Source: Halomarina oriensis
GTDB lineage: Archaea; Halobacteriota; Halobacteria; Halobacteriales; Haloarculaceae
Direction of reading: 5' to 3'
DNA: 57,198 nt
Assembly: GCF_009791395.1 (NCBI RefSeq)
Contig: NZ_WSZK01000035.1
Span: 1 to 57,198 of the forward strand
Of the stretch, positions 1-57,198 are shown piece after piece. Both the position numbers and the translations under genes were made by a program. Positions within the stretch are counted from its first letter, which is position 1; every line of letters starts with the position of its first letter. The notes beneath the pieces were generated by a model that saw only the letters and a list, made by a program, of their open reading frames with translations, made no database searches and had not been told where the DNA came from.

Positions 1-93
1 GCTGACGTACCGCTCGACGAGTTACGGTTCGAGGACGTCGAACTGTACGACTACGACCCGGCCGACGGCATCCGATTCGCCGTCGCGGAGTGA
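1..93 (+). CDS. thyA: Thymidylate synthase, C-terminal fragment
   Basis: Only the last 30 codons are in the window, reading straight from base 1 to TGA at 91-93. The tail has the pattern VELYDYDPADGIRFAVAE, which resembles the ThyA C-terminus (E. coli ends in an E-x-YDPHP-x-IKAPVA-type tail). ThyA makes dTMP from dUMP and leaves dihydrofolate, which the dihydrofolate reductase starting 3 nt downstream recycles. That pairing is common in haloarchaea and is the main support for the call, since the catalytic part lies outside the window. Confidence 0.75.
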   Translation, partial: ADVPLDELRFEDVELYDYDPADGIRFAVAE

Positions 94-96
94 GTC

Positions 97-642
97 GTGG
101 CCGAGGACTCACCCACGGGCGAGGACGTCCCCACCGACGAGGGGCTTCGAATCGTCCTCGTCGCCGCCGTCGCCGAAAACGGCGTCATCGGCCGGGCCGG
201 CGCGATGCCGTGGCACCTTCCCGCGGACCTCGCGCACTTCGAGGAGACGACGACGGGCCACCCCGTCGTGATGGGCCGACTGACCTACGAGTCCATCGCC
301 GCCGATATCGGTGGGCCGTTCCCGAACCGGACGAGCGTCGTCCTCACGACGACGGGCGTCGACACCGAGGACGAACGCGTCGTGGAGGTCGGAGGCGTCG
401 ACGCGGCGCTGGCGGCCGCGGGGGCCGACGCCCGCGAGCGCGGGGTCCGGACGGTGTACGTCGGCGGCGGCGAGACGGTCTACGAACAGTTCCTCTCGCA
501 CGCCGACCGTCTCGTCCTGACGGAACTGGACGAGTCGCACGAGGGAGACACGCGGTTCCCGGAGTGGGACCGGGAGGCGTTCGTCGAAGTCGAGCGAGAG
601 GAGCGAGAGGGGTTCGCGTTCGTCACCTACGAACGCCGCTGA
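97..642 (+). CDS. folA: Dihydrofolate reductase
   Basis: 181 aa, usual length for a monofunctional DHFR. It reduces dihydrofolate to tetrahydrofolate with NADPH. The N-terminal core is clear: a beta strand IVLVAAVA, then NGVIGRAGAMPWHLPADLAHF (the Met20-loop region with the conserved Trp and the acidic Asp of helix alpha-B) and the VVMGRLTYESI segment. Later YVGGGETVYEQFL matches the GG-x-x-(I/V)-Y nucleotide-site motif. The start is a GTG 3 nt after the thyA stop, so the two are almost certainly cotranscribed and probably translationally coupled. No closer ATG exists in frame before the conserved strand. Confidence 0.95.
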   Translation: MAEDSPTGEDVPTDEGLRIVLVAAVAENGVIGRAGAMPWHLPADLAHFEETTTGHPVVMGRLTYESIAADIGGPFPNRTSVVLTTTGVDTEDERVVEVGGVDAALAAAGADARERGVRTVYVGGGETVYEQFLSHADRLVLTELDESHEGDTRFPEWDREAFVEVEREEREGFAFVTYERR

Positions 643-657
643 GGCGACACGGACGGC

Positions 658-1526
658 TCAGACCCGTGCGGACGACGCCCGCGTGAGCATGAAGACGGCG
701 ACGGCCCCGAACACCACGTCGAGGCCGACGAGGACGGCGAGGTCCGGCGCGAGCGCGCTCCAGTTCCAGCCCTCTATCATCAGCGTCCGGGTCGCGTCGA
801 CGCCGTAGGTGATGGGGTTGAGGCGGGCGACGACCTGCATCCACCCCGGCAGGGACTCGATGGGGAGGAACGCCGAGGAGACGAACAGCAGCGGGAACGT
901 CAGCAGGTTCGCGCCGATGATGGTCGACTCCTGGTCGCGCGTGACGAGCGCGAGGACGTTCGAGAACGCGGTGAACCAGACGCTGAACAGGACGGCGACG
1001 CCGAGCATCGCCAGCGCGCCGAGCACGCCGGTTTCGATGGTCGCGCCGAGGAGGACGCCGAGGACGACGATGAGCGTCCCCTGCACGGCGACGCGAATCA
1101 TCTCCGAGAGCGTCTTACCGACGAACACCGCCGAGCGACGCATCGGCGTGACGAGTACCTTCTCGAACATCCCGTTCTCGATGTCGTTGACGAGGCCGAT
1201 ACCGGACGACGAGGCGGCGATGAGCGCCACCTGGATGACGATAGCCGGGACGAGGAACGTCAGGTAGCCCACACCGGCCGCGTCCCCGATAGTCGCACCG
1301 ACGACGCCGCCGAACACCTCCGAGAACAGCAGGAGGAAGACGACGGGCTGGACGACGCTCCCGACGACGATAAACGGGTTCCTGAGGGCCTTGCGGTTCC
1401 AGCGTTTGAAGTTGACCCACACCTCCGCGAGGTAGGCGGTCGACCCGGTCCGCCCGCTCGTCGTTGTGACGGAGTCGGCGAACTGCGGGTCCTCGACCGT
1501 CGCCGTCCGGGTCTCGGCACCGCCGT

Positions 1527-1530
<4 letters not shown>
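658..1530 (-). CDS. ABC-2 type exporter permease (DrrB-like)
   Basis: 290 aa membrane protein with about six hydrophobic segments, starting near residue 55 after a soluble N-terminus. The line VYLAEVWVNFKRWNRKALRNPF is the typical amphipathic entry helix of the daunorubicin/NodJ ABC-2 permease family. The region ENGMFEKVLVTPMRRSAVFVGKTL is the conserved cytoplasmic loop of these permeases (usually E-x-G-T-x-E-x-L-x-V-T-P). Its ATG overlaps the stop of the upstream ATPase gene by 4 nt (ATGA), showing one transcriptional and translational unit. The substrate cannot be told from sequence. Confidence 0.9.
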
Positions 1531-2570
<1,040 letters not shown>

Positions 2571-2776
2571 TGGGAACTCCGACCGAAGCGGCGGGTCCGA
2601 GCACTCGACGGATAGCGCCGTGGCTCTGGACGGTCGGTTCGGTACTACCTCAGGGAAGGTCGGGGGAGCGGATAAACTCGACTGTCGACCGACTGTCGAC
2701 CGACTGTTGTCCCTGGACAGACTATTCGGTCGCACGCTGTCGGGGTACTTTACTCGTCGCTGTACTCGGTGAAAGC
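2571..2776. promoter_or_regulatory. Divergent promoter region with 11-nt tandem repeats
   Basis: This 206-bp spacer separates the ABC exporter (minus) from the small YegP-like gene (plus). At 2679-2709 the unit CGACTGTCGAC occurs twice perfectly and a third time with its last part changed, each unit containing the palindrome GTCGAC. Directly after it, TGTCC-ct-GGACA (around 2708-2719) is a short inverted repeat. A minus-strand TTTATC sequence lies just before the repeats (about 2673-2678) and could be the exporter's TATA box. A repressor for the exporter could bind here; no protein is assigned. Confidence 0.45.
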
Positions 2777-2965
2777 ATGTCCCACGCGACATTCGAGCTG
2801 TACGAGGACGCGGCAGGCAAGTACCGCTGGCGACTCGTCCACGACAACGGCAACATCATCGCCGACTCCGGGGAGGGGTACGTCAACGAGAGCGACGCGC
2901 GCAACGGCATCCACAGCGTTCGCTCGAACGCGCCCGAGGCCGCGACCGAGGAGGTCGACGGCTGA
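2777..2965 (+). CDS. YegP-like small protein (DUF1508)
   Basis: 62 aa starting at ATG 2777. The sequence FELYEDAAGKYRWRLVHDNGNIIADSGEGY followed by an N-x-x-DARNGI-x-SVR segment is the single-repeat YegP/DUF1508 fold, a small alpha-beta domain common in bacteria and haloarchaea. Function of the family is not established. The frame is open for about 200 nt upstream, but the similarity begins at this Met. It stands alone, divergent from the ABC exporter. Confidence 0.88.
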   Translation: MSHATFELYEDAAGKYRWRLVHDNGNIIADSGEGYVNESDARNGIHSVRSNAPEAATEEVDG

Positions 2966-3144
2966 GGGAGAGACTCCGCTCGCACCGGCTGCACCGAGGC
3001 GGTGGTCCGCGCGGCCCGCACGCTCGCCGTGACCGGCGGCCACCACCGTCGTCCCTGTTCTGACGGCCCGTCCGGTTCGACCACGGGCGACGACGTGGGA
3101 GGCCGCCCCACAGCAGTTATGTCGTCGCTCCGTCACCCTCGGAC

Positions 3145-4963
3145 ATGGACGACCCTATCGACTACGGCACGCTCGACAGCGGGCGTGACTGCAACTACTG
3201 GGTGCTCGACCGGACCCTCCAGCGTGTCGCCGAGCGCGCCTACCCGGACGCCGACTACGAGTGGGCCGAGTCACGACTGGACTGGCTCGGCGAGCAGACC
3301 GGGACGCGCATCGTCGACAACAGCGAGGCCGTCGAGCGCCACCCCCCCCGAACTCGACACCTACGACGACTGGGGCGAGGTGGCCAACCACGTCGACTAC
3401 CACCCCGCGCTCGCCGACACGGAACTGGCGACGTACTGCGAGTTCGGCCTCGCACACGACGTCTTCCACGCCCCCGACGGACGGGACGAACCGCTCGGCC
3501 TGACCCACGCCATCGCGGGCGAAGCGATGCTCTCGTACGCCGACCCCGGGTTCGTCTGTCCGGCGTCGATGACCGTCGGCGCGGCCATCGTCCTCGACCG
3601 GTTCGGCCGGGACGACCCGCGAATCGAACGCTACGTCGAGGCGTTGACCAGCGACGACCCCGAGGCGTACGTCGAGGGGGCGATGTTCCTCACCGAGAAG
3701 CAGGGCGGAAGCGACGTCGGCGCGAACGAGACCACCGCCGTCGAGACGGACGAGGAGGGCGTCTACGAACTCACCGGCGAGAAGTGGTTCTGCTCGAACA
3801 TCGACGCCGAGGGGACGCTGGCGCTCGCCCGCCGCGAGGGCGCGCCCGAGGGGACGAAGGGCCTCTCGCTGTTCGTCGTCCCCCACACCGTCAGCGAGGA
3901 GGGCGACCCACGCGGCGAGAGCGAGGACGCCCGACTCAACGACCAACTGTACCGTCGTCTGAAGGACAAACTCGGGACGCTGTCGGTCCCTACCGGTGAG
4001 GTCGAACTGCGCGGCGCGACGGGCTACCTCGTCGGTGACCCCGAGCAGGGCTTCCGGTATATGACCGAGATGCTCAACTTCGAGCGCCTGTCGAACGCCG
4101 CCGCGAGCGTGGGCATAATCGGACGCTGTCTGCTCGAAGCGAAAGTGTACGCCGCCGACCGCGAGGCGTTCGGGTCGACCATCGACCAGCATCCGCTGCT
4201 GCGCCGCGACCTGACCGAGATGGCGACCGACTACGAGGCGGCGTCTGCGTTCGTCTTCGCCGCCTCGCGCCTGCTCGACGAGTACCGTGCGAGCGACGAC
4301 GGCCACGAATCGGACGCCTTCCGCCTGCTGCGCCTGCTCGTCCCCATCGCCAAACTCCGTACTGCTCGGGAATCGGTCGACACGGCGTCTTACGCCTGCG
4401 AGGTGCTGGGCGGGAACGGCTACGTCTCCGGGTTCACGACCGAGCGAATGCTCCGCGACGCGCAGGTGCTCCCCATCTGGGAGGGGACCTCGAACGTCCT
4501 CTCGCTGGACGTGCTCCGCGTCCTCGCCAAACAGGCCAGCCACGAGGTGTTCGTTCCCGCAGTGGAAGAGCGTCTCGATGCGGCCGCCGAGCACGACGCA
4601 CTGGCGGCGGCCGCCGAAACGGTCCGCGACGAACTCGCGGACCTCCAGACGGCGATGGCGACGCTCGCCACCGAGGACCGCGACTACGCCCAGTTGCAGG
4701 CGAAGGAACTGGCGAACTACGTCTACGACGTGTTCGCCGCCGCCGAACTGCTCGACATGGCTTCGGAGGACCTCGCCGCGGGCGACGGGCGGCGTGTCCT
4801 CGTGGCCCGCGAGTTCGTGACCCGGCAGTTCGGCCGCGAGTCGGGCCGCGGTATCGCGTCGGGTGACCGGACGGCGATGGACCAGTTCGACGCTATCGTC
4901 CGGTATGGGAGCGTCGCCCCCGAGGAACTGGAAGGAGCAGCGTCCGCACCTGCCGACGACTGA
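3145..4963 (+). pseudogene. AidB-like acyl-CoA dehydrogenase, frameshifted at a C8 run
   Basis: The N-terminus (MDDPIDYGTLDSGRDCNYW, from ATG 3145) and the rest of the protein (from about PELDTYDDWGEV) lie in different frames. They meet at eight consecutive C at 3342-3349; dropping one C gives a continuous 605-aa product reading ...ERHPPELDTYDD. The remainder is intact, with FLTEKQGGSDVGANE (first acyl-CoA dehydrogenase signature), KWFCSNID, RLKDKLGTLSVPTGEVE and LGGNGYVSGFTTERMLRDAQ then PIWEGTSNVLSLDVLR. These features match the AidB branch more than fatty-acid beta-oxidation enzymes. The shift could be a sequencing error, a recent mutation or a slippage-controlled site. Confidence 0.88.
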
Positions 4964-5059
4964 GCGGAGCCGACGGGACCTCACGGGACCGGACAGAACG
5001 ACCGTCAGTTTCCGTACGTAGTAGAGAGTGTTAAGTGAACGTGGTAGTCACGAATAACT

Positions 5060-5986
5060 GTGAAAGGACGCTTGATGACGAGGCGGCGGTTGCTGATTCA
5101 GAGCGTCGCAGCCGCCGGCACATTCGGTGCCGGCCGGGCCGCGACGGCTGCGGCCGGCAGTGACGACGAGCGACGGGAGGTGCGTGTCACCGGGGCCATC
5201 TCCGACGACGAGGTCTGTCGACTGCCCCGCTCTGTCACGTCGTCGCTGGGAGTCGTCGCCGGTCAGCAGGTCCGCCTCCGCCACGAGGACGGGCCGGCGG
5301 TGTTCACCGTCGTCCCGACCGACGAGGCGGTGGGAGCGGTGGGCACCGGTGGCCGCGACCGACTCGGCGCGACTGGTGACGCGTTCGACGTCGAGGTGAG
5401 CACACGAGTCGTCCACCCGACCAGAGACGAGGCGACGGCGGCCGACACCGGCGGGTTCGTCGAGCGACTCGTCGACGCCGACGACGAACGCCTGGTCGTG
5501 CTCGCTCCACACGGCGGCTACATCGAGTACGGGACCGACGAACAGGCCACCCACGTCGGCGAACGACTCGACGTGCCGGTGTGGTACTGCGCCGGGTGGT
5601 GGCCCGGCGGCGGTGCGTTCGACCGGTGGCACGTCGGGTCGACGGACATCCACCCGGCGTCGTTCCCCCGACTCGCCGAGGTGTCGAACCGGTCGTTCGA
5701 CGCGGTGGTCGGCTTCCACGGGTGGGGTGAGGACCACGTCGCCGTCGGCGGAGCCGCCCCGCTCGACCGGAGGCGGACGGTCCGTGACACCATCGCGGCG
5801 GCCGTCGGAGACGCGTTCGACGTACGACTGGCAAGCGACGAGAGCCGCGACGGCGACCACCCGGACAACGTCGTCAACTGGCTGAGTGCCTCCGGTCGGG
5901 ACGGGGTGCAGATAGAACAGCCGTGGGACGCGCGCCGCGAGTACGGCCGGACCATCGCCGACGCCGTGGCCGACGTGTTCGAGTGA
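5060..5986 (+). CDS. Secreted poly-gamma-glutamate hydrolase family protein (copy 1)
   Basis: 308 aa from GTG 5060 (a TTAAGT box about 28 nt upstream supports it); ATG 5075 is the alternative. Residues 8-12 RRRLL begin a Tat-type signal followed by an Ala/Gly-rich stretch, so export is expected. The core has LAPHGGYIEYGTDEQA (149-162), WHVGSTDIHPASFPRL (190-205) and VVGFHGW (216-222). These correspond to the zinc-site blocks of the phage/Bacillus PghP PGA-hydrolase family. Residues about 40-125 form a separate N-terminal module shared with copy 2. It sits beside pgsB and pgsC homologues, which supports a role in trimming or releasing PGA. Activity itself is inferred. Confidence 0.85.
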   Translation: MKGRLMTRRRLLIQSVAAAGTFGAGRAATAAAGSDDERREVRVTGAISDDEVCRLPRSVTSSLGVVAGQQVRLRHEDGPAVFTVVPTDEAVGAVGTGGRDRLGATGDAFDVEVSTRVVHPTRDEATAADTGGFVERLVDADDERLVVLAPHGGYIEYGTDEQATHVGERLDVPVWYCAGWWPGGGAFDRWHVGSTDIHPASFPRLAEVSNRSFDAVVGFHGWGEDHVAVGGAAPLDRRRTVRDTIAAAVGDAFDVRLASDESRDGDHPDNVVNWLSASGRDGVQIEQPWDARREYGRTIADAVADVFE

Positions 5987-6011
5987 CGGCTGGGCCCTCG
6001 CAGTCGGTGTC

Positions 6012-6380
6012 GTGACCGGCGTCTCGGGGTGCAACGCGTCGAACACCTCGGGGACGACCACGACGAACGGCGAATCGACGGCGAGGAGTGAGACGACCAG
6101 CGAACCCGATGGGGCGTCGTCGCGTATCGACGGCCAGGTGTTCGACCTGTCGAACGAAGCCGTCCCCGGGGCGACGGTCGAGGCTATCGTCCCGAGCACT
6201 GGAGTCGTCGACCGAACGACCGCCGACGAAGCGGACCGGTTCGAACTCGCCACGACCGACGAAGCTGCGGAAGGTGGTCGGGAGTACGACCACATCCGGC
6301 TCGGTGGCCCCGCGACGGTGGAGTTCGAGACGAACGAGGCGTCGCCGGACGGCGTCGTGTGGTCCAGAACAGGGACCTGA
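6012..6380 (+). CDS. Short lipoprotein-like protein with carboxypeptidase-regulatory-like domain
   Basis: 122 aa from GTG 6012. The N-terminus reads VTGVSGCNASNTSG, which looks like the end of a lipoprotein signal peptide with its lipobox Cys. The in-frame codons just upstream (ALAVGV) are also hydrophobic but offer no start codon. After a Thr/Ser linker, SRIDGQVFDLSNEAVPGATVEA and a D-R-F-E-L-A-T turn resemble the beta-sandwich carboxypeptidase regulatory domain (G-x-V-x-D-x-x-x-x-P-x-P-G-A-x-V). The domain seems short at its C-end. It may be a decayed lipoprotein gene or a real small surface protein, cotranscribed with the PGA hydrolase 25 nt upstream. Confidence 0.5.
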   Translation: MTGVSGCNASNTSGTTTTNGESTARSETTSEPDGASSRIDGQVFDLSNEAVPGATVEAIVPSTGVVDRTTADEADRFELATTDEAAEGGREYDHIRLGGPATVEFETNEASPDGVVWSRTGT

Positions 6381-6387
6381 AGCCGAA

Positions 6388-7551
6388 TCAGGTCCGACGG
6401 TTCAGCGCGTCGGCGACGGCGTCGGCGACGGCGTCGCCGTGCTCGTCGCGGACGGACTTCGGCTGGCCGACCCAGATGCCGTCGTCGTCGGTGAGTTCGT
6501 TGATGAGGACGTCCTCGTCGGTCGCCGCGTACCGTCCCTCCGCGAGGACGGGCGTGGGCATGCTGTCGGGCAGGACGCCAGCGATGGCGTCACGGACCGC
6601 CTCACGCGTCTCCTCGGAGGCGTTGCCGCCGACACGGACGCGAGCGGTGCAGGTGCCGTGGAAGCTCACGCCGAACCGGAACGTGTGGTCGGTGATGGAC
6701 GCGAGTTTCGGGAACGACGCGGGCGAGAGCTGCGTCGAGGGGACGTGCCAGCGGACGAACGCGCCGCCGCCGTCGCGGAAGCCGTACGTACGCCAGGTGG
6801 TCACGGGCGGGTCGTAGCTGGCGGCGAAGCGCTCGGCCTGTTCCGCGGTGCCGGCTTCGACGTCACCGCCGTGTGGTGCGAGGGCGACGACCAGCGAGCG
6901 CTCGTCGTAGTCGAGGACCTCGACGAGTTCGTCGTTCTCGCGGGCCTCCTCGACGGTCATGTCGGGAGCCGGGAGGACGGGGTCGACGACGGCGTCGAAC
7001 GACTCGTCGGCGAGCGAGCAGCCGCCCTCGTAGGTGGGACAGCCCTGCTGTTTGTCGCCGGTGTTCTCCCAGTTCAGTTCGTCGAGCGCGAGGCGGCAGC
7101 GAGCGCGACGGTCGATGCGGACGGTGTCGTCGGCACGCTCCTGTCGCGCTCCGGCGACGGTGTAGGCGGCGTACTCGTCGTCGGTGCGACGGACGCGGAC
7201 CTGCTGACCGGGGGCGACACCGAGCGCGTCGAGCAACGCGGGGTCGGCCGTGAGTTCGGTGAACGACTCCGCGAGCGAGTCGGGGCCGCTACCGCCGGGG
7301 AAGTCGACGGTGACCGAGGCGGTGTCGCGGCCGTCGGCCTCGGTGTCCTGCTGGACGACGGTCGAGAGCGCCGACGAACGGGCGTTCGCCTCGACGGCAC
7401 CGACACCGAGTCCGAGGAGCGCCGGTGAGGCGAGTCCCGCGGCGAGGAACGCACGCCGCGAGGTACCGTCCGTGGCCTCGGTGCTGTCGGTCGAGTCGTC
7501 CGCTGAGTGGTCGGAAGTCGGTTCGTCGGGTCGATGTGTATCGTCTGTCAT
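6388..7551 (-). CDS. Secreted poly-gamma-glutamate hydrolase family protein (copy 2)
   Basis: 387 aa. After an acidic Ser/Thr/Asp leader, TSRRAFLAAGLASPALLGLG is a clear Tat signal. The family blocks match copy 1: ALAPHGGDVEAGTAEQAE, RWHVPSTQLSPASFPKLA and GVSFHGTC. The N-terminal module (DALGVAPGQQVRVRRTDDEYAAYTV) is also shared. Compared with copy 1 there is an insertion with two Cys (residues around CRLALDELNWENTGDKQQGCPTYEGGC, quoted only as a Cys-bearing stretch), possibly a disulfide loop. It is the last gene of the pgsC-pgsB-hydrolase unit and ends 8 nt from the convergent lipoprotein-like ORF. Confidence 0.87.
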   Translation of the reverse strand: MTDDTHRPDEPTSDHSADDSTDSTEATDGTSRRAFLAAGLASPALLGLGVGAVEANARSSALSTVVQQDTEADGRDTASVTVDFPGGSGPDSLAESFTELTADPALLDALGVAPGQQVRVRRTDDEYAAYTVAGARQERADDTVRIDRRARCRLALDELNWENTGDKQQGCPTYEGGCSLADESFDAVVDPVLPAPDMTVEEARENDELVEVLDYDERSLVVALAPHGGDVEAGTAEQAERFAASYDPPVTTWRTYGFRDGGGAFVRWHVPSTQLSPASFPKLASITDHTFRFGVSFHGTCTARVRVGGNASEETREAVRDAIAGVLPDSMPTPVLAEGRYAATDEDVLINELTDDDGIWVGQPKSVRDEHGDAVADAVADALNRRT

Positions 7552-7572
7552 CGTTGTCTGTGGTTGGGGGGT

Positions 7573-7641
7573 ACTCGGAAACGAGTCGGGAGACGGCGGC
7601 CGGCAACCGTCGACTGCCGGCCGAGGGGCGTTACACCCCTC
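7573..7641. promoter_or_regulatory. Three consecutive hairpins between pgsB and hydrolase copy 2
   Basis: The 138-bp spacer holds three inverted repeats in a row. ACTCG-GAAA-CGAGT lies at 7573-7586. CGGCCGGCA / TGCCGGCCG (9 bp, perfect, 9-nt loop) spans 7597-7623. GAGGGG / CCCCTC (6 bp, 7-nt loop) spans 7623-7641. They lie downstream of the pgsB stop and upstream of the hydrolase start on the minus strand. They could slow or partly stop transcription, or stabilise the upstream mRNA. Confidence 0.6.
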
Positions 7642-7689
7642 CCACCTCCGGGGTCGCTTCGTAGGCGGACCGGCACCGTCGAGCGCCGG

Positions 7690-8880
7690 TCACCGGGTCG
7701 CCTCCACGTTCGACGACGAGGGCTTCGTCGACTCGGCGGCGGCCGCCCGGCGCTCGACTTCGGCCTCCATGCCGCGCATGAAGTCGGCGACGGTGTTGCC
7801 GACGAGGAAGACCGGCCACCCGTCGTCGAGCGCGGCGTCGAGGACCGTCGCCGGGTCGTCGCCGTCGTGGCGGACCACCGGGAACGGCGCACGCCGAGCG
7901 AACCGAGCGGTGTCGTCGCCCGCGACCCGGACCTGCTCGAAGACGCCCTGTTCGTAGCACTCGGAGAGGTACTCCAGGAACGCCGCGGTCCGCCCACGAC
8001 GGTCGCCGCGGATGTAGAACAGGGGCTGTATCGTCCCCGGTCGGTCCGCGGCGAGGGCACGGCGAACGACCTCCGTACTCTCGGTGTCGTTGACCGACGC
8101 GGCGTTGAAGACGTGACCGCCCTCGATAGCCCGCCACTCGACCCGCATCTCGTCGAGGTAGCCTCCGAGTAGCTCCCGCGACAGCGGCTCTTCGCCGACG
8201 GCGTCGAGCACTTCGTTCAGCGCGTAGATGGACTCCGCACCCGGGACGTTGGCGTGCTCGTCGGGAACCGAGACGTGCGAGACGGTCGCACCACGTCGGT
8301 CGAGTTCCGTCTCCAGACACTCCCGCAGGGCCGGCGACTGCTCGCCGTTGACGACGTGCGTGCCGGCCGGGATGGCTCGGGCGAGCGCCCGAGCGATGGC
8401 GAGACGGTCGCCGCCGAGGGTGTCGAGGTGGTCGCGGCGAACGTTCGTCAACACGACCACGTCCGGGTCGACGAACTGCTCGGCGACCATCCGGGTCGTG
8501 TAGTCGGAGATCGCCTGGTTCTCGACGACGAGGACGTCGTCGGGTGGGTTCTCGCGGAGCTCTCGCTCGTTCTCGTACAGCGTGACCCGTTCGCCGCGAG
8601 TGATCGGTCGGCGCTCGTCGCCCCGGAGCATCGCCGGGCGATTGCCGGTTATCTTCGCACCGGTGTCGTAGCCGCGGGCGTCGAACACGTCGTGGAGCCG
8701 TTCGGTCGTCCCCGACTTGCCGCGCGTGCCGGAGACGACGATACGCGTGTCGATGTCGGCGAGGCGTTCGCGGTGGTCGGGACCCCGAGTCACGAACCTC
8801 CGGACCGCGTCGAGGCGCTCGTGTGCCCCCGACAGGAATGGGAGGCGTTCGCCGGCCGCCGAGAAGACCGTCGACAGCAT
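7690..8880 (-). CDS. pgsB: Poly-gamma-glutamate synthase ligase subunit PgsB/CapB-like
   Basis: 396 aa, equal to the usual length of CapB (about 393-400). It is a Mur-ligase-type amide ligase that activates the growing gamma-carboxyl with ATP and adds glutamate. Seen: P-loop VSGTRGKSGTTERL (residues 49-62; CapB-type GTRGK), TGNRPAMLRGDE, VVENQAISDY and VVLTNVRRDHLDTLG (142-156), matching the CapB NVR-x-DH block with the metal-binding His. Its ATG shares bases with the stop of the pgsC-like gene (TGATG), so the two are translationally coupled. Membrane attachment is probably through PgsC. No PgsA gene lies nearby. Confidence 0.9.
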   Translation of the reverse strand: MLSTVFSAAGERLPFLSGAHERLDAVRRFVTRGPDHRERLADIDTRIVVSGTRGKSGTTERLHDVFDARGYDTGAKITGNRPAMLRGDERRPITRGERVTLYENERELRENPPDDVLVVENQAISDYTTRMVAEQFVDPDVVVLTNVRRDHLDTLGGDRLAIARALARAIPAGTHVVNGEQSPALRECLETELDRRGATVSHVSVPDEHANVPGAESIYALNEVLDAVGEEPLSRELLGGYLDEMRVEWRAIEGGHVFNAASVNDTESTEVVRRALAADRPGTIQPLFYIRGDRRGRTAAFLEYLSECYEQGVFEQVRVAGDDTARFARRAPFPVVRHDGDDPATVLDAALDDGWPVFLVGNTVADFMRGMEAEVERRAAAAESTKPSSSNVEATR

Positions 8881-10055
8881 CAGGCGACCCCCTCCGCGGT
8901 GAGTCGGCGGGTGAGCCGACGCCGCTCGCGCTCGAACCGGGTCACGCGGACACCGGCGAGCGCACAGACCGCGACGCCGAGCAGCGACAGGGCGACGGTG
9001 ACGACGAGGCTCTCGGCGAGCATCGTCCCGGAGAGCGGCCGGGCGACCGGCAGCGCGACGGCGAGCGAGACGACGAACAGCGCCGCGGAGAGCAGCGCTC
9101 CCGTCGACCGTTCGGCGGGCGCGAGTCGGTGGAAGTTGTACGCGCCGATGCCGGCGAGGATCGAGAGGAACAGCAGGACGAACCCGCTCACGCCCGGCAG
9201 GAACGCGGCCGCCGGAACCGCCAGCACCACCCCGGCGAGGACGGCGACGGAGAGCAACACCCGACCGTACAGCAGCGTTCGCCGGTTGATGGTCCGGACG
9301 ACGAGGAACACGGCGACGGTACCGACGAGGTACAGCGGGACGACGCTCGGTGACTGGAGCGCGAACAGCGCGAGCAGCGGGGCCGCGATGAGCCCGTTGA
9401 GTCGGACGCCGTAGCGACCGTAGACGGCCTCGGAGACCGCACCGCCGGCGAGGAGGAGCGCGACGGAGGCTCCGAACCCGACCCCCGTCGCGGTGAGTGC
9501 GGGGTCGGCCAGTGCTGCGCCGCGAAGCGTCGCCACGTCGGCCGACGACGCGAACAGCACGGTCGGCGTCAGCCGACCGAGCGTCGCGGCGACCGTCGGG
9601 TTGAGCACGGTCGCTCCGAGGACGAACAGACCGACGAACGCCGAGAGGCTCGCACCGACGTCTTCGATTCGCCGGTCGCGGTCGAGTCGGTGGTAGTTGT
9701 ACGCGGCGACACCGGGGAGAACGCTCCCGAGGAAGACGAGGTGTGCGTACACCGGGTCCGTCCCCGTCAGCACGGAGAGAGCGGCGAGGCCGACGATAGG
9801 GACGACCGCACCGATGGCGATGGCCGAGAGCAACAGGACGCGCCCGTAGAGCATCGTCCGACGTTTCAGGAGCGCCAGTCCGAGATACGCGGCAGCCGTG
9901 CTGACGACCGCCAGCGGGAACGCGTAGAGGTCGTACAGTGAGTAGACCGCGAACAGCGGGACGACGAGCACTCCCGACATCCGTAGCCCACGCGCCTGTG
10001 TGACCACGATACCCATCAGGAGACCGAGCGCGACGAGGAGGGCGGCGACTATCAC
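8880..10055 (-). CDS. pgsC: PgsC/CapC-type membrane protein, tandemly duplicated
   Basis: From the chosen GTG at 10053-10055, 391 aa that are nearly all hydrophobic helices. A classical CapC is about 150 aa; here two units follow each other. RRTMLYGRVLLLS (65-77) recurs as RRTLLYGRVLLSV (258-270), and GVAAYNYHRLDRD (115-127) recurs as GIGAYNFHRLAPA (302-314). The strand GVLVVPLFAVYSL (28-40) recurs as GLIAAPLLALFAL (221-233). These are CapC hallmarks (G-x-(I/V)-VPG-type loop and LYGRR-type motif). The start is uncertain: ATG 10115 or GTG-like positions up to 10232 are open, but the added residues are Arg/Pro-rich. A basic C-tail ends the protein. Confidence 0.85.
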   Translation of the reverse strand: MIVAALLVALGLLMGIVVTQARGLRMSGVLVVPLFAVYSLYDLYAFPLAVVSTAAAYLGLALLKRRTMLYGRVLLLSAIAIGAVVPIVGLAALSVLTGTDPVYAHLVFLGSVLPGVAAYNYHRLDRDRRIEDVGASLSAFVGLFVLGATVLNPTVAATLGRLTPTVLFASSADVATLRGAALADPALTATGVGFGASVALLLAGGAVSEAVYGRYGVRLNGLIAAPLLALFALQSPSVVPLYLVGTVAVFLVVRTINRRTLLYGRVLLSVAVLAGVVLAVPAAAFLPGVSGFVLLFLSILAGIGAYNFHRLAPAERSTGALLSAALFVVSLAVALPVARPLSGTMLAESLVVTVALSLLGVAVCALAGVRVTRFERERRRLTRRLTAEGVA

Positions 10056-10435
10056 GCCCGACCCCCGTCGCGGTGGTGACCCGTTATCGAGGGTGGGTCC
10101 CCGTGGTCGTCCCATCGATGCACCGAGACGGGGGGTCCGCCCTGGACTCCCCCTCCTACCGTCGTTGACGCCTCTGACACGGCCGTGGCGACTCGTGGAT
10201 GCATCTTTGTTATCCGTGGGGGCCGGCCTCACAGGGTGCGTCGTAACTCCGATAACAGTCGCGTTACGGACGGTTTCGAGACTCGTACACTCCGTCCTCG
10301 GAGAACGTACTTGCCGAGTGAAAAGACGGAGAAACGGTCGGTCGAAACCGTTTCGCGGCGAAAAGGCCCTGCTTTCGGCCGACGGATCCCACCGACCGCA
10401 CGCGGTTTTTTATCCCCGGACGGGGTTGACGAGGT
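10056..10435. promoter_or_regulatory. Divergent control region between pgsC and the GlcD-GlcF fusion gene
   Basis: 380 bp without a convincing gene. It contains a perfect 10-nt inverted repeat, ACGGTTTCGA (10270-10279) and TCGAAACCGT (10342-10351). A second inverted pair, GAAACGGT (10331-10338) and ACCGTTTC (10347-10354), overlaps it. A TATA-like TTTTTTATC at 10406-10414 sits 26 nt before the plus-strand ATG 10436. Minus-strand TTATC sequences near 10200-10260 could serve the pgs operon, which would then have a leader of over 100 nt. The repeats are candidate operators for either direction. Confidence 0.5.
10406..10414 (+). promoter_or_regulatory. TATA-like box for the GlcD-GlcF fusion gene
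   Basis: TTTTTTATC is centred 26 nt before ATG 10436, the spacing expected if transcription starts at or next to the start codon. Confidence 0.5.
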
Positions 10436-13400
10436 ATGGCACTCGGGGAGCGCTCGGGGGACCCGGCCGAGGACCCACGAGCGACGTACGACTACGAGAT
10501 GGGCGACGTGGCCCGTCCGGGACTCGTCGAGGACCTCGAATCGCTCGTCGAGGGTGACGTCCGGTTCGACGACTACTCGCGGGCGCTCTACGCGACGGAC
10601 GCCAGCGCCTACGAGCAGGTGCCCATCGGCGTCGTCTTCCCGACCAGCACCGAGGACGTGGCGGCGACGATGCGCTACTGCGCGAACCGGAAGATTCCGG
10701 TCTTGCCGCGTGGCGGCGGGACGAGTCTCGCCGGGCAGACGGTCAACCGCGCCGTCGTCCTCGACTTCACGCGACACATGGACGCGGTGACGGACGTCAG
10801 TCCCGGTCGGCGCAGAGCGACCGCGCAGGCCGGCGCGATTCTCGGCGAACTCAATCGAGAACTGGCCGACCACGACCTGAAGTTCGCGCCGGACCCAGCG
10901 TGGGCCGACAAGTCCGCCATCGGCGGTGCGGTTGGGAACAACTCGACGGGCGCACACTCGCTGGTCTACGGCAAGACCGACGCCTACGTCGAGTCCTGTG
11001 AGGTGGTGCTCGCCGACGGGCACGTGACCCGATTCGGCGAGATATCGGTCGAGGAGTTGCGCGAGAAGGCCGACCCCGACAGCGCAGCGTGGGGCGACGG
11101 TCCCGACAGTCCGCTCCTGCCGCGCATCTACGCCGAAGTGGTTCGGATTCTGGACGAGGAGGCCGACGAGATAGAGCGACGATACCCCGACCTCAAACGC
11201 AACGTCTCGGGGTACAACCTCGACGTGTTGGTCGAGGAGGCCCACGAGACGGACAGCATCAACCTCGCTCGACTCATGGCCGGGAGCGAGGGGACGCTGG
11301 CCATCGTCACGGAGGTGACCGTCTCGCTCGAACTCGTCCCCGAAACGAAGGCCGTCGCGTTGCTCACCTACGACTCGCTGCTGGACGCGCTGTCGGACGT
11401 CGCGGCCATCCTCGAACACGACCCGGCGGCCGTCGAGGTGATGGACGACGTGTTGCTCGACCTGGCCCGCGAGACGCCGGAGTTCGCGGACGTCGTCGGG
11501 CTGCTCCCCGACGGGACGGACTCGGTGTTGCTCGTCGAGTTCTACGCCGACGGCGACGCCGAGGGCGAGCAGTTCGTCGCGGACCTCGTCGCCGACCGGG
11601 TGGGCGACGTGGCGACGGTCACGGACCCGAGCGAGGGCGCGACCGAGACGACGGGAGGCGAGCGGTACGCCAGCGCGGCGCTGGAGGCTCACGACGCCGA
11701 GCAGCGAGCCCAGTTCTGGAAGATGCGCAAGTCGGGGCTTCCCATCCTGCTCTCGCGGACGAGCGACGAGAAACACGCCTCGTTCATCGAGGACACCGCG
11801 ATTCCGGCGGAGAACCTCCCCGCCTACGTCGAGGAGTTCGAGGAAGTGCTGGAGGCCGAGGGGACGTTCGCCTCCTACTACGCCCACGCCGGCCCCGGCG
11901 TCCTCCACATCCGGCCGCTGGTCAACACGAAGACCGAACGCGGCCTCGAATCGTTCTACGCCATCTCCGACGCCGTCACGGAGCTCGTCGTCAAGTACGG
12001 CGGGTCGGTGTCGGGCGAACACGGCGACGGACGCGCTCGCACCCAGTGGAACCGCCGACTCTACGGCGACCGACTCTGGCGGGCGTTCGGCGAACTGAAG
12101 ACGGCGTTCGACCCCGAGTGGCTGCTCAATCCGGGCACCGTCTGTGGCCGGGACGACGCGGATGCGTCGTCGGCTCACGGCTCCGCCGTGGAGAGCCACG
12201 ACATGCGCCGCCACCTCCGGTTCGACCCGGAGTACGTCTACGAGGCCGGCTTCGAGCCGACGCTGAACTGGGACGAGGAGAACGGGATGCAGGGGATGGT
12301 CGAACTCTGTCACGGCTGTGGGGGCTGTCGGGGCTCTCAGGAGACGACGGGCGGCGTGATGTGTCCGACCTACCGCGCGATGGACGAGGAGGCGCTGTCG
12401 ACCCGTGGGCGGGCGAACGCGCTCCGGAGCGCGATGAGCGGTACGCTCCCGGAGGACCCCGCCAGCGACGAGTTCGTCGAGGAGGTGATGGACCTCTGTA
12501 TCGGCTGCAAGGGCTGTGCGAAAGACTGCCCGAGCGGCGTCGACATGGCGAAGCTCAAAGCCGAGGTGGAGTACGAGTACCGCCAGCGCAACGGGAGCAG
12601 TCTCCGGGACCGCCTGTTCGCCAACGTCGACGGCGTCAACCGACTCGGGTCGGCGTTCGCGCCGCTGGCGAACGCGCTGACGCGTCTGCCGGGGGTGAGC
12701 CGACTCCAGGAGTCGCTGTTCGGCATCGCCAGCGAGCGTGACCTCCCGGGGTTCGCCACGGAGTCGTTCGAGGACTGGTGTTCGAAACGGACCCCGACCG
12801 TCACGCCCGAAGCGGCCCACCGGAAGGTGCTGCTGTTCCCCGACACCTACACGAACTACAACCGGCCGGCCGCCGGGAAAGCCGCCGTCGAGGTGCTCGA
12901 AGCGGCCGGCGTCTACGTGCAGGTACCCGACGTCGGCCCGAGCGGACGGGCCGCCCACTCGAAGGGGATGCTGGGCCTCGCCCGCGAACGGGCACAGTCG
13001 GTCGTCGACGACCTCGCGCCACGAATCCGGGAGGGCTGGGACGTCGTCGTCCTCGAACCGTCGGACGCGGTGATGCTCCAGCACGACTACCTCGACCTGC
13101 TGAGCGGGCCGGACGTCGAACACCTCGCGGAGAACGTCTACGGCTTCTCGGAGTACGTCGACGTCCACCGTCTCGGCGAACGCCTCCCCCTGTCGGGGAC
13201 GGGCCGACTGACCTACCACGGCCACTGTCACCAGAAGTCGACGCTGAAAGACCACCACGCCGTCGGCGTCCTGCGACGGGCGGGCTACGAGGTCGACCCG
13301 CTCGACTCCGGGTGCTGTGGGATGGCCGGCAGTTTCGGCTACGAGGCCGAACACTACTCGATGAGTCGCGCCATCGGCGACGTCCTCGTCGAACAGGTCG

Positions 13401-13732
13401 AGGGCGCGGACGGTGACCGGACCGTCACACCGGGCGCGTCCTGTCGGTCACAACTGGAGTCGTTCGAGGATCACCCCGAACACCCAGCCGAACTGCTCCG
13501 GGAGGCGATGGCGATGTGGGAACGCGGCCAGGACACGCCGCGGCCGGAGGGCGTGGACGTGGTCCGAACGCGCGAGTCGTCGAGCGGCGGACCCGTCGAC
13601 GAGGATACCGGACCCGAACCGCCACGGCAAGCAGGGGAGTGGGTCGACGTGATTCGGACCGACGACGGCGACACCGACCGGGAGCGTCGACCGACGACCG
13701 ACGACCCGGCGGAACGGACCGACGACGAGTGA
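10436..13732 (+). CDS. GlcD-GlcF fusion: FAD-linked and Fe-S dehydrogenase (D-lactate/glycolate type)
   Basis: 1098 aa, a fusion typical of haloarchaea. Residues about 55-230 are the FAD_binding_4 domain (LPRGGGTSLAGQTVN, GAVGNNSTGAHS). Residues about 270-560 are the FAD-oxidase C domain (GTLAIVTEVTV, GEHGDGRARTQW). Two cysteine clusters for 4Fe-4S centres follow: CHGCGGC with a later C-P (about 623) and CIGCKGCAKDCP (about 687). The C-terminal part is the CCG domain (HCHQKSTL about 928, GCCGMAGSFGYE about 959). It should oxidise a 2-hydroxyacid at the membrane or in the cytosol and pass electrons to the respiratory chain; the exact substrate is not determined. The last about 80 residues are an acidic tail with a repeated VDV(V/I)RT motif. 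Confidence 0.92.
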   Translation: MALGERSGDPAEDPRATYDYEMGDVARPGLVEDLESLVEGDVRFDDYSRALYATDASAYEQVPIGVVFPTSTEDVAATMRYCANRKIPVLPRGGGTSLAGQTVNRAVVLDFTRHMDAVTDVSPGRRRATAQAGAILGELNRELADHDLKFAPDPAWADKSAIGGAVGNNSTGAHSLVYGKTDAYVESCEVVLADGHVTRFGEISVEELREKADPDSAAWGDGPDSPLLPRIYAEVVRILDEEADEIERRYPDLKRNVSGYNLDVLVEEAHETDSINLARLMAGSEGTLAIVTEVTVSLELVPETKAVALLTYDSLLDALSDVAAILEHDPAAVEVMDDVLLDLARETPEFADVVGLLPDGTDSVLLVEFYADGDAEGEQFVADLVADRVGDVATVTDPSEGATETTGGERYASAALEAHDAEQRAQFWKMRKSGLPILLSRTSDEKHASFIEDTAIPAENLPAYVEEFEEVLEAEGTFASYYAHAGPGVLHIRPLVNTKTERGLESFYAISDAVTELVVKYGGSVSGEHGDGRARTQWNRRLYGDRLWRAFGELKTAFDPEWLLNPGTVCGRDDADASSAHGSAVESHDMRRHLRFDPEYVYEAGFEPTLNWDEENGMQGMVELCHGCGGCRGSQETTGGVMCPTYRAMDEEALSTRGRANALRSAMSGTLPEDPASDEFVEEVMDLCIGCKGCAKDCPSGVDMAKLKAEVEYEYRQRNGSSLRDRLFANVDGVNRLGSAFAPLANALTRLPGVSRLQESLFGIASERDLPGFATESFEDWCSKRTPTVTPEAAHRKVLLFPDTYTNYNRPAAGKAAVEVLEAAGVYVQVPDVGPSGRAAHSKGMLGLARERAQSVVDDLAPRIREGWDVVVLEPSDAVMLQHDYLDLLSGPDVEHLAENVYGFSEYVDVHRLGERLPLSGTGRLTYHGHCHQKSTLKDHHAVGVLRRAGYEVDPLDSGCCGMAGSFGYEAEHYSMSRAIGDVLVEQVEGADGDRTVTPGASCRSQLESFEDHPEHPAELLREAMAMWERGQDTPRPEGVDVVRTRESSSGGPVDEDTGPEPPRQAGEWVDVIRTDDGDTDRERRPTTDDPAERTDDE

Positions 13733-13840
13733 GACAGCGGGCGAGTCGCTCACGCCGGCGTCGACCACCGTTCGGGTTCCGTCGTCGTCCGCTTCGCTCC
13801 ACGTCCACACAGCGGTCGCACGACGAGCGTCGGTCGTATC

Positions 13841-13850
13841 GATTTTATAC
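13841..13850 (+). promoter_or_regulatory. TATA-like box for the membrane winged-helix protein
   Basis: GATTTTATAC is centred about 27 nt before ATG 13873, supporting that ATG as the real start with a leaderless mRNA. Confidence 0.6.
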
Positions 13851-13872
13851 TTCGACTGCTACCGATTGCCAG

Positions 13873-15045
13873 ATGCATCGGGTGTTGATGGTCGGGGTAC
13901 TCGTGGTACTCGTGGCGGGGACGCCGATGGCTGTCGCTGCGTCGACGGCCCCCGAGAGCGGTACGCAACAGGGGTTCGACCGCGAGGAGTTCACCATCCA
14001 CGTCCACGAGAACGGGACCGCGCGGTGGACGTTCAGCTACGAGCGTGTGCTGGCGAACCAGTCCGAACGGCGACAGTTCGAGACGTACGCCGAGCGCTTC
14101 GACGAGAACGAGACCCAGTCCTATCGGAACTTCGTCACCCGAGCGAACGCGCTGACGAGCGCCGGCGCGGACGAGACGGGTCGTGAGATGGACGCGGCCG
14201 GGTTCTCGAAGGACGCGTACGTCCGGAGGGGCCTCAACGACGTCGGCGTCGTCGAGATGTCGTTCCTCTGGACGGGGTTCGCCGTCGAGGCCGAGGAGGG
14301 ACTCGTCGTGGGCGACGTCTTCGAGGGAGGGTTGACGCTCTCGGCCGATCAGCGCCTCGTTGTCACGTGGGACGACAGCCTCACGCCGACGACGGTCGAA
14401 CCGTCGCCACAGCAGGGCGTCGAGGAGACCGGCGACACGCTCCTCTGGCACGGCGAGAGCGGCGGCACGCAGTTCCTCGACCAGCAACCGCGGGTCGTCT
14501 TCTCGCCCGTGGACCAGGCCGATCCGGGAGCGGGTGCGACGACCACTGACGGAACGACCGAGGACTCGGGAGCGGGAGGCATCGGTGGCGGAGAGGAGAC
14601 GCCTCCCGGCGGGGAGGGTGAGGCGGGTGACCTCGTCGTCTGGCCGTTCGCGTTCGGTGCTATCGTCCTCGTCGCCCTGGGGAGTCTCGCGTTCCGACAC
14701 GGCTACCTCGACGACGAGACGCCGAACGGCGGCGGGACCGACGGTGAGACGTCGAGTCCCGAGTCGACGCCCGAACCGGCACCCGAACCGGAACCGGCGG
14801 TCACCGACGAGGAACTACTGAGCGACGAGGATCGCGTCCGGTCGCTGCTCGCGGAGAACGGCGGGCGGATGAAGCAGGTGAACATCGTCGACGAGACCGG
14901 GTGGTCGAAGTCGAAGGTGAGCATGCTGCTCTCCGAGATGGAGGAGGACGAGGAGATTCACAAGCTTCGTGTAGGCCGTGAGAACATCATCTCGCGGTCC
15001 GGCGACGAACCCGACGCGACCCGGTCGACGTTCGATGACGAGTGA
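13873..15045 (+). CDS. Membrane-anchored protein with extracellular domain and cytoplasmic winged helix
   Basis: 390 aa. An N-terminal signal (MHRVLMVGVLVVLVAGTPMA) is followed by about 200 residues predicted outside the cell with sites such as ENGT and NET. A Gly/Thr-rich linker follows, then one membrane helix near 253-273 (VVWPFAFGAIVLVALGSLAF). The cytosolic part has a Glu/Pro repeat spacer and a C-terminal winged helix (about 318-375: DRVRSLLAENGGRMKQVNIV then GWSKSKVSMLLSEMEEDE). The layout suggests a one-component sensor that reads an outside signal and binds DNA while attached to the membrane. Ligand and targets are unknown. The frame is open upstream but the signal peptide and TATA box fix this start. 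Confidence 0.8.
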   Translation: MHRVLMVGVLVVLVAGTPMAVAASTAPESGTQQGFDREEFTIHVHENGTARWTFSYERVLANQSERRQFETYAERFDENETQSYRNFVTRANALTSAGADETGREMDAAGFSKDAYVRRGLNDVGVVEMSFLWTGFAVEAEEGLVVGDVFEGGLTLSADQRLVVTWDDSLTPTTVEPSPQQGVEETGDTLLWHGESGGTQFLDQQPRVVFSPVDQADPGAGATTTDGTTEDSGAGGIGGGEETPPGGEGEAGDLVVWPFAFGAIVLVALGSLAFRHGYLDDETPNGGGTDGETSSPESTPEPAPEPEPAVTDEELLSDEDRVRSLLAENGGRMKQVNIVDETGWSKSKVSMLLSEMEEDEEIHKLRVGRENIISRSGDEPDATRSTFDDE

Positions 15046-15112
15046 CACAGAGCGCCCCGAAACGCAATCGTTATACGTCGTTCTCCGATACATTAGCGTG
15101 CAGACGAGGACT

Positions 15113-15187
15113 GCTCTGATGGTGTAGTCCGGCCAATCATATCACCCTCTCACGGTGATGACCGGGGTTCGAATCCCCGTCGGAGCA
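15113..15187 (+). tRNA. tRNA-Glu (CTC anticodon)
   Basis: 75 nt. The acceptor GCTCTGA pairs with TCGGAGC (one G-T pair) and the discriminator is A. The anticodon stem TCACC/GGTGA encloses loop CTCTCAC, giving anticodon CTC, which reads GAG. The T arm is CGGGG-TTCGAAT-CCCCG. No intron and no encoded CCA. Confidence 0.97.
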
Positions 15188-15189
15188 TT
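15167..15189 (+). repeat. Direct repeat copy 1: tRNA-Glu 3' end
   Basis: The 23-nt sequence starting GTTCGAATCCCC and ending CGGAGCATT occurs here as the T arm and acceptor end of tRNA-Glu, and again 101 nt downstream. Such tRNA 3'-end duplications are typical attachment sites of integrases. Confidence 0.85.
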
Positions 15190-15355
15190 GTAGTGAGCGT
15201 CACTCTGTGACGCGAACGAAACGCGCACGAGGTGGATTCGAGCAACGAGCGGCTTCGCCGCGAGTGAGTTCGAATCCCCGTCGGAGCATTTTCTTACTAC
15301 CGACCCGCGAGCGACGGCGAGCGACGTCGGCCAGCCACACCGGGCGACTGTTTCG
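15188..15355. other. Short spacer with tRNA fragment and hairpins
   Basis: Between the tRNA and the Rieske gene lie two small hairpins with 3-nt loops: GCGTCAC-TCT-GTGACGC (15197-15213) and GCGGC-TTC-GCCGC (15249-15261). The second tRNA 3' copy follows. No integrase, gene or IS remnant is visible, so if an element was ever here it is gone. Confidence 0.6.
15268..15290 (+). repeat. Direct repeat copy 2: detached tRNA-Glu 3' end
   Basis: Perfect 23-nt copy of positions 15167-15189 without the rest of a tRNA around it. It has the form of an att half-site left after integration and excision, or of a partial tRNA duplication. Confidence 0.85.
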
Positions 15356-15835
15356 TCAGAACGAGAGGTGTGAGGTCGACCCCGGCATGTCGTCGTCATC
15401 GTCGTCGGTCGTCGCGTCCCCCGCCTCGATGCCGCCGGCGTGGAGGTACGTCAGGTCGTCGTCGGTGAGGTAGACGTCGCCGTCGGCGACCGAGACGGCG
15501 ACCGGTGCGAGCGTCGACCCCTTCGCCTTCCCGTTGTCACAGTACCCCGAGCAGGCGTCGAAGAACGACCCGTGTTTCGGGCAGACGAGTTCCCCGTCGC
15601 GCATCGCCACACCCGTCCCACGGTCGAGTCGCTGGTCGGTCTCGTGTTGGCAGTAGTTCTTCCAGGCCAGGACGGCGGTCGTCTCGTCGACGGTCCCACC
15701 CGTCACGGTGTCACAGTCCGCCGACCGAACGAGGACGACCTCTTCGGCACTGCCGTCGGCCTCCCGGACGGTGAACAGGTGCGACCCGACGTCGGGGACG
15801 TCGTCGACGCTCGTGATGCGTGTCGCGTCGTCCAT
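15356..15835 (-). CDS. Rieske [2Fe-2S] domain protein
   Basis: 159 aa, soluble, no signal peptide or membrane helix. The cluster ligands are C62-x-H64 in NYCQHETD and C85-x2-H88 in VCPKHGSFFDACSGYCDNG, the ferredoxin-type Rieske pattern. Two extra Cys follow, as in several small Rieske proteins. It ends in a run of Asp typical of halophilic tails. Likely an electron carrier or the Rieske component of an oxygenase, but no oxygenase partner is adjacent. Confidence 0.9.
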   Translation of the reverse strand: MDDATRITSVDDVPDVGSHLFTVREADGSAEEVVLVRSADCDTVTGGTVDETTAVLAWKNYCQHETDQRLDRGTGVAMRDGELVCPKHGSFFDACSGYCDNGKAKGSTLAPVAVSVADGDVYLTDDDLTYLHAGGIEAGDATTDDDDDDMPGSTSHLSF

Positions 15836-15892
15836 GTGAGTGGGACCGTCAGAGGTGGCTTGAACGTTGGTGTGGGGGCGCGTGTAGCCGGT

Positions 15893-16660
15893 TCAGCGAG
15901 CGGTCATCCCGCCGTCGACGACGTGGACCTCGCCGGTGGCGTAGGCCGCCGCAGGACTGGCGAGGTAGACGGCGGCGTACGCCAACTCCTCGGGGTCGGC
16001 GAACCGGTCGGCGGGGATGTTCGACAGCAGGTCCTCGCGGATGGAGTCGTTCTCGCGGACGCCCTTCGTGAACTCCGTCGTGACGTAGCCCGGCGCGAGC
16101 GCGTTGACGCGGATGTCGGGAGCCCACTCGACGGCGAGGCTCTTCGTCAGGCCGACCATCGCGTGTTTCGAGGCGGTGTACGGGGCCTGATAGGGGAGGC
16201 CGACGACGCCGCCGACGCTGGCGACGTTGACGACGACCCCCGTCCCATCGTGGTCGGCGACGTGCCGTGCGAACGCCTTCGTACAGCGGAACGCGCCGGT
16301 GGTGTTCACGTCCGTGATGTGCTCGAACGTCTCGGTGTCGAGCTTCCGAGTGTCGCCGAAGTACGGGTTCGTCCCGGCGTTGTTGACGAGCACGTCGACC
16401 GGCCCGAGTTCGTCGGCGACGGAGTCGACCAGACCGGCGACGGCGTCGTCGTCGGTCACGTCGACGGTGCGGGCGACACCGCTCGACCCGGTCCCCTCGA
16501 TGCGCTCGACCGTCTCCTCCAGAGCCCCCTCGCTCCGTGCGACGGCGGCGACGTCCGCCCCGGCCTCGGCCATCGCCACGGCCGTCTCCTCGCCGATTCC
16601 CCGAGAGCCGCCGGTGACGATCACGACCGACCCGGCCAGCGAGAACGCGTCCAGTGTCAT
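15893..16660 (-). CDS. Short-chain dehydrogenase/reductase (SDR)
   Basis: 255 aa from ATG 16660; upstream in-frame sequence is Arg-rich noise. A classical SDR of the FabG/glucose-dehydrogenase-like group: TGGSRGIGEETA (TGxxxGxG cofactor site), LVNNAGTNPYFG (NNAG), a catalytic Ser in NVASVGGVVG, Y-x3-K as YTASKHAM, and the C-terminal block VTTEFTKGVR. It uses NAD(P)H to oxidise or reduce an alcohol/ketone; the substrate is unknown. It is transcribed in the same direction as the Rieske gene with a 57-nt gap. Confidence 0.93.
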   Translation of the reverse strand: MTLDAFSLAGSVVIVTGGSRGIGEETAVAMAEAGADVAAVARSEGALEETVERIEGTGSSGVARTVDVTDDDAVAGLVDSVADELGPVDVLVNNAGTNPYFGDTRKLDTETFEHITDVNTTGAFRCTKAFARHVADHDGTGVVVNVASVGGVVGLPYQAPYTASKHAMVGLTKSLAVEWAPDIRVNALAPGYVTTEFTKGVRENDSIREDLLSNIPADRFADPEELAYAAVYLASPAAAYATGEVHVVDGGMTAR

Positions 16661-16863
16661 GGTCGGTCGACGGTAGCCACCACCGTCAACGCTCCGGCCA
16701 CGCTGCATCCCGACGTGGGCCGCTCGGTGCAACCGTCGGGCCCTCGACCGGCGGCCGGGGAGACGACCGCCGCGGCGGTGGCGACGGTCCGACGCCGGCC
16801 CGCCGGGCGAGTCACGCGACCCGAGACGGCGGGGCTTAACTCCCCCGAGGCGGGACGTGGCGC

Positions 16864-17481
16864 ATGGACCCCGAGGATAACCGACGCGGCTGGGCCGAGC
16901 GGTCGGGTGAGTACTCCCCCGAGTACTACGCACACATCGGGACGAACGAGGTGAGCGAGACGCTCGAATCGGTCTTCGGGTACTATCTCCCCGACGACGC
17001 GACCATCCTCGAAGTCGGCTGTAGCGCCGGGCGGCACCTCGACCACCTCCGGCAGGCGGGCTACGAGAACCTCACGGGCGTCGACATCAACGCCGAGTCG
17101 TTCGACGTGATGGCCGACCAGTTCCCCCGACTCGCCGAGACGGGGACCTTCCACACGGGAGCCATCGAGGACGTCGTCCCCGAGTTCGAGGACGACGCCT
17201 TCGACGTGGTCTACTCCGTCGAGACGCTCCAGCACATCCACCCCGATGACGAGGCGGTGTTCGAAGAGCTGATCCGCGTCACGAGCGACCTGCTCGTCAC
17301 CGCCGAGAACGAGGGCAACAGCCCCGAACGCGGCCGCGACGACCACGAAGTGAGCGTCGTCAACGACGACTTCCCGCTGTATCACCGCAACTGGAACCGG
17401 GTGTTCACCGACCTCGGCCTGGCCGAAATCGTCTGCGAACCGACCAACCGCGACACGATTCGCGTGTTCCGGGTCGTCTGA
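16864..17481 (+). CDS. Class I SAM-dependent methyltransferase
   Basis: 205 aa. Motif I is ILEVGCSAGRHLDHL, motif II/acidic loop is GVDINAESFDVM, and the post-motif region is FDVVYSVETLQHIHPDDEAVF. This fits the Methyltransferase_11/23-type Rossmann fold. The target is not evident. A CTTAAC sequence about 30 nt before the ATG may be its TATA box. Confidence 0.88.
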   Translation: MDPEDNRRGWAERSGEYSPEYYAHIGTNEVSETLESVFGYYLPDDATILEVGCSAGRHLDHLRQAGYENLTGVDINAESFDVMADQFPRLAETGTFHTGAIEDVVPEFEDDAFDVVYSVETLQHIHPDDEAVFEELIRVTSDLLVTAENEGNSPERGRDDHEVSVVNDDFPLYHRNWNRVFTDLGLAEIVCEPTNRDTIRVFRVV

Positions 17482-17559
17482 ACGGCCGACCGCCCCCCGT
17501 GGTCCGGTCGACGACTCCTCGGAGGAGGCCCGAACACGGCGGGACCGCTCGGCGTGACG

Positions 17560-18396
17560 TCAGGGCCGCGTTCTGGTCGCTCTCCCGGCGGGGGTCTCGA
17601 CGACGTCACCGACACGCCCGAGAACGACGGCGTTGAGCGTCGCGCCCAGCAGCAAGACGACACCGGTGAAGTAGAGCCACGTGACGAACAGCAGGATACT
17701 GGCGACGAGGTTCCCGCCGCCACCGCTGAGCGAGACGTACACCTGGAACAGCACCTGCAACACGGTCCACCCGACGGCCGCGAAGACGGTTCCCGGAAGC
17801 ACGTCCCGTGGCTCGTGGTCGACGTCCGGGAAGAGGTAGTACATGGGGAAGAACGCGAGGACGAGGCCGACGACGAGCACCAGCGGGACGACGACGTGGA
17901 CGAACGGGACGAACGAGAGGTATGCGACGACGCTGGTCGCCCCGACCATGGCGACGACACCGACCGTGAGGACGACGAGGACGAGCAGGCTCTTCTTGAG
18001 TTGCCCGACGAGCGACTCCTGGGCGGTCGTCTCGTAGATCTCGGAGAACGCCGTGTCCAGCCCGCGGAACACCTTGATAGCCCCCCAGACGAGCGTGAGG
18101 ATGCCGATTATCGAGGCACCGACGGCCGACCCCGTCCCGGACTCGCTCTGTGAATCGATCATCACGCCGATGACCTCGCCCACGGCGGGCGAGACGTTCT
18201 CGGTGGCGACCGTGACGATGCTGTCCTGGAGTTCGGGTGCACCGGCCAGCGCGACGACGAGGAAGAAGAACATCACCAGCGGGACCAGCGAGACGAACGC
18301 GCTGTAGGCGATACTGCCGGCGAGGAAGGTGACGTTCTTCTCGCTGAACACGGCACCGGTCGCTTTCGCCCGCGAGACGGTCGATTCGAATGCCAT
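17560..18396 (-). CDS. YihY/BrkB family membrane protein
   Basis: 278 aa with about six membrane helices. The N-terminal NVTFLAGSIAYSAFVSLVPLVMF is the family hallmark (A-(A/S)-A-x-Y-x-x-F-x-S-L-x-P). Later blocks such as VFRGLDTAFSEIYET and PDVDHEPRDVLPGTVFAAVGW also match. The long-standing ribonuclease BN label for this family is considered wrong; the function is not known. Confidence 0.93.
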   Translation of the reverse strand: MAFESTVSRAKATGAVFSEKNVTFLAGSIAYSAFVSLVPLVMFFFLVVALAGAPELQDSIVTVATENVSPAVGEVIGVMIDSQSESGTGSAVGASIIGILTLVWGAIKVFRGLDTAFSEIYETTAQESLVGQLKKSLLVLVVLTVGVVAMVGATSVVAYLSFVPFVHVVVPLVLVVGLVLAFFPMYYLFPDVDHEPRDVLPGTVFAAVGWTVLQVLFQVYVSLSGGGGNLVASILLFVTWLYFTGVVLLLGATLNAVVLGRVGDVVETPAGRATRTRP

Positions 18397-18467
18397 GCTG
18401 CCCCATGACGTCCCAAGGAGTTAATCGAAGAGGCTTGCGACACCGTCCCGAACGACGGTCGGGCGAG

Positions 18468-19346
18468 TTACAGTCCCAGGAACGTCTCGGCGTTCTCCCA
18501 GAGGATCTTCCGCTGGACCGCCTCGGAGAAGTCGGTGTACTCGGCCAGCTGGTCGAGCCACCGCTCCGGACGAATCATCGGGTAGTCCGTGCCGAACATC
18601 ACCTTGTCCTGCAGGACGCTCCCGGCGTACTGGAGCACCTGTTCGTCGATGTACTTCGGCAGCCACCCCGAGAGGTCCATGTAGACGTTGCCCTTCTGCT
18701 GGCAGATGGCGAGTTGCTGTTTCTCCCACGGGAACGCCGGGTGGGCGATGAGGATGTCCATCTCGGGGTGTTCGGCGGCCACGTCGTCGAGCAGCATCGG
18801 GTTGCCGTACTTGATTTTGAGGCCGCGACCGCCCGGCGTCCCCGCGCCGAGCGTGGAGTTCCCGCCGTGGAACACGCAGGGGACGCCGAGGTCCTCGATG
18901 GTGTTCCAGAGGTGGTCGTGGCGCTCGTCGCTCGGGTCGAACCCCTGTGCGATCTGTTGGAACTTGAACCCCGAGAGGTCGAGGTCCTCGACGCAGCGAA
19001 TCGCCTCCTGCACGCAGTCGTCTTTGAGCGGGTCGACGCTGCCGAACGAGACCATGAAGTCGTCGTACTCGTCGCGCACCTCCGCGACGTAGTCGTTGGA
19101 CACCGGCGGGTTGCCCGTGTTCGTCTCGGCGTCCCACCCGAGCATCACGACCCTACCGACACCCGCCTCGTGGTACTCCTCGCGCATGGCGTCGTAGTCC
19201 CACGTCTCGATACTCGTACCGAACTTGGTCGCGGCGTCCTGCATCATCTCGCCACCGGCGTCTTCGAGGAACTCGGCGGTCGGCTGGTGTGCGTGCGTGT
19301 CGATGGCTCGCGGTTCCGACCCGTCGAGCGCGGCAAGCTTCGCCAT
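18468..19346 (-). CDS. Amidohydrolase family metal-dependent hydrolase
   Basis: 292 aa from ATG 19346, which a minus-strand TATA box 28 nt upstream supports. It belongs to the ACMSD/Amidohydro_2 group. Seen: the N-terminal metal motif AIDTHAHQPTAEF (H-x-H), a central His in CVFHGGNS, ILIAHPAFPWEKQ, and the late Asp in MFGTDYPMIRPERWL. It probably decarboxylates or hydrolyses a small carboxylate or ring compound, but no pathway neighbours point to one. Confidence 0.88.
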   Translation of the reverse strand: MAKLAALDGSEPRAIDTHAHQPTAEFLEDAGGEMMQDAATKFGTSIETWDYDAMREEYHEAGVGRVVMLGWDAETNTGNPPVSNDYVAEVRDEYDDFMVSFGSVDPLKDDCVQEAIRCVEDLDLSGFKFQQIAQGFDPSDERHDHLWNTIEDLGVPCVFHGGNSTLGAGTPGGRGLKIKYGNPMLLDDVAAEHPEMDILIAHPAFPWEKQQLAICQQKGNVYMDLSGWLPKYIDEQVLQYAGSVLQDKVMFGTDYPMIRPERWLDQLAEYTDFSEAVQRKILWENAETFLGL

Positions 19347-19370
19347 GGCGCGCGCTTCGACGGGTCGTCG

Positions 19371-19377
19371 TATAAAC
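19371..19377 (-). promoter_or_regulatory. TATA box of the amidohydrolase gene
   Basis: TATAAAC on the plus strand (GTTTATA on the coding strand) is centred 28 nt before ATG 19346, giving a leaderless mRNA. Confidence 0.65.
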
Positions 19378-19461
19378 GCGACGACGACGAGCCGACCCTC
19401 ACCAGCGGGGGCTTCGATGGAGACTCCCATCTGAGGGTACCACGGGGTCGTCTGACATAGA

Positions 19462-19469
19462 CTTATAAG
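19462..19469 (+). promoter_or_regulatory. TATA box of the coiled-coil protein gene
   Basis: CTTATAAG is centred 28 nt before ATG 19494. It is one of the clearest TATA boxes in the window. Confidence 0.7.
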
Positions 19470-19493
19470 ATACGAGGAACGAATCAACAGCAA

Positions 19494-19904
19494 ATGCGTC
19501 GCGACGAGGCTCTCGAAGCGCAAGTGGGGGAACTACAGCGGGAGCTTCGTGACCTCCTCGACGAGTACGTCGAGGTACAGGAGCGACTGCGGGCGCTCGA
19601 ATCGGTGACCGGGTGTGAGACCACGCAGGCGGGCGAACGAGCGGTCGCCGACCTCCCGGAACGACTCCAGCGTGTCGCGGAGGCGACCGACGCCGACACC
19701 GCCGCGACGGACACGGACGACGAAGGCGACGCCAGCCACGACGCCGCGACGACGTGTGCGTCGCAGGCAGAGGTCGCAGCGGCCGTCGAACGTGTCGAGG
19801 AGTCCGAGGAGGAAGCGGAAGTGACGGAGGGGCCGGAGGAGACAGCCGACTCGGACGACGCGGCCACCGACGACGAGGGTCTCGACGACATCATCATCGG
19901 GTAG
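19494..19904 (+). CDS. Small acidic coiled-coil protein
   Basis: 136 aa. Residues 1-45 form a heptad-rich helix (LEAQVGELQRELRDLLDEYV then RLRALESV). The rest is extremely Asp/Glu/Thr-rich and probably disordered. No catalytic motif. This type of protein is widespread in haloarchaea, with a conserved N-terminal coiled coil and a variable acidic tail ending in DDIIIG. It could be an adaptor or dimerisation protein; function unknown. Confidence 0.75.
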   Translation: MRRDEALEAQVGELQRELRDLLDEYVEVQERLRALESVTGCETTQAGERAVADLPERLQRVAEATDADTAATDTDDEGDASHDAATTCASQAEVAAAVERVEESEEEAEVTEGPEETADSDDAATDDEGLDDIIIG

Positions 19905-19950
19905 TCGACTTTCCGACAGGTATCTCCCCGTTCCCGACGGACGCCACGGT

Positions 19951-20472
19951 GTGTTCTCTGTCGACGCGTCACTGACCACCGACTGTTCGGACCTCGAACT
20001 CGACGTCACCGACGTCCGCCCAGCCACGGCGACGCGTCCACCGTCGTTCACGCTCTGTCTCCAGAACGTCGGGACGGTCACTCACGACGTCTCCGGGGGT
20101 GGGTCGATGCCGCTGAGTCAGTACTCCGCGCGGGACGCAGCGCAACCACGTCGTATCATCGTCTACCCGACACGCAACGACGGCGACCCGAAAGTGGTTC
20201 CCGACGAACCGACCGACGCGACCTGGGCGATGGAGGAGGCGTTCCACGACTCGATGCACGCCATCACCACGCGACTCGACCCAGAGGCCGAGCAGTGTGT
20301 GGAGTACGCGATACTCACGTACCGACCGTACCACGACGGCTATCCGCCCGGTCGGTACGTCGTCACCGACGAGTTCGGAGTCGACGCGAGCCGACACGAC
20401 GACGGAACGCCAGCGCAGGTGACGGTGACCGTCACCATCGAGGGCGGAACCTCGTCGGAACGGACTCCGTGA
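19951..20472 (+). CDS. Hypothetical beta-rich protein
   Basis: 173 aa from GTG 19951, the only start in the frame before the conserved-looking part. Segments such as SFTLCLQNVGTVTHDVSG and CVEYAILTYRPYHDGYPPGRY, with final VTVTVTIE strands, suggest an immunoglobulin-like sandwich similar in pattern to BsuPI or protease-inhibitor-type domains. There is no signal peptide although the fold looks extracellular, so the real start or N-terminal region may be lost. Low-confidence gene. Confidence 0.5.
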   Translation: MFSVDASLTTDCSDLELDVTDVRPATATRPPSFTLCLQNVGTVTHDVSGGGSMPLSQYSARDAAQPRRIIVYPTRNDGDPKVVPDEPTDATWAMEEAFHDSMHAITTRLDPEAEQCVEYAILTYRPYHDGYPPGRYVVTDEFGVDASRHDDGTPAQVTVTVTIEGGTSSERTP

Positions 20473-20488
20473 CCCGCGACAGAACGAG

Positions 20489-21409
20489 TCAGTCCACCGC
20501 CGCGTCCGGGGGTCGGTCGCTGGCCGTCAGGTAGATACCCGAGAGGACCACCGCACCACCGACCACCGTCGCCGTCGTCGGGAGTTCGGTGAGCACGACC
20601 ACCGCCAGCAGCGTACTCCCGACCGGTTCGCCGAGCAGCGAGACGCTCACCACCGACGACTCGACGTGTGCGAGCGCCCAGTTCAACACCGTGTGACCGA
20701 ACAGGCCCGGCCCGAGCGCCATCGCCGCGAACAACAGCCACTCCTCGCGCGGGTAGCCGACGAGCGGTTCGCCTGCACCGACCGCGAGGCCGAGGAGGAC
20801 GACCGCACAGACCGCGTAGACGACGGTGACGTACGGCAGAAGCGCGACCCGCTGTCGGAGCGAGCGACCGGCGAGGACGTACGCCGCCGACATCACCGCC
20901 CCGACGAGTGCGAGCGCGTCGCCGTAGAGCGGTCGACTGCCGGCGACGGCGGCCCCCGACAGGAACTCGCCGGCGGACATCACGACCATCCCCCCGAGCG
21001 CGACGGCGATACCGACGGCCATCCGGCGGGAGAACCGCTCGTCGAGGACGAAGAACGCGCCGAGTGCGACGAAGACGGGTTGGGCCTGGACCAGGGTGAC
21101 GCTGGCGGCGACGCTCGTCCACCGGAGGCTCTCGAACCAGGTGGCGAAGTGGACGGCGAGCGCCGTCCCCGCGACCGTCGCGCCGAGGTAGTCGCGGCCC
21201 GTCAGTCGCCCGAAGGCGTCGGGATGACGGACGAGGGCCACAGGACCGACCACGAGGAGCGTGAACAGCACGCGGTAGAACGCCTTGACGAGACTCGGGG
21301 CCGACGAGAGGTCGACGAGGATGGCGCTCGTCGAGACGGCGACGACCGCGACACCGAGGCCGAACGCTGGTGAGACGACGGGTGACTCGGTTCGTGTCGG
21401 GATCGCCAC
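20489..21409 (-). CDS. EamA/DMT family transporter
   Basis: 306 aa from GTG 21409 with ten predicted membrane helices in two EamA halves. Landmarks: LVKAFYRVLFTLLVVGP, WTSVAASVTLVQAQPVFVAL in the first half, and VVSVSLLGEPVGSTLLAVVVL in the second, the paired E-P motif of the family. Probably exports or takes up metabolites such as amino acids; the substrate is not predictable. It converges with the hypothetical gene at 19951. Confidence 0.92.
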   Translation of the reverse strand: MAIPTRTESPVVSPAFGLGVAVVAVSTSAILVDLSSAPSLVKAFYRVLFTLLVVGPVALVRHPDAFGRLTGRDYLGATVAGTALAVHFATWFESLRWTSVAASVTLVQAQPVFVALGAFFVLDERFSRRMAVGIAVALGGMVVMSAGEFLSGAAVAGSRPLYGDALALVGAVMSAAYVLAGRSLRQRVALLPYVTVVYAVCAVVLLGLAVGAGEPLVGYPREEWLLFAAMALGPGLFGHTVLNWALAHVESSVVSVSLLGEPVGSTLLAVVVLTELPTTATVVGGAVVLSGIYLTASDRPPDAAVD

Positions 21410-21493
21410 GTCACACCGTGTGCGGACGATGGGTAAACTGGTTGCGCTCTGCCGGGCGCGGCGTTATCAGTGGGCCGCCGGTACGGGGTGACG

Positions 21494-21946
21494 ATGGCAC
21501 TCACCGATGCCGACGAGACGCTCGAACGCTGTCAGTTCCTCGCCAACCTGCTCGACGACGCGGTCCCGATTCCGGGAACCGACCAGCGAATCGGCCTCGA
21601 CTCGATTCTGGGCGTGCTCCCGGTCGCCGGTGACGCCGTCACCGCCGTCGCGTCGTCGTACATCGTCCTCGAAGCGGCCCGACTGGGCGCACCGAAGAGG
21701 ACCGTCGCGCGGATGACGGCCAACGTCGTCGTCGACTTCCTCTTCGGGTCGGTCCCGCTGCTCGGGGACCTCTTCGACATGTTCTTCAAAGCCAGTCGGA
21801 GGAACGTCGAGTTGCTCGAAGACTACCTCGACGCGGACGGCGAGGAGGCTGCCGACGACGCCGAGGCCTCGGCCGACGACGGCGACGAGAGCGGCGACGA
21901 GACGACGGCCGACGACGAGGCGACCAACATCGACATCGCCGACTGA
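21494..21946 (+). CDS. DUF4112 domain protein
   Basis: 150 aa from ATG 21494. The core LDDAVPIPGTDQRIGLDSILG, VLPVAGDAVTAVASSYIVLE and FLFGSVPLLGDLFDMFFKASR is the DUF4112 pattern, a small membrane-associated domain with two hydrophobic helices and repeated P-x-x-GD turns. The last 40 residues are an acidic halophilic tail. Function of the family is unknown. It ends 6 nt before the convergent SRPBCC gene. Confidence 0.9.
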   Translation: MALTDADETLERCQFLANLLDDAVPIPGTDQRIGLDSILGVLPVAGDAVTAVASSYIVLEAARLGAPKRTVARMTANVVVDFLFGSVPLLGDLFDMFFKASRRNVELLEDYLDADGEEAADDAEASADDGDESGDETTADDEATNIDIAD

Positions 21947-21952
21947 GGTAGA

Positions 21953-22426
21953 CTACCCTTCGAGCAGTTCGCGGGTTCTGCGGTGGCGATAGCGGAACAT
22001 CGGCTCGAACCCGACGTCACCGAGCGGTCCCACCGTGCCGACGACGGGCAGTTCGTACTCCACCTCGTCCTCGACGACCGTCTCCTCGCCGTCGGCGTAG
22101 AACCGGTGGGTGTGTCGCCAGTGCGGGAACGGCCCGTCTTCCATCTCGTCGACGAAGTACGCGACGCCGTCGCCTTCCTCGCGTTCGACGATGACCGACA
22201 CCCAGCGCTGGCGCGGACCGACGCCGAACGGCCGGACCGAGGCGTGGATGCGACTCCCCGTCTCCAGCACCTCCGGGTCCCGTTCGTCGTCGGGGCCGAC
22301 CACGTCGTCGACACGGAGGTTCATGAACGCCGGCGTGAGCGCTTCCAGTCCCGCGACACCCGAGTGGAACTCCCAGACCTCGTCGAACGGCGCACGGACG
22401 CGCGTCTGGCGTCGGTAGGTGGGCAT
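21953..22426 (-). CDS. SRPBCC family protein (polyketide cyclase/dehydrase-like)
   Basis: 157 aa. The opening YRRQTRVRAPFDEVWEFHSG is the SRPBCC start strand and helix. EALTPAFMNLRV, RQRWVSVIVEREEG, FVDEMEDGPFPHWRHTHRFY and VEDEVEYELPVV follow in the order typical of the START-like helix-grip fold. These proteins bind a hydrophobic ligand; no ligand can be named. Confidence 0.88.
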   Translation of the reverse strand: MPTYRRQTRVRAPFDEVWEFHSGVAGLEALTPAFMNLRVDDVVGPDDERDPEVLETGSRIHASVRPFGVGPRQRWVSVIVEREEGDGVAYFVDEMEDGPFPHWRHTHRFYADGEETVVEDEVEYELPVVGTVGPLGDVGFEPMFRYRHRRTRELLEG

Positions 22427-22522
22427 ACCGTCGATACGCGCGAGCGCCGTAAAACGCCGACGGCGACGGCAACGACGACGGCAAAACAGAGGTGCGACGG
22501 GGCCGAGAGCGCGTCGACGGCG

Positions 22523-22951
22523 CTACTTCAACCGCTCCTGTAAGAACGAGGGGTGAGCGGCGGTGACACCGTCGATAGTGAGGATGCGGTCCGCGATGAC
22601 GTCCCCGACGGCGTTCCCGTCGGTGCCCCGGACTTCGGCCATCAGCATGTGGTCGCCGGAGGAGGAGTAGAGCGACTCGACCTCCTCTAACCCTCGGAGT
22701 TCGCGGGTCGCCTCGACGTAGCGCTCGCTGGCGACGTCGATACCGACCATGGCGATGGACTTGCTCGTCAGTTTCTTCGGGTCGATGTCGGCCGAGTAGC
22801 CGACGATGACTCCGTCAGACTCCAGTTTGTCGATGTACTTACGCACCGTCGGCTTCGACACCCCCGCTCGCTTTGCGATGTCGGCGTAGGAGGCCTGCGC
22901 ATCGTCTTCGAGAACAGAGAGGATGCGATCCTCGGTGGTGTCCGCACTCAT
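22523..22951 (-). CDS. Lrp/AsnC family transcriptional regulator
   Basis: 142 aa. The N-terminal helix-turn-helix is RILSVLEDDAQASYADIAKRAGVSKPTVRKYIDKLE. The C-terminal RAM/AsnC ligand domain follows (IAMVGIDVASERYVEATREL, then HMLMAEVRG and DRILTIDGV). Such proteins act as octamers that sense amino acids or other metabolites. It lies next to the korAB operon across a 477-bp spacer, and a palindrome in the korA promoter could be its target, which is only a guess from proximity. Confidence 0.93.
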   Translation of the reverse strand: MSADTTEDRILSVLEDDAQASYADIAKRAGVSKPTVRKYIDKLESDGVIVGYSADIDPKKLTSKSIAMVGIDVASERYVEATRELRGLEEVESLYSSSGDHMLMAEVRGTDGNAVGDVIADRILTIDGVTAAHPSFLQERLK

Positions 22952-23428
22952 ACAACCTGTTTTTGCGTCCGCGAAAAAATACCTTGCGAACCAGAAAACG
23001 GCTAGGAGTTGGACTGGTTCCCTGCAGTGCTGTCAGCGAGTCTGGAACCACCTCGAAAGTCCCTGTGCTCTGGGAGACTGCGACTCGCTGCGCTCCTCGC
23101 TCCTTTCGGTCGCTGTGGTGCTTACTTCGTCACCAGAAGCCGGAGGCTTCTGGCTGGCTCACGAGAGCGAAGCTCTCGTGAACGTCTCGGCTCACCAGAG
23201 CACGGCCGCTTTCAGTCCACCCGCGGTAGCTGGCTGCACAGTCGTCCCGGGCGGACTGAAAGGGGGCGACTGCGCGGCGGCGTTGCCGCCCCACCGAGTC
23301 CAGCGAGTCGGGGCTTTCGAAGCCTCTCCAGCAGCGGTTTACGGGACTCATCGAGGGGACGTCGAGCCAACTACGCGTCGCTACTCGACGTACACGCCAT
23401 CGAAAGAAACGGAACGCCCTGATGCCGT
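22952..23428. repeat. Non-coding spacer with clustered hairpin elements
   Basis: 477 bp without a credible gene. Four sequence blocks stand out: CCAGAAGCC-GGA-GGCTTCTGG (23133-23153, perfect 9-bp stem); TCACGAGAGC-GAA-GCTCTCGTGA (23159-23181, perfect 10-bp stem); CTTTCAGTCCACCCG / CGGGCGGACTGAAAG (23209-23223 and 23248-23262, one mismatch); and a stretch of CGCTGCGCTCCTCGCTCC-type direct repeats near 23080-23110. From experience, such pieces recur between haloarchaeal genes. The composition is non-coding in all frames. Confidence 0.65.
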
Positions 23429-24364
23429 TTACTTGTGGGCGTCGAGCAGGTCGTACGACCGTTCCCACTCGTAGTCGTCGTCGAAGTACCGCTCCGCGAG
23501 CGGTTCTTCGGGCATCTCGCCGAGCGAGCGCTTCTCCTGGCCGTAGGAGTGGCGGTTGTCCTGTGTGAAGAACCGACCGGTGAGCACCTCGCCCTCGTAG
23601 AGCGCGGACTCGGCCTCGTACATCGCCTCGCCCGCCTCGCGGCGGTCGGTGACGTCGAAGTCGTGCTCGTCGGACTCCTGGATGTCCGTATACGGGACGT
23701 ACTGTCGGGCGTCCTTGTTCCACGTCGGGCACTGCGTCAGGAAGTCGATGTGCGAGAAGCCGTCGTGCTGGATGGCCTCCTTGATGATCTCCTTGGCCTG
23801 GTTGGGGTTGACCGCGGCGGTGCGCGCGATGTACGACGCACCGGAGGTCAGCGCCAGCGACAGCGGCCGGATGGGGTCTTTCGCGGACCCGGCGGGCTGG
23901 GTCTTCGACTTGTGACCCTTCGGGCTCGTCGGCGAGGTCTGGCCCTTCGTCAGGCCGAAGATCTCGTTGTTGAACACGATGTAGGTCATGTCGTGGTTCT
24001 CGCGGGCGGTGTGCATGAAGTGGTTCCCGCCGATGCCGTACCCGTCACCGTCGCCACCCGCGGCGACGACTTCGAGGTCCGGGTTCGCGAGTTTCGCCGC
24101 CCGAGCGACGGGCAGGGAGCGACCGTGGATGGAGTGGTAGCCGTAGGACTCGAAGTAGCTCGAGAGCTTCCCCGAGCAGCCGATGCCGGTCACCAGCAGT
24201 ATCTCCTCGGGGTCCTTCCCGAGGTCGGCCATCGCTCCCTTCAGCGCCTTCAGGACGCCGAAGTCACCACAGCCCGGACACCACGTCGCCTGCGGTTCGA
24301 TACCGGGAGTGTACTCGTTCTGGTCGACGTCTCGGTCCTCGCCGATTGCTGAGAATGCGCTCAT
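23429..24364 (-). CDS. korB: 2-oxoacid:ferredoxin oxidoreductase, beta subunit
   Basis: 311 aa. It carries the thiamine-diphosphate site: TWCPGCGDFGVLKAL near the N-terminus, TGIGCSGKLSSYF, SLPVARAAKLANPDLEVV and the Mg/TPP motif GGDGDGYGIGGNHF followed by IVFNNEIFGLTKGQTSPTSP. It oxidatively decarboxylates 2-oxoglutarate or pyruvate with CoA and reduces ferredoxin, replacing the 2-oxoacid dehydrogenase complexes. The alpha-gamma partner ends 2 nt upstream of this ATG, so the two are coupled. Confidence 0.95.
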   Translation of the reverse strand: MSAFSAIGEDRDVDQNEYTPGIEPQATWCPGCGDFGVLKALKGAMADLGKDPEEILLVTGIGCSGKLSSYFESYGYHSIHGRSLPVARAAKLANPDLEVVAAGGDGDGYGIGGNHFMHTARENHDMTYIVFNNEIFGLTKGQTSPTSPKGHKSKTQPAGSAKDPIRPLSLALTSGASYIARTAAVNPNQAKEIIKEAIQHDGFSHIDFLTQCPTWNKDARQYVPYTDIQESDEHDFDVTDRREAGEAMYEAESALYEGEVLTGRFFTQDNRHSYGQEKRSLGEMPEEPLAERYFDDDYEWERSYDLLDAHK

Positions 24365-24366
24365 GA

Positions 24367-26256
24367 TTAGTCACCTGCCGCGGGGACGAACTTGGTGGTC
24401 TCGCTGTCTAAGTCCCCGCCGTTGATACTCGCTTCGAACCCCTCGACGATCTCGTGGGGTTCGAACGGGTTGCCGTTGTACTTCAGCAGGCTCGTCATCT
24501 TCTCGCCGTAGCGACCCAGTTCCTTCTGGGTGAGCCCGCGGAACTGTGCGGAGGCGTTCATCTCGACGACGAGCGCCTCGTCGACGCTCTCTAAGAACGC
24601 CTCGACCTCGTCTTCGGGGTACGGCATCATGTCGGAGACGCCGAGCGACTTCACGCTGTGACCGTCCTCGTTGAGACGGTCGACGGCCTCCTCGACGGTG
24701 CCCTGCTGGCTGCCCCACGTGAGGATACCGTACTCGGCGTCGCCGTCGCCGTGGAGCGTCTGGTTCGACTGGTCGCGCCCGTCGAGGTCGGCGCGAATCG
24801 CGTTCAGTTTGCGCTCGCGGCGTGCCATCTGGGCGACGCGGTTGCCGGGGTCCTCGCTGATGTGTCCCTCGGGGGTGTGTTCGTTCCCCGACGCGAGGAA
24901 CCGGCCACCTTTCTGGCCCGGAATCGTCCGCGGACTGACCCCGTTCTCGGGGTCGTGCAGGTAGCGCTGGAACTTCCCGGAGGCGTGGTGGGCGGCCTCC
25001 GAAATCTCGTCTTCGGTGAGCGTCGCGCCCAGCGACGGGTTGGGCTCGCGGTCGAAGAAGGACTCGTCGACGTTGACGAGTTCGCCCGAGAGCTTCTGGT
25101 CGTAGATGATGATGCTCGGAATCTGGTAGTTCCAGGCGATCTCGAACGCCTTGCGCGTCTGGTCGTACGCCTCTCTCGGCGTCCCTGGGGCCATGACGAC
25201 GCGGTTGGAGTCGCCCTGACTCGTGTACAGGACGTGTTCGAGGTCGGCCTGCTCGGGTTTCGTCGGCATCCCGGTCGAGGGGCCGGCACGCATCGACTCG
25301 ACGAGCACGATCGGCGTCTCGTTCATCTCGGCGAGGCCGAGCGGTTCGCTCATCAGGGCGAACCCGCCGCCCGACGACCCCGACATCGCCTTGACGCCGG
25401 CGTGGGACGCGCCCATCGCCAGCGCCGCGGCGGCGATCTCGTCTTCGACCTGCTCGGAGATGCCCCCCATATCCGGCAGGTTCTGGGTCATGATGGTGTA
25501 GACGTCCGTCCACGGCGTCATCGGGTAGCCCGCGATGAACCGACAGCCCTCGTCGAGCGCGCCGTAGGCGATACCGGTCGACCCCGAGACGAGTACCTGC
25601 GTGTCGTCGTGCGTGCCCGTCGGCACGTCGAGGTCGTGAGTGAACTCCTTCTCTTCGGTCTGGTCGCGGGCCATCCGGAGGATCTCGATGTTCTGTTCGA
25701 GGATGTCCCCGCCCATGCGTTCTTCCATCAGTTCCTCGATGGGGTCGAGGTCCATGCCGATGAGCGCGCAGGTGACGCCGACACCGGCGGTGTTGCGCAT
25801 GACCTCGCGGCCGTGTTCGCGCGCGAGACCGCGGAGGTCGACGGGGTAGACGTGCCAGCCCTCCTCCTCGGCACGCTCGTCGAGGTCGTCGACGTCCTCC
25901 TCGTCGAGGAGTCCCTCGTCGTAGACGATGATTCCGCCCTCGCGGAGGTCGTCTAAGTTCTCGGTCAGCGGTTTGACCTCCTCGTTGCCGTAGTAGGCTT
26001 CCTGCTTGGGGTTCCGAGCGAAGGAGTCCCCCAGCGCGAGGAGGAAGTTGTAGCCGTCGCCCCGAGATTTCACTTCGTCGGGGGCCGCTCGAATCTCGAC
26101 GTACGTGTGGCCGCCGCGAATCCGCGACGGGTAGTGGCGATGCGTGAACACGTCGAGGCCCGAACGCATCAGCGCCTTGGCGAAGTTCTGGCTGGTCGAA
26201 TCGATGCCGTCACCGGAGCCACCGGCGATTCGCCAGACCAGTTCGTTTGTAGTCAT
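24367..26256 (-). CDS. korA: 2-oxoacid:ferredoxin oxidoreductase, fused gamma-alpha subunit
   Basis: 629 aa from ATG 26256; the 21 extra residues upstream lack similarity. Residues about 1-190 are the gamma domain (WRIAGGSGDGIDSTSQNFAK, HRHYPSRIRGGHTYVEIR). The rest is the alpha domain (GSTGIAYGALDEGCRFIAGYP, AMSGSSGGGFALMSEPLGL, PIVLVESMRAGPSTGMPTKPEQ). This KorA fusion is standard in haloarchaea. It binds KorB and acts in the TCA cycle or pyruvate oxidation. The promoter carries a palindrome overlapping a possible TATA box. Confidence 0.95.
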   Translation of the reverse strand: MTTNELVWRIAGGSGDGIDSTSQNFAKALMRSGLDVFTHRHYPSRIRGGHTYVEIRAAPDEVKSRGDGYNFLLALGDSFARNPKQEAYYGNEEVKPLTENLDDLREGGIIVYDEGLLDEEDVDDLDERAEEEGWHVYPVDLRGLAREHGREVMRNTAGVGVTCALIGMDLDPIEELMEERMGGDILEQNIEILRMARDQTEEKEFTHDLDVPTGTHDDTQVLVSGSTGIAYGALDEGCRFIAGYPMTPWTDVYTIMTQNLPDMGGISEQVEDEIAAAALAMGASHAGVKAMSGSSGGGFALMSEPLGLAEMNETPIVLVESMRAGPSTGMPTKPEQADLEHVLYTSQGDSNRVVMAPGTPREAYDQTRKAFEIAWNYQIPSIIIYDQKLSGELVNVDESFFDREPNPSLGATLTEDEISEAAHHASGKFQRYLHDPENGVSPRTIPGQKGGRFLASGNEHTPEGHISEDPGNRVAQMARRERKLNAIRADLDGRDQSNQTLHGDGDAEYGILTWGSQQGTVEEAVDRLNEDGHSVKSLGVSDMMPYPEDEVEAFLESVDEALVVEMNASAQFRGLTQKELGRYGEKMTSLLKYNGNPFEPHEIVEGFEASINGGDLDSETTKFVPAAGD

Positions 26257-26313
26257 AGTAGGTCGTGGCCCGAAGGCCCTATGCGAGAAACGACTGCTCC
26301 CGACTAAAGCGTT

Positions 26314-26338
26314 TATCATGTGTTAGCACACATTGATA
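26314..26338. promoter_or_regulatory. Palindromic operator candidate upstream of korA
   Basis: The centre ATGTGT-tagc-ACACAT (26318-26333) is a perfect 6-bp inverted repeat. Flanking TATCA and TGATA extend the symmetry to 25 bp with one extra base. On the minus strand it touches a GATAAA sequence about 50 nt before korA ATG, so a bound protein could block the promoter. Confidence 0.55.
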
Positions 26339-26539
26339 ATGAGGGTTTCCGGGTGATAGCCCCACGCCCGTTCGACCCACCGTCCGACAGGCAGAACCCG
26401 GTCGAACGTTCGTGGACGTTCGGTCGGCGAGACGAGTTCGCAAGCCGCCAGGGGCGGACGCGGACGACTGCGGATTCGGGGCCCGTCGCACGTCGGGTAA
26501 AGGTCTATATCCAGGGGTGGCGTGACCCCGTCTAGCGAG

Positions 26540-27265
26540 ATGTCCCTCACGGAACTGATCACCGGCGTCGAAGCCCACGAGATGGTGTTGACGGTGTTCA
26601 ACGCCGACAGCGACGCCGCCGACGACCTGCGCGAACGGTTCGCAGACCGGAACCTGATCGTCACCGAGGGGACCACCATCGACGGACCGGAGGAGTACGT
26701 CGTCCTCAGCAAGGGCGAGGAGTTCATCACCGCAGCGAGCCTCGACGAGATACGGAACCCGACGCTCGACGCCGACCCACACTTCGAGGGCGGTCGGCAT
26801 CGCGCCATCCTCGACCACCTCGACGAGACGATGTTCACCTCCTACGACGCCAAACAGATGGTCGCGGCGTCGAGAGAGATAGAGGACCGCGCGTGGCGAA
26901 TCGGTGCCGGACAGCTCCACGCCGGCTTTCAGAACATCTCCATCATCGAGTCACAGCTGGACGTCTACGAGCAACTCGCCTCGAAACGGAACCTCGACGT
27001 CCACGCGTACGGCTACCCCGACATCGACGTCCCCAGCCACGAGGGGTTCACCGTCCACATCGAACGGGCCGAGGAGATCGCCAGGTCGTGGTTCGTCATC
27101 TACGACGGTGCGGGCGTCGACTCCAACAAGTGCGCACTGCTCGCCGAGGAGCGCGAACCCCGCGAGTTCTACGGCTTCTGGACCTACGACCCCAGCACGG
27201 TCGACTGGATCCTCGACCACCTCAACTCGACGTACGGGATGGTCGAGACCGACGGCGGTCGCTGA
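26540..27265 (+). CDS. DICT sensory domain protein
   Basis: 241 aa from ATG 26540; the TCTATAT box at about 26504-26510 is well placed for it, whereas GTG 26522 would be too close. The sequence SLTELITGVEAHEMVLTVFN, then ADPHFEGGRHRAILDHLDET and AREIEDRAWRIGAGQLHAGF, resembles the DICT domain found with diguanylate cyclases and two-component systems and, in haloarchaea, as a lone protein. It may sense light, redox or another input. It converges with the KaiC-like gene 38 nt away, a possible functional neighbour. Confidence 0.8.
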   Translation: MSLTELITGVEAHEMVLTVFNADSDAADDLRERFADRNLIVTEGTTIDGPEEYVVLSKGEEFITAASLDEIRNPTLDADPHFEGGRHRAILDHLDETMFTSYDAKQMVAASREIEDRAWRIGAGQLHAGFQNISIIESQLDVYEQLASKRNLDVHAYGYPDIDVPSHEGFTVHIERAEEIARSWFVIYDGAGVDSNKCALLAEEREPREFYGFWTYDPSTVDWILDHLNSTYGMVETDGGR

Positions 27266-27303
27266 GTCGAGGTCACGGGACGCCCCCGTCCCGCGCGACG
27301 GTC

Positions 27304-28176
27304 TCAGACCCGTCTGTTGCTACTGATGGAGAACCCCGAGTCGGTGACCTGCGTGTCGTAGACGACCTGTCGCCGGCGACTCAGCGCACCACCGAACTCG
27401 CCGATGCGCATCGTCTTCTGGGCGTTCGTCCCGCTGTCGTTGGTGTAGAAGTAGAGACAGCCGTGGAGCGCGGTGTTGACGATCTCGTCCGCGCGAATCA
27501 CCTCGGGGCGGGCGTGGTGGAGCACGGAGACGATACCACCCCACGACTCCGCGGCGCTCCGGATGCCACTGAGGAACCCGAGGATGTCCGCCTGCGAGAG
27601 ACCGAACGCCCGTGCGCCGTTGAGCGCGGTCAGCGAGTCGAAGACCACCATGTTGTCGTCGCCGACGGAGACCAGGTAGTCGCTCACCTCGCCGAGGAAC
27701 GAGTCGAAGGTGGCGTCGTCACGCTCGGACGGGCCGTCGTCCGCGGTCGTGTCCCCGCGAGCGGCCTGCCGGAGCGACGGCGGCATCGGCGTGAGGTCGA
27801 GAAAGCGGTCCGAGAAGTCCTCGATGTGCAGGTGTTCGGTGAGCGTGTTGAACCGCCGTGCGCCGAGCACCGAGTCCATCTCGTGGAGGAGGTGGCTCCG
27901 CGTCCGGTCGACCGTGACGTAGTGGACCTTCTCGGGCAGGATGTCGGGGGTCGTGATTCGCCCGTCGTACATGCCGGGGTAGTAGCGAGCGGTCATCAGC
28001 GACGCGGCGTGGGTGTGCGCGTAGGCGTCCGTCCCGGCGTCGGGCGCGCCACAGAGCAGGACGCTGCTGCCGGCCGGAATCCCGCTGAACCGGCCGTCGA
28101 GCGTCGGCGAGCCGAACGGAATCCGGCCGATGCTTCGACTGGCGCGTTTCGCACCGATTGGTGTCTCGTCGGTCAT
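27304..28176 (-). CDS. KaiC/RAD55-like RecA-fold protein with degenerate P-loop
   Basis: 290 aa. The start of a RecA/KaiC fold is seen: FGSPTLDGRFSGIPAGSSVLL, then a Walker-A position reading GAPDAGTD (43-50), where the usual GKT is replaced by G-T-D, so the Lys is missing. A Walker-B-like strand NMVVFDSLTALNG is present, followed by ILGFLSGIRSAAES and GGIVSVLHHAR. The missing P-loop Lys suggests it binds but may not hydrolyse ATP, or acts as a partner. Such proteins are common in haloarchaea beside signalling genes. Its promoter contains a strong palindrome. Confidence 0.75.
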   Translation of the reverse strand: MTDETPIGAKRASRSIGRIPFGSPTLDGRFSGIPAGSSVLLCGAPDAGTDAYAHTHAASLMTARYYPGMYDGRITTPDILPEKVHYVTVDRTRSHLLHEMDSVLGARRFNTLTEHLHIEDFSDRFLDLTPMPPSLRQAARGDTTADDGPSERDDATFDSFLGEVSDYLVSVGDDNMVVFDSLTALNGARAFGLSQADILGFLSGIRSAAESWGGIVSVLHHARPEVIRADEIVNTALHGCLYFYTNDSGTNAQKTMRIGEFGGALSRRRQVVYDTQVTDSGFSISSNRRV

Positions 28177-28202
28177 GGGTAGGCCTACGAGTACGCTATC
28201 GT

Positions 28203-28232
28203 GACTGTACCGACTATACTGATAGTACAGTC
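28203..28232. promoter_or_regulatory. Inverted repeat around the promoter of the KaiC-like gene
   Basis: GACTGTAC (28203-28210) and GTACAGTC (28225-28232) form a perfect 8-bp inverted repeat with a 14-nt spacer containing a TATACT/AGTATA box. The gene starts at 28176 on the minus strand, so the TATA box is about 40 nt upstream. The arms bracket the box, as an operator for a dimeric repressor would; it also lies just past the end of the MBL gene. Confidence 0.6.
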
Positions 28233-28266
28233 CCCTCGTTCGATGGGGTGGACCGACCGATACCCC

Positions 28267-29064
28267 CTACAGCTCGTCGCGGACGCGCCGGAACCGGTCG
28301 AGGTCGTGGCCCAGGATCACCGTCGCGTCGTGGCGTGCTTCGAGGTCACGGGCGTACGAGAGGCTGGAGCGCCACTCCCGGTTCGACCAGAGCAGTCCGG
28401 CCCCCATCGACTGCCCGTCCTCGTAGTTCGCGTCGACGTACGCCTCGTCACCGACGACGAGGACGTTCCCGGCGTCACGCCGAATGAGCGCCCCCATGAG
28501 ACCGGGCGTGTGTCCCGGCAGGTGGAGCAGTTCGACGCCGGGGACGAGCTGTGAGCGGTCCCCGTGGACGACCTGCCAGTTCAGGTCGTGGTCGAAGTCC
28601 GGCGCGAAGTACGCGATAGAGCCCTCGGCGGTCTTCGCGGAGAAGTACGCGTAGGGCAGTTCCTCGCGGTGGACGTAGACGGGCGTGTCCGTGTCCGCGA
28701 ACTCCTTCAGCCCGCCCGCGTGGTCGAGGTGGAGGTGGCTCATCACGACGGCGTCGATGTCCGAGAGCGCGTAGCCCGCGTCGCCGAGGTCGCCTTCGAG
28801 GGTGTGGTCGGCGGCGTCGACGTGCGCGAACGCCTCGTAGAGCGGCCGTGGCCAGTAGCCGTCGCCCGCTTCCGGGTGCGAGCCGGTGTCCCACAGGATG
28901 GTCGTCTCGGGCGTCTCTATCACGAGGTTCCAGACGACGAACTCGGCGTAGTCGTGGTCCGGGTCGCGGTCGCTCGCGGTAGCGACGGCGTCCCCGTCGA
29001 CGACGAAGTTCGTGTCGGCGTGCACGCGGCCCCGGTCGAGGAGGGTCAGGTCGATGGCTCCCAT
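28267..29064 (-). CDS. MBL-fold metallo-hydrolase (AHL-lactonase-like)
   Basis: 265 aa from ATG 29064. Zinc ligands are visible in [15 protein letters not shown] (H-x-H-x-DH), [23 protein letters not shown] and the final ILGHDLDRF. The order and N-terminal [20 protein letters not shown] resemble the N-acyl-homoserine-lactonase-like subgroup of the metallo-beta-lactamase superfamily. The substrate is unknown; quorum quenching is not implied by sequence alone. Confidence 0.9.
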
Positions 29065-29174
29065 CGATAGGGAGTAGTCCCCGAACGAACATAACTCCGA
29101 GTTCCGAGGGTCGTCGTGAGACCACACTGCGCATGACGGAGGGTTTAACCACGCGAGCAAGCTACCCATCGTAC

Positions 29175-29975
29175 ATGAAATTCAGTGGCTGGCCAGAGCC
29201 GGGTGAACTGGTCGTCGGCAAGGTCGACGAGATCGAGGACTTCGGTGTGTTCGTCGACTTAGAGGAGTACCAGGACCGACGCGGTCTCGTCCACGTCAGC
29301 GAGGTCGCCAGCGGGTGGATCAAGAACGTCCGTGACCACGTCACGGTCGACGAGACGGTCGTCTGTAAGGTGCTGGAGGTCAACGAGTCCAGCCAGCAGA
29401 TCGACCTCTCGATCAAGGACGTCAACGACCACCAGCGTTCGGACAAGATACAGGACTGGAAGAACGAGCGCAAGGCCGAGAAGTGGATGACCCTCGCGTT
29501 CGGCGAGGAGATGAGCGACGAGCAGTACACCACCGTCGCCACCGGCCTCTACAACGAGTTCGGGTCGCTCTACGACGGCTTCGAGCAGGCCGCCATCCAC
29601 GGCAAGGAGGCGCTCGAACCGACCGACCTCGACGACGAGGACGTCGACACCATCGTCGAGACGGCCCGCGAGAACGTCTCGGTCCCGTACGTCAACGTCA
29701 CCGGCTACCTCCAGTTGCGCTCGTCGAGTCCCGAGGGTGTCGACGACGTCCGTGACGCGCTCGAAGCCGCAGAGGGCAACGGCGAGGTGCCCGACGAGAT
29801 CGAACTCACCGTCACCTACGTCGGCGCGCCGGAGTACCGCGTGAAGGTGAAGGCACCGAACTACAAGGTCGCCGAGGACGCGCTCGAACAGAGCGCCGAC
29901 CGCGCACGAGCGGCCATCGGCGAGCGTGGTGGGTCCGCCGAGTTCCACCGCGAGCGACAGACGGACGACGAGTAA
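29175..29975 (+). CDS. eif2a: Translation initiation factor aIF2, alpha subunit
   Basis: 266 aa from ATG 29175. Residues about 8-80 are an S1 RNA-binding domain ([34 protein letters not shown]). A helical domain and the C-terminal alpha-beta domain follow ([20 protein letters not shown]). With beta and gamma subunits it carries initiator tRNA to the ribosome. The acidic tail DDE ends it. It heads the conserved archaeal gene cluster with nop10 and the PAC2 protein. The ribosomal protein genes L44e and S27e, often found upstream in archaea, are not here. Confidence 0.96.
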
Positions 29976-29987
29976 CCCGATAGGCGG

Positions 29988-30170
29988 ATGAGATCCGACA
30001 TCCACGTCTGTGGCGACTGGCGTGTGGCCCACGACCGGCCGGTCTACACGCTCGGTGACACCTGTCCCGAGTGTGGCGCGGACGCGGTCAACAGCGCCCC
30101 AGCGCCGTTCGACCCGACCGACCGCTACGGCGAGTACCGACGCGCACTTAAGCGACGCGAGCGCCAGTGA
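29988..30170 (+). CDS. nop10: Ribosome biogenesis protein Nop10
   Basis: 60 aa, full length for the family. Archaeal Nop10 has a Cys2-type zinc ribbon; here HVCGDWRVAHDRPVYTLGDTCPEC shows C8 with the CPEC pair and a single N-terminal Cys. PAPFDPTDRYGEYRR is the conserved C-terminal motif. It is part of the box H/ACA RNP that makes pseudouridine in rRNA. Gap to aIF2alpha is 12 nt, and the PAC2 gene begins just after its stop. Confidence 0.95.
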   Translation: MRSDIHVCGDWRVAHDRPVYTLGDTCPECGADAVNSAPAPFDPTDRYGEYRRALKRRERQ

Positions 30171-30175
30171 GGGCT

Positions 30176-30916
30176 ATGGACGAATTCGAAATCGAGCGAC
30201 TCGACGAGGCCACTCTCGACGCGCCCGTCCTCGTCGAGGGACTGCCCGGCGTCGGGCACGTCGGGAAACTCGCGGCCGAACACCTCCTCGAGGAGTTCGA
30301 CGCGACGCTCGTCGCTCGTCTCTACTCCGAGCACTTCCCCCCACAGGTGACCGTCGAGGACGGCCGGTCGCAGCTCGCCTGCCTCGAGTTCCACGCCGTC
30401 CCCGAGACGGACATGCTCGTGCTCACCGGCGACCACCAGGCGCAGGACACCGTCGGCCACTACCGCCTGACCGACCGCATCCTCGACGTCGCCGCCGAGC
30501 ACGGCGTCGAACGCGTCTTCGCCCTCGGCGGCGTCCCGACGGGCGAACTCATCGAGGAGTACGGTGTCATCGCCGCCGCCTCCGACGACGGCCTGCGCGA
30601 CGAACTCGACCCACTCGTTGAGTTCCGCGAGGACGAACCCGCCGGCGGCATCGTCGGCGTCTCGGGCCTGCTGCTCGGCCTCGGCGAACGCCGTGACCTC
30701 CCCGCCGCCTGTCTCATGGGGGAGACGTCGGGCTACCTCGTCGACCCCAAGAGCGCTCGTGCGGTGCTCGAAGTGCTCCAGACCATCCTCGACTTCGACG
30801 TTGGCTACGACTCCCTCGAAGAGCGTGCAGAGGAGATGGAGGAGGTCGTCAAGAAGATACAGGAGATGGAGCAGGGCCAGGCCCCGAGCGACGACGACCT
30901 GCGCTACATCGGCTGA
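30176..30916 (+). CDS. PAC2-family proteasome assembly chaperone-like protein
   Basis: 246 aa from ATG 30176 (GTG 30167, overlapping the nop10 stop, is the alternative). The start VLVEGLPGVGHVGKLAAEHL is the PAC2 family hallmark. TDMLVLTGDHQAQDT, VFALGGVPTGEL and GVSGLLLGLGERR follow. The last 40 residues form a coiled coil (ERAEEMEEVVKKIQEME). Archaeal members of this family have been linked to proteasome assembly; the role here is inferred from family. Confidence 0.9.
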   Translation: MDEFEIERLDEATLDAPVLVEGLPGVGHVGKLAAEHLLEEFDATLVARLYSEHFPPQVTVEDGRSQLACLEFHAVPETDMLVLTGDHQAQDTVGHYRLTDRILDVAAEHGVERVFALGGVPTGELIEEYGVIAAASDDGLRDELDPLVEFREDEPAGGIVGVSGLLLGLGERRDLPAACLMGETSGYLVDPKSARAVLEVLQTILDFDVGYDSLEERAEEMEEVVKKIQEMEQGQAPSDDDLRYIG

Positions 30917-31013
30917 GCCCCCGGCACGACGCGTCTTCACACTCCGTTCGGTGGCGATTCCTCGACGACGTACGGCGACGACGTCCCGAGAGACTTTTCG
31001 GTCCAACCGCCCA

Positions 31014-31652
31014 ATGGAGAGTGTGAACACGGTGGTGGTGGCGCTTCCCAACTGGCTGTTCCTCGGCGTGCTCATCGGCGTGGCCCTGAGCGTCCTCGTC
31101 GCGGGTACGTTCGTCGTCGGGGGGCGGCTGTTCCCGGACCCACCGATTCGACCGGGCAGGGGTGAGGACACCGAGTCACGTCGCCGCACCGAGATTCGTG
31201 AGTACCTCACACACATCGACGAACCGTTCGCCGAACGCCACTTCGTCGAGGGCCACACCGTCGACTTCTACCTCCCCAAACGGGACGTCGCCATCACGTT
31301 CGACGCACGGACGTTCCTCGCCATCGACACTGACGCCGGCGGCCGGACCGACGCCGTGCTCGTCGAACACGAACTCCCAGGGGTGGGCCTCGGCGGCCGA
31401 CTCCCCTTCGAGACCCCCCAGGTGGGGTTCGACGACGAGGGCGGGGACGGCGAGTACGGACTCGCCGGGCGACCCGACCCCAACCCGGCGGCGTTCGCCC
31501 ATCTCGGCCTGTCGACGAACGCGAGCGAGGACGAGGTGCGACAGGCGTACCGCCAGCGCGTCAAGACCGTCCACCCGGACCAGGGCGGCGACCCCGAAGC
31601 GTTCAGACAGCTACAGGAGGCGTACGCCGCCGCACGGGAACAGGCTGCGTGA
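31014..31652 (+). CDS. Membrane-anchored J-domain protein
   Basis: 212 aa. A membrane helix lies near residues 13-35 (WLFLGVLIGVALSVLVAGTFVV). A middle domain of about 100 residues (FYLPKRDVAITFDARTFLAI) has no family I recognise. The C-terminal J domain (about 157-208) has PAAFAHLGLSTNASEDEVRQ and the HPD motif in TVHPDQGGDPEAF. It probably stimulates an Hsp70 (DnaK) at the membrane. It ends 12 nt before the metallophosphoesterase gene, so the two are likely cotranscribed. Confidence 0.85.
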   Translation: MESVNTVVVALPNWLFLGVLIGVALSVLVAGTFVVGGRLFPDPPIRPGRGEDTESRRRTEIREYLTHIDEPFAERHFVEGHTVDFYLPKRDVAITFDARTFLAIDTDAGGRTDAVLVEHELPGVGLGGRLPFETPQVGFDDEGGDGEYGLAGRPDPNPAAFAHLGLSTNASEDEVRQAYRQRVKTVHPDQGGDPEAFRQLQEAYAAAREQAA

Positions 31653-31664
31653 GTCCCTGACACC

Positions 31665-32363
31665 GTGGCGCTCGCCGACCTCTCGTTCGCCGACCGGGCC
31701 GTGTTCCTCGACGGGACGCTCGTCCTCGCCGACCTCCACCTCGGGAAGGACACACGGAGCAGCGTCGAGTTCTCGCTCGGTGAACGGGCGGACCTGACCG
31801 ACAGACTCACCGCACTGGTCGAGCGGTTCGCTCCCGAGGCGGTGGTCTTCGCGGGCGACGTGCTCCACTCGTTCTCGACGGTTCCCGACGACGTTCCCGA
31901 CAGTCTCGCCGCCCTGGAGCGGGTCGTCCGCGAAGGCGGGGCACGACTCGTCGTCACGCCCGGGAACCACGACACGCTGCTCGACTCGGTGTGGGACGGC
32001 CCTGCCGACGCCGAGTACCGCCTCGACGACGGGACGGTCGTCTGCCACGGCCACGCCACACCGGAACTCGACGCCCCTCGCTACGTCGTCGGCCACGACC
32101 ACCCGAAGATCACCATCGAAGGCGACGACTGGCCGTGTTACCTGCTCGGTGAGGGCGTCTACGACGGTGCCGACGTACTCGTCCTCCCGGCGTTCACCCG
32201 ACTGGCCAGCGGCGTCTCGGTCAACGGCGGCTACGGACGCGGGACGCTCGAACGGTCGCCGCTGGTGCCGGACGTCGACCGGTTCCGGCCGGTCGTGCGC
32301 GACGAGGCGAGCGACGAGACTCGACGGTTCCCACGGCTCGGAGAGCTCAGACGACTGCTGTGA
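31665..32363 (+). CDS. Calcineurin-like metallophosphoesterase
   Basis: 232 aa from GTG 31665. Metal motifs are complete: LVLADLHLGKD (D-x-H), VVFAGDVLHSF (GD-x2-(H/D)-type), TPGNHDTLL (GNHD), VCHGHATPE and VVGHDHPKI (GH-x-H-type). This resembles the small phosphoesterases of the ICC/YfcE or DNA-repair-associated type (SbcD-like). Substrate unknown. It follows the J-domain gene by 12 nt. Confidence 0.9.
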   Translation: MALADLSFADRAVFLDGTLVLADLHLGKDTRSSVEFSLGERADLTDRLTALVERFAPEAVVFAGDVLHSFSTVPDDVPDSLAALERVVREGGARLVVTPGNHDTLLDSVWDGPADAEYRLDDGTVVCHGHATPELDAPRYVVGHDHPKITIEGDDWPCYLLGEGVYDGADVLVLPAFTRLASGVSVNGGYGRGTLERSPLVPDVDRFRPVVRDEASDETRRFPRLGELRRLL

Positions 32364-32402
32364 GGTCCGACGGTAGCGCCGTCGGTGGCGATACGGCCAC
32401 CG

Positions 32403-32768
32403 TCACTCCGGGTGTCTGGTGTCGCCGGGTCGACCGTCCGGCGTCGTCGTCCGACCGTCGTCTCGCCGTAGACAGAGGAAGTGCTCGTCACAGAACCGGA
32501 GCGTCTCCGCGTCGATGCAGTAGTCCACCTTACAGACCGTGCGGCCGCCGACCGCCTCGTGGTACGGCTTCCACTCGGGGAGCGCGTAGTAGCCGTCGCG
32601 GTCACAGAGCGCACACCCGTCCGACGACGTCCAGTCGCCGCGGTCCAGACAGCGACCGAACTCCGACTCCTCACACCGGAAGCAGAACCCCCCGAGTTCG
32701 GTGTCGGTGACGGTGTCGACGACGGCGCGGTTGTACCCCGCGCCGAGTCCACAGCTGATACAGTTCAT
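32403..32768 (-). CDS. Cysteine-rich zinc-binding small protein
   Basis: 121 aa from ATG 32768. It contains many Cys in pairs: MNCISCG, GGFCFRCEESEFGRC, CALCDRDG, TVCKVDYC and RFCDEHFLC. This spacing suggests two or three zinc fingers. The remaining tail is Arg/Thr/Asp-rich and disordered. I cannot name a family with certainty. It could bind nucleic acid or serve as a small adaptor; its coding status is supported by the ordered Cys spacing. Confidence 0.7.
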   Translation of the reverse strand: MNCISCGLGAGYNRAVVDTVTDTELGGFCFRCEESEFGRCLDRGDWTSSDGCALCDRDGYYALPEWKPYHEAVGGRTVCKVDYCIDAETLRFCDEHFLCLRRDDGRTTTPDGRPGDTRHPE

Positions 32769-32929
32769 CGCCCGCTCCCTGTTTTCCCTCGCGCACGTCC
32801 GTTGCCCACTGTCACCATTTCGCTCACGTGAGGAACGACCAACAACACATAACCGTTTCGGAATGTCTCTCCACGAACGACGACGGTGCTCGGGCGACCG
32901 GACAGTACGTGGTGGCGTCGGGACGGGGC

Positions 32930-34192
32930 TCAGTCGACGTGACGACCGACGGTCTCCGCCGCGACTCGGCCGCTGTCGAGCGCGCCGTTGATGGAGGACC
33001 ACCGAGTGTAGTCGCCCGCGAGAACGACCGGTCCGGCGGGCGCGTCGGCGTCCGGGAGCGTGTCGCGGAACCCCGGTGGCTGGGCGAACTGCGCGAACTC
33101 GATGCGGTCGGTCCGGAGCAGGTCGAGTTCGCTGAACCGCCGCGAGGGGTACCACGATTCGAGCGCCTCGCGGACTTCGGCGGCGAGCACGTCGTCGTCC
33201 TGCGTCGGCGTCCCGAGGAACGTCGCCGACAGTAGCTGCTGCCCGTCGGGAGCGTACTCGGGGGCGACCGACGTCATGGGAACGACCTGGTTCGGGCGGT
33301 CGTCGGCGGTGTTGAGGACCAGTCGCTTACCCGTCTCCAGGTCGACGTGTGCGGGCAGCGAGAAGTGCTGCGTGACACAGCCCCGGCTCTCGGTCGGCGT
33401 CTCGACGCCGGTCAGGTCAGCGGCGGCCTTCGGGTCCGTGGCGACGACGACGGCGTCGGCGTGCACCTCGTCGTCGAGCGTGTCGACTCGAACCCCGTCA
33501 CCGGTCGTGTCGAGACTCCGAACGGGGACGCCCGTTCTGATGGTCGCGCCCGCTTCGGCCGCCGTGTCGGCGAGCTGCTCGCCGATGGCTCCCATCCCGT
33601 CGGCGGGCACCGCGATGTCGCCCGCCGAGAGCATCTTGAACGTGTACTCGAAGACGGCGCTCGACGTCCCGAGCGAGCGGTCGAGCGTGATACCGCCGTA
33701 GAACGGCGCGGCGAAGTTCTCGACGTACGCCTGTGAGAACCCCCGCGCCGCGAGATACGACTCGATGGTGTCGTCCGGACCGTCGAGAACCTCGTCGGGG
33801 TCGCGGTGGCGCAGTTCACGCTGGAGCGCGAACGTCCGGAGTTTGTCCGTGAGCTGAATCTCTCGGTTGAACAGTGTCTCCGTGGCCGAACCGGGGTCGC
33901 GCAACGGGTCGGAGAGGACCGACCGATGGCGTGGGCGGGCGAGCACCGCACCGGGGGTGAACCGGCGCAACGAGAGCGCACGAAGGTCGAGTTCTCGCTG
34001 GACGGCGGGGTAGGCGGTGAACAGCACCTGGAACCCGCGGTCGAACGTGAACCCGTCCTCGTGGGCCGTCCTGACGCGGCCGCCGACCGTCTCCTCCCGT
34101 TCCAGCAGTTCGACTTCGGCCCCCGACTCGGCGAGTCGACGGGCCGCGACCAGCCCCGCGAGCCCGCCACCGACGACCGCGACGTGTGACAT
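32930..34192 (-). CDS. NAD(P)/FAD-dependent amine oxidase-like protein (phytoene-desaturase-like)
   Basis: 420 aa from ATG 34192; the frame is open far upstream through antisense sequence of the threonine synthase gene, which is not real. The dinucleotide site is HVAVVGGGLAGLVAARRLAESG followed by VELLEREETVGGRVRT. The C-terminal FAD block is PVVLAGDYTRWSSINGALDSGRVAAE. It belongs to the flavin amine-oxidase/desaturase superfamily, which includes phytoene desaturases and protoporphyrinogen oxidases; the substrate is not predictable here. It is divergent from thrC. Confidence 0.88.
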   Translation of the reverse strand: MSHVAVVGGGLAGLVAARRLAESGAEVELLEREETVGGRVRTAHEDGFTFDRGFQVLFTAYPAVQRELDLRALSLRRFTPGAVLARPRHRSVLSDPLRDPGSATETLFNREIQLTDKLRTFALQRELRHRDPDEVLDGPDDTIESYLAARGFSQAYVENFAAPFYGGITLDRSLGTSSAVFEYTFKMLSAGDIAVPADGMGAIGEQLADTAAEAGATIRTGVPVRSLDTTGDGVRVDTLDDEVHADAVVVATDPKAAADLTGVETPTESRGCVTQHFSLPAHVDLETGKRLVLNTADDRPNQVVPMTSVAPEYAPDGQQLLSATFLGTPTQDDDVLAAEVREALESWYPSRRFSELDLLRTDRIEFAQFAQPPGFRDTLPDADAPAGPVVLAGDYTRWSSINGALDSGRVAAETVGRHVD

Positions 34193-34279
34193 ACGAGCCA
34201 CCACTCGGGGCGAGGAGAAAAAGCCCACCGCGACGGCCAGACGGACACGGCTTAGTCCGTTCCGTCCGAACCCTCCGGC

Positions 34280-35452
34280 ATGGAGACGACTTCGGCGTTC
34301 GAGGGACTGGTCTGTCCCGAGACCGACGAGCGCTTCGACCCGACGACGACCCACCACCCGGACGGCGGGGTTCTCGATGCGACCTACGACTACGACTCCG
34401 TGACGCTCTCGCGTGAGCAACTCGAATCCCGACCGACCGGTCCGGCGAAGTACGGCGACCTGCTCCCGTTCCCGGCCGACGCGCGGGCGTGGCTCGGCGA
34501 GGGCGGGACGCCGCTCCTCGAAGCGCCGCGACTCGCCGAGGAGTTGGGCGTCGGACGCGTGCTCGTCAAAGACGAGGCACAGAACCCGACCGGGACGGTG
34601 AAAGACCGGGGGGTAGGGATGGCCGTCGCGGCGGCCGTTCAGCACGGTGCCGAGGACGTCGCGCTGGCGACGACGGGCGACGCGGGCCAGTCGATGGCCG
34701 CCCACGCCGCCCGCGCCGGCCTGAACAGTCACTCGTTCGTCCCCTCCCGGTCGACGTTCGTCACCAAGGCGATGATCAACGTCCACGGCGGGGCCATGAA
34801 GGTCGTCGAGGGTCGCCTCCCCGACGCACGCGCGGCGTTCGAGGACGCGCTCGTCGACGGGTCCTGGTACTCGCTCGAAGCGTTCGCCACGCCGTACCGC
34901 CACGAGGGGACGAAGACGCTCGCCTACGAGGTGCTGGAGGCGCTGGACTGGGAGGCTCCGGACGGCGTCTTCTACCCGCTCGACGGGACGGCGGGACTGG
35001 TCGGCTTTCACAAGGGCGCACGCGAGTTCCGTGACCTGGGTCTGGTCGACGACGTGCCGCCGCTGTACGCCTGCGAGGCGGCCGGCTGTGCTCCCGTCAC
35101 CGAGGCGTTCGAGGCCGGCGACCCGACCCACGACCCGTGGGAGGTCCCCGACACCGTCTGTGGCGGACTCGAGGACCCCGACCCCCGCGGCGGGCGACTG
35201 GTTCAGACGGCGCTGCGCGAGAGCGGCGGCGGTGCGGTGGCGACCGACGACGGGGACATCCTGTCGAGTGCGGCGACGGTGGCGAGCCACGAGGGCATCG
35301 AGATGGGTGTCTCGGCGGCCGCGGCGGCGAGCGGCGCGTGGTCGGTGGCCGACCGGTTCGACGAGGACGCGACGCTCGTGCTCGTCAACACCTCGACGGG
35401 CAACAAGGACGCGGACCTGCTGCGCAGTCACCTGATGGGACAGGGCATCTGA
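34280..35452 (+). CDS. thrC: Threonine synthase
   Basis: 390 aa. PLP-dependent, it converts O-phosphohomoserine to threonine. The PLP lysine is K108 in NPTGTVKDRGVGMAVAAA. The phosphate-binding loop is TTGDAGQSMAAHAARAGL, and the C-terminal part includes DGTAGLVGFHKGAREF and HEGIEMGVSAAAAASGAW. The N-terminus CPETDERFDPTTTHHPDGG resembles the degenerate zinc-ribbon start of archaeal ThrC. A paralogue with another function (e.g. pyridoxal-dependent desulphurase) cannot be fully excluded. Confidence 0.88.
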   Translation: METTSAFEGLVCPETDERFDPTTTHHPDGGVLDATYDYDSVTLSREQLESRPTGPAKYGDLLPFPADARAWLGEGGTPLLEAPRLAEELGVGRVLVKDEAQNPTGTVKDRGVGMAVAAAVQHGAEDVALATTGDAGQSMAAHAARAGLNSHSFVPSRSTFVTKAMINVHGGAMKVVEGRLPDARAAFEDALVDGSWYSLEAFATPYRHEGTKTLAYEVLEALDWEAPDGVFYPLDGTAGLVGFHKGAREFRDLGLVDDVPPLYACEAAGCAPVTEAFEAGDPTHDPWEVPDTVCGGLEDPDPRGGRLVQTALRESGGGAVATDDGDILSSAATVASHEGIEMGVSAAAAASGAWSVADRFDEDATLVLVNTSTGNKDADLLRSHLMGQGI

Positions 35453-35687
35453 GGGATCGGTCGGGACGCTCGACACCGAGGGGCGAGCAGGCGACACGAG
35501 GGGAGAACACGAGCGGTGTGACGCACGCCGCGACGGTGTCGGCCGCGGGTCGGGCGGGTTCTGGAATCCGGCCCGGTGGGACGCTCGTGGCCGTGCTCAG
35601 CGCACGGGGGCGGTAGGCTCGGCCTCCGGTATGAACCCTCGTCGTGCAACCGAACGGTTTTGTCCGCGAGTGCGATAGACGGAGTAG

Positions 35688-36389
35688 ATGGCCCTCCTGA
35701 CGACGCTCCTGGCGGGTGTAGTGTTCGGCCTCGCACTCGCGGCTCCACCGGGGCCGATGAACGCCGTCATCGCCGAGGAGAGCGTGGTCAACGGCTGGTT
35801 CTCCGGCTTCCGGGCCGGATTGGGTGCGATGGTCGCCGACCTGCTGTTCATGGTCGGCGCGCTCCTCGGCGTCGTCGCCGTCGTCGCCCGCTATCCGGTG
35901 GTCCACGCCGCGATGGTCGGCGTCGGTGGCGTGCTGATGCTCTACTTTGCCTACGGTGCGGCCGTCGAACTCCGCACGGGGTTCCGTGACGCAGAGACCG
36001 ACGGCAAGGGATTCCACAAGGCGTTCGTCCTCGCCATCACGAACCCGTATCAGGTGCTGTTCTGGCTGACCGTCGGCGTCGGCCTGCTCGAACCGGGGAC
36101 GCTCGACGTGCTGGCGGCGCTCTCGGACTCGCTGACCGGTGTGCTGGTCGTCGAGACCGGGAGTCCCGCACTGCTCGTCGGCCTGTTCGGCGGTATCGCC
36201 TGCTGGGTGACGGGCTTCCCCGCCGCGCTGGTCGCGGCCGAGCGACGGGTCGAGCGCCTGACACCCGTCGTCGCCGTCGCCAGTGCGCTCGTCCTCGCCG
36301 GCTTCGGCGTCTACTTCCTCTACGACGCGGCGAGGACCCTCCTCGACGTGCTGTACCCGCTGCTCGAACCACTGCTCGTCGAGTGGTGA
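35688..36389 (+). CDS. LysE family amino-acid exporter
   Basis: 233 aa with six membrane helices. Opening FGLALAAPPGPMNAVIAEE is the LysE/RhtB hallmark (P-G-P). Later GFRAGLGAMVADLLFM and AFVLAITNPYQVLFWLTVG match the family's N-P-x-x-x-x-F-W block. Probably exports an amino acid or metabolite. It is preceded by 235 bp of featureless spacer. Confidence 0.92.
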   Translation: MALLTTLLAGVVFGLALAAPPGPMNAVIAEESVVNGWFSGFRAGLGAMVADLLFMVGALLGVVAVVARYPVVHAAMVGVGGVLMLYFAYGAAVELRTGFRDAETDGKGFHKAFVLAITNPYQVLFWLTVGVGLLEPGTLDVLAALSDSLTGVLVVETGSPALLVGLFGGIACWVTGFPAALVAAERRVERLTPVVAVASALVLAGFGVYFLYDAARTLLDVLYPLLEPLLVEW

Positions 36390-36416
36390 GTCGTCGAGGG
36401 ACGGGCGGAGACCGGG

Positions 36417-37115
36417 TCAGCGGAACTCGTCGAGCGGGTCGGTCGTCTCCATCTCGGCGACCTCTCCTTCGAGCCACTCCTTGAACCACCGGACGCGCTT
36501 GAGACGCTGGTGGGCGATGGACTCGGCCGTGTCGGACTCGATACGCTCGACGGCGTCCTCGCCGCGTTCGAGGACACGGGCGACCATCTCGCTGGCGTCC
36601 ATGTGGGTGCGGGCCTCGTAACCCATTCGCAGGAGCATCAGCGTCGTCCCGTTGGCCCCGACCTTGTCGAGCAGGTCGGCCTCGATGAGACATCTCGTCT
36701 CCAGTGAGAGGTCCGTCAGCGGCCCCTGATAGGAGTGGTCGGTGATACACTCACAGACTCCCTCGACGAACGACTCGGGGTACTCCCCGTGTGCAGCGAG
36801 GTACTCGCGGGCGACGCGGGCGCCCTCCTCGGCGTGGACATCCTGGTCGGCTTCGAGTTTGGAGATGTCGTGGAACAGCGCGGCGACGCGGACGACGTCG
36901 ACGTTCGCGCCCTCTCGCTCGGCGATGCGCGACGCCAGGTCGACGACGTTGAGGATGTGGTTGAACCGGTAGTCCGCGGAGTGCCACGGGTACCAGCGCA
37001 TCCGACCGCCGGTCTCTTCGCTCTGGACGCTCGCGTCGAGGTAGTCGTGGACGAACGTCTGCATCCGCTCGAACGCGTCGTCTGAGACGGGAGATTCGCG
37101 GATTTCGACCCCCAC
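36417..37115 (-). CDS. HD domain phosphohydrolase
   Basis: 232 aa from GTG 37115. HD motif residues: FNHILNVVDLASRIAERE (H), RVAALFHDISKLE (HD), and the later VCECITDHSYQG (H). The order H...HD...D/H fits a nucleotidase or phosphodiesterase of the YedJ/HD-1 type. Ser/Glu-rich C-end (EWLEGEVAEMETTDPLDEF). Substrate not known. Divergent from alaX across 106 bp that carries TATA boxes for both directions. Confidence 0.88.
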   Translation of the reverse strand: MGVEIRESPVSDDAFERMQTFVHDYLDASVQSEETGGRMRWYPWHSADYRFNHILNVVDLASRIAEREGANVDVVRVAALFHDISKLEADQDVHAEEGARVAREYLAAHGEYPESFVEGVCECITDHSYQGPLTDLSLETRCLIEADLLDKVGANGTTLMLLRMGYEARTHMDASEMVARVLERGEDAVERIESDTAESIAHQRLKRVRWFKEWLEGEVAEMETTDPLDEFR

Positions 37116-37190
37116 GCTACCACCTCCGGAGGGTGAACTCGTTCATATTGGCCGTAATTACAACAGTTCCGCTCTTGAGGCTTACGACAG

Positions 37191-37200
37191 CTAAAATACC
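37191..37200 (+). promoter_or_regulatory. TATA box of the alaX gene
   Basis: CTAAAATACC is centred about 27 nt before GTG 37222, which supports GTG as the start and a leaderless mRNA. Confidence 0.6.
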
Positions 37201-37221
37201 TACGAGACCGGACCGTCCGCC

Positions 37222-37998
37222 GTGACAGAACCACGGTACCTGACGGCCTCGTCGGAGCGACGGTTCGAGGCGACCGTCGACCGGATGCTCGACGACCGGG
37301 TCGTCCTCGACACCACGCTGTTCTACCCCGAAGGCGGTGGACAACCCGCCGACCACGGCACGCTCTCGGTCGAGCGTGGCGACGGCGACGAGAAAGACGG
37401 TGCGGACGCCACCGACCGCTGGCGCGTCGTGGACGTGCAGAAGCGCGATACCGTCCACCACCACCTCGAACCGGCAGCGGGGACCACCGGGATGCCGAGC
37501 GAGGGGGCGACCCTCGTCGGCGAACTCGACTGGGAGCGCCGCTGGGCGCACATGCGCTATCACACCGCCCAGCACCTGCTCTCTGCGCTCTTGCTCGACG
37601 AGTTCGACGCGAAGACCGTCGGCAACCAGTTGAGTACGGAGTACGCCCGACTCGACGCCGCCTACGAGCGGTTCGACGACGAGGACCTCGCACTCGTCGA
37701 ACGGCGGATGAACGAACTCGTCGACGACGCCCGACCCGTCGAGTGGTACACGATGGACCGCGAGACGGCCGAAGCGACCCTCGACACCGAACGGACCCGC
37801 ATCGACCTCCTCCCCGAGAGCATCACCGAACTCCGCATCGTCGAAGTCGGCGGCGACGCCGAGGGCGACGACCCGTTCGACCGAACCGCCTGCGCCGGGA
37901 CACACGTCTCCACGACGAGCGACGTCGGCACGGTCCGTGTGACGGGCCGGACGACACAGGGCCGAGAGAGAGAGCGTATCACGTTCGAGTTGGACTGA
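37222..37998 (+). CDS. alaX: Alanyl-tRNA editing protein AlaX
   Basis: 258 aa from GTG 37222. It hydrolyses mischarged Ser- or Gly-tRNA(Ala). The zinc site is seen as MRYHTAQHLLSALL (H-x3-H) and RTACAGTHVSTTSDVG (C-x3-H). The N-terminal FYPEGGGQPADHGTL is the glycine-rich editing-domain motif shared with alanyl-tRNA synthetase. Its length corresponds to the longer AlaX type with an N-terminal beta-barrel. Confidence 0.95.
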   Translation: MTEPRYLTASSERRFEATVDRMLDDRVVLDTTLFYPEGGGQPADHGTLSVERGDGDEKDGADATDRWRVVDVQKRDTVHHHLEPAAGTTGMPSEGATLVGELDWERRWAHMRYHTAQHLLSALLLDEFDAKTVGNQLSTEYARLDAAYERFDDEDLALVERRMNELVDDARPVEWYTMDRETAEATLDTERTRIDLLPESITELRIVEVGGDAEGDDPFDRTACAGTHVSTTSDVGTVRVTGRTTQGRERERITFELD

Positions 37999-38080
37999 CG
38001 AGCGGACCGGCGGCACAGTCGGGCGGTGGAGTGTCCCCCGAAACGGCGGGTTCCGCGGGGGCAGGGCGTTGCCGCGCGTA

Positions 38081-38089
38081 CTTTTATCT
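38081..38089 (+). promoter_or_regulatory. TATA box of the GNAT gene
   Basis: CTTTTATCT is centred 27 nt before ATG 38112, fitting a leaderless mRNA. Confidence 0.6.
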
Positions 38090-38111
38090 GCCCGCCCGGT
38101 GAGGACAGGTC

Positions 38112-38843
38112 ATGGAGATTCGCCCAGCAGAACACGACGACACCGAGGCGATTCGGGAGCTCGCCCACCGTTCGATGGAGGCCTCCTACACGCTCAGTCC
38201 ACAGACGATAGAGGGGGCGGTCGAACAGTGGTACGACGACGACACGATGGCCGAGAAACTGGACGACGAGGACCTCGTCTTCCTCGTCGCCGAGGGCGAC
38301 GACGCGCTCCTCGGGTTCAGCGAGGCGGTCCTCCTCGAAGAGGGCGGCGACGGCGACCTGAACTGGCTCCACGTCGACCCGGACTACCGTGGCGACGGCA
38401 TCGCTCGCACGCTCTTCGACGCCACGCGAGAGCGACTGATGGACATGGGCGCAGGCCGGATGCGCGGGCGCGTTCTCCAAGACAACACGGCCGGAAACGA
38501 GTTCTACGAACACTTCGGGTTCGTCAAGGTCAGCTCCGGCAAGGTCGACATCGACGGCTCGGACTACGTCGAGAACGTCTACGTCGAGGACGACCCCGAG
38601 GAACTCGAACCCATCACGAACGACGACGGCCGCGAACTGTTCGTCGACTACAACGACTCCGACCGCGCGACGCTCGCGCCGTTCCTCGCCGTCTACACCG
38701 ACGCCGACCGTGGCGACCGCTGGGGCTACTACTGTACGAACTGTGAGAGCCTCGACGTCGCCGTCGACACGATGGGCCGCATCGAGTGCAACGAGTGTGG
38801 CAACCTCAGCAAGGCGACGCGCTGGGACGCCGCCTACATGTAA
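38112..38843 (+). CDS. GNAT N-acetyltransferase with C-terminal zinc ribbon
   Basis: 243 aa. Residues 1-150 form the GNAT fold, with the acetyl-CoA motif LNWLHVDPDYRGDGIARTLF and the late NTAGNEFYEHFGF. After an acidic linker, residues about 205-243 carry CTNC and CNEC pairs, a small zinc ribbon. The acetyl acceptor could be a protein N-terminus, a polyamine or another small amine. The added ribbon suggests a protein or nucleic-acid contact; its target is unknown. Confidence 0.88.
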   Translation: MEIRPAEHDDTEAIRELAHRSMEASYTLSPQTIEGAVEQWYDDDTMAEKLDDEDLVFLVAEGDDALLGFSEAVLLEEGGDGDLNWLHVDPDYRGDGIARTLFDATRERLMDMGAGRMRGRVLQDNTAGNEFYEHFGFVKVSSGKVDIDGSDYVENVYVEDDPEELEPITNDDGRELFVDYNDSDRATLAPFLAVYTDADRGDRWGYYCTNCESLDVAVDTMGRIECNECGNLSKATRWDAAYM

Positions 38844-39100
38844 CCGGAACTGTCGCGGGAGAGGGACAGTCCCCGTCGAACGCCGCATCAGTTATCATCT
38901 CGTATACACTACTCTCGTCGGGGCAGTGACCCCGAACTGGTGGGTGTGGCTCCCGACGGACGCTACGGACGCACGGTGTTGGTGTCCACGTTCCCCGTCT
39001 CGCCGTTTTCACGCTCCTCCCCGTACCGGGTAGCGACGGACTCCGAGCAGACGCCCGTGGTGAGCACGCGACGCTATCTTCCTGCTGAAGACGGAGGACA

Positions 39101-39204
39101 TAGTCCCGGGCGGATTCGAACCGCCGTCAATGGCTTGCCTCCGAGGACGCTCGGAACCGACCTCGTCCAAAGGCCATTATGATTGGCCACTACACCACGG
39201 GACT
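39101..39204 (-). tRNA. tRNA-Gln (TTG anticodon) with a 31-nt intron
   Basis: Acceptor AGTCCCG pairs with CGGGACT, discriminator A (39101). Anticodon stem ATGGC/GCCAT, loop reading C-T-TTG-G before the intron and A after it, so anticodon TTG (Gln, CAA codons). T arm GGCGG-TTCGAAT-CCGCC. The 31 nt from 39166 to 39136 interrupt the loop between positions 37 and 38, the usual archaeal intron site. The mature length is 73 nt. The exact splice points were placed from this rule, not by testing the bulge-helix-bulge fold. Confidence 0.95.
39136..39166 (-). other. tRNA-Gln intron
   Basis: 31 nt in the anticodon loop, removed by the archaeal splicing endonuclease. Inner segments CGAGG and CCTCG can pair. 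An intron of 31 nt in tRNA-Gln(UUG) is also what I recall from Haloferax volcanii. Confidence 0.8.
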
Positions 39205-39272
39205 GCACTGGGTGGTAGTTGGGTCGCGTACAATAGCGTTACCGTTCACGCCGGGCGAGGGAGGCCGCGGCG

Positions 39273-39719
39273 TCAGTCCGCCGCTTCCGAGTCCGCGAGC
39301 GGATACTCCGCTTCGAGGAGCGTACAGACGTCGGCTTCGGGGTCGAAACAGTCCGGGCACTCCGACTCGCGGTCGATGATGGTGTCGAGGCGGTCGGCGA
39401 CGTTGTCGTCGATGACGCTCTCGAGTTGCCGGGCTTCGACGCGGAACTCCTCGACCTCCAGCACTTCGACGAGGAACCGTTCGATGATGCAGTAGTTGCG
39501 AAGCGCCTCCCGAGCGCGGACGATGCCCTCGTCGGTCAGCGAGACCCCCTTGTACTTCTCGTGGTCTGCGAGGCCACGGCCTTCGAGTTTGCCGATCATC
39601 TCGTTGGCGCTGGCGGGACTCACGTCGAGTGCGTCGGCGAGTCGGCCGGTCGCCGCCGGTCCGTTCTCCTGCTCCTGGATGAGGTAGATTGCTTTCAGGT
39701 ACTGGTCTGCCGTGTTCAT
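39273..39719 (-). CDS. DtxR-family metal-dependent transcriptional regulator
   Basis: 148 aa. N-terminal winged helix DQYLKAIYLIQEQENGPAAT then DVSPASANEMIGKLEGRGL. The dimerisation/metal domain follows with ESVIDDNVADRLDTIIDRES, then CPDC and a further Cys (FDPEADVCTLL). The family (DtxR, SirR, TroR) senses Fe or Mn and represses uptake genes when metal is plentiful. The ferritin-like gene upstream on the same strand suggests a metal-storage connection. Confidence 0.9.
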   Translation of the reverse strand: MNTADQYLKAIYLIQEQENGPAATGRLADALDVSPASANEMIGKLEGRGLADHEKYKGVSLTDEGIVRAREALRNYCIIERFLVEVLEVEEFRVEARQLESVIDDNVADRLDTIIDRESECPDCFDPEADVCTLLEAEYPLADSEAAD

Positions 39720-39780
39720 ACGAACCTCCGGGGGACGGACTGTGGTCGTCGGCCGGCACGTCGGTCTCGGGAGGCGCTCA

Positions 39781-40269
39781 TCACCGGGCCTCCATCAGGT
39801 CGGTGACCTCCTTGACGCCGTCAGCCTCCTCCTCGCGGATCGAGGCGAGCGTCTCGACGAGGCGACCCCTGTCGATACTGAAACGGGCCTCCGACGCTTC
39901 GATGGCGTCGATGACGTCGTCGTAGAACTTGTACGCGGTCTCCTCGTTGTACAGTTGGTCGTAGAGGACGCCGTCGAAGTCCTCGGGTTTGGTCTGGCCG
40001 TACTGTGCTTCGACCAGTGCCTCGATCTGGTCGAACGGGACGCTCTCGGCGTCGAGTTCGGCGACGAGTGCTTCGAGCCGTCGACGATGGTCGGCGGACT
40101 CCTCGGCGGCGTGTTCGAGCAACGCCCGGACCTCGTCGTCGAGTGCCTCGTCGTCGAGTTCCTGGACGTGCTTGGCGGCACGGGCCTCGACGACCTCTTC
40201 GAGCACCATCCCGATCTGGAGGAGGCGGGCGAGCTGGTGGTCCGACCGAATCTGTCGCGTGACGCTCAT
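39781..40269 (-). CDS. Ferritin-like (rubrerythrin-type) four-helix protein
   Basis: 162 aa, all helical. Metal ligands of a diiron site are suggested by MVLEEVVEARAAKHV, LLEHAAEESADHRRRLEAL, VEAQYGQ and LYNEETAYKFYDDVID, giving E...E-x2-H-type pairs in each half. It probably stores or oxidises iron or protects from peroxide. It is followed by the DtxR-type regulator on the same strand with a 61-nt gap, and the suf genes for Fe-S assembly lie about 1 kb away. Confidence 0.75.
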   Translation of the reverse strand: MSVTRQIRSDHQLARLLQIGMVLEEVVEARAAKHVQELDDEALDDEVRALLEHAAEESADHRRRLEALVAELDAESVPFDQIEALVEAQYGQTKPEDFDGVLYDQLYNEETAYKFYDDVIDAIEASEARFSIDRGRLVETLASIREEEADGVKEVTDLMEAR

Positions 40270-40335
40270 CGGCGGCGTGGCGAGCGAGGATCGGCGAACG
40301 GTTCTCTCATGTCTCGAACTGTCGCGGGCGGACAG

Positions 40336-41187
40336 TTAAGTCGTTCCCTCGGCCACGCTCGCCCAGAACTCCAAGAGGAGGTCCGTGACCGCCTCGGGTC
40401 GTTCCAGGTTCGGCAGGTGGGCCGCGTCGTCGACCACCGACAGCTGCGCGTCGGGTGCCCGCTCGACGAGGAGTCCGGCCGCCTCCCCGACGCTCGGCAG
40501 GTCGTACGCACCGACCACCACGTGGACCGGTATCGACAGCGAGGAGAGTCGGTCGGCGGCCGGTGGGTCGAGTACACTCGCGTCCTCGCGGCGTCTCCCG
40601 GCCGCCTCCATCCGCAACGCTCGGTCGTCCATCTCGACGATGCGCTCGAGGAGGTCGGCGTCGACGGCCTCCGTCTCGCGGCCCGGCCCGACGACCCACA
40701 GCGCGGCCTCGTGTTCGGCCGCCTCCCGGTAGGCACCCGCCTCGAACGCCTCGACGGACGCCTCGTATCGGTCGAGAACCGCCTTCCACTCGGGGCCGGT
40801 TCCCTCGTAGTCGTGGCCGCCGACGGTCGGGCCGACGAGCGTGAGCGACCGGACGAGTTCGGGGTGTTCCAGCGCCGCGTCGAGTGCGACGCTCGCTCCG
40901 AACGAACTCCCCACGAGGTGTGCCTGCGGGATGCCGAGCGCACCGGTGAACGCCACGAGGTCTCCACGGTCGGTCCCCTCGGCGACGAACGCCGAGTCGC
41001 CGAACCCCTGCATGTCGTAGCGAACCGTCCGATAGTGTTCGGCCAGCGTCGAGAACTGCGGGTCCCACATCCGACGGTCGGCGATGCCGCTGTGAACGAG
41101 CACGACGGCCTCCCCCTCGCCAGCCACGTCGTAGACCAGTCGTGCCGACTCCGTCTCGACGACTCCCGTTCGACTCGGCGGCGTCAT
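40336..41187 (-). CDS. Alpha/beta hydrolase
   Basis: 283 aa from ATG 41187. The nucleophile elbow is VGSSFGASVALDAAL (G-x-S-x-G), the oxyanion strand is VVLVHSGIADRRMW, and the acid/His come from VVGAYDLPSVGEA and DDAAHLPNLERPEAV. It resembles 3-oxoadipate enol-lactonase-like esterases, but no pathway neighbour supports a particular substrate. Confidence 0.88.
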   Translation of the reverse strand: MTPPSRTGVVETESARLVYDVAGEGEAVVLVHSGIADRRMWDPQFSTLAEHYRTVRYDMQGFGDSAFVAEGTDRGDLVAFTGALGIPQAHLVGSSFGASVALDAALEHPELVRSLTLVGPTVGGHDYEGTGPEWKAVLDRYEASVEAFEAGAYREAAEHEAALWVVGPGRETEAVDADLLERIVEMDDRALRMEAAGRRREDASVLDPPAADRLSSLSIPVHVVVGAYDLPSVGEAAGLLVERAPDAQLSVVDDAAHLPNLERPEAVTDLLLEFWASVAEGTT

Positions 41188-41280
41188 CGAGTACCGGGAC
41201 GGTACTGGAGCGGATAACGCTAGCTCACGGGCGCGGAACCGTCGAACTGGTCGGACGGTCGGCGAAAGAAGACGAACGGA

Positions 41281-41342
41281 AGGCGAGTGCAAGACCGAAG
41301 GCGAGTGCAAGACCGAAGGCGAGTGCAAGACCGAAGGCGAGT
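41281..41342. repeat. 18-nt tandem repeat next to sufD
   Basis: The unit AGGCGAGTGCAAGACCGA occurs three times without change from 41281 to 41334, followed by a partial fourth copy, just 2 nt beyond the sufD stop (41345). It lies in the 3' region of sufD and the 5' spacer of the alpha/beta hydrolase. A copy-number tract of this kind can vary by slippage. Confidence 0.9.
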
Positions 41343-41344
41343 AC

Positions 41345-42565
41345 TCAGTCGAAGCGACCCGCGAGTCGGTCGCGGATACGCCCTTGGAGGTCCTCGCGCA
41401 GTTCCTCCACCTCGATCTCTTCGAGGACGGGGACGTAGAACCCCTCGACGAGCATGTTCTTCGCGAGCTGTGGCGGGACACCGCGTGAGGTCATGTAGAA
41501 CAGGTCCTCTGCGTCGACCTGTCCGACCGTCGCGGAGTGACTCGCCTCGGTGTCGTGGTTGTTGATGATGAGCTTCGGCGAGGCGTCGGCCTCGGACTCG
41601 TCGCTCAGCATCAGGGTGTTCTCACGCTGGTACGACGACGTGCTCCAGGCGTCGCGCCCGACGTCCTGGACGCCCTCGTAGACCGAGCGGGCGCGGTCGT
41701 CGATGACGCCGCGGGTGACGAGGTCCGCCGTGGTGTGTTCGGCGCGGTGCCAGACACGCGAGTCGACGTCGAAGTGCTGGTCGTCGTGGCCGTAGAACGC
41801 GCCGACGAGCTTCGTCTCCGAGCCGTCGCCGTTCAGGTCGGCCTCGACCGACGTCTTCGTCAGCCGCGAGCCGATGTTGCAGTCGATGATGTCGACCTGC
41901 CCGTACGTGTCGGTGGCACCGTACTTCAGCTGGTAGTTGTACGTCTCCTCCGAGAGGTCCTGGAGCGAGCCGTACTGGACGTACGCGTTCTCGCCGACCG
42001 CCAACTCGGTGATGCCCGAGTAGTAGCGCTCGCCCTCCATCTCGTCGCCGGTCTCCTGGCGTTCGAGGATGGTGACCGAGGAGGACTCCTCGGCGACGAC
42101 GAGCGTGTAGTTGAACAGCGACCGGCTGTTCATCGTCGTCCGAATCGTCACGTCTTCGGCGTCGACGCCCTCGGGGACGTAGACGACGGTGCCCGTCGAG
42201 AACAGCGCCGTCGAGAGCGCCGTCAGGTAGTTCGTCTGCGGGTCGACGATGCTCCCGAAGTGCTCGCGAACGAGCTCCTCGTGGCTGTCGAGCGCCTCGG
42301 CGAACGAGAGGACTTCGACCTCGTCGGGGCCGATCTGGTCTTTCTCCTCGGCGGCGTTCAGCGGGTCGACGAACTCCTCGAACGCGAGGTCCGAGAGGTT
42401 CGTCCACTTGCGCCCCGGCGTCTGGATGACGGCGGGGAAGTCGATGTCCTCCAGCGCCGCCAGCGCGTCCAGACGCGTCTGGAGGAGCCACTCGGGTTCG
42501 CCGAGCGACTCCGAGATTTCACGAACCTGTGCTTCCGTGAGGTTCGCGTGTACCTGCGTGCTCAT
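41345..42565 (-). CDS. sufD: Fe-S cluster assembly protein SufD
   Basis: 406 aa. SufB/SufD family beta-helix core. N-terminal LTEAQVREISESLGEPEWLLQT and C-terminal VGQVDAEDLFYMTSRGVPPQLAKNMLVEGF are conserved. It acts as part of the SufBC2D scaffold complex. Its start codon ATG directly abuts the sufB stop, so the genes are coupled. The order is sufC-sufB-sufD on the minus strand, the common haloarchaeal order. Confidence 0.95.
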   Translation of the reverse strand: MSTQVHANLTEAQVREISESLGEPEWLLQTRLDALAALEDIDFPAVIQTPGRKWTNLSDLAFEEFVDPLNAAEEKDQIGPDEVEVLSFAEALDSHEELVREHFGSIVDPQTNYLTALSTALFSTGTVVYVPEGVDAEDVTIRTTMNSRSLFNYTLVVAEESSSVTILERQETGDEMEGERYYSGITELAVGENAYVQYGSLQDLSEETYNYQLKYGATDTYGQVDIIDCNIGSRLTKTSVEADLNGDGSETKLVGAFYGHDDQHFDVDSRVWHRAEHTTADLVTRGVIDDRARSVYEGVQDVGRDAWSTSSYQRENTLMLSDESEADASPKLIINNHDTEASHSATVGQVDAEDLFYMTSRGVPPQLAKNMLVEGFYVPVLEEIEVEELREDLQGRIRDRLAGRFD

Positions 42566-43993
42566 CTATCCGAGCGAGCCCTCCATCTCGAGTTCGATGA
42601 GGCGGTTGAGTTCGACCGCGTACTCGATGGGCAGCTCCTCCGTGATGGGTTCGATGAACCCGGCGACGATCATCTGCTTGGCGTCGTCGTCGTCCAGCCC
42701 ACGCGACTGGAGGTAGAAGACGTCCTCGTCGCCGATTTTACCCACAGTGGCCTCGTGGGCGACGTCGACCTTCGACTCCTCGATCTCCATGTACGGCATG
42801 GTGTCGGAGGTCGATTCGTTGTCGAACATCAGCGCGTCACACTCGACGGCGGTGCTGGAGTGCTCCGCGCCGTCGGCGATGTGGACGAGACCGCGGTAGT
42901 TCGTGCGGCCGCCGTCCTTGCTGATGGACTTCGACTCGATTGTCGACTTCGTGTGTGGCGCGTTGTGGTAGACCTTCGCGCCGGTGTCGATGTTCTGGCC
43001 CTCGCCGGCGAACGCGATGGTGATGTGGTTGTCCGTCGCGCCGGGACCCTTGAGGATGGTACACGGGTAGAGCATCGTGGCCTTCGAGCCCATGCTCCCC
43101 GACACCCACTCCATCGTCGCGTCCTTCTCGCAGATGGCACGCTTGGTGTTGAGGTTGTAGGTGTTCTTCGACCAGTTCTGCACCGTCGAGTACTGGACGT
43201 GCGCACCCTCCTTGACGAACACTTCGACGCCCCCGCTGTGGAGGTTGAAGCGGCCGTACTTCGGGGCCGAACAGCCCTCGATGTAGTGCATCTCGGAGTT
43301 CTCCTCGGCGATGATGAGCGTGTGCTCGAACTGGCCCATCCCCTCGGAGTTCATCCGGAAGTACGCCTGCACCGGCATCTCGACGGTGACGTCCTCGGGC
43401 ACGTAGACGAACGACCCGCCGGACCAGACCGCACCGTGGAGCGCGGCGAACTTGTTGTCGCTGGGCGGGACGCACTTCGTCATGAAGTACTCCTTGACGA
43501 GCTCTTCGTGCTCCTGGACCGCCTTGTCCATGTCACAGAAGATGACGCCTTTCTCCTGCCAGCGCTCCTGCATGTTCTGGTAGACGATCTCGGACTCGTA
43601 CTGTGCGCCGACACCCGAGAGCGCGTTGCGCTCTGCTTCGGGGATGCCGAGCTTCTCGAACGTGTCCCGGATCTCCTCGGGGAGGTCCTCCCAGGACTCC
43701 TCGCCGCCGCGCGTGTCGATGTCCGGGCGGATGTACGGGACGATCTCGTCGACGTCGACCTCGCTCAGGTCGGGCTGGCCCGGCCAGTCGGTCGGCATCG
43801 GCATCTCCTGGAACTGCTTGAGCGCGCGGAGGCGTCGCTCCAGCATCCACTCGGGCTCGTCTTTGTCCTCCGAGATGAGGCGGATGGTCTCCTCGGTGAG
43901 GCCCTTCTCGGATTTGAACGCCGACTTCTGCTCTTTCTTGAACTCGAAGCGGGCTTCGGTGTCTGTCTCTTTGAGGTGGTCGTCTGAACTCAT
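42566..43993 (-). CDS. sufB: Fe-S cluster assembly protein SufB
   Basis: 475 aa, typical length. Landmarks: VPYIRPDIDTRGG-like N-terminal part, ESEIVYQNMQERWQEKGVIF, RMNSEGMGQFEHTLIIAEEN, YIEGCSAPKYGRFNLHSGGVE, and the C-terminal EATVGKIGDEDVFYLQSRGLDDDDAKQM. SufB is the cluster-building scaffold. It follows sufC after a 29-nt gap. Confidence 0.96.
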   Translation of the reverse strand: MSSDDHLKETDTEARFEFKKEQKSAFKSEKGLTEETIRLISEDKDEPEWMLERRLRALKQFQEMPMPTDWPGQPDLSEVDVDEIVPYIRPDIDTRGGEESWEDLPEEIRDTFEKLGIPEAERNALSGVGAQYESEIVYQNMQERWQEKGVIFCDMDKAVQEHEELVKEYFMTKCVPPSDNKFAALHGAVWSGGSFVYVPEDVTVEMPVQAYFRMNSEGMGQFEHTLIIAEENSEMHYIEGCSAPKYGRFNLHSGGVEVFVKEGAHVQYSTVQNWSKNTYNLNTKRAICEKDATMEWVSGSMGSKATMLYPCTILKGPGATDNHITIAFAGEGQNIDTGAKVYHNAPHTKSTIESKSISKDGGRTNYRGLVHIADGAEHSSTAVECDALMFDNESTSDTMPYMEIEESKVDVAHEATVGKIGDEDVFYLQSRGLDDDDAKQMIVAGFIEPITEELPIEYAVELNRLIELEMEGSLG

Positions 43994-44022
43994 GTTGTGT
44001 TGGGGTTAGGTCTCAAGACGGT

Positions 44023-44934
44023 TCAAGCTGTCTCGTACACTTCTTCACGGACCCAGTCGTACCCCTTGTCCTCGAGCTGCTCGGCGAGTTCCGAGCCGCC
44101 GCTCTTGACGACTTTCCCGTCGAGCATGATGTGGACGTGGTCCGGCTCGACGTAGTCGAGGATACGCTGGTAGTGGGTGATCTGCAGGATGCCGGTGCCG
44201 ACCTCGTCGCGCAGGGCGTTGATGCCCGTCGCCACGTCCTGCAGGCGGTCGATGTCCAGGCCCGAGTCGATCTCGTCGAGCACCGCGATGGAGGGTTCGA
44301 GGATGGCGGCCTGGAGCACCTCGTTCTGCTTCTTCTCGCCGCCGGAGAAGCCGGCGTTGAGGTAGCGCTGGGCGAAGCGCTCGTCCATGTCCAGCTGCTC
44401 CATCTTCTCGGCGAGCAGCTGCTGGAACTCGGCGACACCGACCTCGCCCTCGTCGACGTTCCCCTCCATCGGGGAGGTGTCGTAGCCGACCTCTTCTTCT
44501 TCGTCGTCGGCCTCGTCGTCGTCCTCGAACAGCTCTTCTCGCTCTTCGAGCTTCGCGTTCAGGGCGGTGCGAAGGAAGTTCACCATCGTGACGCCCTCGA
44601 TCTCTGCGGGGTACTGGAACGCGAGGAACACGCCGAGTGCGGCGCGCTCGTTCGGTTCGAGGTCCAGCAGGTTCCACGTGCGCTTGTCCTCGGGGATGTC
44701 GAAGTCCTCGCCGAAGTCGTCGGCTTCGAGGTGGATGAACACTTCACCCTGCGTCACTTCGTAGGCTGGGTGGCCGGCGATGACCTTCGCCGTCGTGGAC
44801 TTGCCCGACCCGTTCGGTCCCATGAGCGCGTGAATCTCGCCCGTGTTGACTTCGAGGTTCACGCCCTTCAGAATCTGCTCTCCGCCGTCTTCAGCGACCT
44901 CTGCGTGGAGGTCTTTTATCTCTAATCGAGCCAT
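44023..44934 (-). CDS. sufC: Fe-S cluster assembly ATPase SufC
   Basis: 303 aa, about 50 residues longer than most bacterial SufC (about 250). Walker A GPNGSGKSTTAKVIAG, signature NAGFSGGEKKQNEVLQ, Walker B AVLDEIDSGLDID, D-loop and H-switch ITHYQRILDYV are intact. The extra length is an acidic insertion around residues 133-165 (FEDDDEADDEEEEVGYDT) before the signature motif. First gene of the operon; a 126-bp promoter region lies upstream with no other gene. Confidence 0.95.
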   Translation of the reverse strand: MARLEIKDLHAEVAEDGGEQILKGVNLEVNTGEIHALMGPNGSGKSTTAKVIAGHPAYEVTQGEVFIHLEADDFGEDFDIPEDKRTWNLLDLEPNERAALGVFLAFQYPAEIEGVTMVNFLRTALNAKLEEREELFEDDDEADDEEEEVGYDTSPMEGNVDEGEVGVAEFQQLLAEKMEQLDMDERFAQRYLNAGFSGGEKKQNEVLQAAILEPSIAVLDEIDSGLDIDRLQDVATGINALRDEVGTGILQITHYQRILDYVEPDHVHIMLDGKVVKSGGSELAEQLEDKGYDWVREEVYETA

Positions 44935-45060
44935 AATGAGAACACCTTATCTCCTGAGTCGTCGTCCGCGCGTGCGGGGGATAATGGTTTCGTATTCGCC
45001 CGATTCCAGTTCAGGGAACGAAAACGAATCTTTCCGTATGTGAAAGCGTGTCGGGGGAGA

Positions 45061-47862
45061 CTATCCGAAACTGCCCAGTCCCATCTGTGTCTGTCCCGAC
45101 TTCACCTCGTCCCAGGAGACGCCGACGGCTTCGAGGATACGCTCGATGGGACCCTGGAGCGTCTTGTCGAGCATCACGTCCCAGTCCACCTCGAACTCCT
45201 CGGGGAGTTGGTCGGCGAACTCGATGCAGATGACGTCCTCTTTCTGCCGGAACTCCCGGTAGATGGGGTTCGAACGGGTCGAGAGGTCACGCTCGTGTTC
45301 GATACGCTCGTAGAAGTCGTTGTGGACCCGGCCGAGGTAGAGGCGCTTGGGTTTCGACCCGCGGGCGAAGTTGGTCCCCAACAGGAGGTTGGCGTACTTC
45401 GCGCCACGGATGTGGGCGGTGTCGGTGTCGTAGTCGTCGAGTCGCTTCCCGATGCCGCCGGGGATGCCCACCTCCTCGACGCTGATGTCGCCGTTCTCGA
45501 AGCGCTGGATGGTGTCGTGGACGTAGTCCTTGACGCCCTCGACGTCGCCCTCCTTGACGATCATCTCCAGCACCTGCTGTTGGACCTCCTTCGTGATGGG
45601 CGCGATATCCGAGCGCTTGTACTCGAAGCCCGTGATGTCGATGTCGTCGACGTCCTTCCCCTCCTTCCAGACGATGTGGCCGGCGTAGCGTTTCTTCTTG
45701 CCCGCTTGGAAGAACCGGCGATAGAGCTTCTCGAACTCGATCTGGAAGCGGTGCTCGTCGGCGTTCATCTCCGCCGCGAGGTCGTCGTACGCGGCGTTGA
45801 TGCGCTCTTCGAGGTCGAACGACTGCTCGATGGCCGCCTCCTTCGAGACGCCCTCGCCGAGTTCGAGCATGATGGAGTCGGTGTCGCCGTACGCGACCTC
45901 GTACCCCATCTCCTGGACGGTCTGGTCGGTGAACTCGATGACTTTCCGGCCCGTCGCCGTCACCGCCGCGCCCATGTCCTTGTCGTAGAGGCGGAACCGG
46001 TCCCACCCCAGCACGCCGTACAGCGAGTTCATGATGACCTTCACCGCGCCCTGCTGGCGGTCGAACGTCTCGTAGGCGTCGCTGCCGGCCTCGTTCTCGT
46101 CGCGTAGGCGCTTCTTCTCGTCACGCTCGGCGAGCAGTTCGGTCACCATCTCCCGGATGATGCCGTCCGGTTCCTTCCGGAAGTGCATCCCGTTGGGCGC
46201 GACGAACGTGTCCCCGTCGAACGTCTCGGGGTCGACCTTCGTCTCCGGGGAGGCGTTGATAGTCACCATGCACATCGGGTACAGCGACTTCAGGTCGAGG
46301 ACGGACACCATCTCCTTGACGCCCGTGATGGGGTCGAACACCGCGCCACCCTCGTAGTCCTCCGACTCCACCGCGCCCTTCGAGGGCAGTGCGAACTCGC
46401 CGTGGACCTTGTGGAGGATGTACATGTCCACTGCGTCGCCGGGCGTCGTCGCGTCCTCCAGTTTCGCACCGACGAAGGTGGCGACCTCCTCCCAGAACGG
46501 GACGATGTTCTGCTTGCGGTCGAGTTCGACACACAGCTCCACGTCGCGCAGGTTGTACTCCAGCAGTCGTCCGGGGTCCTGCTCCCACAGGTCACCGATG
46601 TCGCCCGCGTAGCGCTCCTTGCCGACGCCCAGTTCTGCCTCGCCGACGGCGTCGAGTCGGTAGCTGTCGAGTTCGCTGATCTTGATGCGCTTGTAGGCGT
46701 ACAGCAGGTCGAACGCGACACGGCCCTTGATGTTCGGCCCCTGCCAGTCCGAACGCCACACCTCGTTCACCCGCGAGAGGCGGTTCGAGTCGAGGTCGTC
46801 GGGCGCGTCCGGCCCGTCCGAGAGCACGTCGATGCGGTCGAGCAGGTACGGGGCGTCGAAGTCGGTGAAGTTCCACCCCGTCAGCACGTCCGGGTCCGTC
46901 TCGTCGACGTAGTCGAGGAACGCGTTCAGCATCGCTTCCTCGGTGTCGAACCGGCGCACGTCCACCTCGGGGCCCTCTCGCAGCGGGTCGTAGTCGGGGA
47001 GCGTGTCCGGGCCGGACTCGCCGTCGGGCGCTTCGTAGAGCCAGACGACGTACTCGTCGTGGTAGTTGTCGTGACTGGTGAGACAGACGATGCGCTCCTC
47101 GCCCTCCTCGGGGAACCCGTTCCGGTCGTCCACCTCGATGTCGAACGTGTTCACCCGGAGGTCGGCTTCGACGTCCACCGCACGGAGTTCCTGGTGTGGG
47201 ACGTCGATGACGTCGTCGTCGTTCCGACGGGCCGGGACGCGGACACCGCTCGTGACGTCCTTGTCGATGAGCAGGCGGTTCGGGAACAGGATGTCCGCCT
47301 CGTAGTGGTCGAACCGGTCACGCAGCTGTCCGACGTCGCGTGGGGTCTGACCGGTCACCTTCACGAGCGTCTCGCCACGGATGGACTCGTAGGTGACGAC
47401 CTCCTGAGCCTCGTCGCCCGAGAGTTCGGGGACGAGGTCGCCCCGCGTCTCGACGCCCGTGATGCGCTCTTCCATCAGGCGGTCGTCGGTGAACTGCGTC
47501 GACAGCAGCGGTTCGTCACCGTCCTCCTCAGCACCGTCTCCGCCGCCCGCGCGTTCGAGGTCCGCCAGCGGCGTGTAGAAGTACGGCGGGAACTCCCGGA
47601 CGCGAACGTGTTCGGTCTCGTTGTCGCTCGTCCGACCGAACACGTGGAGGACCGGGTGTTCCTCGCGGCCCGCGCCCTCGATGGTGTAGTCGACCTGCGT
47701 GACCGCGAGTTCGACGCTCCCGTCGGGGTCGGGATATCGGTAGTCGGAGGTGTCGACGACCTCCGGCGCGAGACCGCCCCCGTCGCCCGCGACGGCCTCC
47801 GCCTCGGCCTCGGGACGCGGCGTGTCGCCGTCGGAGAAGTCGGCGAGCCCACTCTGTTTCAT
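45061..47862 (-). CDS. polB: Family B DNA polymerase
   Basis: 933 aa from ATG 47862. 3'-5' exonuclease motifs: VNTFDIEVDDRNG (Exo I, D-x-E), GWNFTDFDAPYLL (Exo II) and YNLRDVELCVEL (Exo III). Polymerase motifs: LDLKSLYPMCMVTINASPET (A), KVIMNSLYGVLGWDR (B) and VAYGDTDSIMLELG (C). No intein interrupts any of these, although haloarchaeal polB genes often carry them. Both ends have PIP-like sequences: QSGLADF at the N-terminus and QMGLGSFG at the C-terminus, possible sliding-clamp contacts. This is the main replicative or repair polymerase in haloarchaea alongside PolD. Confidence 0.97.
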   Translation of the reverse strand: MKQSGLADFSDGDTPRPEAEAEAVAGDGGGLAPEVVDTSDYRYPDPDGSVELAVTQVDYTIEGAGREEHPVLHVFGRTSDNETEHVRVREFPPYFYTPLADLERAGGGDGAEEDGDEPLLSTQFTDDRLMEERITGVETRGDLVPELSGDEAQEVVTYESIRGETLVKVTGQTPRDVGQLRDRFDHYEADILFPNRLLIDKDVTSGVRVPARRNDDDVIDVPHQELRAVDVEADLRVNTFDIEVDDRNGFPEEGEERIVCLTSHDNYHDEYVVWLYEAPDGESGPDTLPDYDPLREGPEVDVRRFDTEEAMLNAFLDYVDETDPDVLTGWNFTDFDAPYLLDRIDVLSDGPDAPDDLDSNRLSRVNEVWRSDWQGPNIKGRVAFDLLYAYKRIKISELDSYRLDAVGEAELGVGKERYAGDIGDLWEQDPGRLLEYNLRDVELCVELDRKQNIVPFWEEVATFVGAKLEDATTPGDAVDMYILHKVHGEFALPSKGAVESEDYEGGAVFDPITGVKEMVSVLDLKSLYPMCMVTINASPETKVDPETFDGDTFVAPNGMHFRKEPDGIIREMVTELLAERDEKKRLRDENEAGSDAYETFDRQQGAVKVIMNSLYGVLGWDRFRLYDKDMGAAVTATGRKVIEFTDQTVQEMGYEVAYGDTDSIMLELGEGVSKEAAIEQSFDLEERINAAYDDLAAEMNADEHRFQIEFEKLYRRFFQAGKKKRYAGHIVWKEGKDVDDIDITGFEYKRSDIAPITKEVQQQVLEMIVKEGDVEGVKDYVHDTIQRFENGDISVEEVGIPGGIGKRLDDYDTDTAHIRGAKYANLLLGTNFARGSKPKRLYLGRVHNDFYERIEHERDLSTRSNPIYREFRQKEDVICIEFADQLPEEFEVDWDVMLDKTLQGPIERILEAVGVSWDEVKSGQTQMGLGSFG

Positions 47863-47886
47863 GTTGTCCGAGGTTCGAGTCCTCCG

Positions 47887-47896
47887 GTAAAAACCC
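47887..47896 (-). promoter_or_regulatory. TATA box of polB
   Basis: GGTAAAAACC (GGTTTTTACC on the coding strand) is centred about 29 nt before ATG 47862, supporting that ATG and a leaderless mRNA. Confidence 0.5.
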
Positions 47897-48064
47897 CCGC
47901 GGTCGGCGAGAGCCACCCGCCACCACCTCCCGACGGCGGACCGACCCGTCCCCGCCGTCGAGACCGCCCGCCACCGACGACGACGACACCACCTCGTCGG
48001 TAGTGGCGACCGTTGCTCGGTACACAACGCATTTACCGTGTCACGGCGTAGCAAGGGAGCGACA

Positions 48065-48250
48065 ATGGTCGACGGAGATGTCACGTCGGAGTCGAGTACA
48101 GAGTCGGCCGAGTCCACCGTGACCGCCGAAGACGCGATCGCCACCACCGAATCGTACGAGACCGACGGCGGGTGGGTCCTCTTCGACGGGGAGAACCCGC
48201 TGGCGTGGATACAGTCGGCGGTCACCGTCCGACTGGACGACGCGACATAG
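48065..48250 (+). CDS. Small haloarchaeal protein with a C-terminal W-x-Q motif
   Basis: 61 aa from ATG 48065. The first part is acidic and Ser/Thr-rich. The conserved-looking end is YETDGGWVLFDGENPLAWIQSAVTVRL. From memory this resembles a family (possibly DUF7331) found in haloarchaea, not checked. No function assigned. A CATTTACC box lies about 31 nt upstream. Confidence 0.75.
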   Translation: MVDGDVTSESSTESAESTVTAEDAIATTESYETDGGWVLFDGENPLAWIQSAVTVRLDDAT

Positions 48251-48285
48251 GGACGCTTTTTCCACCGCCGCCCGTACCGTCCACC

Positions 48286-48621
48286 GTGATAGACCCCTTC
48301 GAGGAGGACCGGCAGGACGACCCCTGGCCCGACGAACCCGAGGAGTTCGACCCGGACAGCCTCGCGCCGTCGGTAGACGTCCCGGAGGCCCCGGGGACGC
48401 CGGAGTTCTCGGAGTCGGACGTCGACGACGACCTCTTCCGGGCGTTCTGGGGGGCGGTCGTCATGCTCAACGTCGCGTTGCTGGGGCTGAGCCTCGGCCC
48501 GATGTTCCTCTACTTCTGGGGCGACCTGCGTCTCGGCGGCGGTACGACGCTCATCGGCCTGGTCTCGGCCGTCTTCGCCTACCGCTTCTACGCCGGCTAC
48601 CAGCGTGACCGACAGGACTAA
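48286..48621 (+). CDS. Small two-helix membrane protein, acidic N-terminus
   Basis: 111 aa from GTG 48286. The first about 50 residues are rich in Asp/Glu/Pro. Two membrane helices follow (FWGAVVMLNVALLGLSLGPMF and LIGLVSAVFAYRFYAGY). Typical of a haloarchaeal membrane family of unknown function (possibly DUF7322). It follows the 61-aa gene after 35 nt and overlaps or abuts the winged-helix gene downstream. Confidence 0.8.
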   Translation: MIDPFEEDRQDDPWPDEPEEFDPDSLAPSVDVPEAPGTPEFSESDVDDDLFRAFWGAVVMLNVALLGLSLGPMFLYFWGDLRLGGGTTLIGLVSAVFAYRFYAGYQRDRQD

Positions 48622-48646
48622 CGAGCGACCGACGGTACGGGGAGTC

Positions 48647-49081
48647 ATGCGGACGGTCCACGACGACGACGGCCAGCGCTATCTCCTGGTCAAACGGTCG
48701 AGCGAGTCGTCGCTCGTCCGACACCCCGAGACCGGCGAGGAGCGCTACGTCCCGAACGACCGCCTCACCGTCGACGACTCGACGGACCCGCTCTCGCTCG
48801 CCGCGGGAGCCGTCTCGGGGCCGGTTCGGCGCGTCCTCTCGGCGTGTCGTGACGACCGGGCGCTCGGTCTCCTGCTCGAACTCGACCGGCGTGGACCCGT
48901 CCCGGCCCGCGCGTTACTGGAGTACGACCTCTGTGAGAGCGACGTGCTCGGCCTCGTGGGCGAGTTCCGGGCGGCGGGGCTGGTCGTGGAGGCGGCCGCC
49001 GCGGGCGAACGCGGCTACGACCTCACGGACGACGCACGGGAGGCGCTCGCCGTGTTGCGAGCGGGTCGGGGCGACCGGTGA
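48647..49081 (+). CDS. Winged-helix-like protein of unknown function
   Basis: 144 aa from ATG 48647 (GGGGAGTC just upstream; GTG 48605, overlapping the previous gene, is an alternative). The N-terminus RTVHDDDGQRYLLVKRSSES and RHPETGEERYVPN-type segment form a small beta part. The C-terminal half RALGLLLELDRRGPVPARAL then LVGEFRAAGLVVEA and GYDLTDDAREAL has the helix pattern of a winged helix. Location beside rad50 is conserved-looking in haloarchaea. Regulatory role inferred only. Confidence 0.75.
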   Translation: MRTVHDDDGQRYLLVKRSSESSLVRHPETGEERYVPNDRLTVDDSTDPLSLAAGAVSGPVRRVLSACRDDRALGLLLELDRRGPVPARALLEYDLCESDVLGLVGEFRAAGLVVEAAAAGERGYDLTDDAREALAVLRAGRGDR

Positions 49082-49092
49082 CGTCGCCGCGC

Positions 49093-51762
49093 TCAGTCCG
49101 CCAGCACCGACACCAGTTCGTTCTCGCGTTCGACCGTCGAGCGGTTCGAGGTGGGATCTTTCTCGACGTGGATGAGGTCGTCGGCCGCCCCCACGAGTTC
49201 CTCGTCGTGGCTGACGACGACGATCTGTTCGACGCCCACGTCGCGCATCGACTCGACGAGTTCGACCAGTTTCGAGACGTGTCCCGAGTCGAGAAACACC
49301 GTCGGCTCGTCGAGGATGAGCGGCGGCATCGGTGCGGCCCCCTCGATGCCCTCCGCGAGCAGGCGGTAGATGGCACAGCGCAGCGAGAGGTTGAACAGCG
49401 CGCGCTCGCCCCCCGACAGCTGTTCGGGGTCGAGCGGTTCGCCGTCCTTCTGGTAGACCGTCAGCGAGTAGTCGCCGTCCAGTTCGATGCGGGCGTAGGA
49501 ATCGTTCTGGTAGACCAGGTCGAACGTCTCGTTGAGCAGCGACTCGAGTTTGTCGACGTTGCGCTGTCGTAACTCGGCACGCAGGCCGGCGTACATCTCC
49601 TGTAGCTCCTCGGTCTCCTCGTAGAGCGTGTCGAGGCGCTCGACGGTCGCTTCGAGGGCGTCGCGCCGCTCGCGCAGGTCGTCGAGTGCGGCCAGTTCGT
49701 TCCGGACGGCTCCGACGTCGCCCTGAAGGTCGTCACGCTGCTCGCGGAGCGTTGGGAGCGCGTCGTCGGCCCACTCGACGTACTCCTCGGCACCGTCGCG
49801 GTTCGTCCGGGCCTTCTCGATGGCCGCTTCGTCGAACGCCTCTGCCAACTCCTCGCGCTGGTCGCGCACCTCGCGGAGTCGCTCGCGGCGTTCGTCGTTC
49901 ATCGAGTCGAGTTTCTCGCGGTCCTCGCGGAGCCGTTCGCGTTCGGCCTCGGCGTCGGCGAGTCGTTCGACGGCGTCGGCGAGCGCGTCGAGTCGCTCAC
50001 GAGCCGTCTTGACCGTCTGCCGTTCGGCGTTCACCTCGGCGACGACTTCGCGGCAGTCGTCGGCCGCGGCGGCGGCCTCGCCCGCTTCCTCGCGTTTCTC
50101 CGCGGCGTCGGCCTCGAACTCGTCGGCCTGCTCGCGCAGTCGTTCGGCACGCTCGCGCTTCTCGGTGACGTCCTCGGCCGCGCTCTCGACGAGTGCGCGC
50201 TGGTCGGTCTGCTTCGATTCGAGGGACGCGAGGTCGGTCGCCAGCGCGACCAGTTCCTCGGCGGTCTCGAGCCTCGCTTCGGCCTCCTCGCGGGCCTCTC
50301 TCGCGTCGGCCAGTTCGGCTTCGAGTTCCTCGACGCGGTCGCGCCGGTCCGCGATGGCCTCGACGTGTGGCGAGTCCTCGACCGGCTGACCACACTCGGG
50401 GCACTTCCCCTCGTCGCGGAGGCGTTCGGCCTCGGTGAGCGAGTCGCGGGCGGTGCCGAGTTCGGTGTCGAGCGACGTGACCCGGTCGCGGGCCTCGCGT
50501 GCCCGTTCGGCCGTCCGCTCGCGGTACTCCTCGACGGTGTCGCGGTCACAGGGCGCTTGCTCGAACCGGGCGCGTTTCTCGGCGATGTCGGCGTCGCGCT
50601 CCTCGATGGTCTCGCGTCGCTCCTCGACGCGGTCGGCGCGGTCGGTCGCTTCCGCGTCGGCCGTCTCGGCCTCCGTCCGCGCTTCGTCCGCCCGTTCGTC
50701 GAGGGCGTCCGCTTCGTCACGGAGGCGTTCGGCGCGGTTCGAGTGGTTCTGTGCTTCGATACGCTGTGCTTCGAGGCGGTCCCGGAGTTCGTCGTCACGG
50801 TCTTCGAGCACGTCGAGACGCTCGTCGATGGCCGACGGGTCCGCCGCGTCGAGGTCGCTCGCCGCCAGCAACTCCTCGCGCTCCTCCCGAGCGTCGTCGG
50901 CCGTCTCGCGGAGCTCCGAGAGCCGGTCGCCGTGTTCCTGTCGCTCGCGCTGCGCCTCGGCGATACGCTCCCGAAGCTCCTCGATAGTCTCGGCGAGATC
51001 GTCGAGGCGCTCGCGGCGTTCGGTGGCCTCGTCGAGACGGCGCTGTTCGTGGTCGCGGGTCTTGACGGCCTGCTCGCGGCGCTCTTCGACCTCCTCGATC
51101 TTCTCGTTCTTCCGGTCGCGCTCCGTCCGAAGCCGGTTCAGTCGGCCGTGGAGGTCCGCCTCTTCCTTCTCGGCGACCTCGCGGCGCTTGTCGTCGAGCA
51201 ACTCCCGCTTGGCGTCACGGACGCGCCCGACACCGCGGCGGGCCATGCTGGCCCGCTCGCGGTACTCCTCCAGCGTGCCGAGCTGGAGGAGGTCGTCGAT
51301 CATGTCCTGCCGGTCGCCCGGCGAGGCGTTGATGAGCTTGTTGACCTCGCCCTGCCGGACGTAGGCGCAGTTGACGAACGCCTCGGCGTCCATCCGGAGC
51401 AGGTCCTCGACGAACCCGCGGACGTCCCGCGCACCCTCGACGGACCCCTGGGGCGTCTCCAGAACGCACGTCGCGGTCTGGGCACGCTCGGCGGTGGAGC
51501 GCACGCGGCGTTCGAGGTGGTAGCGTTCGCCGCCGTGGACGAACCAGAGTTCGACGGTGGCGTCCTCGGCACCGATAGTGACCACCTCGTCGAGCGTCGT
51601 GTCGAGGGCCGTCGCGCCGTAGAGCGCGAAGAAGCAGGCTTCGAGCAGCGAGGACTTCCCGCTGCCGTTCAGCCCGAAGATGACCGTCACGCCGTCGTCG
51701 AGGTCGACGTCGGCGTCGGCGTAGCACTTGAAGTTCTCCAGGCGGACGCGCTCGAAGCGCAT
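49093..51762 (-). CDS. rad50: DNA double-strand break repair ATPase Rad50
   Basis: 889 aa. N-terminal Walker A GLNGSGKSSLLEACFFAL with ENFKCYADADVDL. The Q-loop region is YVRQGEVNKLI. A long coiled coil spans about residues 170-740, broken by the zinc hook KCPECGQPVEDS near residues 452-460. The C-terminal signature is QLSGGERALFNLSLR and Walker B is PLILDEPTVFLDSGH. With Mre11 it tethers and processes broken DNA ends. Its ATG overlaps the mre11 stop (TGATG). Confidence 0.97.
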   Translation of the reverse strand: MRFERVRLENFKCYADADVDLDDGVTVIFGLNGSGKSSLLEACFFALYGATALDTTLDEVVTIGAEDATVELWFVHGGERYHLERRVRSTAERAQTATCVLETPQGSVEGARDVRGFVEDLLRMDAEAFVNCAYVRQGEVNKLINASPGDRQDMIDDLLQLGTLEEYRERASMARRGVGRVRDAKRELLDDKRREVAEKEEADLHGRLNRLRTERDRKNEKIEEVEERREQAVKTRDHEQRRLDEATERRERLDDLAETIEELRERIAEAQRERQEHGDRLSELRETADDAREEREELLAASDLDAADPSAIDERLDVLEDRDDELRDRLEAQRIEAQNHSNRAERLRDEADALDERADEARTEAETADAEATDRADRVEERRETIEERDADIAEKRARFEQAPCDRDTVEEYRERTAERAREARDRVTSLDTELGTARDSLTEAERLRDEGKCPECGQPVEDSPHVEAIADRRDRVEELEAELADAREAREEAEARLETAEELVALATDLASLESKQTDQRALVESAAEDVTEKRERAERLREQADEFEADAAEKREEAGEAAAAADDCREVVAEVNAERQTVKTARERLDALADAVERLADAEAERERLREDREKLDSMNDERRERLREVRDQREELAEAFDEAAIEKARTNRDGAEEYVEWADDALPTLREQRDDLQGDVGAVRNELAALDDLRERRDALEATVERLDTLYEETEELQEMYAGLRAELRQRNVDKLESLLNETFDLVYQNDSYARIELDGDYSLTVYQKDGEPLDPEQLSGGERALFNLSLRCAIYRLLAEGIEGAAPMPPLILDEPTVFLDSGHVSKLVELVESMRDVGVEQIVVVSHDEELVGAADDLIHVEKDPTSNRSTVERENELVSVLAD

Positions 51763-53096
51763 CAGTAGTCACCCCACGTCGACTGCCCGTCGCCGTCGGC
51801 CTCTACCGTCGCCTCCTCCGGTGGCGTCTCGGAGGGGACCGAGTCGTCGGTCCGTCCGTCCTCGTCCGAGGCGTCGTCATCGTCGGGAGTATCCTCGTCG
51901 GGAGCATCCTCGTCTGGGACGTCGTCGGTCGTCCCGTCGGCCGCCGTCTCGTCCGCTACCGCGGGGTCGGTGTCCTCGGCCGATGGCCCGGCCCGTGTGA
52001 ACGCGTCGGCCTCGTCGACGATGTCGCGGACCCGCGATTCGACCTCGTCGGCGACGTTCGAGTCGGCGACCTTGCTCGCGCGGATGGTCTCGTCGATGTC
52101 GCGGGCGGCGCTGCTGAGACCCAGTTCGCGGACCCGCTCGCGGACCGCCTCGTCGGGGTCGGCGAACGACACCTCGTACTCGGTGGTCGTCTCGAACTCC
52201 CGGCGGTCGGTGACGCGGGCGACGAGCGCACCACGCTCGTCGAGGGCCGATTCGACCTCCGCAGGGGCGATACGCTCGCCCTCGCCGTCGACCGAGACGA
52301 CGACGACACAGCCCTCGACGTCGTACTGGCTGGCCTGTTCGCGGACGCGCTCGACACCCTCGTCGGGAGCCAACTCCACGTCGACGAAGACGAACTCGCG
52401 AGTGTCGATGCCGCGCCGCGAGATGCTCACGTCGTCGTCGAACTCGACGATGTTGTAGCCGCGGTCCTCGCGTTCGTCGGCGCTCGCCCGCTCGGTCGAC
52501 CCGCAGTACGTGACCCACGTGTCCGCGACCTGCGCACGGTCGGCCTTGTGGTTGTCACCGAGCAGGAGCGCGCCGAACTCGACCGGCGATCCTTCGAGTA
52601 TCTCGCGGGCGTCCCAGTCGCCGTAGTCGAACGGCTGGAACAGGCCGTGCGTGACGAGTGCGGCGTGGTCGACGTCGTGGCTCTCGAACTCGTACTCGAG
52701 GGCGTCACGTCGGGAGCGGGGGACGAAGTCGAGCCCGTAGAACGCCGTGTTCCCGACGACGTGTGGCGAGGCGTCGAGACGGACCGCGAGGCCGAGCGAC
52801 TCGAAGAGGTCGAGCCACTGGGCGTCGCGTTTCGCCTCGTGGTTCCCGACGACGGCGAGGAAGGGGACGTCGGCGGCCGCGAGGTCCCGGAGTACGTCGA
52901 GCGTACCGAGGATGTCCGTCAGGCTCGGGCGGCGGTCGTGGAAGAGGTCGCCGGCGTGGACGACGGCGTCGACGTCGTCGTCGATGGCGTCCCGGAGGAC
53001 ACGCCGAAACGCGTCGAGGAAGTCCTGGCGACGCTCGGGCCGGTGGTACTGCTGGTACCCGATGTGGGTGTCGCCCGTGTGGATGACCCGCGTCAT
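51762..53096 (-). CDS. mre11: DNA double-strand break repair nuclease Mre11
   Basis: 444 aa. Metal motifs: VIHTGDTHIGYQQ (D-x-H), VVHAGDLFHDRRPS (GD-x2-H), FLAVVGNHEAKRD (GNHE), ALVTHGLFQ and LLLGDNHKADR. Position of the last one is the usual H-x-H, here D-N-H. The C-terminal about 100 residues are an acidic Asp/Glu/Ser/Thr tail. Forms a complex with Rad50, whose gene overlaps the stop. The two small genes upstream are on the same strand and may share the mRNA. Confidence 0.96.
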   Translation of the reverse strand: MTRVIHTGDTHIGYQQYHRPERRQDFLDAFRRVLRDAIDDDVDAVVHAGDLFHDRRPSLTDILGTLDVLRDLAAADVPFLAVVGNHEAKRDAQWLDLFESLGLAVRLDASPHVVGNTAFYGLDFVPRSRRDALEYEFESHDVDHAALVTHGLFQPFDYGDWDAREILEGSPVEFGALLLGDNHKADRAQVADTWVTYCGSTERASADEREDRGYNIVEFDDDVSISRRGIDTREFVFVDVELAPDEGVERVREQASQYDVEGCVVVVSVDGEGERIAPAEVESALDERGALVARVTDRREFETTTEYEVSFADPDEAVRERVRELGLSSAARDIDETIRASKVADSNVADEVESRVRDIVDEADAFTRAGPSAEDTDPAVADETAADGTTDDVPDEDAPDEDTPDDDDASDEDGRTDDSVPSETPPEEATVEADGDGQSTWGDY

Positions 53097-53097
53097 A

Positions 53098-53394
53098 TCA
53101 GTCTGGCACGTCTTTCGGTCCCGGCGATAAATCCGTTACGTGACCGGGGCGGAACTGATGACCGGCCCCCCGGCAGGCCTCGCGGTACCGGTCGAAGGCC
53201 AGCAACAGGCCACGACCCTCCCCGGTTCGGTCGACCACTCGACGCAGTCGGGCGAGGCCCCCGGACTCGACGAAGCTGGCCGCGGCGTCGAGGTCGCTTC
53301 TGGCGTGGTCGGCGGTCGTGAGAATCGCCTCGTCGCTCGGCGGACCGTCGGCGAGGCCGGCGAGCGCGTGCTTCACGGCGACAGGGTCGGACAC
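53098..53394 (-). CDS. Small conserved haloarchaeal protein upstream of mre11
   Basis: 98 aa. Predominantly helical, starting VKHALAGLADGPPSDEAILT then HARSDLDAAASFVESGGLARL and RGLLLAFDRYREACRG. No catalytic motif recognised. It ends 1 nt before the mre11 ATG, so it is coupled to mre11. Possibly an accessory factor for the complex or simply coexpressed. Confidence 0.78.
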   Translation of the reverse strand: MSDPVAVKHALAGLADGPPSDEAILTTADHARSDLDAAASFVESGGLARLRRVVDRTGEGRGLLLAFDRYREACRGAGHQFRPGHVTDLSPGPKDVPD

Positions 53395-53460
53395 GGGGAC
53401 GGTGGGTCGGTCTGGCTGAAAAAGGCTCGGACGGGACCGGCCGCCCGGAGCGACGCCCGA

Positions 53461-53730
53461 CTACTCGACGGTCGGCGACTGGTCGGTCAGCGAGTAGACC
53501 CGTTTCCGCGCGTCGGTGAACGAGACGCGTGCCTCGACGACGTCGGCCTCCTCCAACCGGCCGATAGCGTAGCGGACCGTTCGAGTCGGCAGCAGCGTCG
53601 CTTCCGCGAGCTGCCGTTGCGTGTGTGACCCGTCGTACTCCAGCACTTTGGCGACGAGTTTCGCGCTCGGCGGCAGGTCACGCAACGCGGCCTCCCTGTC
53701 ACACGCCGTCTGCTGCTCGCAGGTGCTCAT
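53461..53730 (-). CDS. MarR/TrmB-like winged-helix regulator
   Basis: 89 aa from ATG 53730; the ATG 21 nt further upstream lies too near the TATA box. The helix-turn-helix is LPPSAKLVAKVLEYDGSHTQ then RQLAEATLLPTRTVRYAIGR, followed by the wing VVEARVSFTDARKRVYSL. N-terminal Cys pair (STCEQQTAC) could bind metal or react to redox. It is divergent from pan2, 160 bp away, and may regulate it. Confidence 0.85.
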   Translation of the reverse strand: MSTCEQQTACDREAALRDLPPSAKLVAKVLEYDGSHTQRQLAEATLLPTRTVRYAIGRLEEADVVEARVSFTDARKRVYSLTDQSPTVE

Positions 53731-53750
53731 ACTCGCCACGTGGACATGCA

Positions 53751-53762
53751 TTTAGATAATAG
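53751..53762 (-). promoter_or_regulatory. TATA box of the winged-helix regulator
   Basis: CTATTATCTAAA on the coding strand is centred about 27 nt before ATG 53730, so the mRNA is probably leaderless and the more distant ATG is excluded. Confidence 0.6.
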
Positions 53763-53863
53763 TTCCTACTTGGAAATTACCACGGAACATTGACCTCTCG
53801 TGGGTCGATTCGGGAGCGGTGAGGCGTGACCGGCCGCTCGGCGGCATCTCGAACCGAAACCTC

Positions 53864-53870
53864 TTATGAA
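53864..53870 (+). promoter_or_regulatory. TATA box of the PAN gene
   Basis: TTATGAA is centred about 25 nt before ATG 53892, consistent with a leaderless mRNA. Confidence 0.5.
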
Positions 53871-53891
53871 CGCACGTGATAGATAGCCCCA

Positions 53892-55109
53892 ATGACCGAC
53901 ACTGTTGACGACGTCGACATGCCGTACGAAGACGACGCGTCACAGAACGACAAAATCGACTCCCTCCAGGAGCGTCTGGAGGTGCTCGAACGGCAGAACG
54001 AGGAGATGCGCGACAAACTTCTCGACGCGAACGCGGAGAACAACAAGTTCCAGCAGAAGCTAGAGCGACTGACCCACGAGAACAAGAAGCTCAAGCAGTC
54101 CCCGCTGTTCGTCGCCACCGTCCAGGAGATCACCGACGAGGGCGTCATCATCAAACAGCACGGGAACAACCAGGAGGCGCTCACCGACGTGACGCCCGAG
54201 ATGCGCGACGACCTCGAACCCGACGCGCGCGTCGCGGTGAACAACTCTCTCTCCATCGTCAAGCGTCTCGACAACGAGACGGACGTCCGCGCTCGCGTGA
54301 TGCAGGTCGAGCGCAAACCCGAGGTCTCCTACGCCGACATCGGCGGCATCGACGAACAGATCGACGAGGTCCGCGAGACCGTCGAGATGCCGCTGACCAG
54401 CCCCGAGATGTTCGACGAGGTCGGCATCGAACCGCCGAGCGGCGTCCTGCTGTACGGCCCGCCCGGCACGGGGAAGACGATGCTGGCGAAGGCCGTCGCC
54501 AACCAGACCGACGCGACGTTCATCAAGATGGCCGGCTCCGAACTCGTCCACAAGTTCATCGGCGAGGGGGCGAAACTCGTTCGGGACCTCTTCGAACTCG
54601 CCCGCCAGCACGAGCCCGCGGTCATCTTCATCGACGAGATCGACGCCATCGCCTCGAAGCGGACGGACTCGAAGACCTCCGGCGACGCCGAGGTCCAGCG
54701 CACCATGATGCAGTTGCTCGCCGAGATGGACGGCTTCGACGACCGAGGGCAGATCTCCATCATCGCCGCCACGAACCGTTTCGACATGCTCGACCGCGCC
54801 ATCCTCCGGCCCGGTCGGTTCGACCGCCTCATCGAGGTCCCCGTCCCGAGCGCCGAGGGCCGCGAACGCATCTTCCAGATCCACACGCGCTCGATGCAGG
54901 TCGACGACAGCGTCGACTTCGCGGACCTCGCGGAGGTCACCGACGAGGCCAGCGGTGCGGACATCAAGGCCATCTGTACGGAGGCCGGGATGTTCGCCAT
55001 CCGCGACGACCGGACGACCGTCGAGGTGCAGGACTTCGAGGACGCCTGGGAGAAGATCCAGCAGGGCGACGACAGCGACGGCGAGGAAGTCTCCCGGACC
55101 TTCGCCTGA
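53892..55109 (+). CDS. pan2: Proteasome-activating nucleotidase (PAN)
   Basis: 405 aa. The N-terminal coiled coil (about 20-75: LQERLEVLERQNEEMRDKLL) is followed by an OB domain (about 80-140). The AAA domain has Walker A YGPPGTGKTMLAKAVA, the pore loop around KFIGEG, Walker B AVIFIDEIDAIA and the second region of homology AATNRFDMLDRAILRPGRFDR. It unfolds substrates for the 20S proteasome. The very C-terminus is RTFA, whereas most PAN and Rpt proteins end in a hydrophobic-Tyr-X triplet. Haloarchaea usually have two PAN genes; the symbol is tentative. Confidence 0.93.
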   Translation: MTDTVDDVDMPYEDDASQNDKIDSLQERLEVLERQNEEMRDKLLDANAENNKFQQKLERLTHENKKLKQSPLFVATVQEITDEGVIIKQHGNNQEALTDVTPEMRDDLEPDARVAVNNSLSIVKRLDNETDVRARVMQVERKPEVSYADIGGIDEQIDEVRETVEMPLTSPEMFDEVGIEPPSGVLLYGPPGTGKTMLAKAVANQTDATFIKMAGSELVHKFIGEGAKLVRDLFELARQHEPAVIFIDEIDAIASKRTDSKTSGDAEVQRTMMQLLAEMDGFDDRGQISIIAATNRFDMLDRAILRPGRFDRLIEVPVPSAEGRERIFQIHTRSMQVDDSVDFADLAEVTDEASGADIKAICTEAGMFAIRDDRTTVEVQDFEDAWEKIQQGDDSDGEEVSRTFA

Positions 55110-55112
55110 ACT

Positions 55113-55132
55113 CGAAACCGCGCGCGGTTTCG
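55113..55132. terminator. GC-rich perfect palindrome after pan2
   Basis: CGAAACCGCGCGCGGTTTCG is a 20-bp perfect palindrome starting 3 nt after the pan2 stop. A hairpin with 8 or so pairs may end or stabilise the transcript. There is no T run after it, so factor-independent stop is uncertain. Confidence 0.5.
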
Positions 55133-55348
55133 CCGCGCATCTCGCGCTCTGCGAACTGCGAACCGACCGGGGACTCTCCGTTCCGGTGACGTCGATTTCT
55201 CGCCCTTCTCGTGTCCGCCAGGACGACGTCGCGTGAGTCGCGCGGCTTCGTTTCACTCGGCACGCTCCCGGCCACCGTGCCACGACCCGCAGACGGCACC
55301 ACACGACGGTTCCGATGTACCTTTGAGTCGCCACCACCTTGGCCCAGT

Positions 55349-55774
55349 ATGGACGAACAACCCGGCGTGAGCGACGAATACCGGCTGTCGAGTCCGTGGC
55401 CGATGTTCGTCGCGCTCGGCCTCGCGCTCTCCGAGGTGGGTATCGTCATCAACCTCCTCCCCATCTCCGTCGGTGGTCTGGTGCTGTTCGTCGGCAGCGT
55501 CGCCGGCATCGTGCAGGACGCCGGCTACGTCGCCCGGCCGTGGCCGCTGCTCGGTGCGCTCGGCGGGACGCTCGTGGTGCTCGGTGCGGTGCTGGTCCTG
55601 ACGCAGTCGCCCGCCTCGCCGAGCGGCGTCCTCGACACGGTCGGGTCGGCGATGGCCGCCGACGCCAGTGCGAACGTCCAGCGGGGCCTCTCCGTCGTCG
55701 TCGCCGGGACGCTGGCACTGCTCGGGAGCGCCGCTGGTACGGTCACTGGTCGGCGAAGCATCGAGGCCGCGTAG
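55349..55774 (+). CDS. Four-helix membrane protein near the terminal oxidase
   Basis: 141 aa from ATG 55349. Four hydrophobic helices: WPMFVALGLALSEVGIVINL, VGGLVLFVGSVAGIV, LLGALGGTLVVLGAVLVLT and RGLSVVVAGTLALLGSAAGT. Resembles a haloarchaeal family (possibly DUF7541) seen near cytochrome oxidase genes; the location here agrees. Function unknown. The 239-bp spacer upstream holds the palindrome after pan2. Confidence 0.82.
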   Translation: MDEQPGVSDEYRLSSPWPMFVALGLALSEVGIVINLLPISVGGLVLFVGSVAGIVQDAGYVARPWPLLGALGGTLVVLGAVLVLTQSPASPSGVLDTVGSAMAADASANVQRGLSVVVAGTLALLGSAAGTVTGRRSIEAA

Positions 55775-55785
55775 GGAATCAACAA

Positions 55786-55793
55786 CCTATTTA
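55786..55793 (+). promoter_or_regulatory. TATA box of the two-helix membrane gene
   Basis: CCTATTTA is centred about 27 nt before ATG 55817, consistent with a leaderless mRNA. Confidence 0.55.
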
Positions 55794-55816
55794 CTGCGCT
55801 CGGCGAAGCAGAAGAC

Positions 55817-56260
55817 ATGGCACCGGACGTGTTCGACCGGGAGACGATGCTCGACCTCTCGGTCAACGTTATCCCGCTGTTTATCATCCTGTTCTTCGTC
55901 GTCGTGTTCGCGGTCATCAGTCCGTTCGGCTACGCGCTGGTCCCGACGACGATTCAGATGGCACTGCTCATCGTCCCGTTCGTCGGCCTGGCCATCCTCA
56001 CCTACTACTCGGGGAAGGCCATCGCCCAGTCCGAGGCGGAACTCGAAGCCCGCGAGCGTGCGGTCGCTGGCGCGAGCGAGGTCGAAAGCTCCGACGAGGA
56101 GACCGAGTCGGTGACCGGCGAGGAGACTCGCGCGCTCGAAGACCCGGCGGTCGACGACGACGCCGACACCGAGGCGGAGACCGACACCGAGGACGCCGAC
56201 GCGGACCCCGAGACGACGGCCGACGACGCCGACGACGGGACCGAAGAGTCGGCGAACTGA
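55817..56260 (+). CDS. Two-helix membrane protein (DUF6684-like)
   Basis: 147 aa. Two membrane helices (LSVNVIPLFIILFFVVVFAVI and TIQMALLIVPFVGLAILTYY) followed by a charged helix and a long Asp/Glu/Thr tail. The pattern resembles DUF6684, a haloarchaeal family beside cytochrome c oxidase genes. It probably assists or belongs to the terminal oxidase; the family assignment is from memory. Confidence 0.82.
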   Translation: MAPDVFDRETMLDLSVNVIPLFIILFFVVVFAVISPFGYALVPTTIQMALLIVPFVGLAILTYYSGKAIAQSEAELEARERAVAGASEVESSDEETESVTGEETRALEDPAVDDDADTEAETDTEDADADPETTADDADDGTEESAN

Positions 56261-56350
56261 GTCGACGAACGAACCGGAACGAATTCGGCCGCCTGCGTGC
56301 GGTCGGAACGCGAACACAACCTTTCTAATCCCCCAGTTCCGAATGTGGAT

Positions 56351-57198
56351 ATGGAAATTTCAGGAGCGTTGCTCCCTGCGACGCCAGCGCAGGGAGCGGG
56401 TATCGGCACGTCGGGCCAGTTGGCACTGACGGCCCTGATGGGGGTGTTCCTCGTGGCCGTCTTCGTCCTGCTGACCCGCGCCGAGGACTGGCGGACGTAC
56501 ACGCCGCTCGCCGGAGGCGGCTACGGCGGCGAGTCGGGGAACGTCGTCCGTCACAAACCCGAGGGACTCACCCGCTGGCTGACGACCGTCGACCACAAGG
56601 ACATCGGGATGCTGTACGGCCTCTACGCCATCGTGGCGTTCATCTGGGGCGGTCTGGCCGTGCTCCTGATGCGGACCGAACTGTTCACCGCGGAGATGGA
56701 CGCACTCGCCGCCGTCGCCGGGTCGCAGGCCGCGGGGAACGCGCTCTACAACGGACTCCTGACGAGCCACGGCATCACGATGCTGTTCCTCTTCGGGACG
56801 CCCATCATCGCCGCATTCTCGAACTACTTCGTCCCGCTGCTCATCGGTGCGGACGACATGGCGTTCCCACGTATCAACGCCATCGCGTTCTGGCTCCTCC
56901 CGCCGGGCGCACTGCTCGTCTGGGCCGGCTTCTTCCTGCCCGGTATCGACCCGGCACAGACCTCCTGGACGATGTACACGCCGCTGTCGGTCGAACAGGT
57001 CGGCTTCGGTGCGGACCTGATGCTCCTCGGCCTGCACCTCACCGGTGTCTCGGCGACCATGGGGGCTATCAACTTCATCGCCACCATCTTCACCGAACGC
57101 GGCGACTCCGTCAACTGGGCGAACCTGGACATCTTCTCGTGGACCATCCTCACCCAGTCGGGACTCATCCTGTTCGCGTTCCCGCTGCTCGGGAGCGC
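56351..57198 (+). CDS. ctaD: Haem-copper oxidase subunit I, N-terminal part
   Basis: 282 complete codons from ATG 56351, cut by the window end (the full protein should be near 580-600 aa). After a first membrane helix (LALTALMGVFLVAVFVLLTR), the subunit I core begins: RWLTTVDHKDIGMLYGLYAI, LYNGLLTSHGITMLFLFGTP with the first haem-ligand His, and FSNYFVPLLIGADDMAFPRI. It is the proton-pumping terminal oxidase catalytic subunit. The extra N-terminal helix is characteristic of the haloarchaeal type. A CTTTCTAATC sequence about 25 nt upstream may be the promoter. Confidence 0.96.
   Translation, partial: MEISGALLPATPAQGAGIGTSGQLALTALMGVFLVAVFVLLTRAEDWRTYTPLAGGGYGGESGNVVRHKPEGLTRWLTTVDHKDIGMLYGLYAIVAFIWGGLAVLLMRTELFTAEMDALAAVAGSQAAGNALYNGLLTSHGITMLFLFGTPIIAAFSNYFVPLLIGADDMAFPRINAIAFWLLPPGALLVWAGFFLPGIDPAQTSWTMYTPLSVEQVGFGADLMLLGLHLTGVSATMGAINFIATIFTERGDSVNWANLDIFSWTILTQSGLILFAFPLLGS

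Follow-up and report, generated by a model that had tools for sequence, protein, structure and literature searches.

Results

The window, that is the whole stretch of DNA analysed here, is the 57,198-nucleotide contig C29 (NZ_WSZK01000035.1) of the draft genome of Halomarina oriensis (4.07 Mb in 50 contigs, 99.63% complete). It harbors a poly-gamma-glutamate (PGA) synthase/hydrolase locus that has no intact PgsA, neither here nor elsewhere in the genome. Read along the direction of pgsC, three genes are followed by a relic and a gene on the opposite strand (C> B> H2> <relic <H1). The first gene, pgsC (capC; 8880..10055, minus strand), starts with GTG and encodes a fused tandem double protein of 391 amino acids, identified by means of PF14102 and an alignment with its relatives. 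The second gene, pgsB (capB; 7690..8880, minus strand), encodes a Mur-ligase-family poly-gamma-glutamate ligase of 396 amino acids (TIGR04012, PF08245 and comparison with 18 haloarchaeal PgsB proteins). H2, the third operon gene (6388..7551, minus strand), encodes a Tat-exported PF05908 pseudo-hydrolase of 387 amino acids, annotated using PF05908 and an AlphaFold2 model. Next comes the pgsA relic (5997..6380, plus strand), which was recognized with a PgsA profile and by reading the DNA, and which joins the ends of a PgsA lipoprotein of about 706 amino acids. H1 (5060..5986, plus strand) encodes a Tat-exported PF05908 poly-gamma-glutamate hydrolase of 308 amino acids, assigned by PF05908 and its active-site residues.

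Much of this layout had been described in an earlier note made from the letters of the sequence. Its CapB-type ligase with the motifs GTRGKSGT and NVRRDHLDTLG is PgsB, its CapC-like protein is indeed coupled to the ligase by TGATG, where the pgsC stop is overlapped by the pgsB start, and the two Tat-signal proteins of the PGA-hydrolase family that it saw facing each other both belong to PF05908, carry twin-arginine signals and are encoded convergently. The locus is flanked at 10436-13732 by a gene for a fused FAD-linked oxidase/Fe-S/CCG protein of 1098 amino acids, which is kept in congeners that have no pgs genes there.

The ligase PgsB is 44-57% identical to the 18 haloarchaeal PgsB proteins, and it keeps every residue that is invariant among all 19, including G51, R53, G54, K55 and S56 of the P-loop as well as D150 and H151. 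Its match to the Mur-ligase middle domain PF08245 (31.8 bits) lies over the cut-off and the ATP-binding G-x-RGKS motif is present; the score against the equivalog model TIGR04012 (91.3 bits) lies below the cut-off of 222.7. Its solved relatives are general Mur/FolC ligases only. The picture for PgsC is similar, with 28.2 bits against the equivalog model TIGR04011 (cut-off 96.45) and 111.3 bits against PF14102 (cut-off 27) in two domain copies. The two halves of PgsC align with 33% identity over 138 positions (hhalign probability 99.7%), which identifies the protein as two PgsC units fused in tandem. Its AlphaFold2 model reaches a pLDDT of 87; comparison with solved structures gave no sequence match, and the best fold match (E 0.12) was not significant. 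A pgsC start at 10232 was rejected as too far upstream, all relatives beginning at the residue of GTG 10055 (MIVAALL...).

A survey of 2015 stated that PgsC is not found in archaea (PMC4497714). PgsC does occur in archaea, and the tandem fusion marks the haloarchaeal type: the double form is present in nearly all haloarchaeal loci examined and also in Methanosarcinaceae (L111, L118), and the Bathyarchaeota and Methanomicrobiaceae loci have a single PgsC. The single-unit PgsC beside PgsB in bins of the latter two groups (L121, L127, L128, L129) could serve as an outgroup to the tandem-fused form. The double PgsC is thus the haloarchaeal norm and not peculiar to the window. The idea that the doubling makes PgsA unnecessary, i.e. 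is a specific compensation for its absence, is ruled out by double PgsC proteins in loci with an adjacent intact pgsA (L052, L054, L062, L064-L066).

A second locus with a double pgsC and a pgsB is located on contig C12 of the same genome (L031:5295-8128). Its PgsB comprises 555 amino acids, with an N-terminal extension of about 150 amino acids that bears a repeated FEVYxxxxGWxWRL-like motif; it falls in a different clade and is not accompanied by H1 or H2. In the other clade, a conserved protein of 126-145 amino acids (family f5) is encoded directly 5' of pgsC (L043, L035, L036, L048, L067, L068).

For H1 and H2, active-site positions were set by profile alignment to the solved PGA hydrolases 3a9l and 5onj. 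In PghP/PghL, the zinc ligands are H40, E45 and H103, the catalytic residue is E165, and H78, T80, S81 and R171 hold the substrate, roles that rest on PghL mutants and on a complex with PGA (PMC6506827). H1 (48 bits against PF05908, cut-off 22) has H40, E45, H78, S81, H103, E165 and R171, with Gly at position 80. This position is variable in H1 proteins, and the zinc ligands, H78, S81, E165 and R171 are kept in 13 of 13 loci. H2 (31.8 bits, same cut-off) keeps H40, E45, H103 and Arg171, with Glu165 changed to Gly and Thr80 to Pro. Across all 24 alignable H2 proteins, a count that leaves out one fragment that does not align (the second frame of L075), position 165 is Gly, Ser or Ala and Arg171 is always kept; Pro replaces T80 in 23 and Gln replaces E45 in 18 of them. 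The earlier note's claim of two hydrolases is consequently not supported, H2 lacking the catalytic Glu of the family.

The AlphaFold2 model of H2 (mean pLDDT 78.7, above 90 in the catalytic domain) matches the PGA hydrolases 21dc, 3a9l and 5onj and thus shows the PGA-hydrolase fold. An additional N-terminal domain (model residues 75-160, at about 7072-7329; listed under 6460-6620) resembles a double-psi beta-barrel, with likeness to the p97 N domain and designed DPBB proteins, which is unusual in a PGA hydrolase. In all loci that have H2, the gene adjoins pgsB in the same direction, so H2 is a retained operon member rather than debris. Judged from its residues, H2 is most likely an exported polymer-binding protein. 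In some H2 proteins, that of the window among them, all three zinc ligands are conserved, and a different catalytic mode may therefore exist. A conserved pseudo-hydrolase still able to grip its substrate would offer a PGA-binding protein of natural origin.

The earlier note reported PgsA as missing from the locus and its flanks, and a check of the whole genome bears this out: none of the 50 contigs yields a match to PF09587 (PgsA), and with a profile of full-length haloarchaeal PgsA (11 sequences) the relic is the sole match in the genome, without the core. A PgsA encoded elsewhere in the genome is thereby ruled out. A PgsA substitute outside PF09587, encoded at some other place, could be imagined, the metallophosphatase group of which PgsA is a member being large. 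We regard this as quite improbable, however, given that neither PF09587 nor the haloarchaeal profile finds a core and that no substitute is needed in B. subtilis.

The haloarchaeal PgsA family (about 706 amino acids) consists of a lipobox, a CarboxypepD_reg domain, the PGA_cap domain and a C-terminal region. The 122-codon ORF at 6012-6380 matches its profile at positions 14-90 and 670-705 only. The score of this two-part match is 45.4 bits, compared to a best value of 0.7 in 2000 shuffles, and the ORF matches intact pgsA genes of other genomes in the same two-part way. About 580 codons are gone at a junction near 6255-6260; PGA_cap is missing and CarboxypepD_reg is broken off at profile position 43 of 82. 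The twin-arginine head of the signal peptide is also lost, the H1 stop codon lying 10 bases 5' of the surviving hydrophobic stretch, and the only start available to the ORF, GTG 6012, lies inside the former signal. With its two PgsA ends fused, some 580 codons and the signal head gone and this sole start left, the ORF is a pseudogene; by its sequence, it is what remains of a pgsA after truncation and an internal deletion. The earlier note had taken the same ORF for a lipoprotein-like surface partner, which does not fit a remnant of PgsA that has no signal peptide. A stand-alone CarboxypepD_reg lipoprotein was rejected likewise, because the domain is broken mid-way and fused to the PgsA C-terminal tail.

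An assembly collapse could in principle have removed the middle of an intact pgsA, as the genome is a draft of 50 contigs and the joined frame is free of stop codons. Such an artefact is nevertheless highly improbable: the 5' signal head has also been lost, with a clean break at the H1 stop, which would require a second independent error, and the PgsA core is found on no contig. Another genome (G002, L141:7555-8235) holds an independent pgsA relic, frameshifted and internally deleted, in which profile positions 3-143 are joined to 644-704; its deletion differs from that of the window relic, and no pgsB or pgsC lies within 16 kb.

Among 242 halobacterial genomes, PgsC was found in 59 and PgsB in 61. 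PgsA is often absent in haloarchaea, PF09587 being wholly missing from 20 of the 59 PgsC-bearing genomes. The loci compared came from two overlapping collections, from which known duplicates were taken out by hand. In Halalkalicoccus (L052, L053, L071) an intact pgsA of 731-740 codons occupies the place and orientation of the relic (C> B> H2> <A). In L054, whose PgsB is the sister of the window PgsB (FastTree, support 0.69), an intact pgsA is located upstream of pgsC. The earlier note had named, beforehand, a pgsA adjacent in related genomes as a finding that would speak against its proposal, and such genes are present in L052, L053 and L054. An adjacent pgsA accompanies 3 of the 24 H2 loci and 10 of the 63 other loci; these counts show no clear pattern, and H2 and PgsA as mutually exclusive alternatives were dismissed. 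Loss of PgsA also occurs in loci that do not have H2, which keeps the idea that H2 replaced PgsA at the level of a hypothesis.

Parts of this record would suit a locus in decay, in which pgsA has been lost, pgsC, pgsB and H2 are on their way out and no polymer is made, with the C12 locus possibly carrying the function. The pgsA in the window is a relic, the relative G002 has its own relic without a nearby pgsB or pgsC, three congeners have the same neighbour gene with no pgs cassette next to it, and a second pgsC-pgsB pair exists in the genome itself. In contrast, pgsC, pgsB, H1 and H2 are intact full-length frames, all conserved PgsB residues are present, and a PgsA-less set is kept and used in the producer Natrialba aegyptia. 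We therefore consider decay unlikely.

The draft genome of N. aegyptia DSM 13077, which we take to be the type strain described as the producer, contains two pgsC-pgsB loci (L076, L080), both with a double PgsC. It yields no match to PF09587, and the full PgsA profile gives signal-like matches only, without a core. N. aegyptia is a reported producer of poly-gamma-L-glutamate of more than 1000 kDa, without any enzyme supplying D-glutamate (PMC3815933). The glutamate racemase model TIGR00067 has no match here either. B. subtilis with plasmid-borne pgsBC and no pgsA produced 26 g/L PGA with about 95% L-glutamate, compared to 75% D in the presence of pgsA (PMC6029982); other, earlier studies, as cited in that paper, found pgsA necessary in B. 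subtilis. The premise of the earlier note that PGA systems need CapA/PgsA is contradicted by this B. subtilis yield and by an N. aegyptia without PF09587. Because a proven archaeal producer also has no PgsA, poly-gamma-glutamate can, by this comparison, probably be made naturally without it.

Discussion

Taken together, N. aegyptia and the B. subtilis pgsBC strain make PgsA-independent synthesis of an L-polymer the simplest reading here. We put a probability of roughly 0.6 on the window holding a PgsA-independent haloarchaeal poly-gamma-L-glutamate locus that lost pgsA by deletion, with H2 as binder and H1 as trimmer. Observed are the gene content and order, the structure of the relic, the residue losses and a lack of PgsA both here and in the N. 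aegyptia genome; production of a polymer by this organism, its all-L composition and the function of H2 we infer. In the proposed mechanism, PgsB would act in the cytoplasm as an ATP-dependent amide ligase, adding L-glutamate via its gamma-carboxyl onto the growing chain. The tandem-fused PgsC would sit in the membrane, hold PgsB there and let the chain through to the outside. H2, from the same operon, would be sent outside by the Tat route. Having lost the catalytic glutamate but not the arginine that grips polymer carboxylates, it is most likely a surface protein that binds the chain as it emerges, and the task that PgsA performs on the outside in Bacillus may have passed to it. H1 would be the active enzyme, cutting the polymer for trimming, release or recycling, and the ORF at 6012-6380 is a dead pgsA. 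Of the earlier proposal that the locus makes and releases a glutamate polymer with a second hydrolase and the small ORF as partners, the PGA locus without an intact PgsA stands, and the partner role of the small ORF and the pair of hydrolases do not.

The product could also be a conjugate or a cell-surface glycopeptide, similar to glutaminylglycan with its backbone of poly-gamma-L-glutamate or glutamine, rather than free PGA. Synthesis of glutaminylglycan has been proposed for CapB of Halobacteria (PMC11915815), and a short L-polymer is made by Natronococcus occultus (PMC3815933). Yet the cassette contains neither a glycosyltransferase nor an amidotransferase, and partners with a dedicated PGA-hydrolase fold are present, which leaves us with little expectation of such a product. 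Going beyond the PgsA-independent synthesis of free polymer that we prefer, one may speculate that in haloarchaea the dead exported hydrolase H2, third in the operon, replaced PgsA as the outer subunit handling the polymer, that repeated loss of pgsA afterwards left relics such as that of the window, and that the absence of PgsA helps to keep the product all-L. We offer this extension tentatively and rather doubt it as a whole.

For two decades, work on Bacillus strains has left a dispute over the need for PgsA in PGA synthesis and over its contribution to chain export and to the D/L composition. In haloarchaea, systems without PgsA occur naturally, in one case in a proven all-L producer, and close relatives with PgsA exist alongside; this makes the question of PgsA need directly testable.

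Comparison with known systems

The window shares with the Bacillus PgsBCA/CapBCA systems a Mur-type ligase PgsB with G-x-RGKS beside a membrane PgsC, as well as an exported PGA hydrolase. In contrast to the Bacillus order B-C-A, the order here is C-B, PgsC is a fused double, PgsA is a relic, and PgsB and PgsC score below the equivalog cut-offs. For haloarchaea, capC and capB had been named earlier in Haloquadratum walsbyi (PMC1544339); the parts of that paper available to us assume a complete CapBCA and do not discuss a double PgsC or the absence of PgsA. The phage-type PGA hydrolases PghP/PghL (3a9l, 5onj) resemble H1 in fold and active site, and H2 in fold and Arg171. Unlike these enzymes, H1 and H2 are Tat-exported, and H2 has an extra N-terminal domain and no Glu165.

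Similar in gene content are the N. aegyptia loci L076 and L080, which combine a double PgsC with PgsB and have no PgsA; L080 also has the C-B-H2 order and a Glu165 changed to Gly. Among PGA producers, N. aegyptia is the nearest one whose loci are of this type. Unlike the window, neither shows a detectable pgsA relic or an adjoining H1. The engineered PgsA-less B. subtilis makes and exports PGA by means of PgsB and PgsC only, and its product is L-rich, both as predicted for the window; it is a bacterial overexpression system, whereas the window represents a natural loss with a double PgsC and H2 as partner. The locus of Halalkalicoccus paucihalophilus (L071, the same as L052) has the same C> B> H2> arrangement with <A at the place of the relic, but its H1 lies upstream of pgsC and its pgsA is intact, encoding 731 amino acids.

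Follow-up and report, generated by a model that had tools for sequence, protein, structure and literature searches.

Results

A tandem duplication within PgsC
The PgsC/CapC protein of Halomarina oriensis is a genuine internal duplication of CapC. One polypeptide holds two homologous units in tandem, and the predicted order of helices is the same in each; this form occurs generally, its C-terminal copy has one origin, and its gene is partnered with pgsB. We analyzed a stretch of 57,198 nucleotides (contig NZ_WSZK01000035.1; here called the window), which encodes a PgsC of 391 amino acids (Table 1). The Pfam profile of CapC, PF14102, matches this protein twice, with 108.3 bits in total, and each unit scored separately exceeds the gathering cut-off of 27 bits. 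A first-pass annotation had proposed the duplication from three pairs of repeated motifs, and all three are indeed present in the translation: RRTMLYGRVLL (residues 65 to 75) and RRTLLYGRVLL (258 to 268) at an offset of 193, GVAAYNYHRL (115 to 124) and GIGAYNFHRL (302 to 311) at an offset of 187, and GVLVVPLFAV (28 to 37) and GLIAAPLLAL (221 to 230), again at 193. When aligned, the two halves gave a BLOSUM62 local score of 206, whereas the maximum was 100 in 2,000 plain shuffles and 111 in 2,000 shuffles that kept the hydrophobic/polar pattern. BLASTP of half against half found 57 of 146 residues identical (E = 9e-14). Comparison of an N-half profile with a C-half profile, each built from 17 relatives, agreed at a probability of 99.8 (E = 2.2e-28), and we regard the proposed duplication as confirmed. 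We found nothing in favor of a chance similarity between hydrophobic helices or of an assembly artifact, and consider both extremely improbable: they are refuted by the pattern-keeping shuffles, by the profile comparison, and by 42 of 45 independent named loci in which a single full-length frame encodes both units.

The GTG start lies at an alignment column where the relatives start as well. Since the score against the PgsC equivalog TIGR04011, 28.5 bits over two stretches, does not reach the cut-off of 96.45, we assign the protein to the Pfam family and not to the equivalog. It also departs from the single unit of about 150 aa that characterizes CapC.

Table 1. Features of the pgsC region; positions refer to the window, except for the last row (locus L113 of the same genome)
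Feature	Position	Strand	Remarks
pgsC (capC)	8880..10055	-	391 aa, GTG start, two tandem CapC units
N-terminal CapC unit	9672..10028	-	PF14102, 75.9 bits; unit about residues 1-150; modeled in the whole protein and alone
Inter-unit linker	9477..9605	-	residues 151-193; from model and conservation; probably extracellular
C-terminal CapC unit	9111..9440	-	PF14102, 53.7 bits; unit about residues 194-337; from model
Additional long C-terminal helix	8886..9008	-	residues 350-390; no counterpart in the N unit; from model
pgsB (capB), Mur-ligase-like	7690..8880	-	PF08245, 31.8 bits; GTRGKS motif
Gamma-PGA hydrolase family protein (PF05908)	6388..7551	-	Tat-like start; downstream of pgsB
Second gamma-PGA hydrolase family protein (PF05908)	5060..5986	+	Tat-like start; convergent
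Second pgsC-pgsB locus	L113 3907-5154, 5295-6464, 6461-8128	-, +, +	

Distribution of the two-unit form
The two-unit PgsC is the standard haloarchaeal form. Within the window's class, a profile search gave a PF14102 match in 79 of the 391 genomes, from 32 of 86 genera. Among 30 open reading frames taken from other sites in this search (L001, L004-L032), 29 have both units in a single frame; in the sole exception, L012, a frame change interrupts the gene. A survey of haloarchaeal PgsC lengths, which the first-pass annotation had called for, gave the same picture in named genomes, where the protein is full length and two-unit in 42 of 45 loci (380 to 405 aa, median 388). Of the other three loci, L077 ends at a contig edge with parts of both units visible, L055 stops within the second unit, and L067 has the units as two genes. 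The genome of the window itself holds a second two-unit PgsC of 389 aa (Table 1). Its PgsB-like neighbor, a protein of 555 aa, carries the motif GIRGKS and matches no Pfam family at E <= 0.01; the gene adjoins what we take, by eye, to be a RuBisCO-like gene. We also noticed that this protein has an N-terminal extension resembling the one in its Methanohalophilus counterpart (531 aa).

In a phylum-wide draw, 30 of 392 genomes matched PF14102, 12 of them outside haloarchaea. Eight of these 12 have an intact two-unit gene, two have a single-unit gene (both from family f30), and two, from one genus, have a broken one. Methanohalophilus sp. RSK (L054) is among the named two-unit carriers. The single-unit CapCs, from methanogens, are 156 and 159 aa long, each with a CapB-like gene next to it; one lies near a gene that is presumably methyl-coenzyme M reductase alpha, as judged by eye. 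The two broken copies from one methanogen genus differ, one (L105/L055) having a frame break and the other (L104) a stop codon. At a further locus, L107, pgsC lies in overlapping frames (6031-6495 and 6306-7118), the N unit being shortened to profile positions 2-94 while the C unit is complete, which we read as decay or a reduced form. Searches of plasmids returned haloarchaea, weak Streptomyces matches, one chance match in Leisingera, and nothing else.

Predicted structure of the two halves
An AlphaFold2 model of the whole PgsC, built from 39 sequences, had a mean pLDDT of 90.7 and a pTM of 0.89. Helices of the N half span residues 2-22, 31-41, 45-67, 72-97, 104-110 with 112-123, 126-150, and 153-159; those of the C half follow in matching order at 194-215, 224-234, 238-260, 264-285, 291-310, 313-337, and 345-348, so that the order of the first half is repeated 187 to 193 residues later. 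Modeling the N unit by itself, from an alignment that included both halves, gave the same helices (pLDDT 91.6). A prediction of non-equivalent halves would have spoken against the duplication; instead, the model supports the halves being structurally equivalent in helix order.

At the residue level, 152 positions could be paired between the halves; 12 of them reach 85% conservation or more in the N and C halves alike, always with an identical residue, and they include the TLxYGR and GxAYNxH motifs. This conservation suggests that both halves are under selection, and the basic and polar pairs R25/R218, R72/R265, Y119/Y306, H122/H309, and R129/R316 are likely a shared core. Another 23 positions are conserved in the N half only, among them P47, P86, P114, and D132, and 11 in the C half only, among them E209, Y263, and L267. 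The halves are thus no longer equal, and the symmetry is only approximate.

The equivalent loops 63-73 and 252-266 both hold clusters of basic residues, whereas the linker averages 3.3 D/E versus 1.5 K/R in 39 relatives and is thus acidic. This pattern suggests an even number of membrane crossings per unit, which would place the linker outside and make the halves parallel. No solved structure matched by sequence at E <= 1 for the whole PgsC or at E <= 5 for the N-unit profile, and Foldseek gave no match at E <= 0.001 for either the whole model or the unit model. The best VIA Z scores were 4.5 for the whole protein and 6.4 for the unit, possibly reflecting a common helical arrangement. The unit matched MtrC (8q3v) at Z 6.4 (rmsd 5.9, 147 aligned residues) and, tied with it and equally weak, 7w6k, an anion channel of the ALMT type with a six-helix fold, at Z 6.3 (rmsd 5.1, 132 aligned). 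Since such scores fit a common helical arrangement, we claim no fold relationship from them. Plant anion channels of the ALMT type are dimers.

Partner genes and CapA
A PgsB-type ligase gene lies beside pgsC in the window, its ATG overlapping the pgsC stop codon (TGATG). The encoded protein scored 91.3 bits against TIGR04012, under the cut-off of 222.7; its GTRGKS motif is like the ATP motif GIRGKS described for Bacillus PgsB (PMC6029982). pgsB is directly downstream of pgsC in 44 of the 45 named loci, and the remaining one is at a contig edge. With neighbor profiles built from proteins of the window, L054, L067, L113, and the plasmids, we found a PGA hydrolase-like gene near 10 of these loci and a CapA-like gene near 4. 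The two PF05908 hydrolases of the window share, by eye, a similar stretch in their N-terminal regions, and the one at 6388-7551 has a weak CDC48_N-like match, below cut-off (E = 0.14), in an extra N-terminal region. Divergent from pgsC, at 10436-13732 (+), is a gene for a 1,098-aa protein in which an FAD-linked oxidase is joined with 4Fe-4S and CCG domains.

A profile search for CapA (PF09587) found no match in the window's own genome, which in this respect does not qualify as having a bacterial CapBCA system. Among 80 other PF14102-positive genomes, PF09587 is absent in 35 and present in 45, and in at least 12 it lies within about 5 kb of pgsC (coordinates read by eye). Its presence in 45 of these genomes refutes the idea that doubling is a general replacement for CapA. 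On plasmids, CapA-family genes occur in different orders, capA-pgsC-pgsB on pHLAC01 (L130 3893-8744) and pgsC-pgsB-capA on pHH126 (L131 5944-10428), and they are long, 2,058 and 2,115 bp, respectively.

We then considered a known producer. Natrialba aegyptiaca is reported to make L-PGA of more than 1,000 kDa (PMC3815933; PMC4187202). The name is a synonym of N. aegyptia, and the link from producer to genome is by species and genome content. The genome of N. aegyptia DSM 13077 has two PgsCs, both two-unit, and no single-unit type, and the PF09587 search found no CapA match in it; one locus (L063) has the order pgsC-pgsB-hydrolase, as in the window. These data suggest that CapA is dispensable in at least some two-unit systems. 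In B. subtilis, PgsBC without PgsA is reported to yield 26 g/L PGA with a D/L ratio of 5/95, versus 75/25 with PgsA (PMC6029982). The all-L archaeal polymer has been ascribed to missing D-glutamate suppliers (PMC4187202), and this would explain it equally well as the absence of CapA.

Origin of the duplication
We rooted a quick tree of 150 units on the two single units; all of its 75 N copies and 73 C copies group apart (SH-aLRT support of 88 and 99, respectively). The set left out double-covered loci, domain pieces of fewer than 110 profile positions, identical copies, and the broken L012 and L107. A careful tree of 46 units has the C copies in one group (100/100) at the end of a long branch, 2.03 changes per column; the outgroup attaches inside the N copies, which are not a clade. 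Because every intact protein has both halves, we read this as one duplication with a long C branch and an unreliable root. The C-terminal copy is of single origin. Methanogen copies are nested in haloarchaeal groups in the large tree, both for N (94) and for C (98), which points to gene transfer; salt-living methanogens probably acquired the two-unit PgsC in this way.

A locus from a Natrialbaceae metagenome-assembled genome (L067) has the halves as separate genes, whose products are 232 and 199 aa long; the two genes overlap at TAATG, pgsB comes next, and the products match PF14102 at 68.3 and 40.8 bits. In the quick tree, though not in the careful subset, they fall within fused proteins with support of 98 (N) and 90 (C), so the locus looks like a secondary split. 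We also considered gene conversion between halves and rejected it, the mean N-C identity being 0.262 within proteins and 0.257 between them. There is some similarity between the halves at the DNA level, over 37 nt.

Discussion

We favor the view that the two-unit PgsC is a covalent, parallel pair of CapC units, duplicated and fused once, which probably replaces two separate subunits and whose halves have become partly specialized. The CapC unit would have been duplicated and fused in or before the haloarchaeal radiation. In an archaeal poly-gamma-glutamate synthase, the product would serve as the membrane subunit, its linker lying outside and bridging the end of unit 1 and the start of unit 2, both of which would be on that side as well. 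PgsB, a cytosolic ATP-dependent ligase, would add gamma-glutamyl residues at the inner face, while the two-unit PgsC would hold PgsB and pass the growing chain outward, one polypeptide doing the job of two separate CapC subunits elsewhere. Half-specific residues would be later specialization. This mechanism is plausible, and the role of PgsC in PGA synthesis and export is putative, drawn from the genome content of N. aegyptia and the B. subtilis literature (PMC6029982). The first-pass annotation had suggested that the fused pair builds the internal symmetry that two subunits give elsewhere and could affect how a PGA channel forms, an interpretation that our results partly support. The single-unit CapC of methanogens and the natural two-gene version fit such an equivalence; the exact symmetry did not hold, as the halves have diverged.

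This divergence can also be read as an asymmetric division of labor, in which the N unit is the true CapC working with PgsB and the C unit, with the extra helix, is specialized for gating, anchoring, or the hydrolase, making the protein akin to a heterodimer and not to a doubled homodimer. The N unit does score better on PF14102 (75.9 versus 53.7 bits), likewise in most rows of the class search, and both the excess of N-only conserved positions (23 versus 11) and the long branch to the C copies point the same way. However, the 12 core positions identical in both halves, TLxYGR and GxAYNxH among them, argue against it, and we consider it possible but doubtful. An inverted pair strikes us as very unlikely. 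The second helix of each unit (31-41 and 224-234) is just 11 residues long; should it fail to span the membrane, each unit would have five crossings and the halves would be antiparallel, like fused dual-topology transporters. Five helices were indeed predicted by SOSUI for B. subtilis PgsC (PMC6029982), but these omit a segment modeled here as helix (104-123). Inversion would also put the equivalent loops on opposite faces, yet both are basic and the linker is acidic.

The product could be something other than free PGA, such as short gamma-glutamyl tails on another acceptor, with the gene names over-annotated. Both PgsB and PgsC fall under their NCBIfam equivalog cut-offs, the genome is without CapA, and its second locus has the 555-aa PgsB-like protein beside a RuBisCO-like gene. 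But the window has PGA hydrolase genes next to the operon, as do 10 of the 45 loci, and a proven producer, N. aegyptia, has the same pgsC-pgsB-hydrolase order and no other type of PgsC, which makes another product unlikely. More speculatively, and with only a slim chance of being right, the covalent CapC pair together with PgsB may form a complete, CapA-free L-PGA synthase and exporter, the polyanion leaving by a basic path between specialized halves. Such a path would be reminiscent of the dimeric plant anion channels, a weak fold lead. If this were true, loss of CapA and an all-L polymer would go together in archaea, as with removal of PgsA in B. subtilis.

The passages of the PgsC literature that we consulted do not give the stoichiometry of PgsC in the synthase. 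With a natural covalent pair, a single unit, and a split pair in one domain of life, it becomes testable by genetics. The two-unit form may explain why, according to a survey of 2015, PgsC went undetected in the known archaeal producers of PGA (PMC4497714). It also points to a way of making pure L-PGA, which is of interest to industry, without CapA. The names capC and capB were already in use for genes of Haloquadratum walsbyi in 2006 (PMC1544339). Doubling is mentioned neither in the passages on H. walsbyi in that paper nor in the annotation lines of pHLAC01 and pHH126, and it appeared in no title or abstract opening in the literature on PgsC/CapC in haloarchaea, archaea, and Natrialba or on its duplication (subscription papers lay outside this scope). 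Annotation of haloarchaeal PgsC/CapC is known, and the doubled form appears to be new, with an earlier mention possible.

One of the nearest known counterparts is PgsC/CapC of Bacillus (PF14102, TIGR04011), a membrane protein needed for PGA, with which the protein described here shares family motifs and a PgsB partner. Bacillus PgsC is a single unit, whose predicted helices in B. subtilis end at residue 147 (PMC6029982). In contrast, the window's PgsC has two fused units and an extra C-terminal helix, and its genome is without the usual partner CapA. Halorubrum lacusprofundi pHLAC01 and Haloarcula hispanica pHH126 carry annotated PgsC/CapC genes of 1,185 to 1,218 bp, adjoining a Mur-ligase-like or hypothetical gene in the position of pgsB; unlike the window's genome, these operons also hold a CapA-family gene. 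The CapC of the two methanogens (L102, L103) is likewise archaeal, belongs to PF14102, and has a CapB-like gene downstream, but it consists of one unit.
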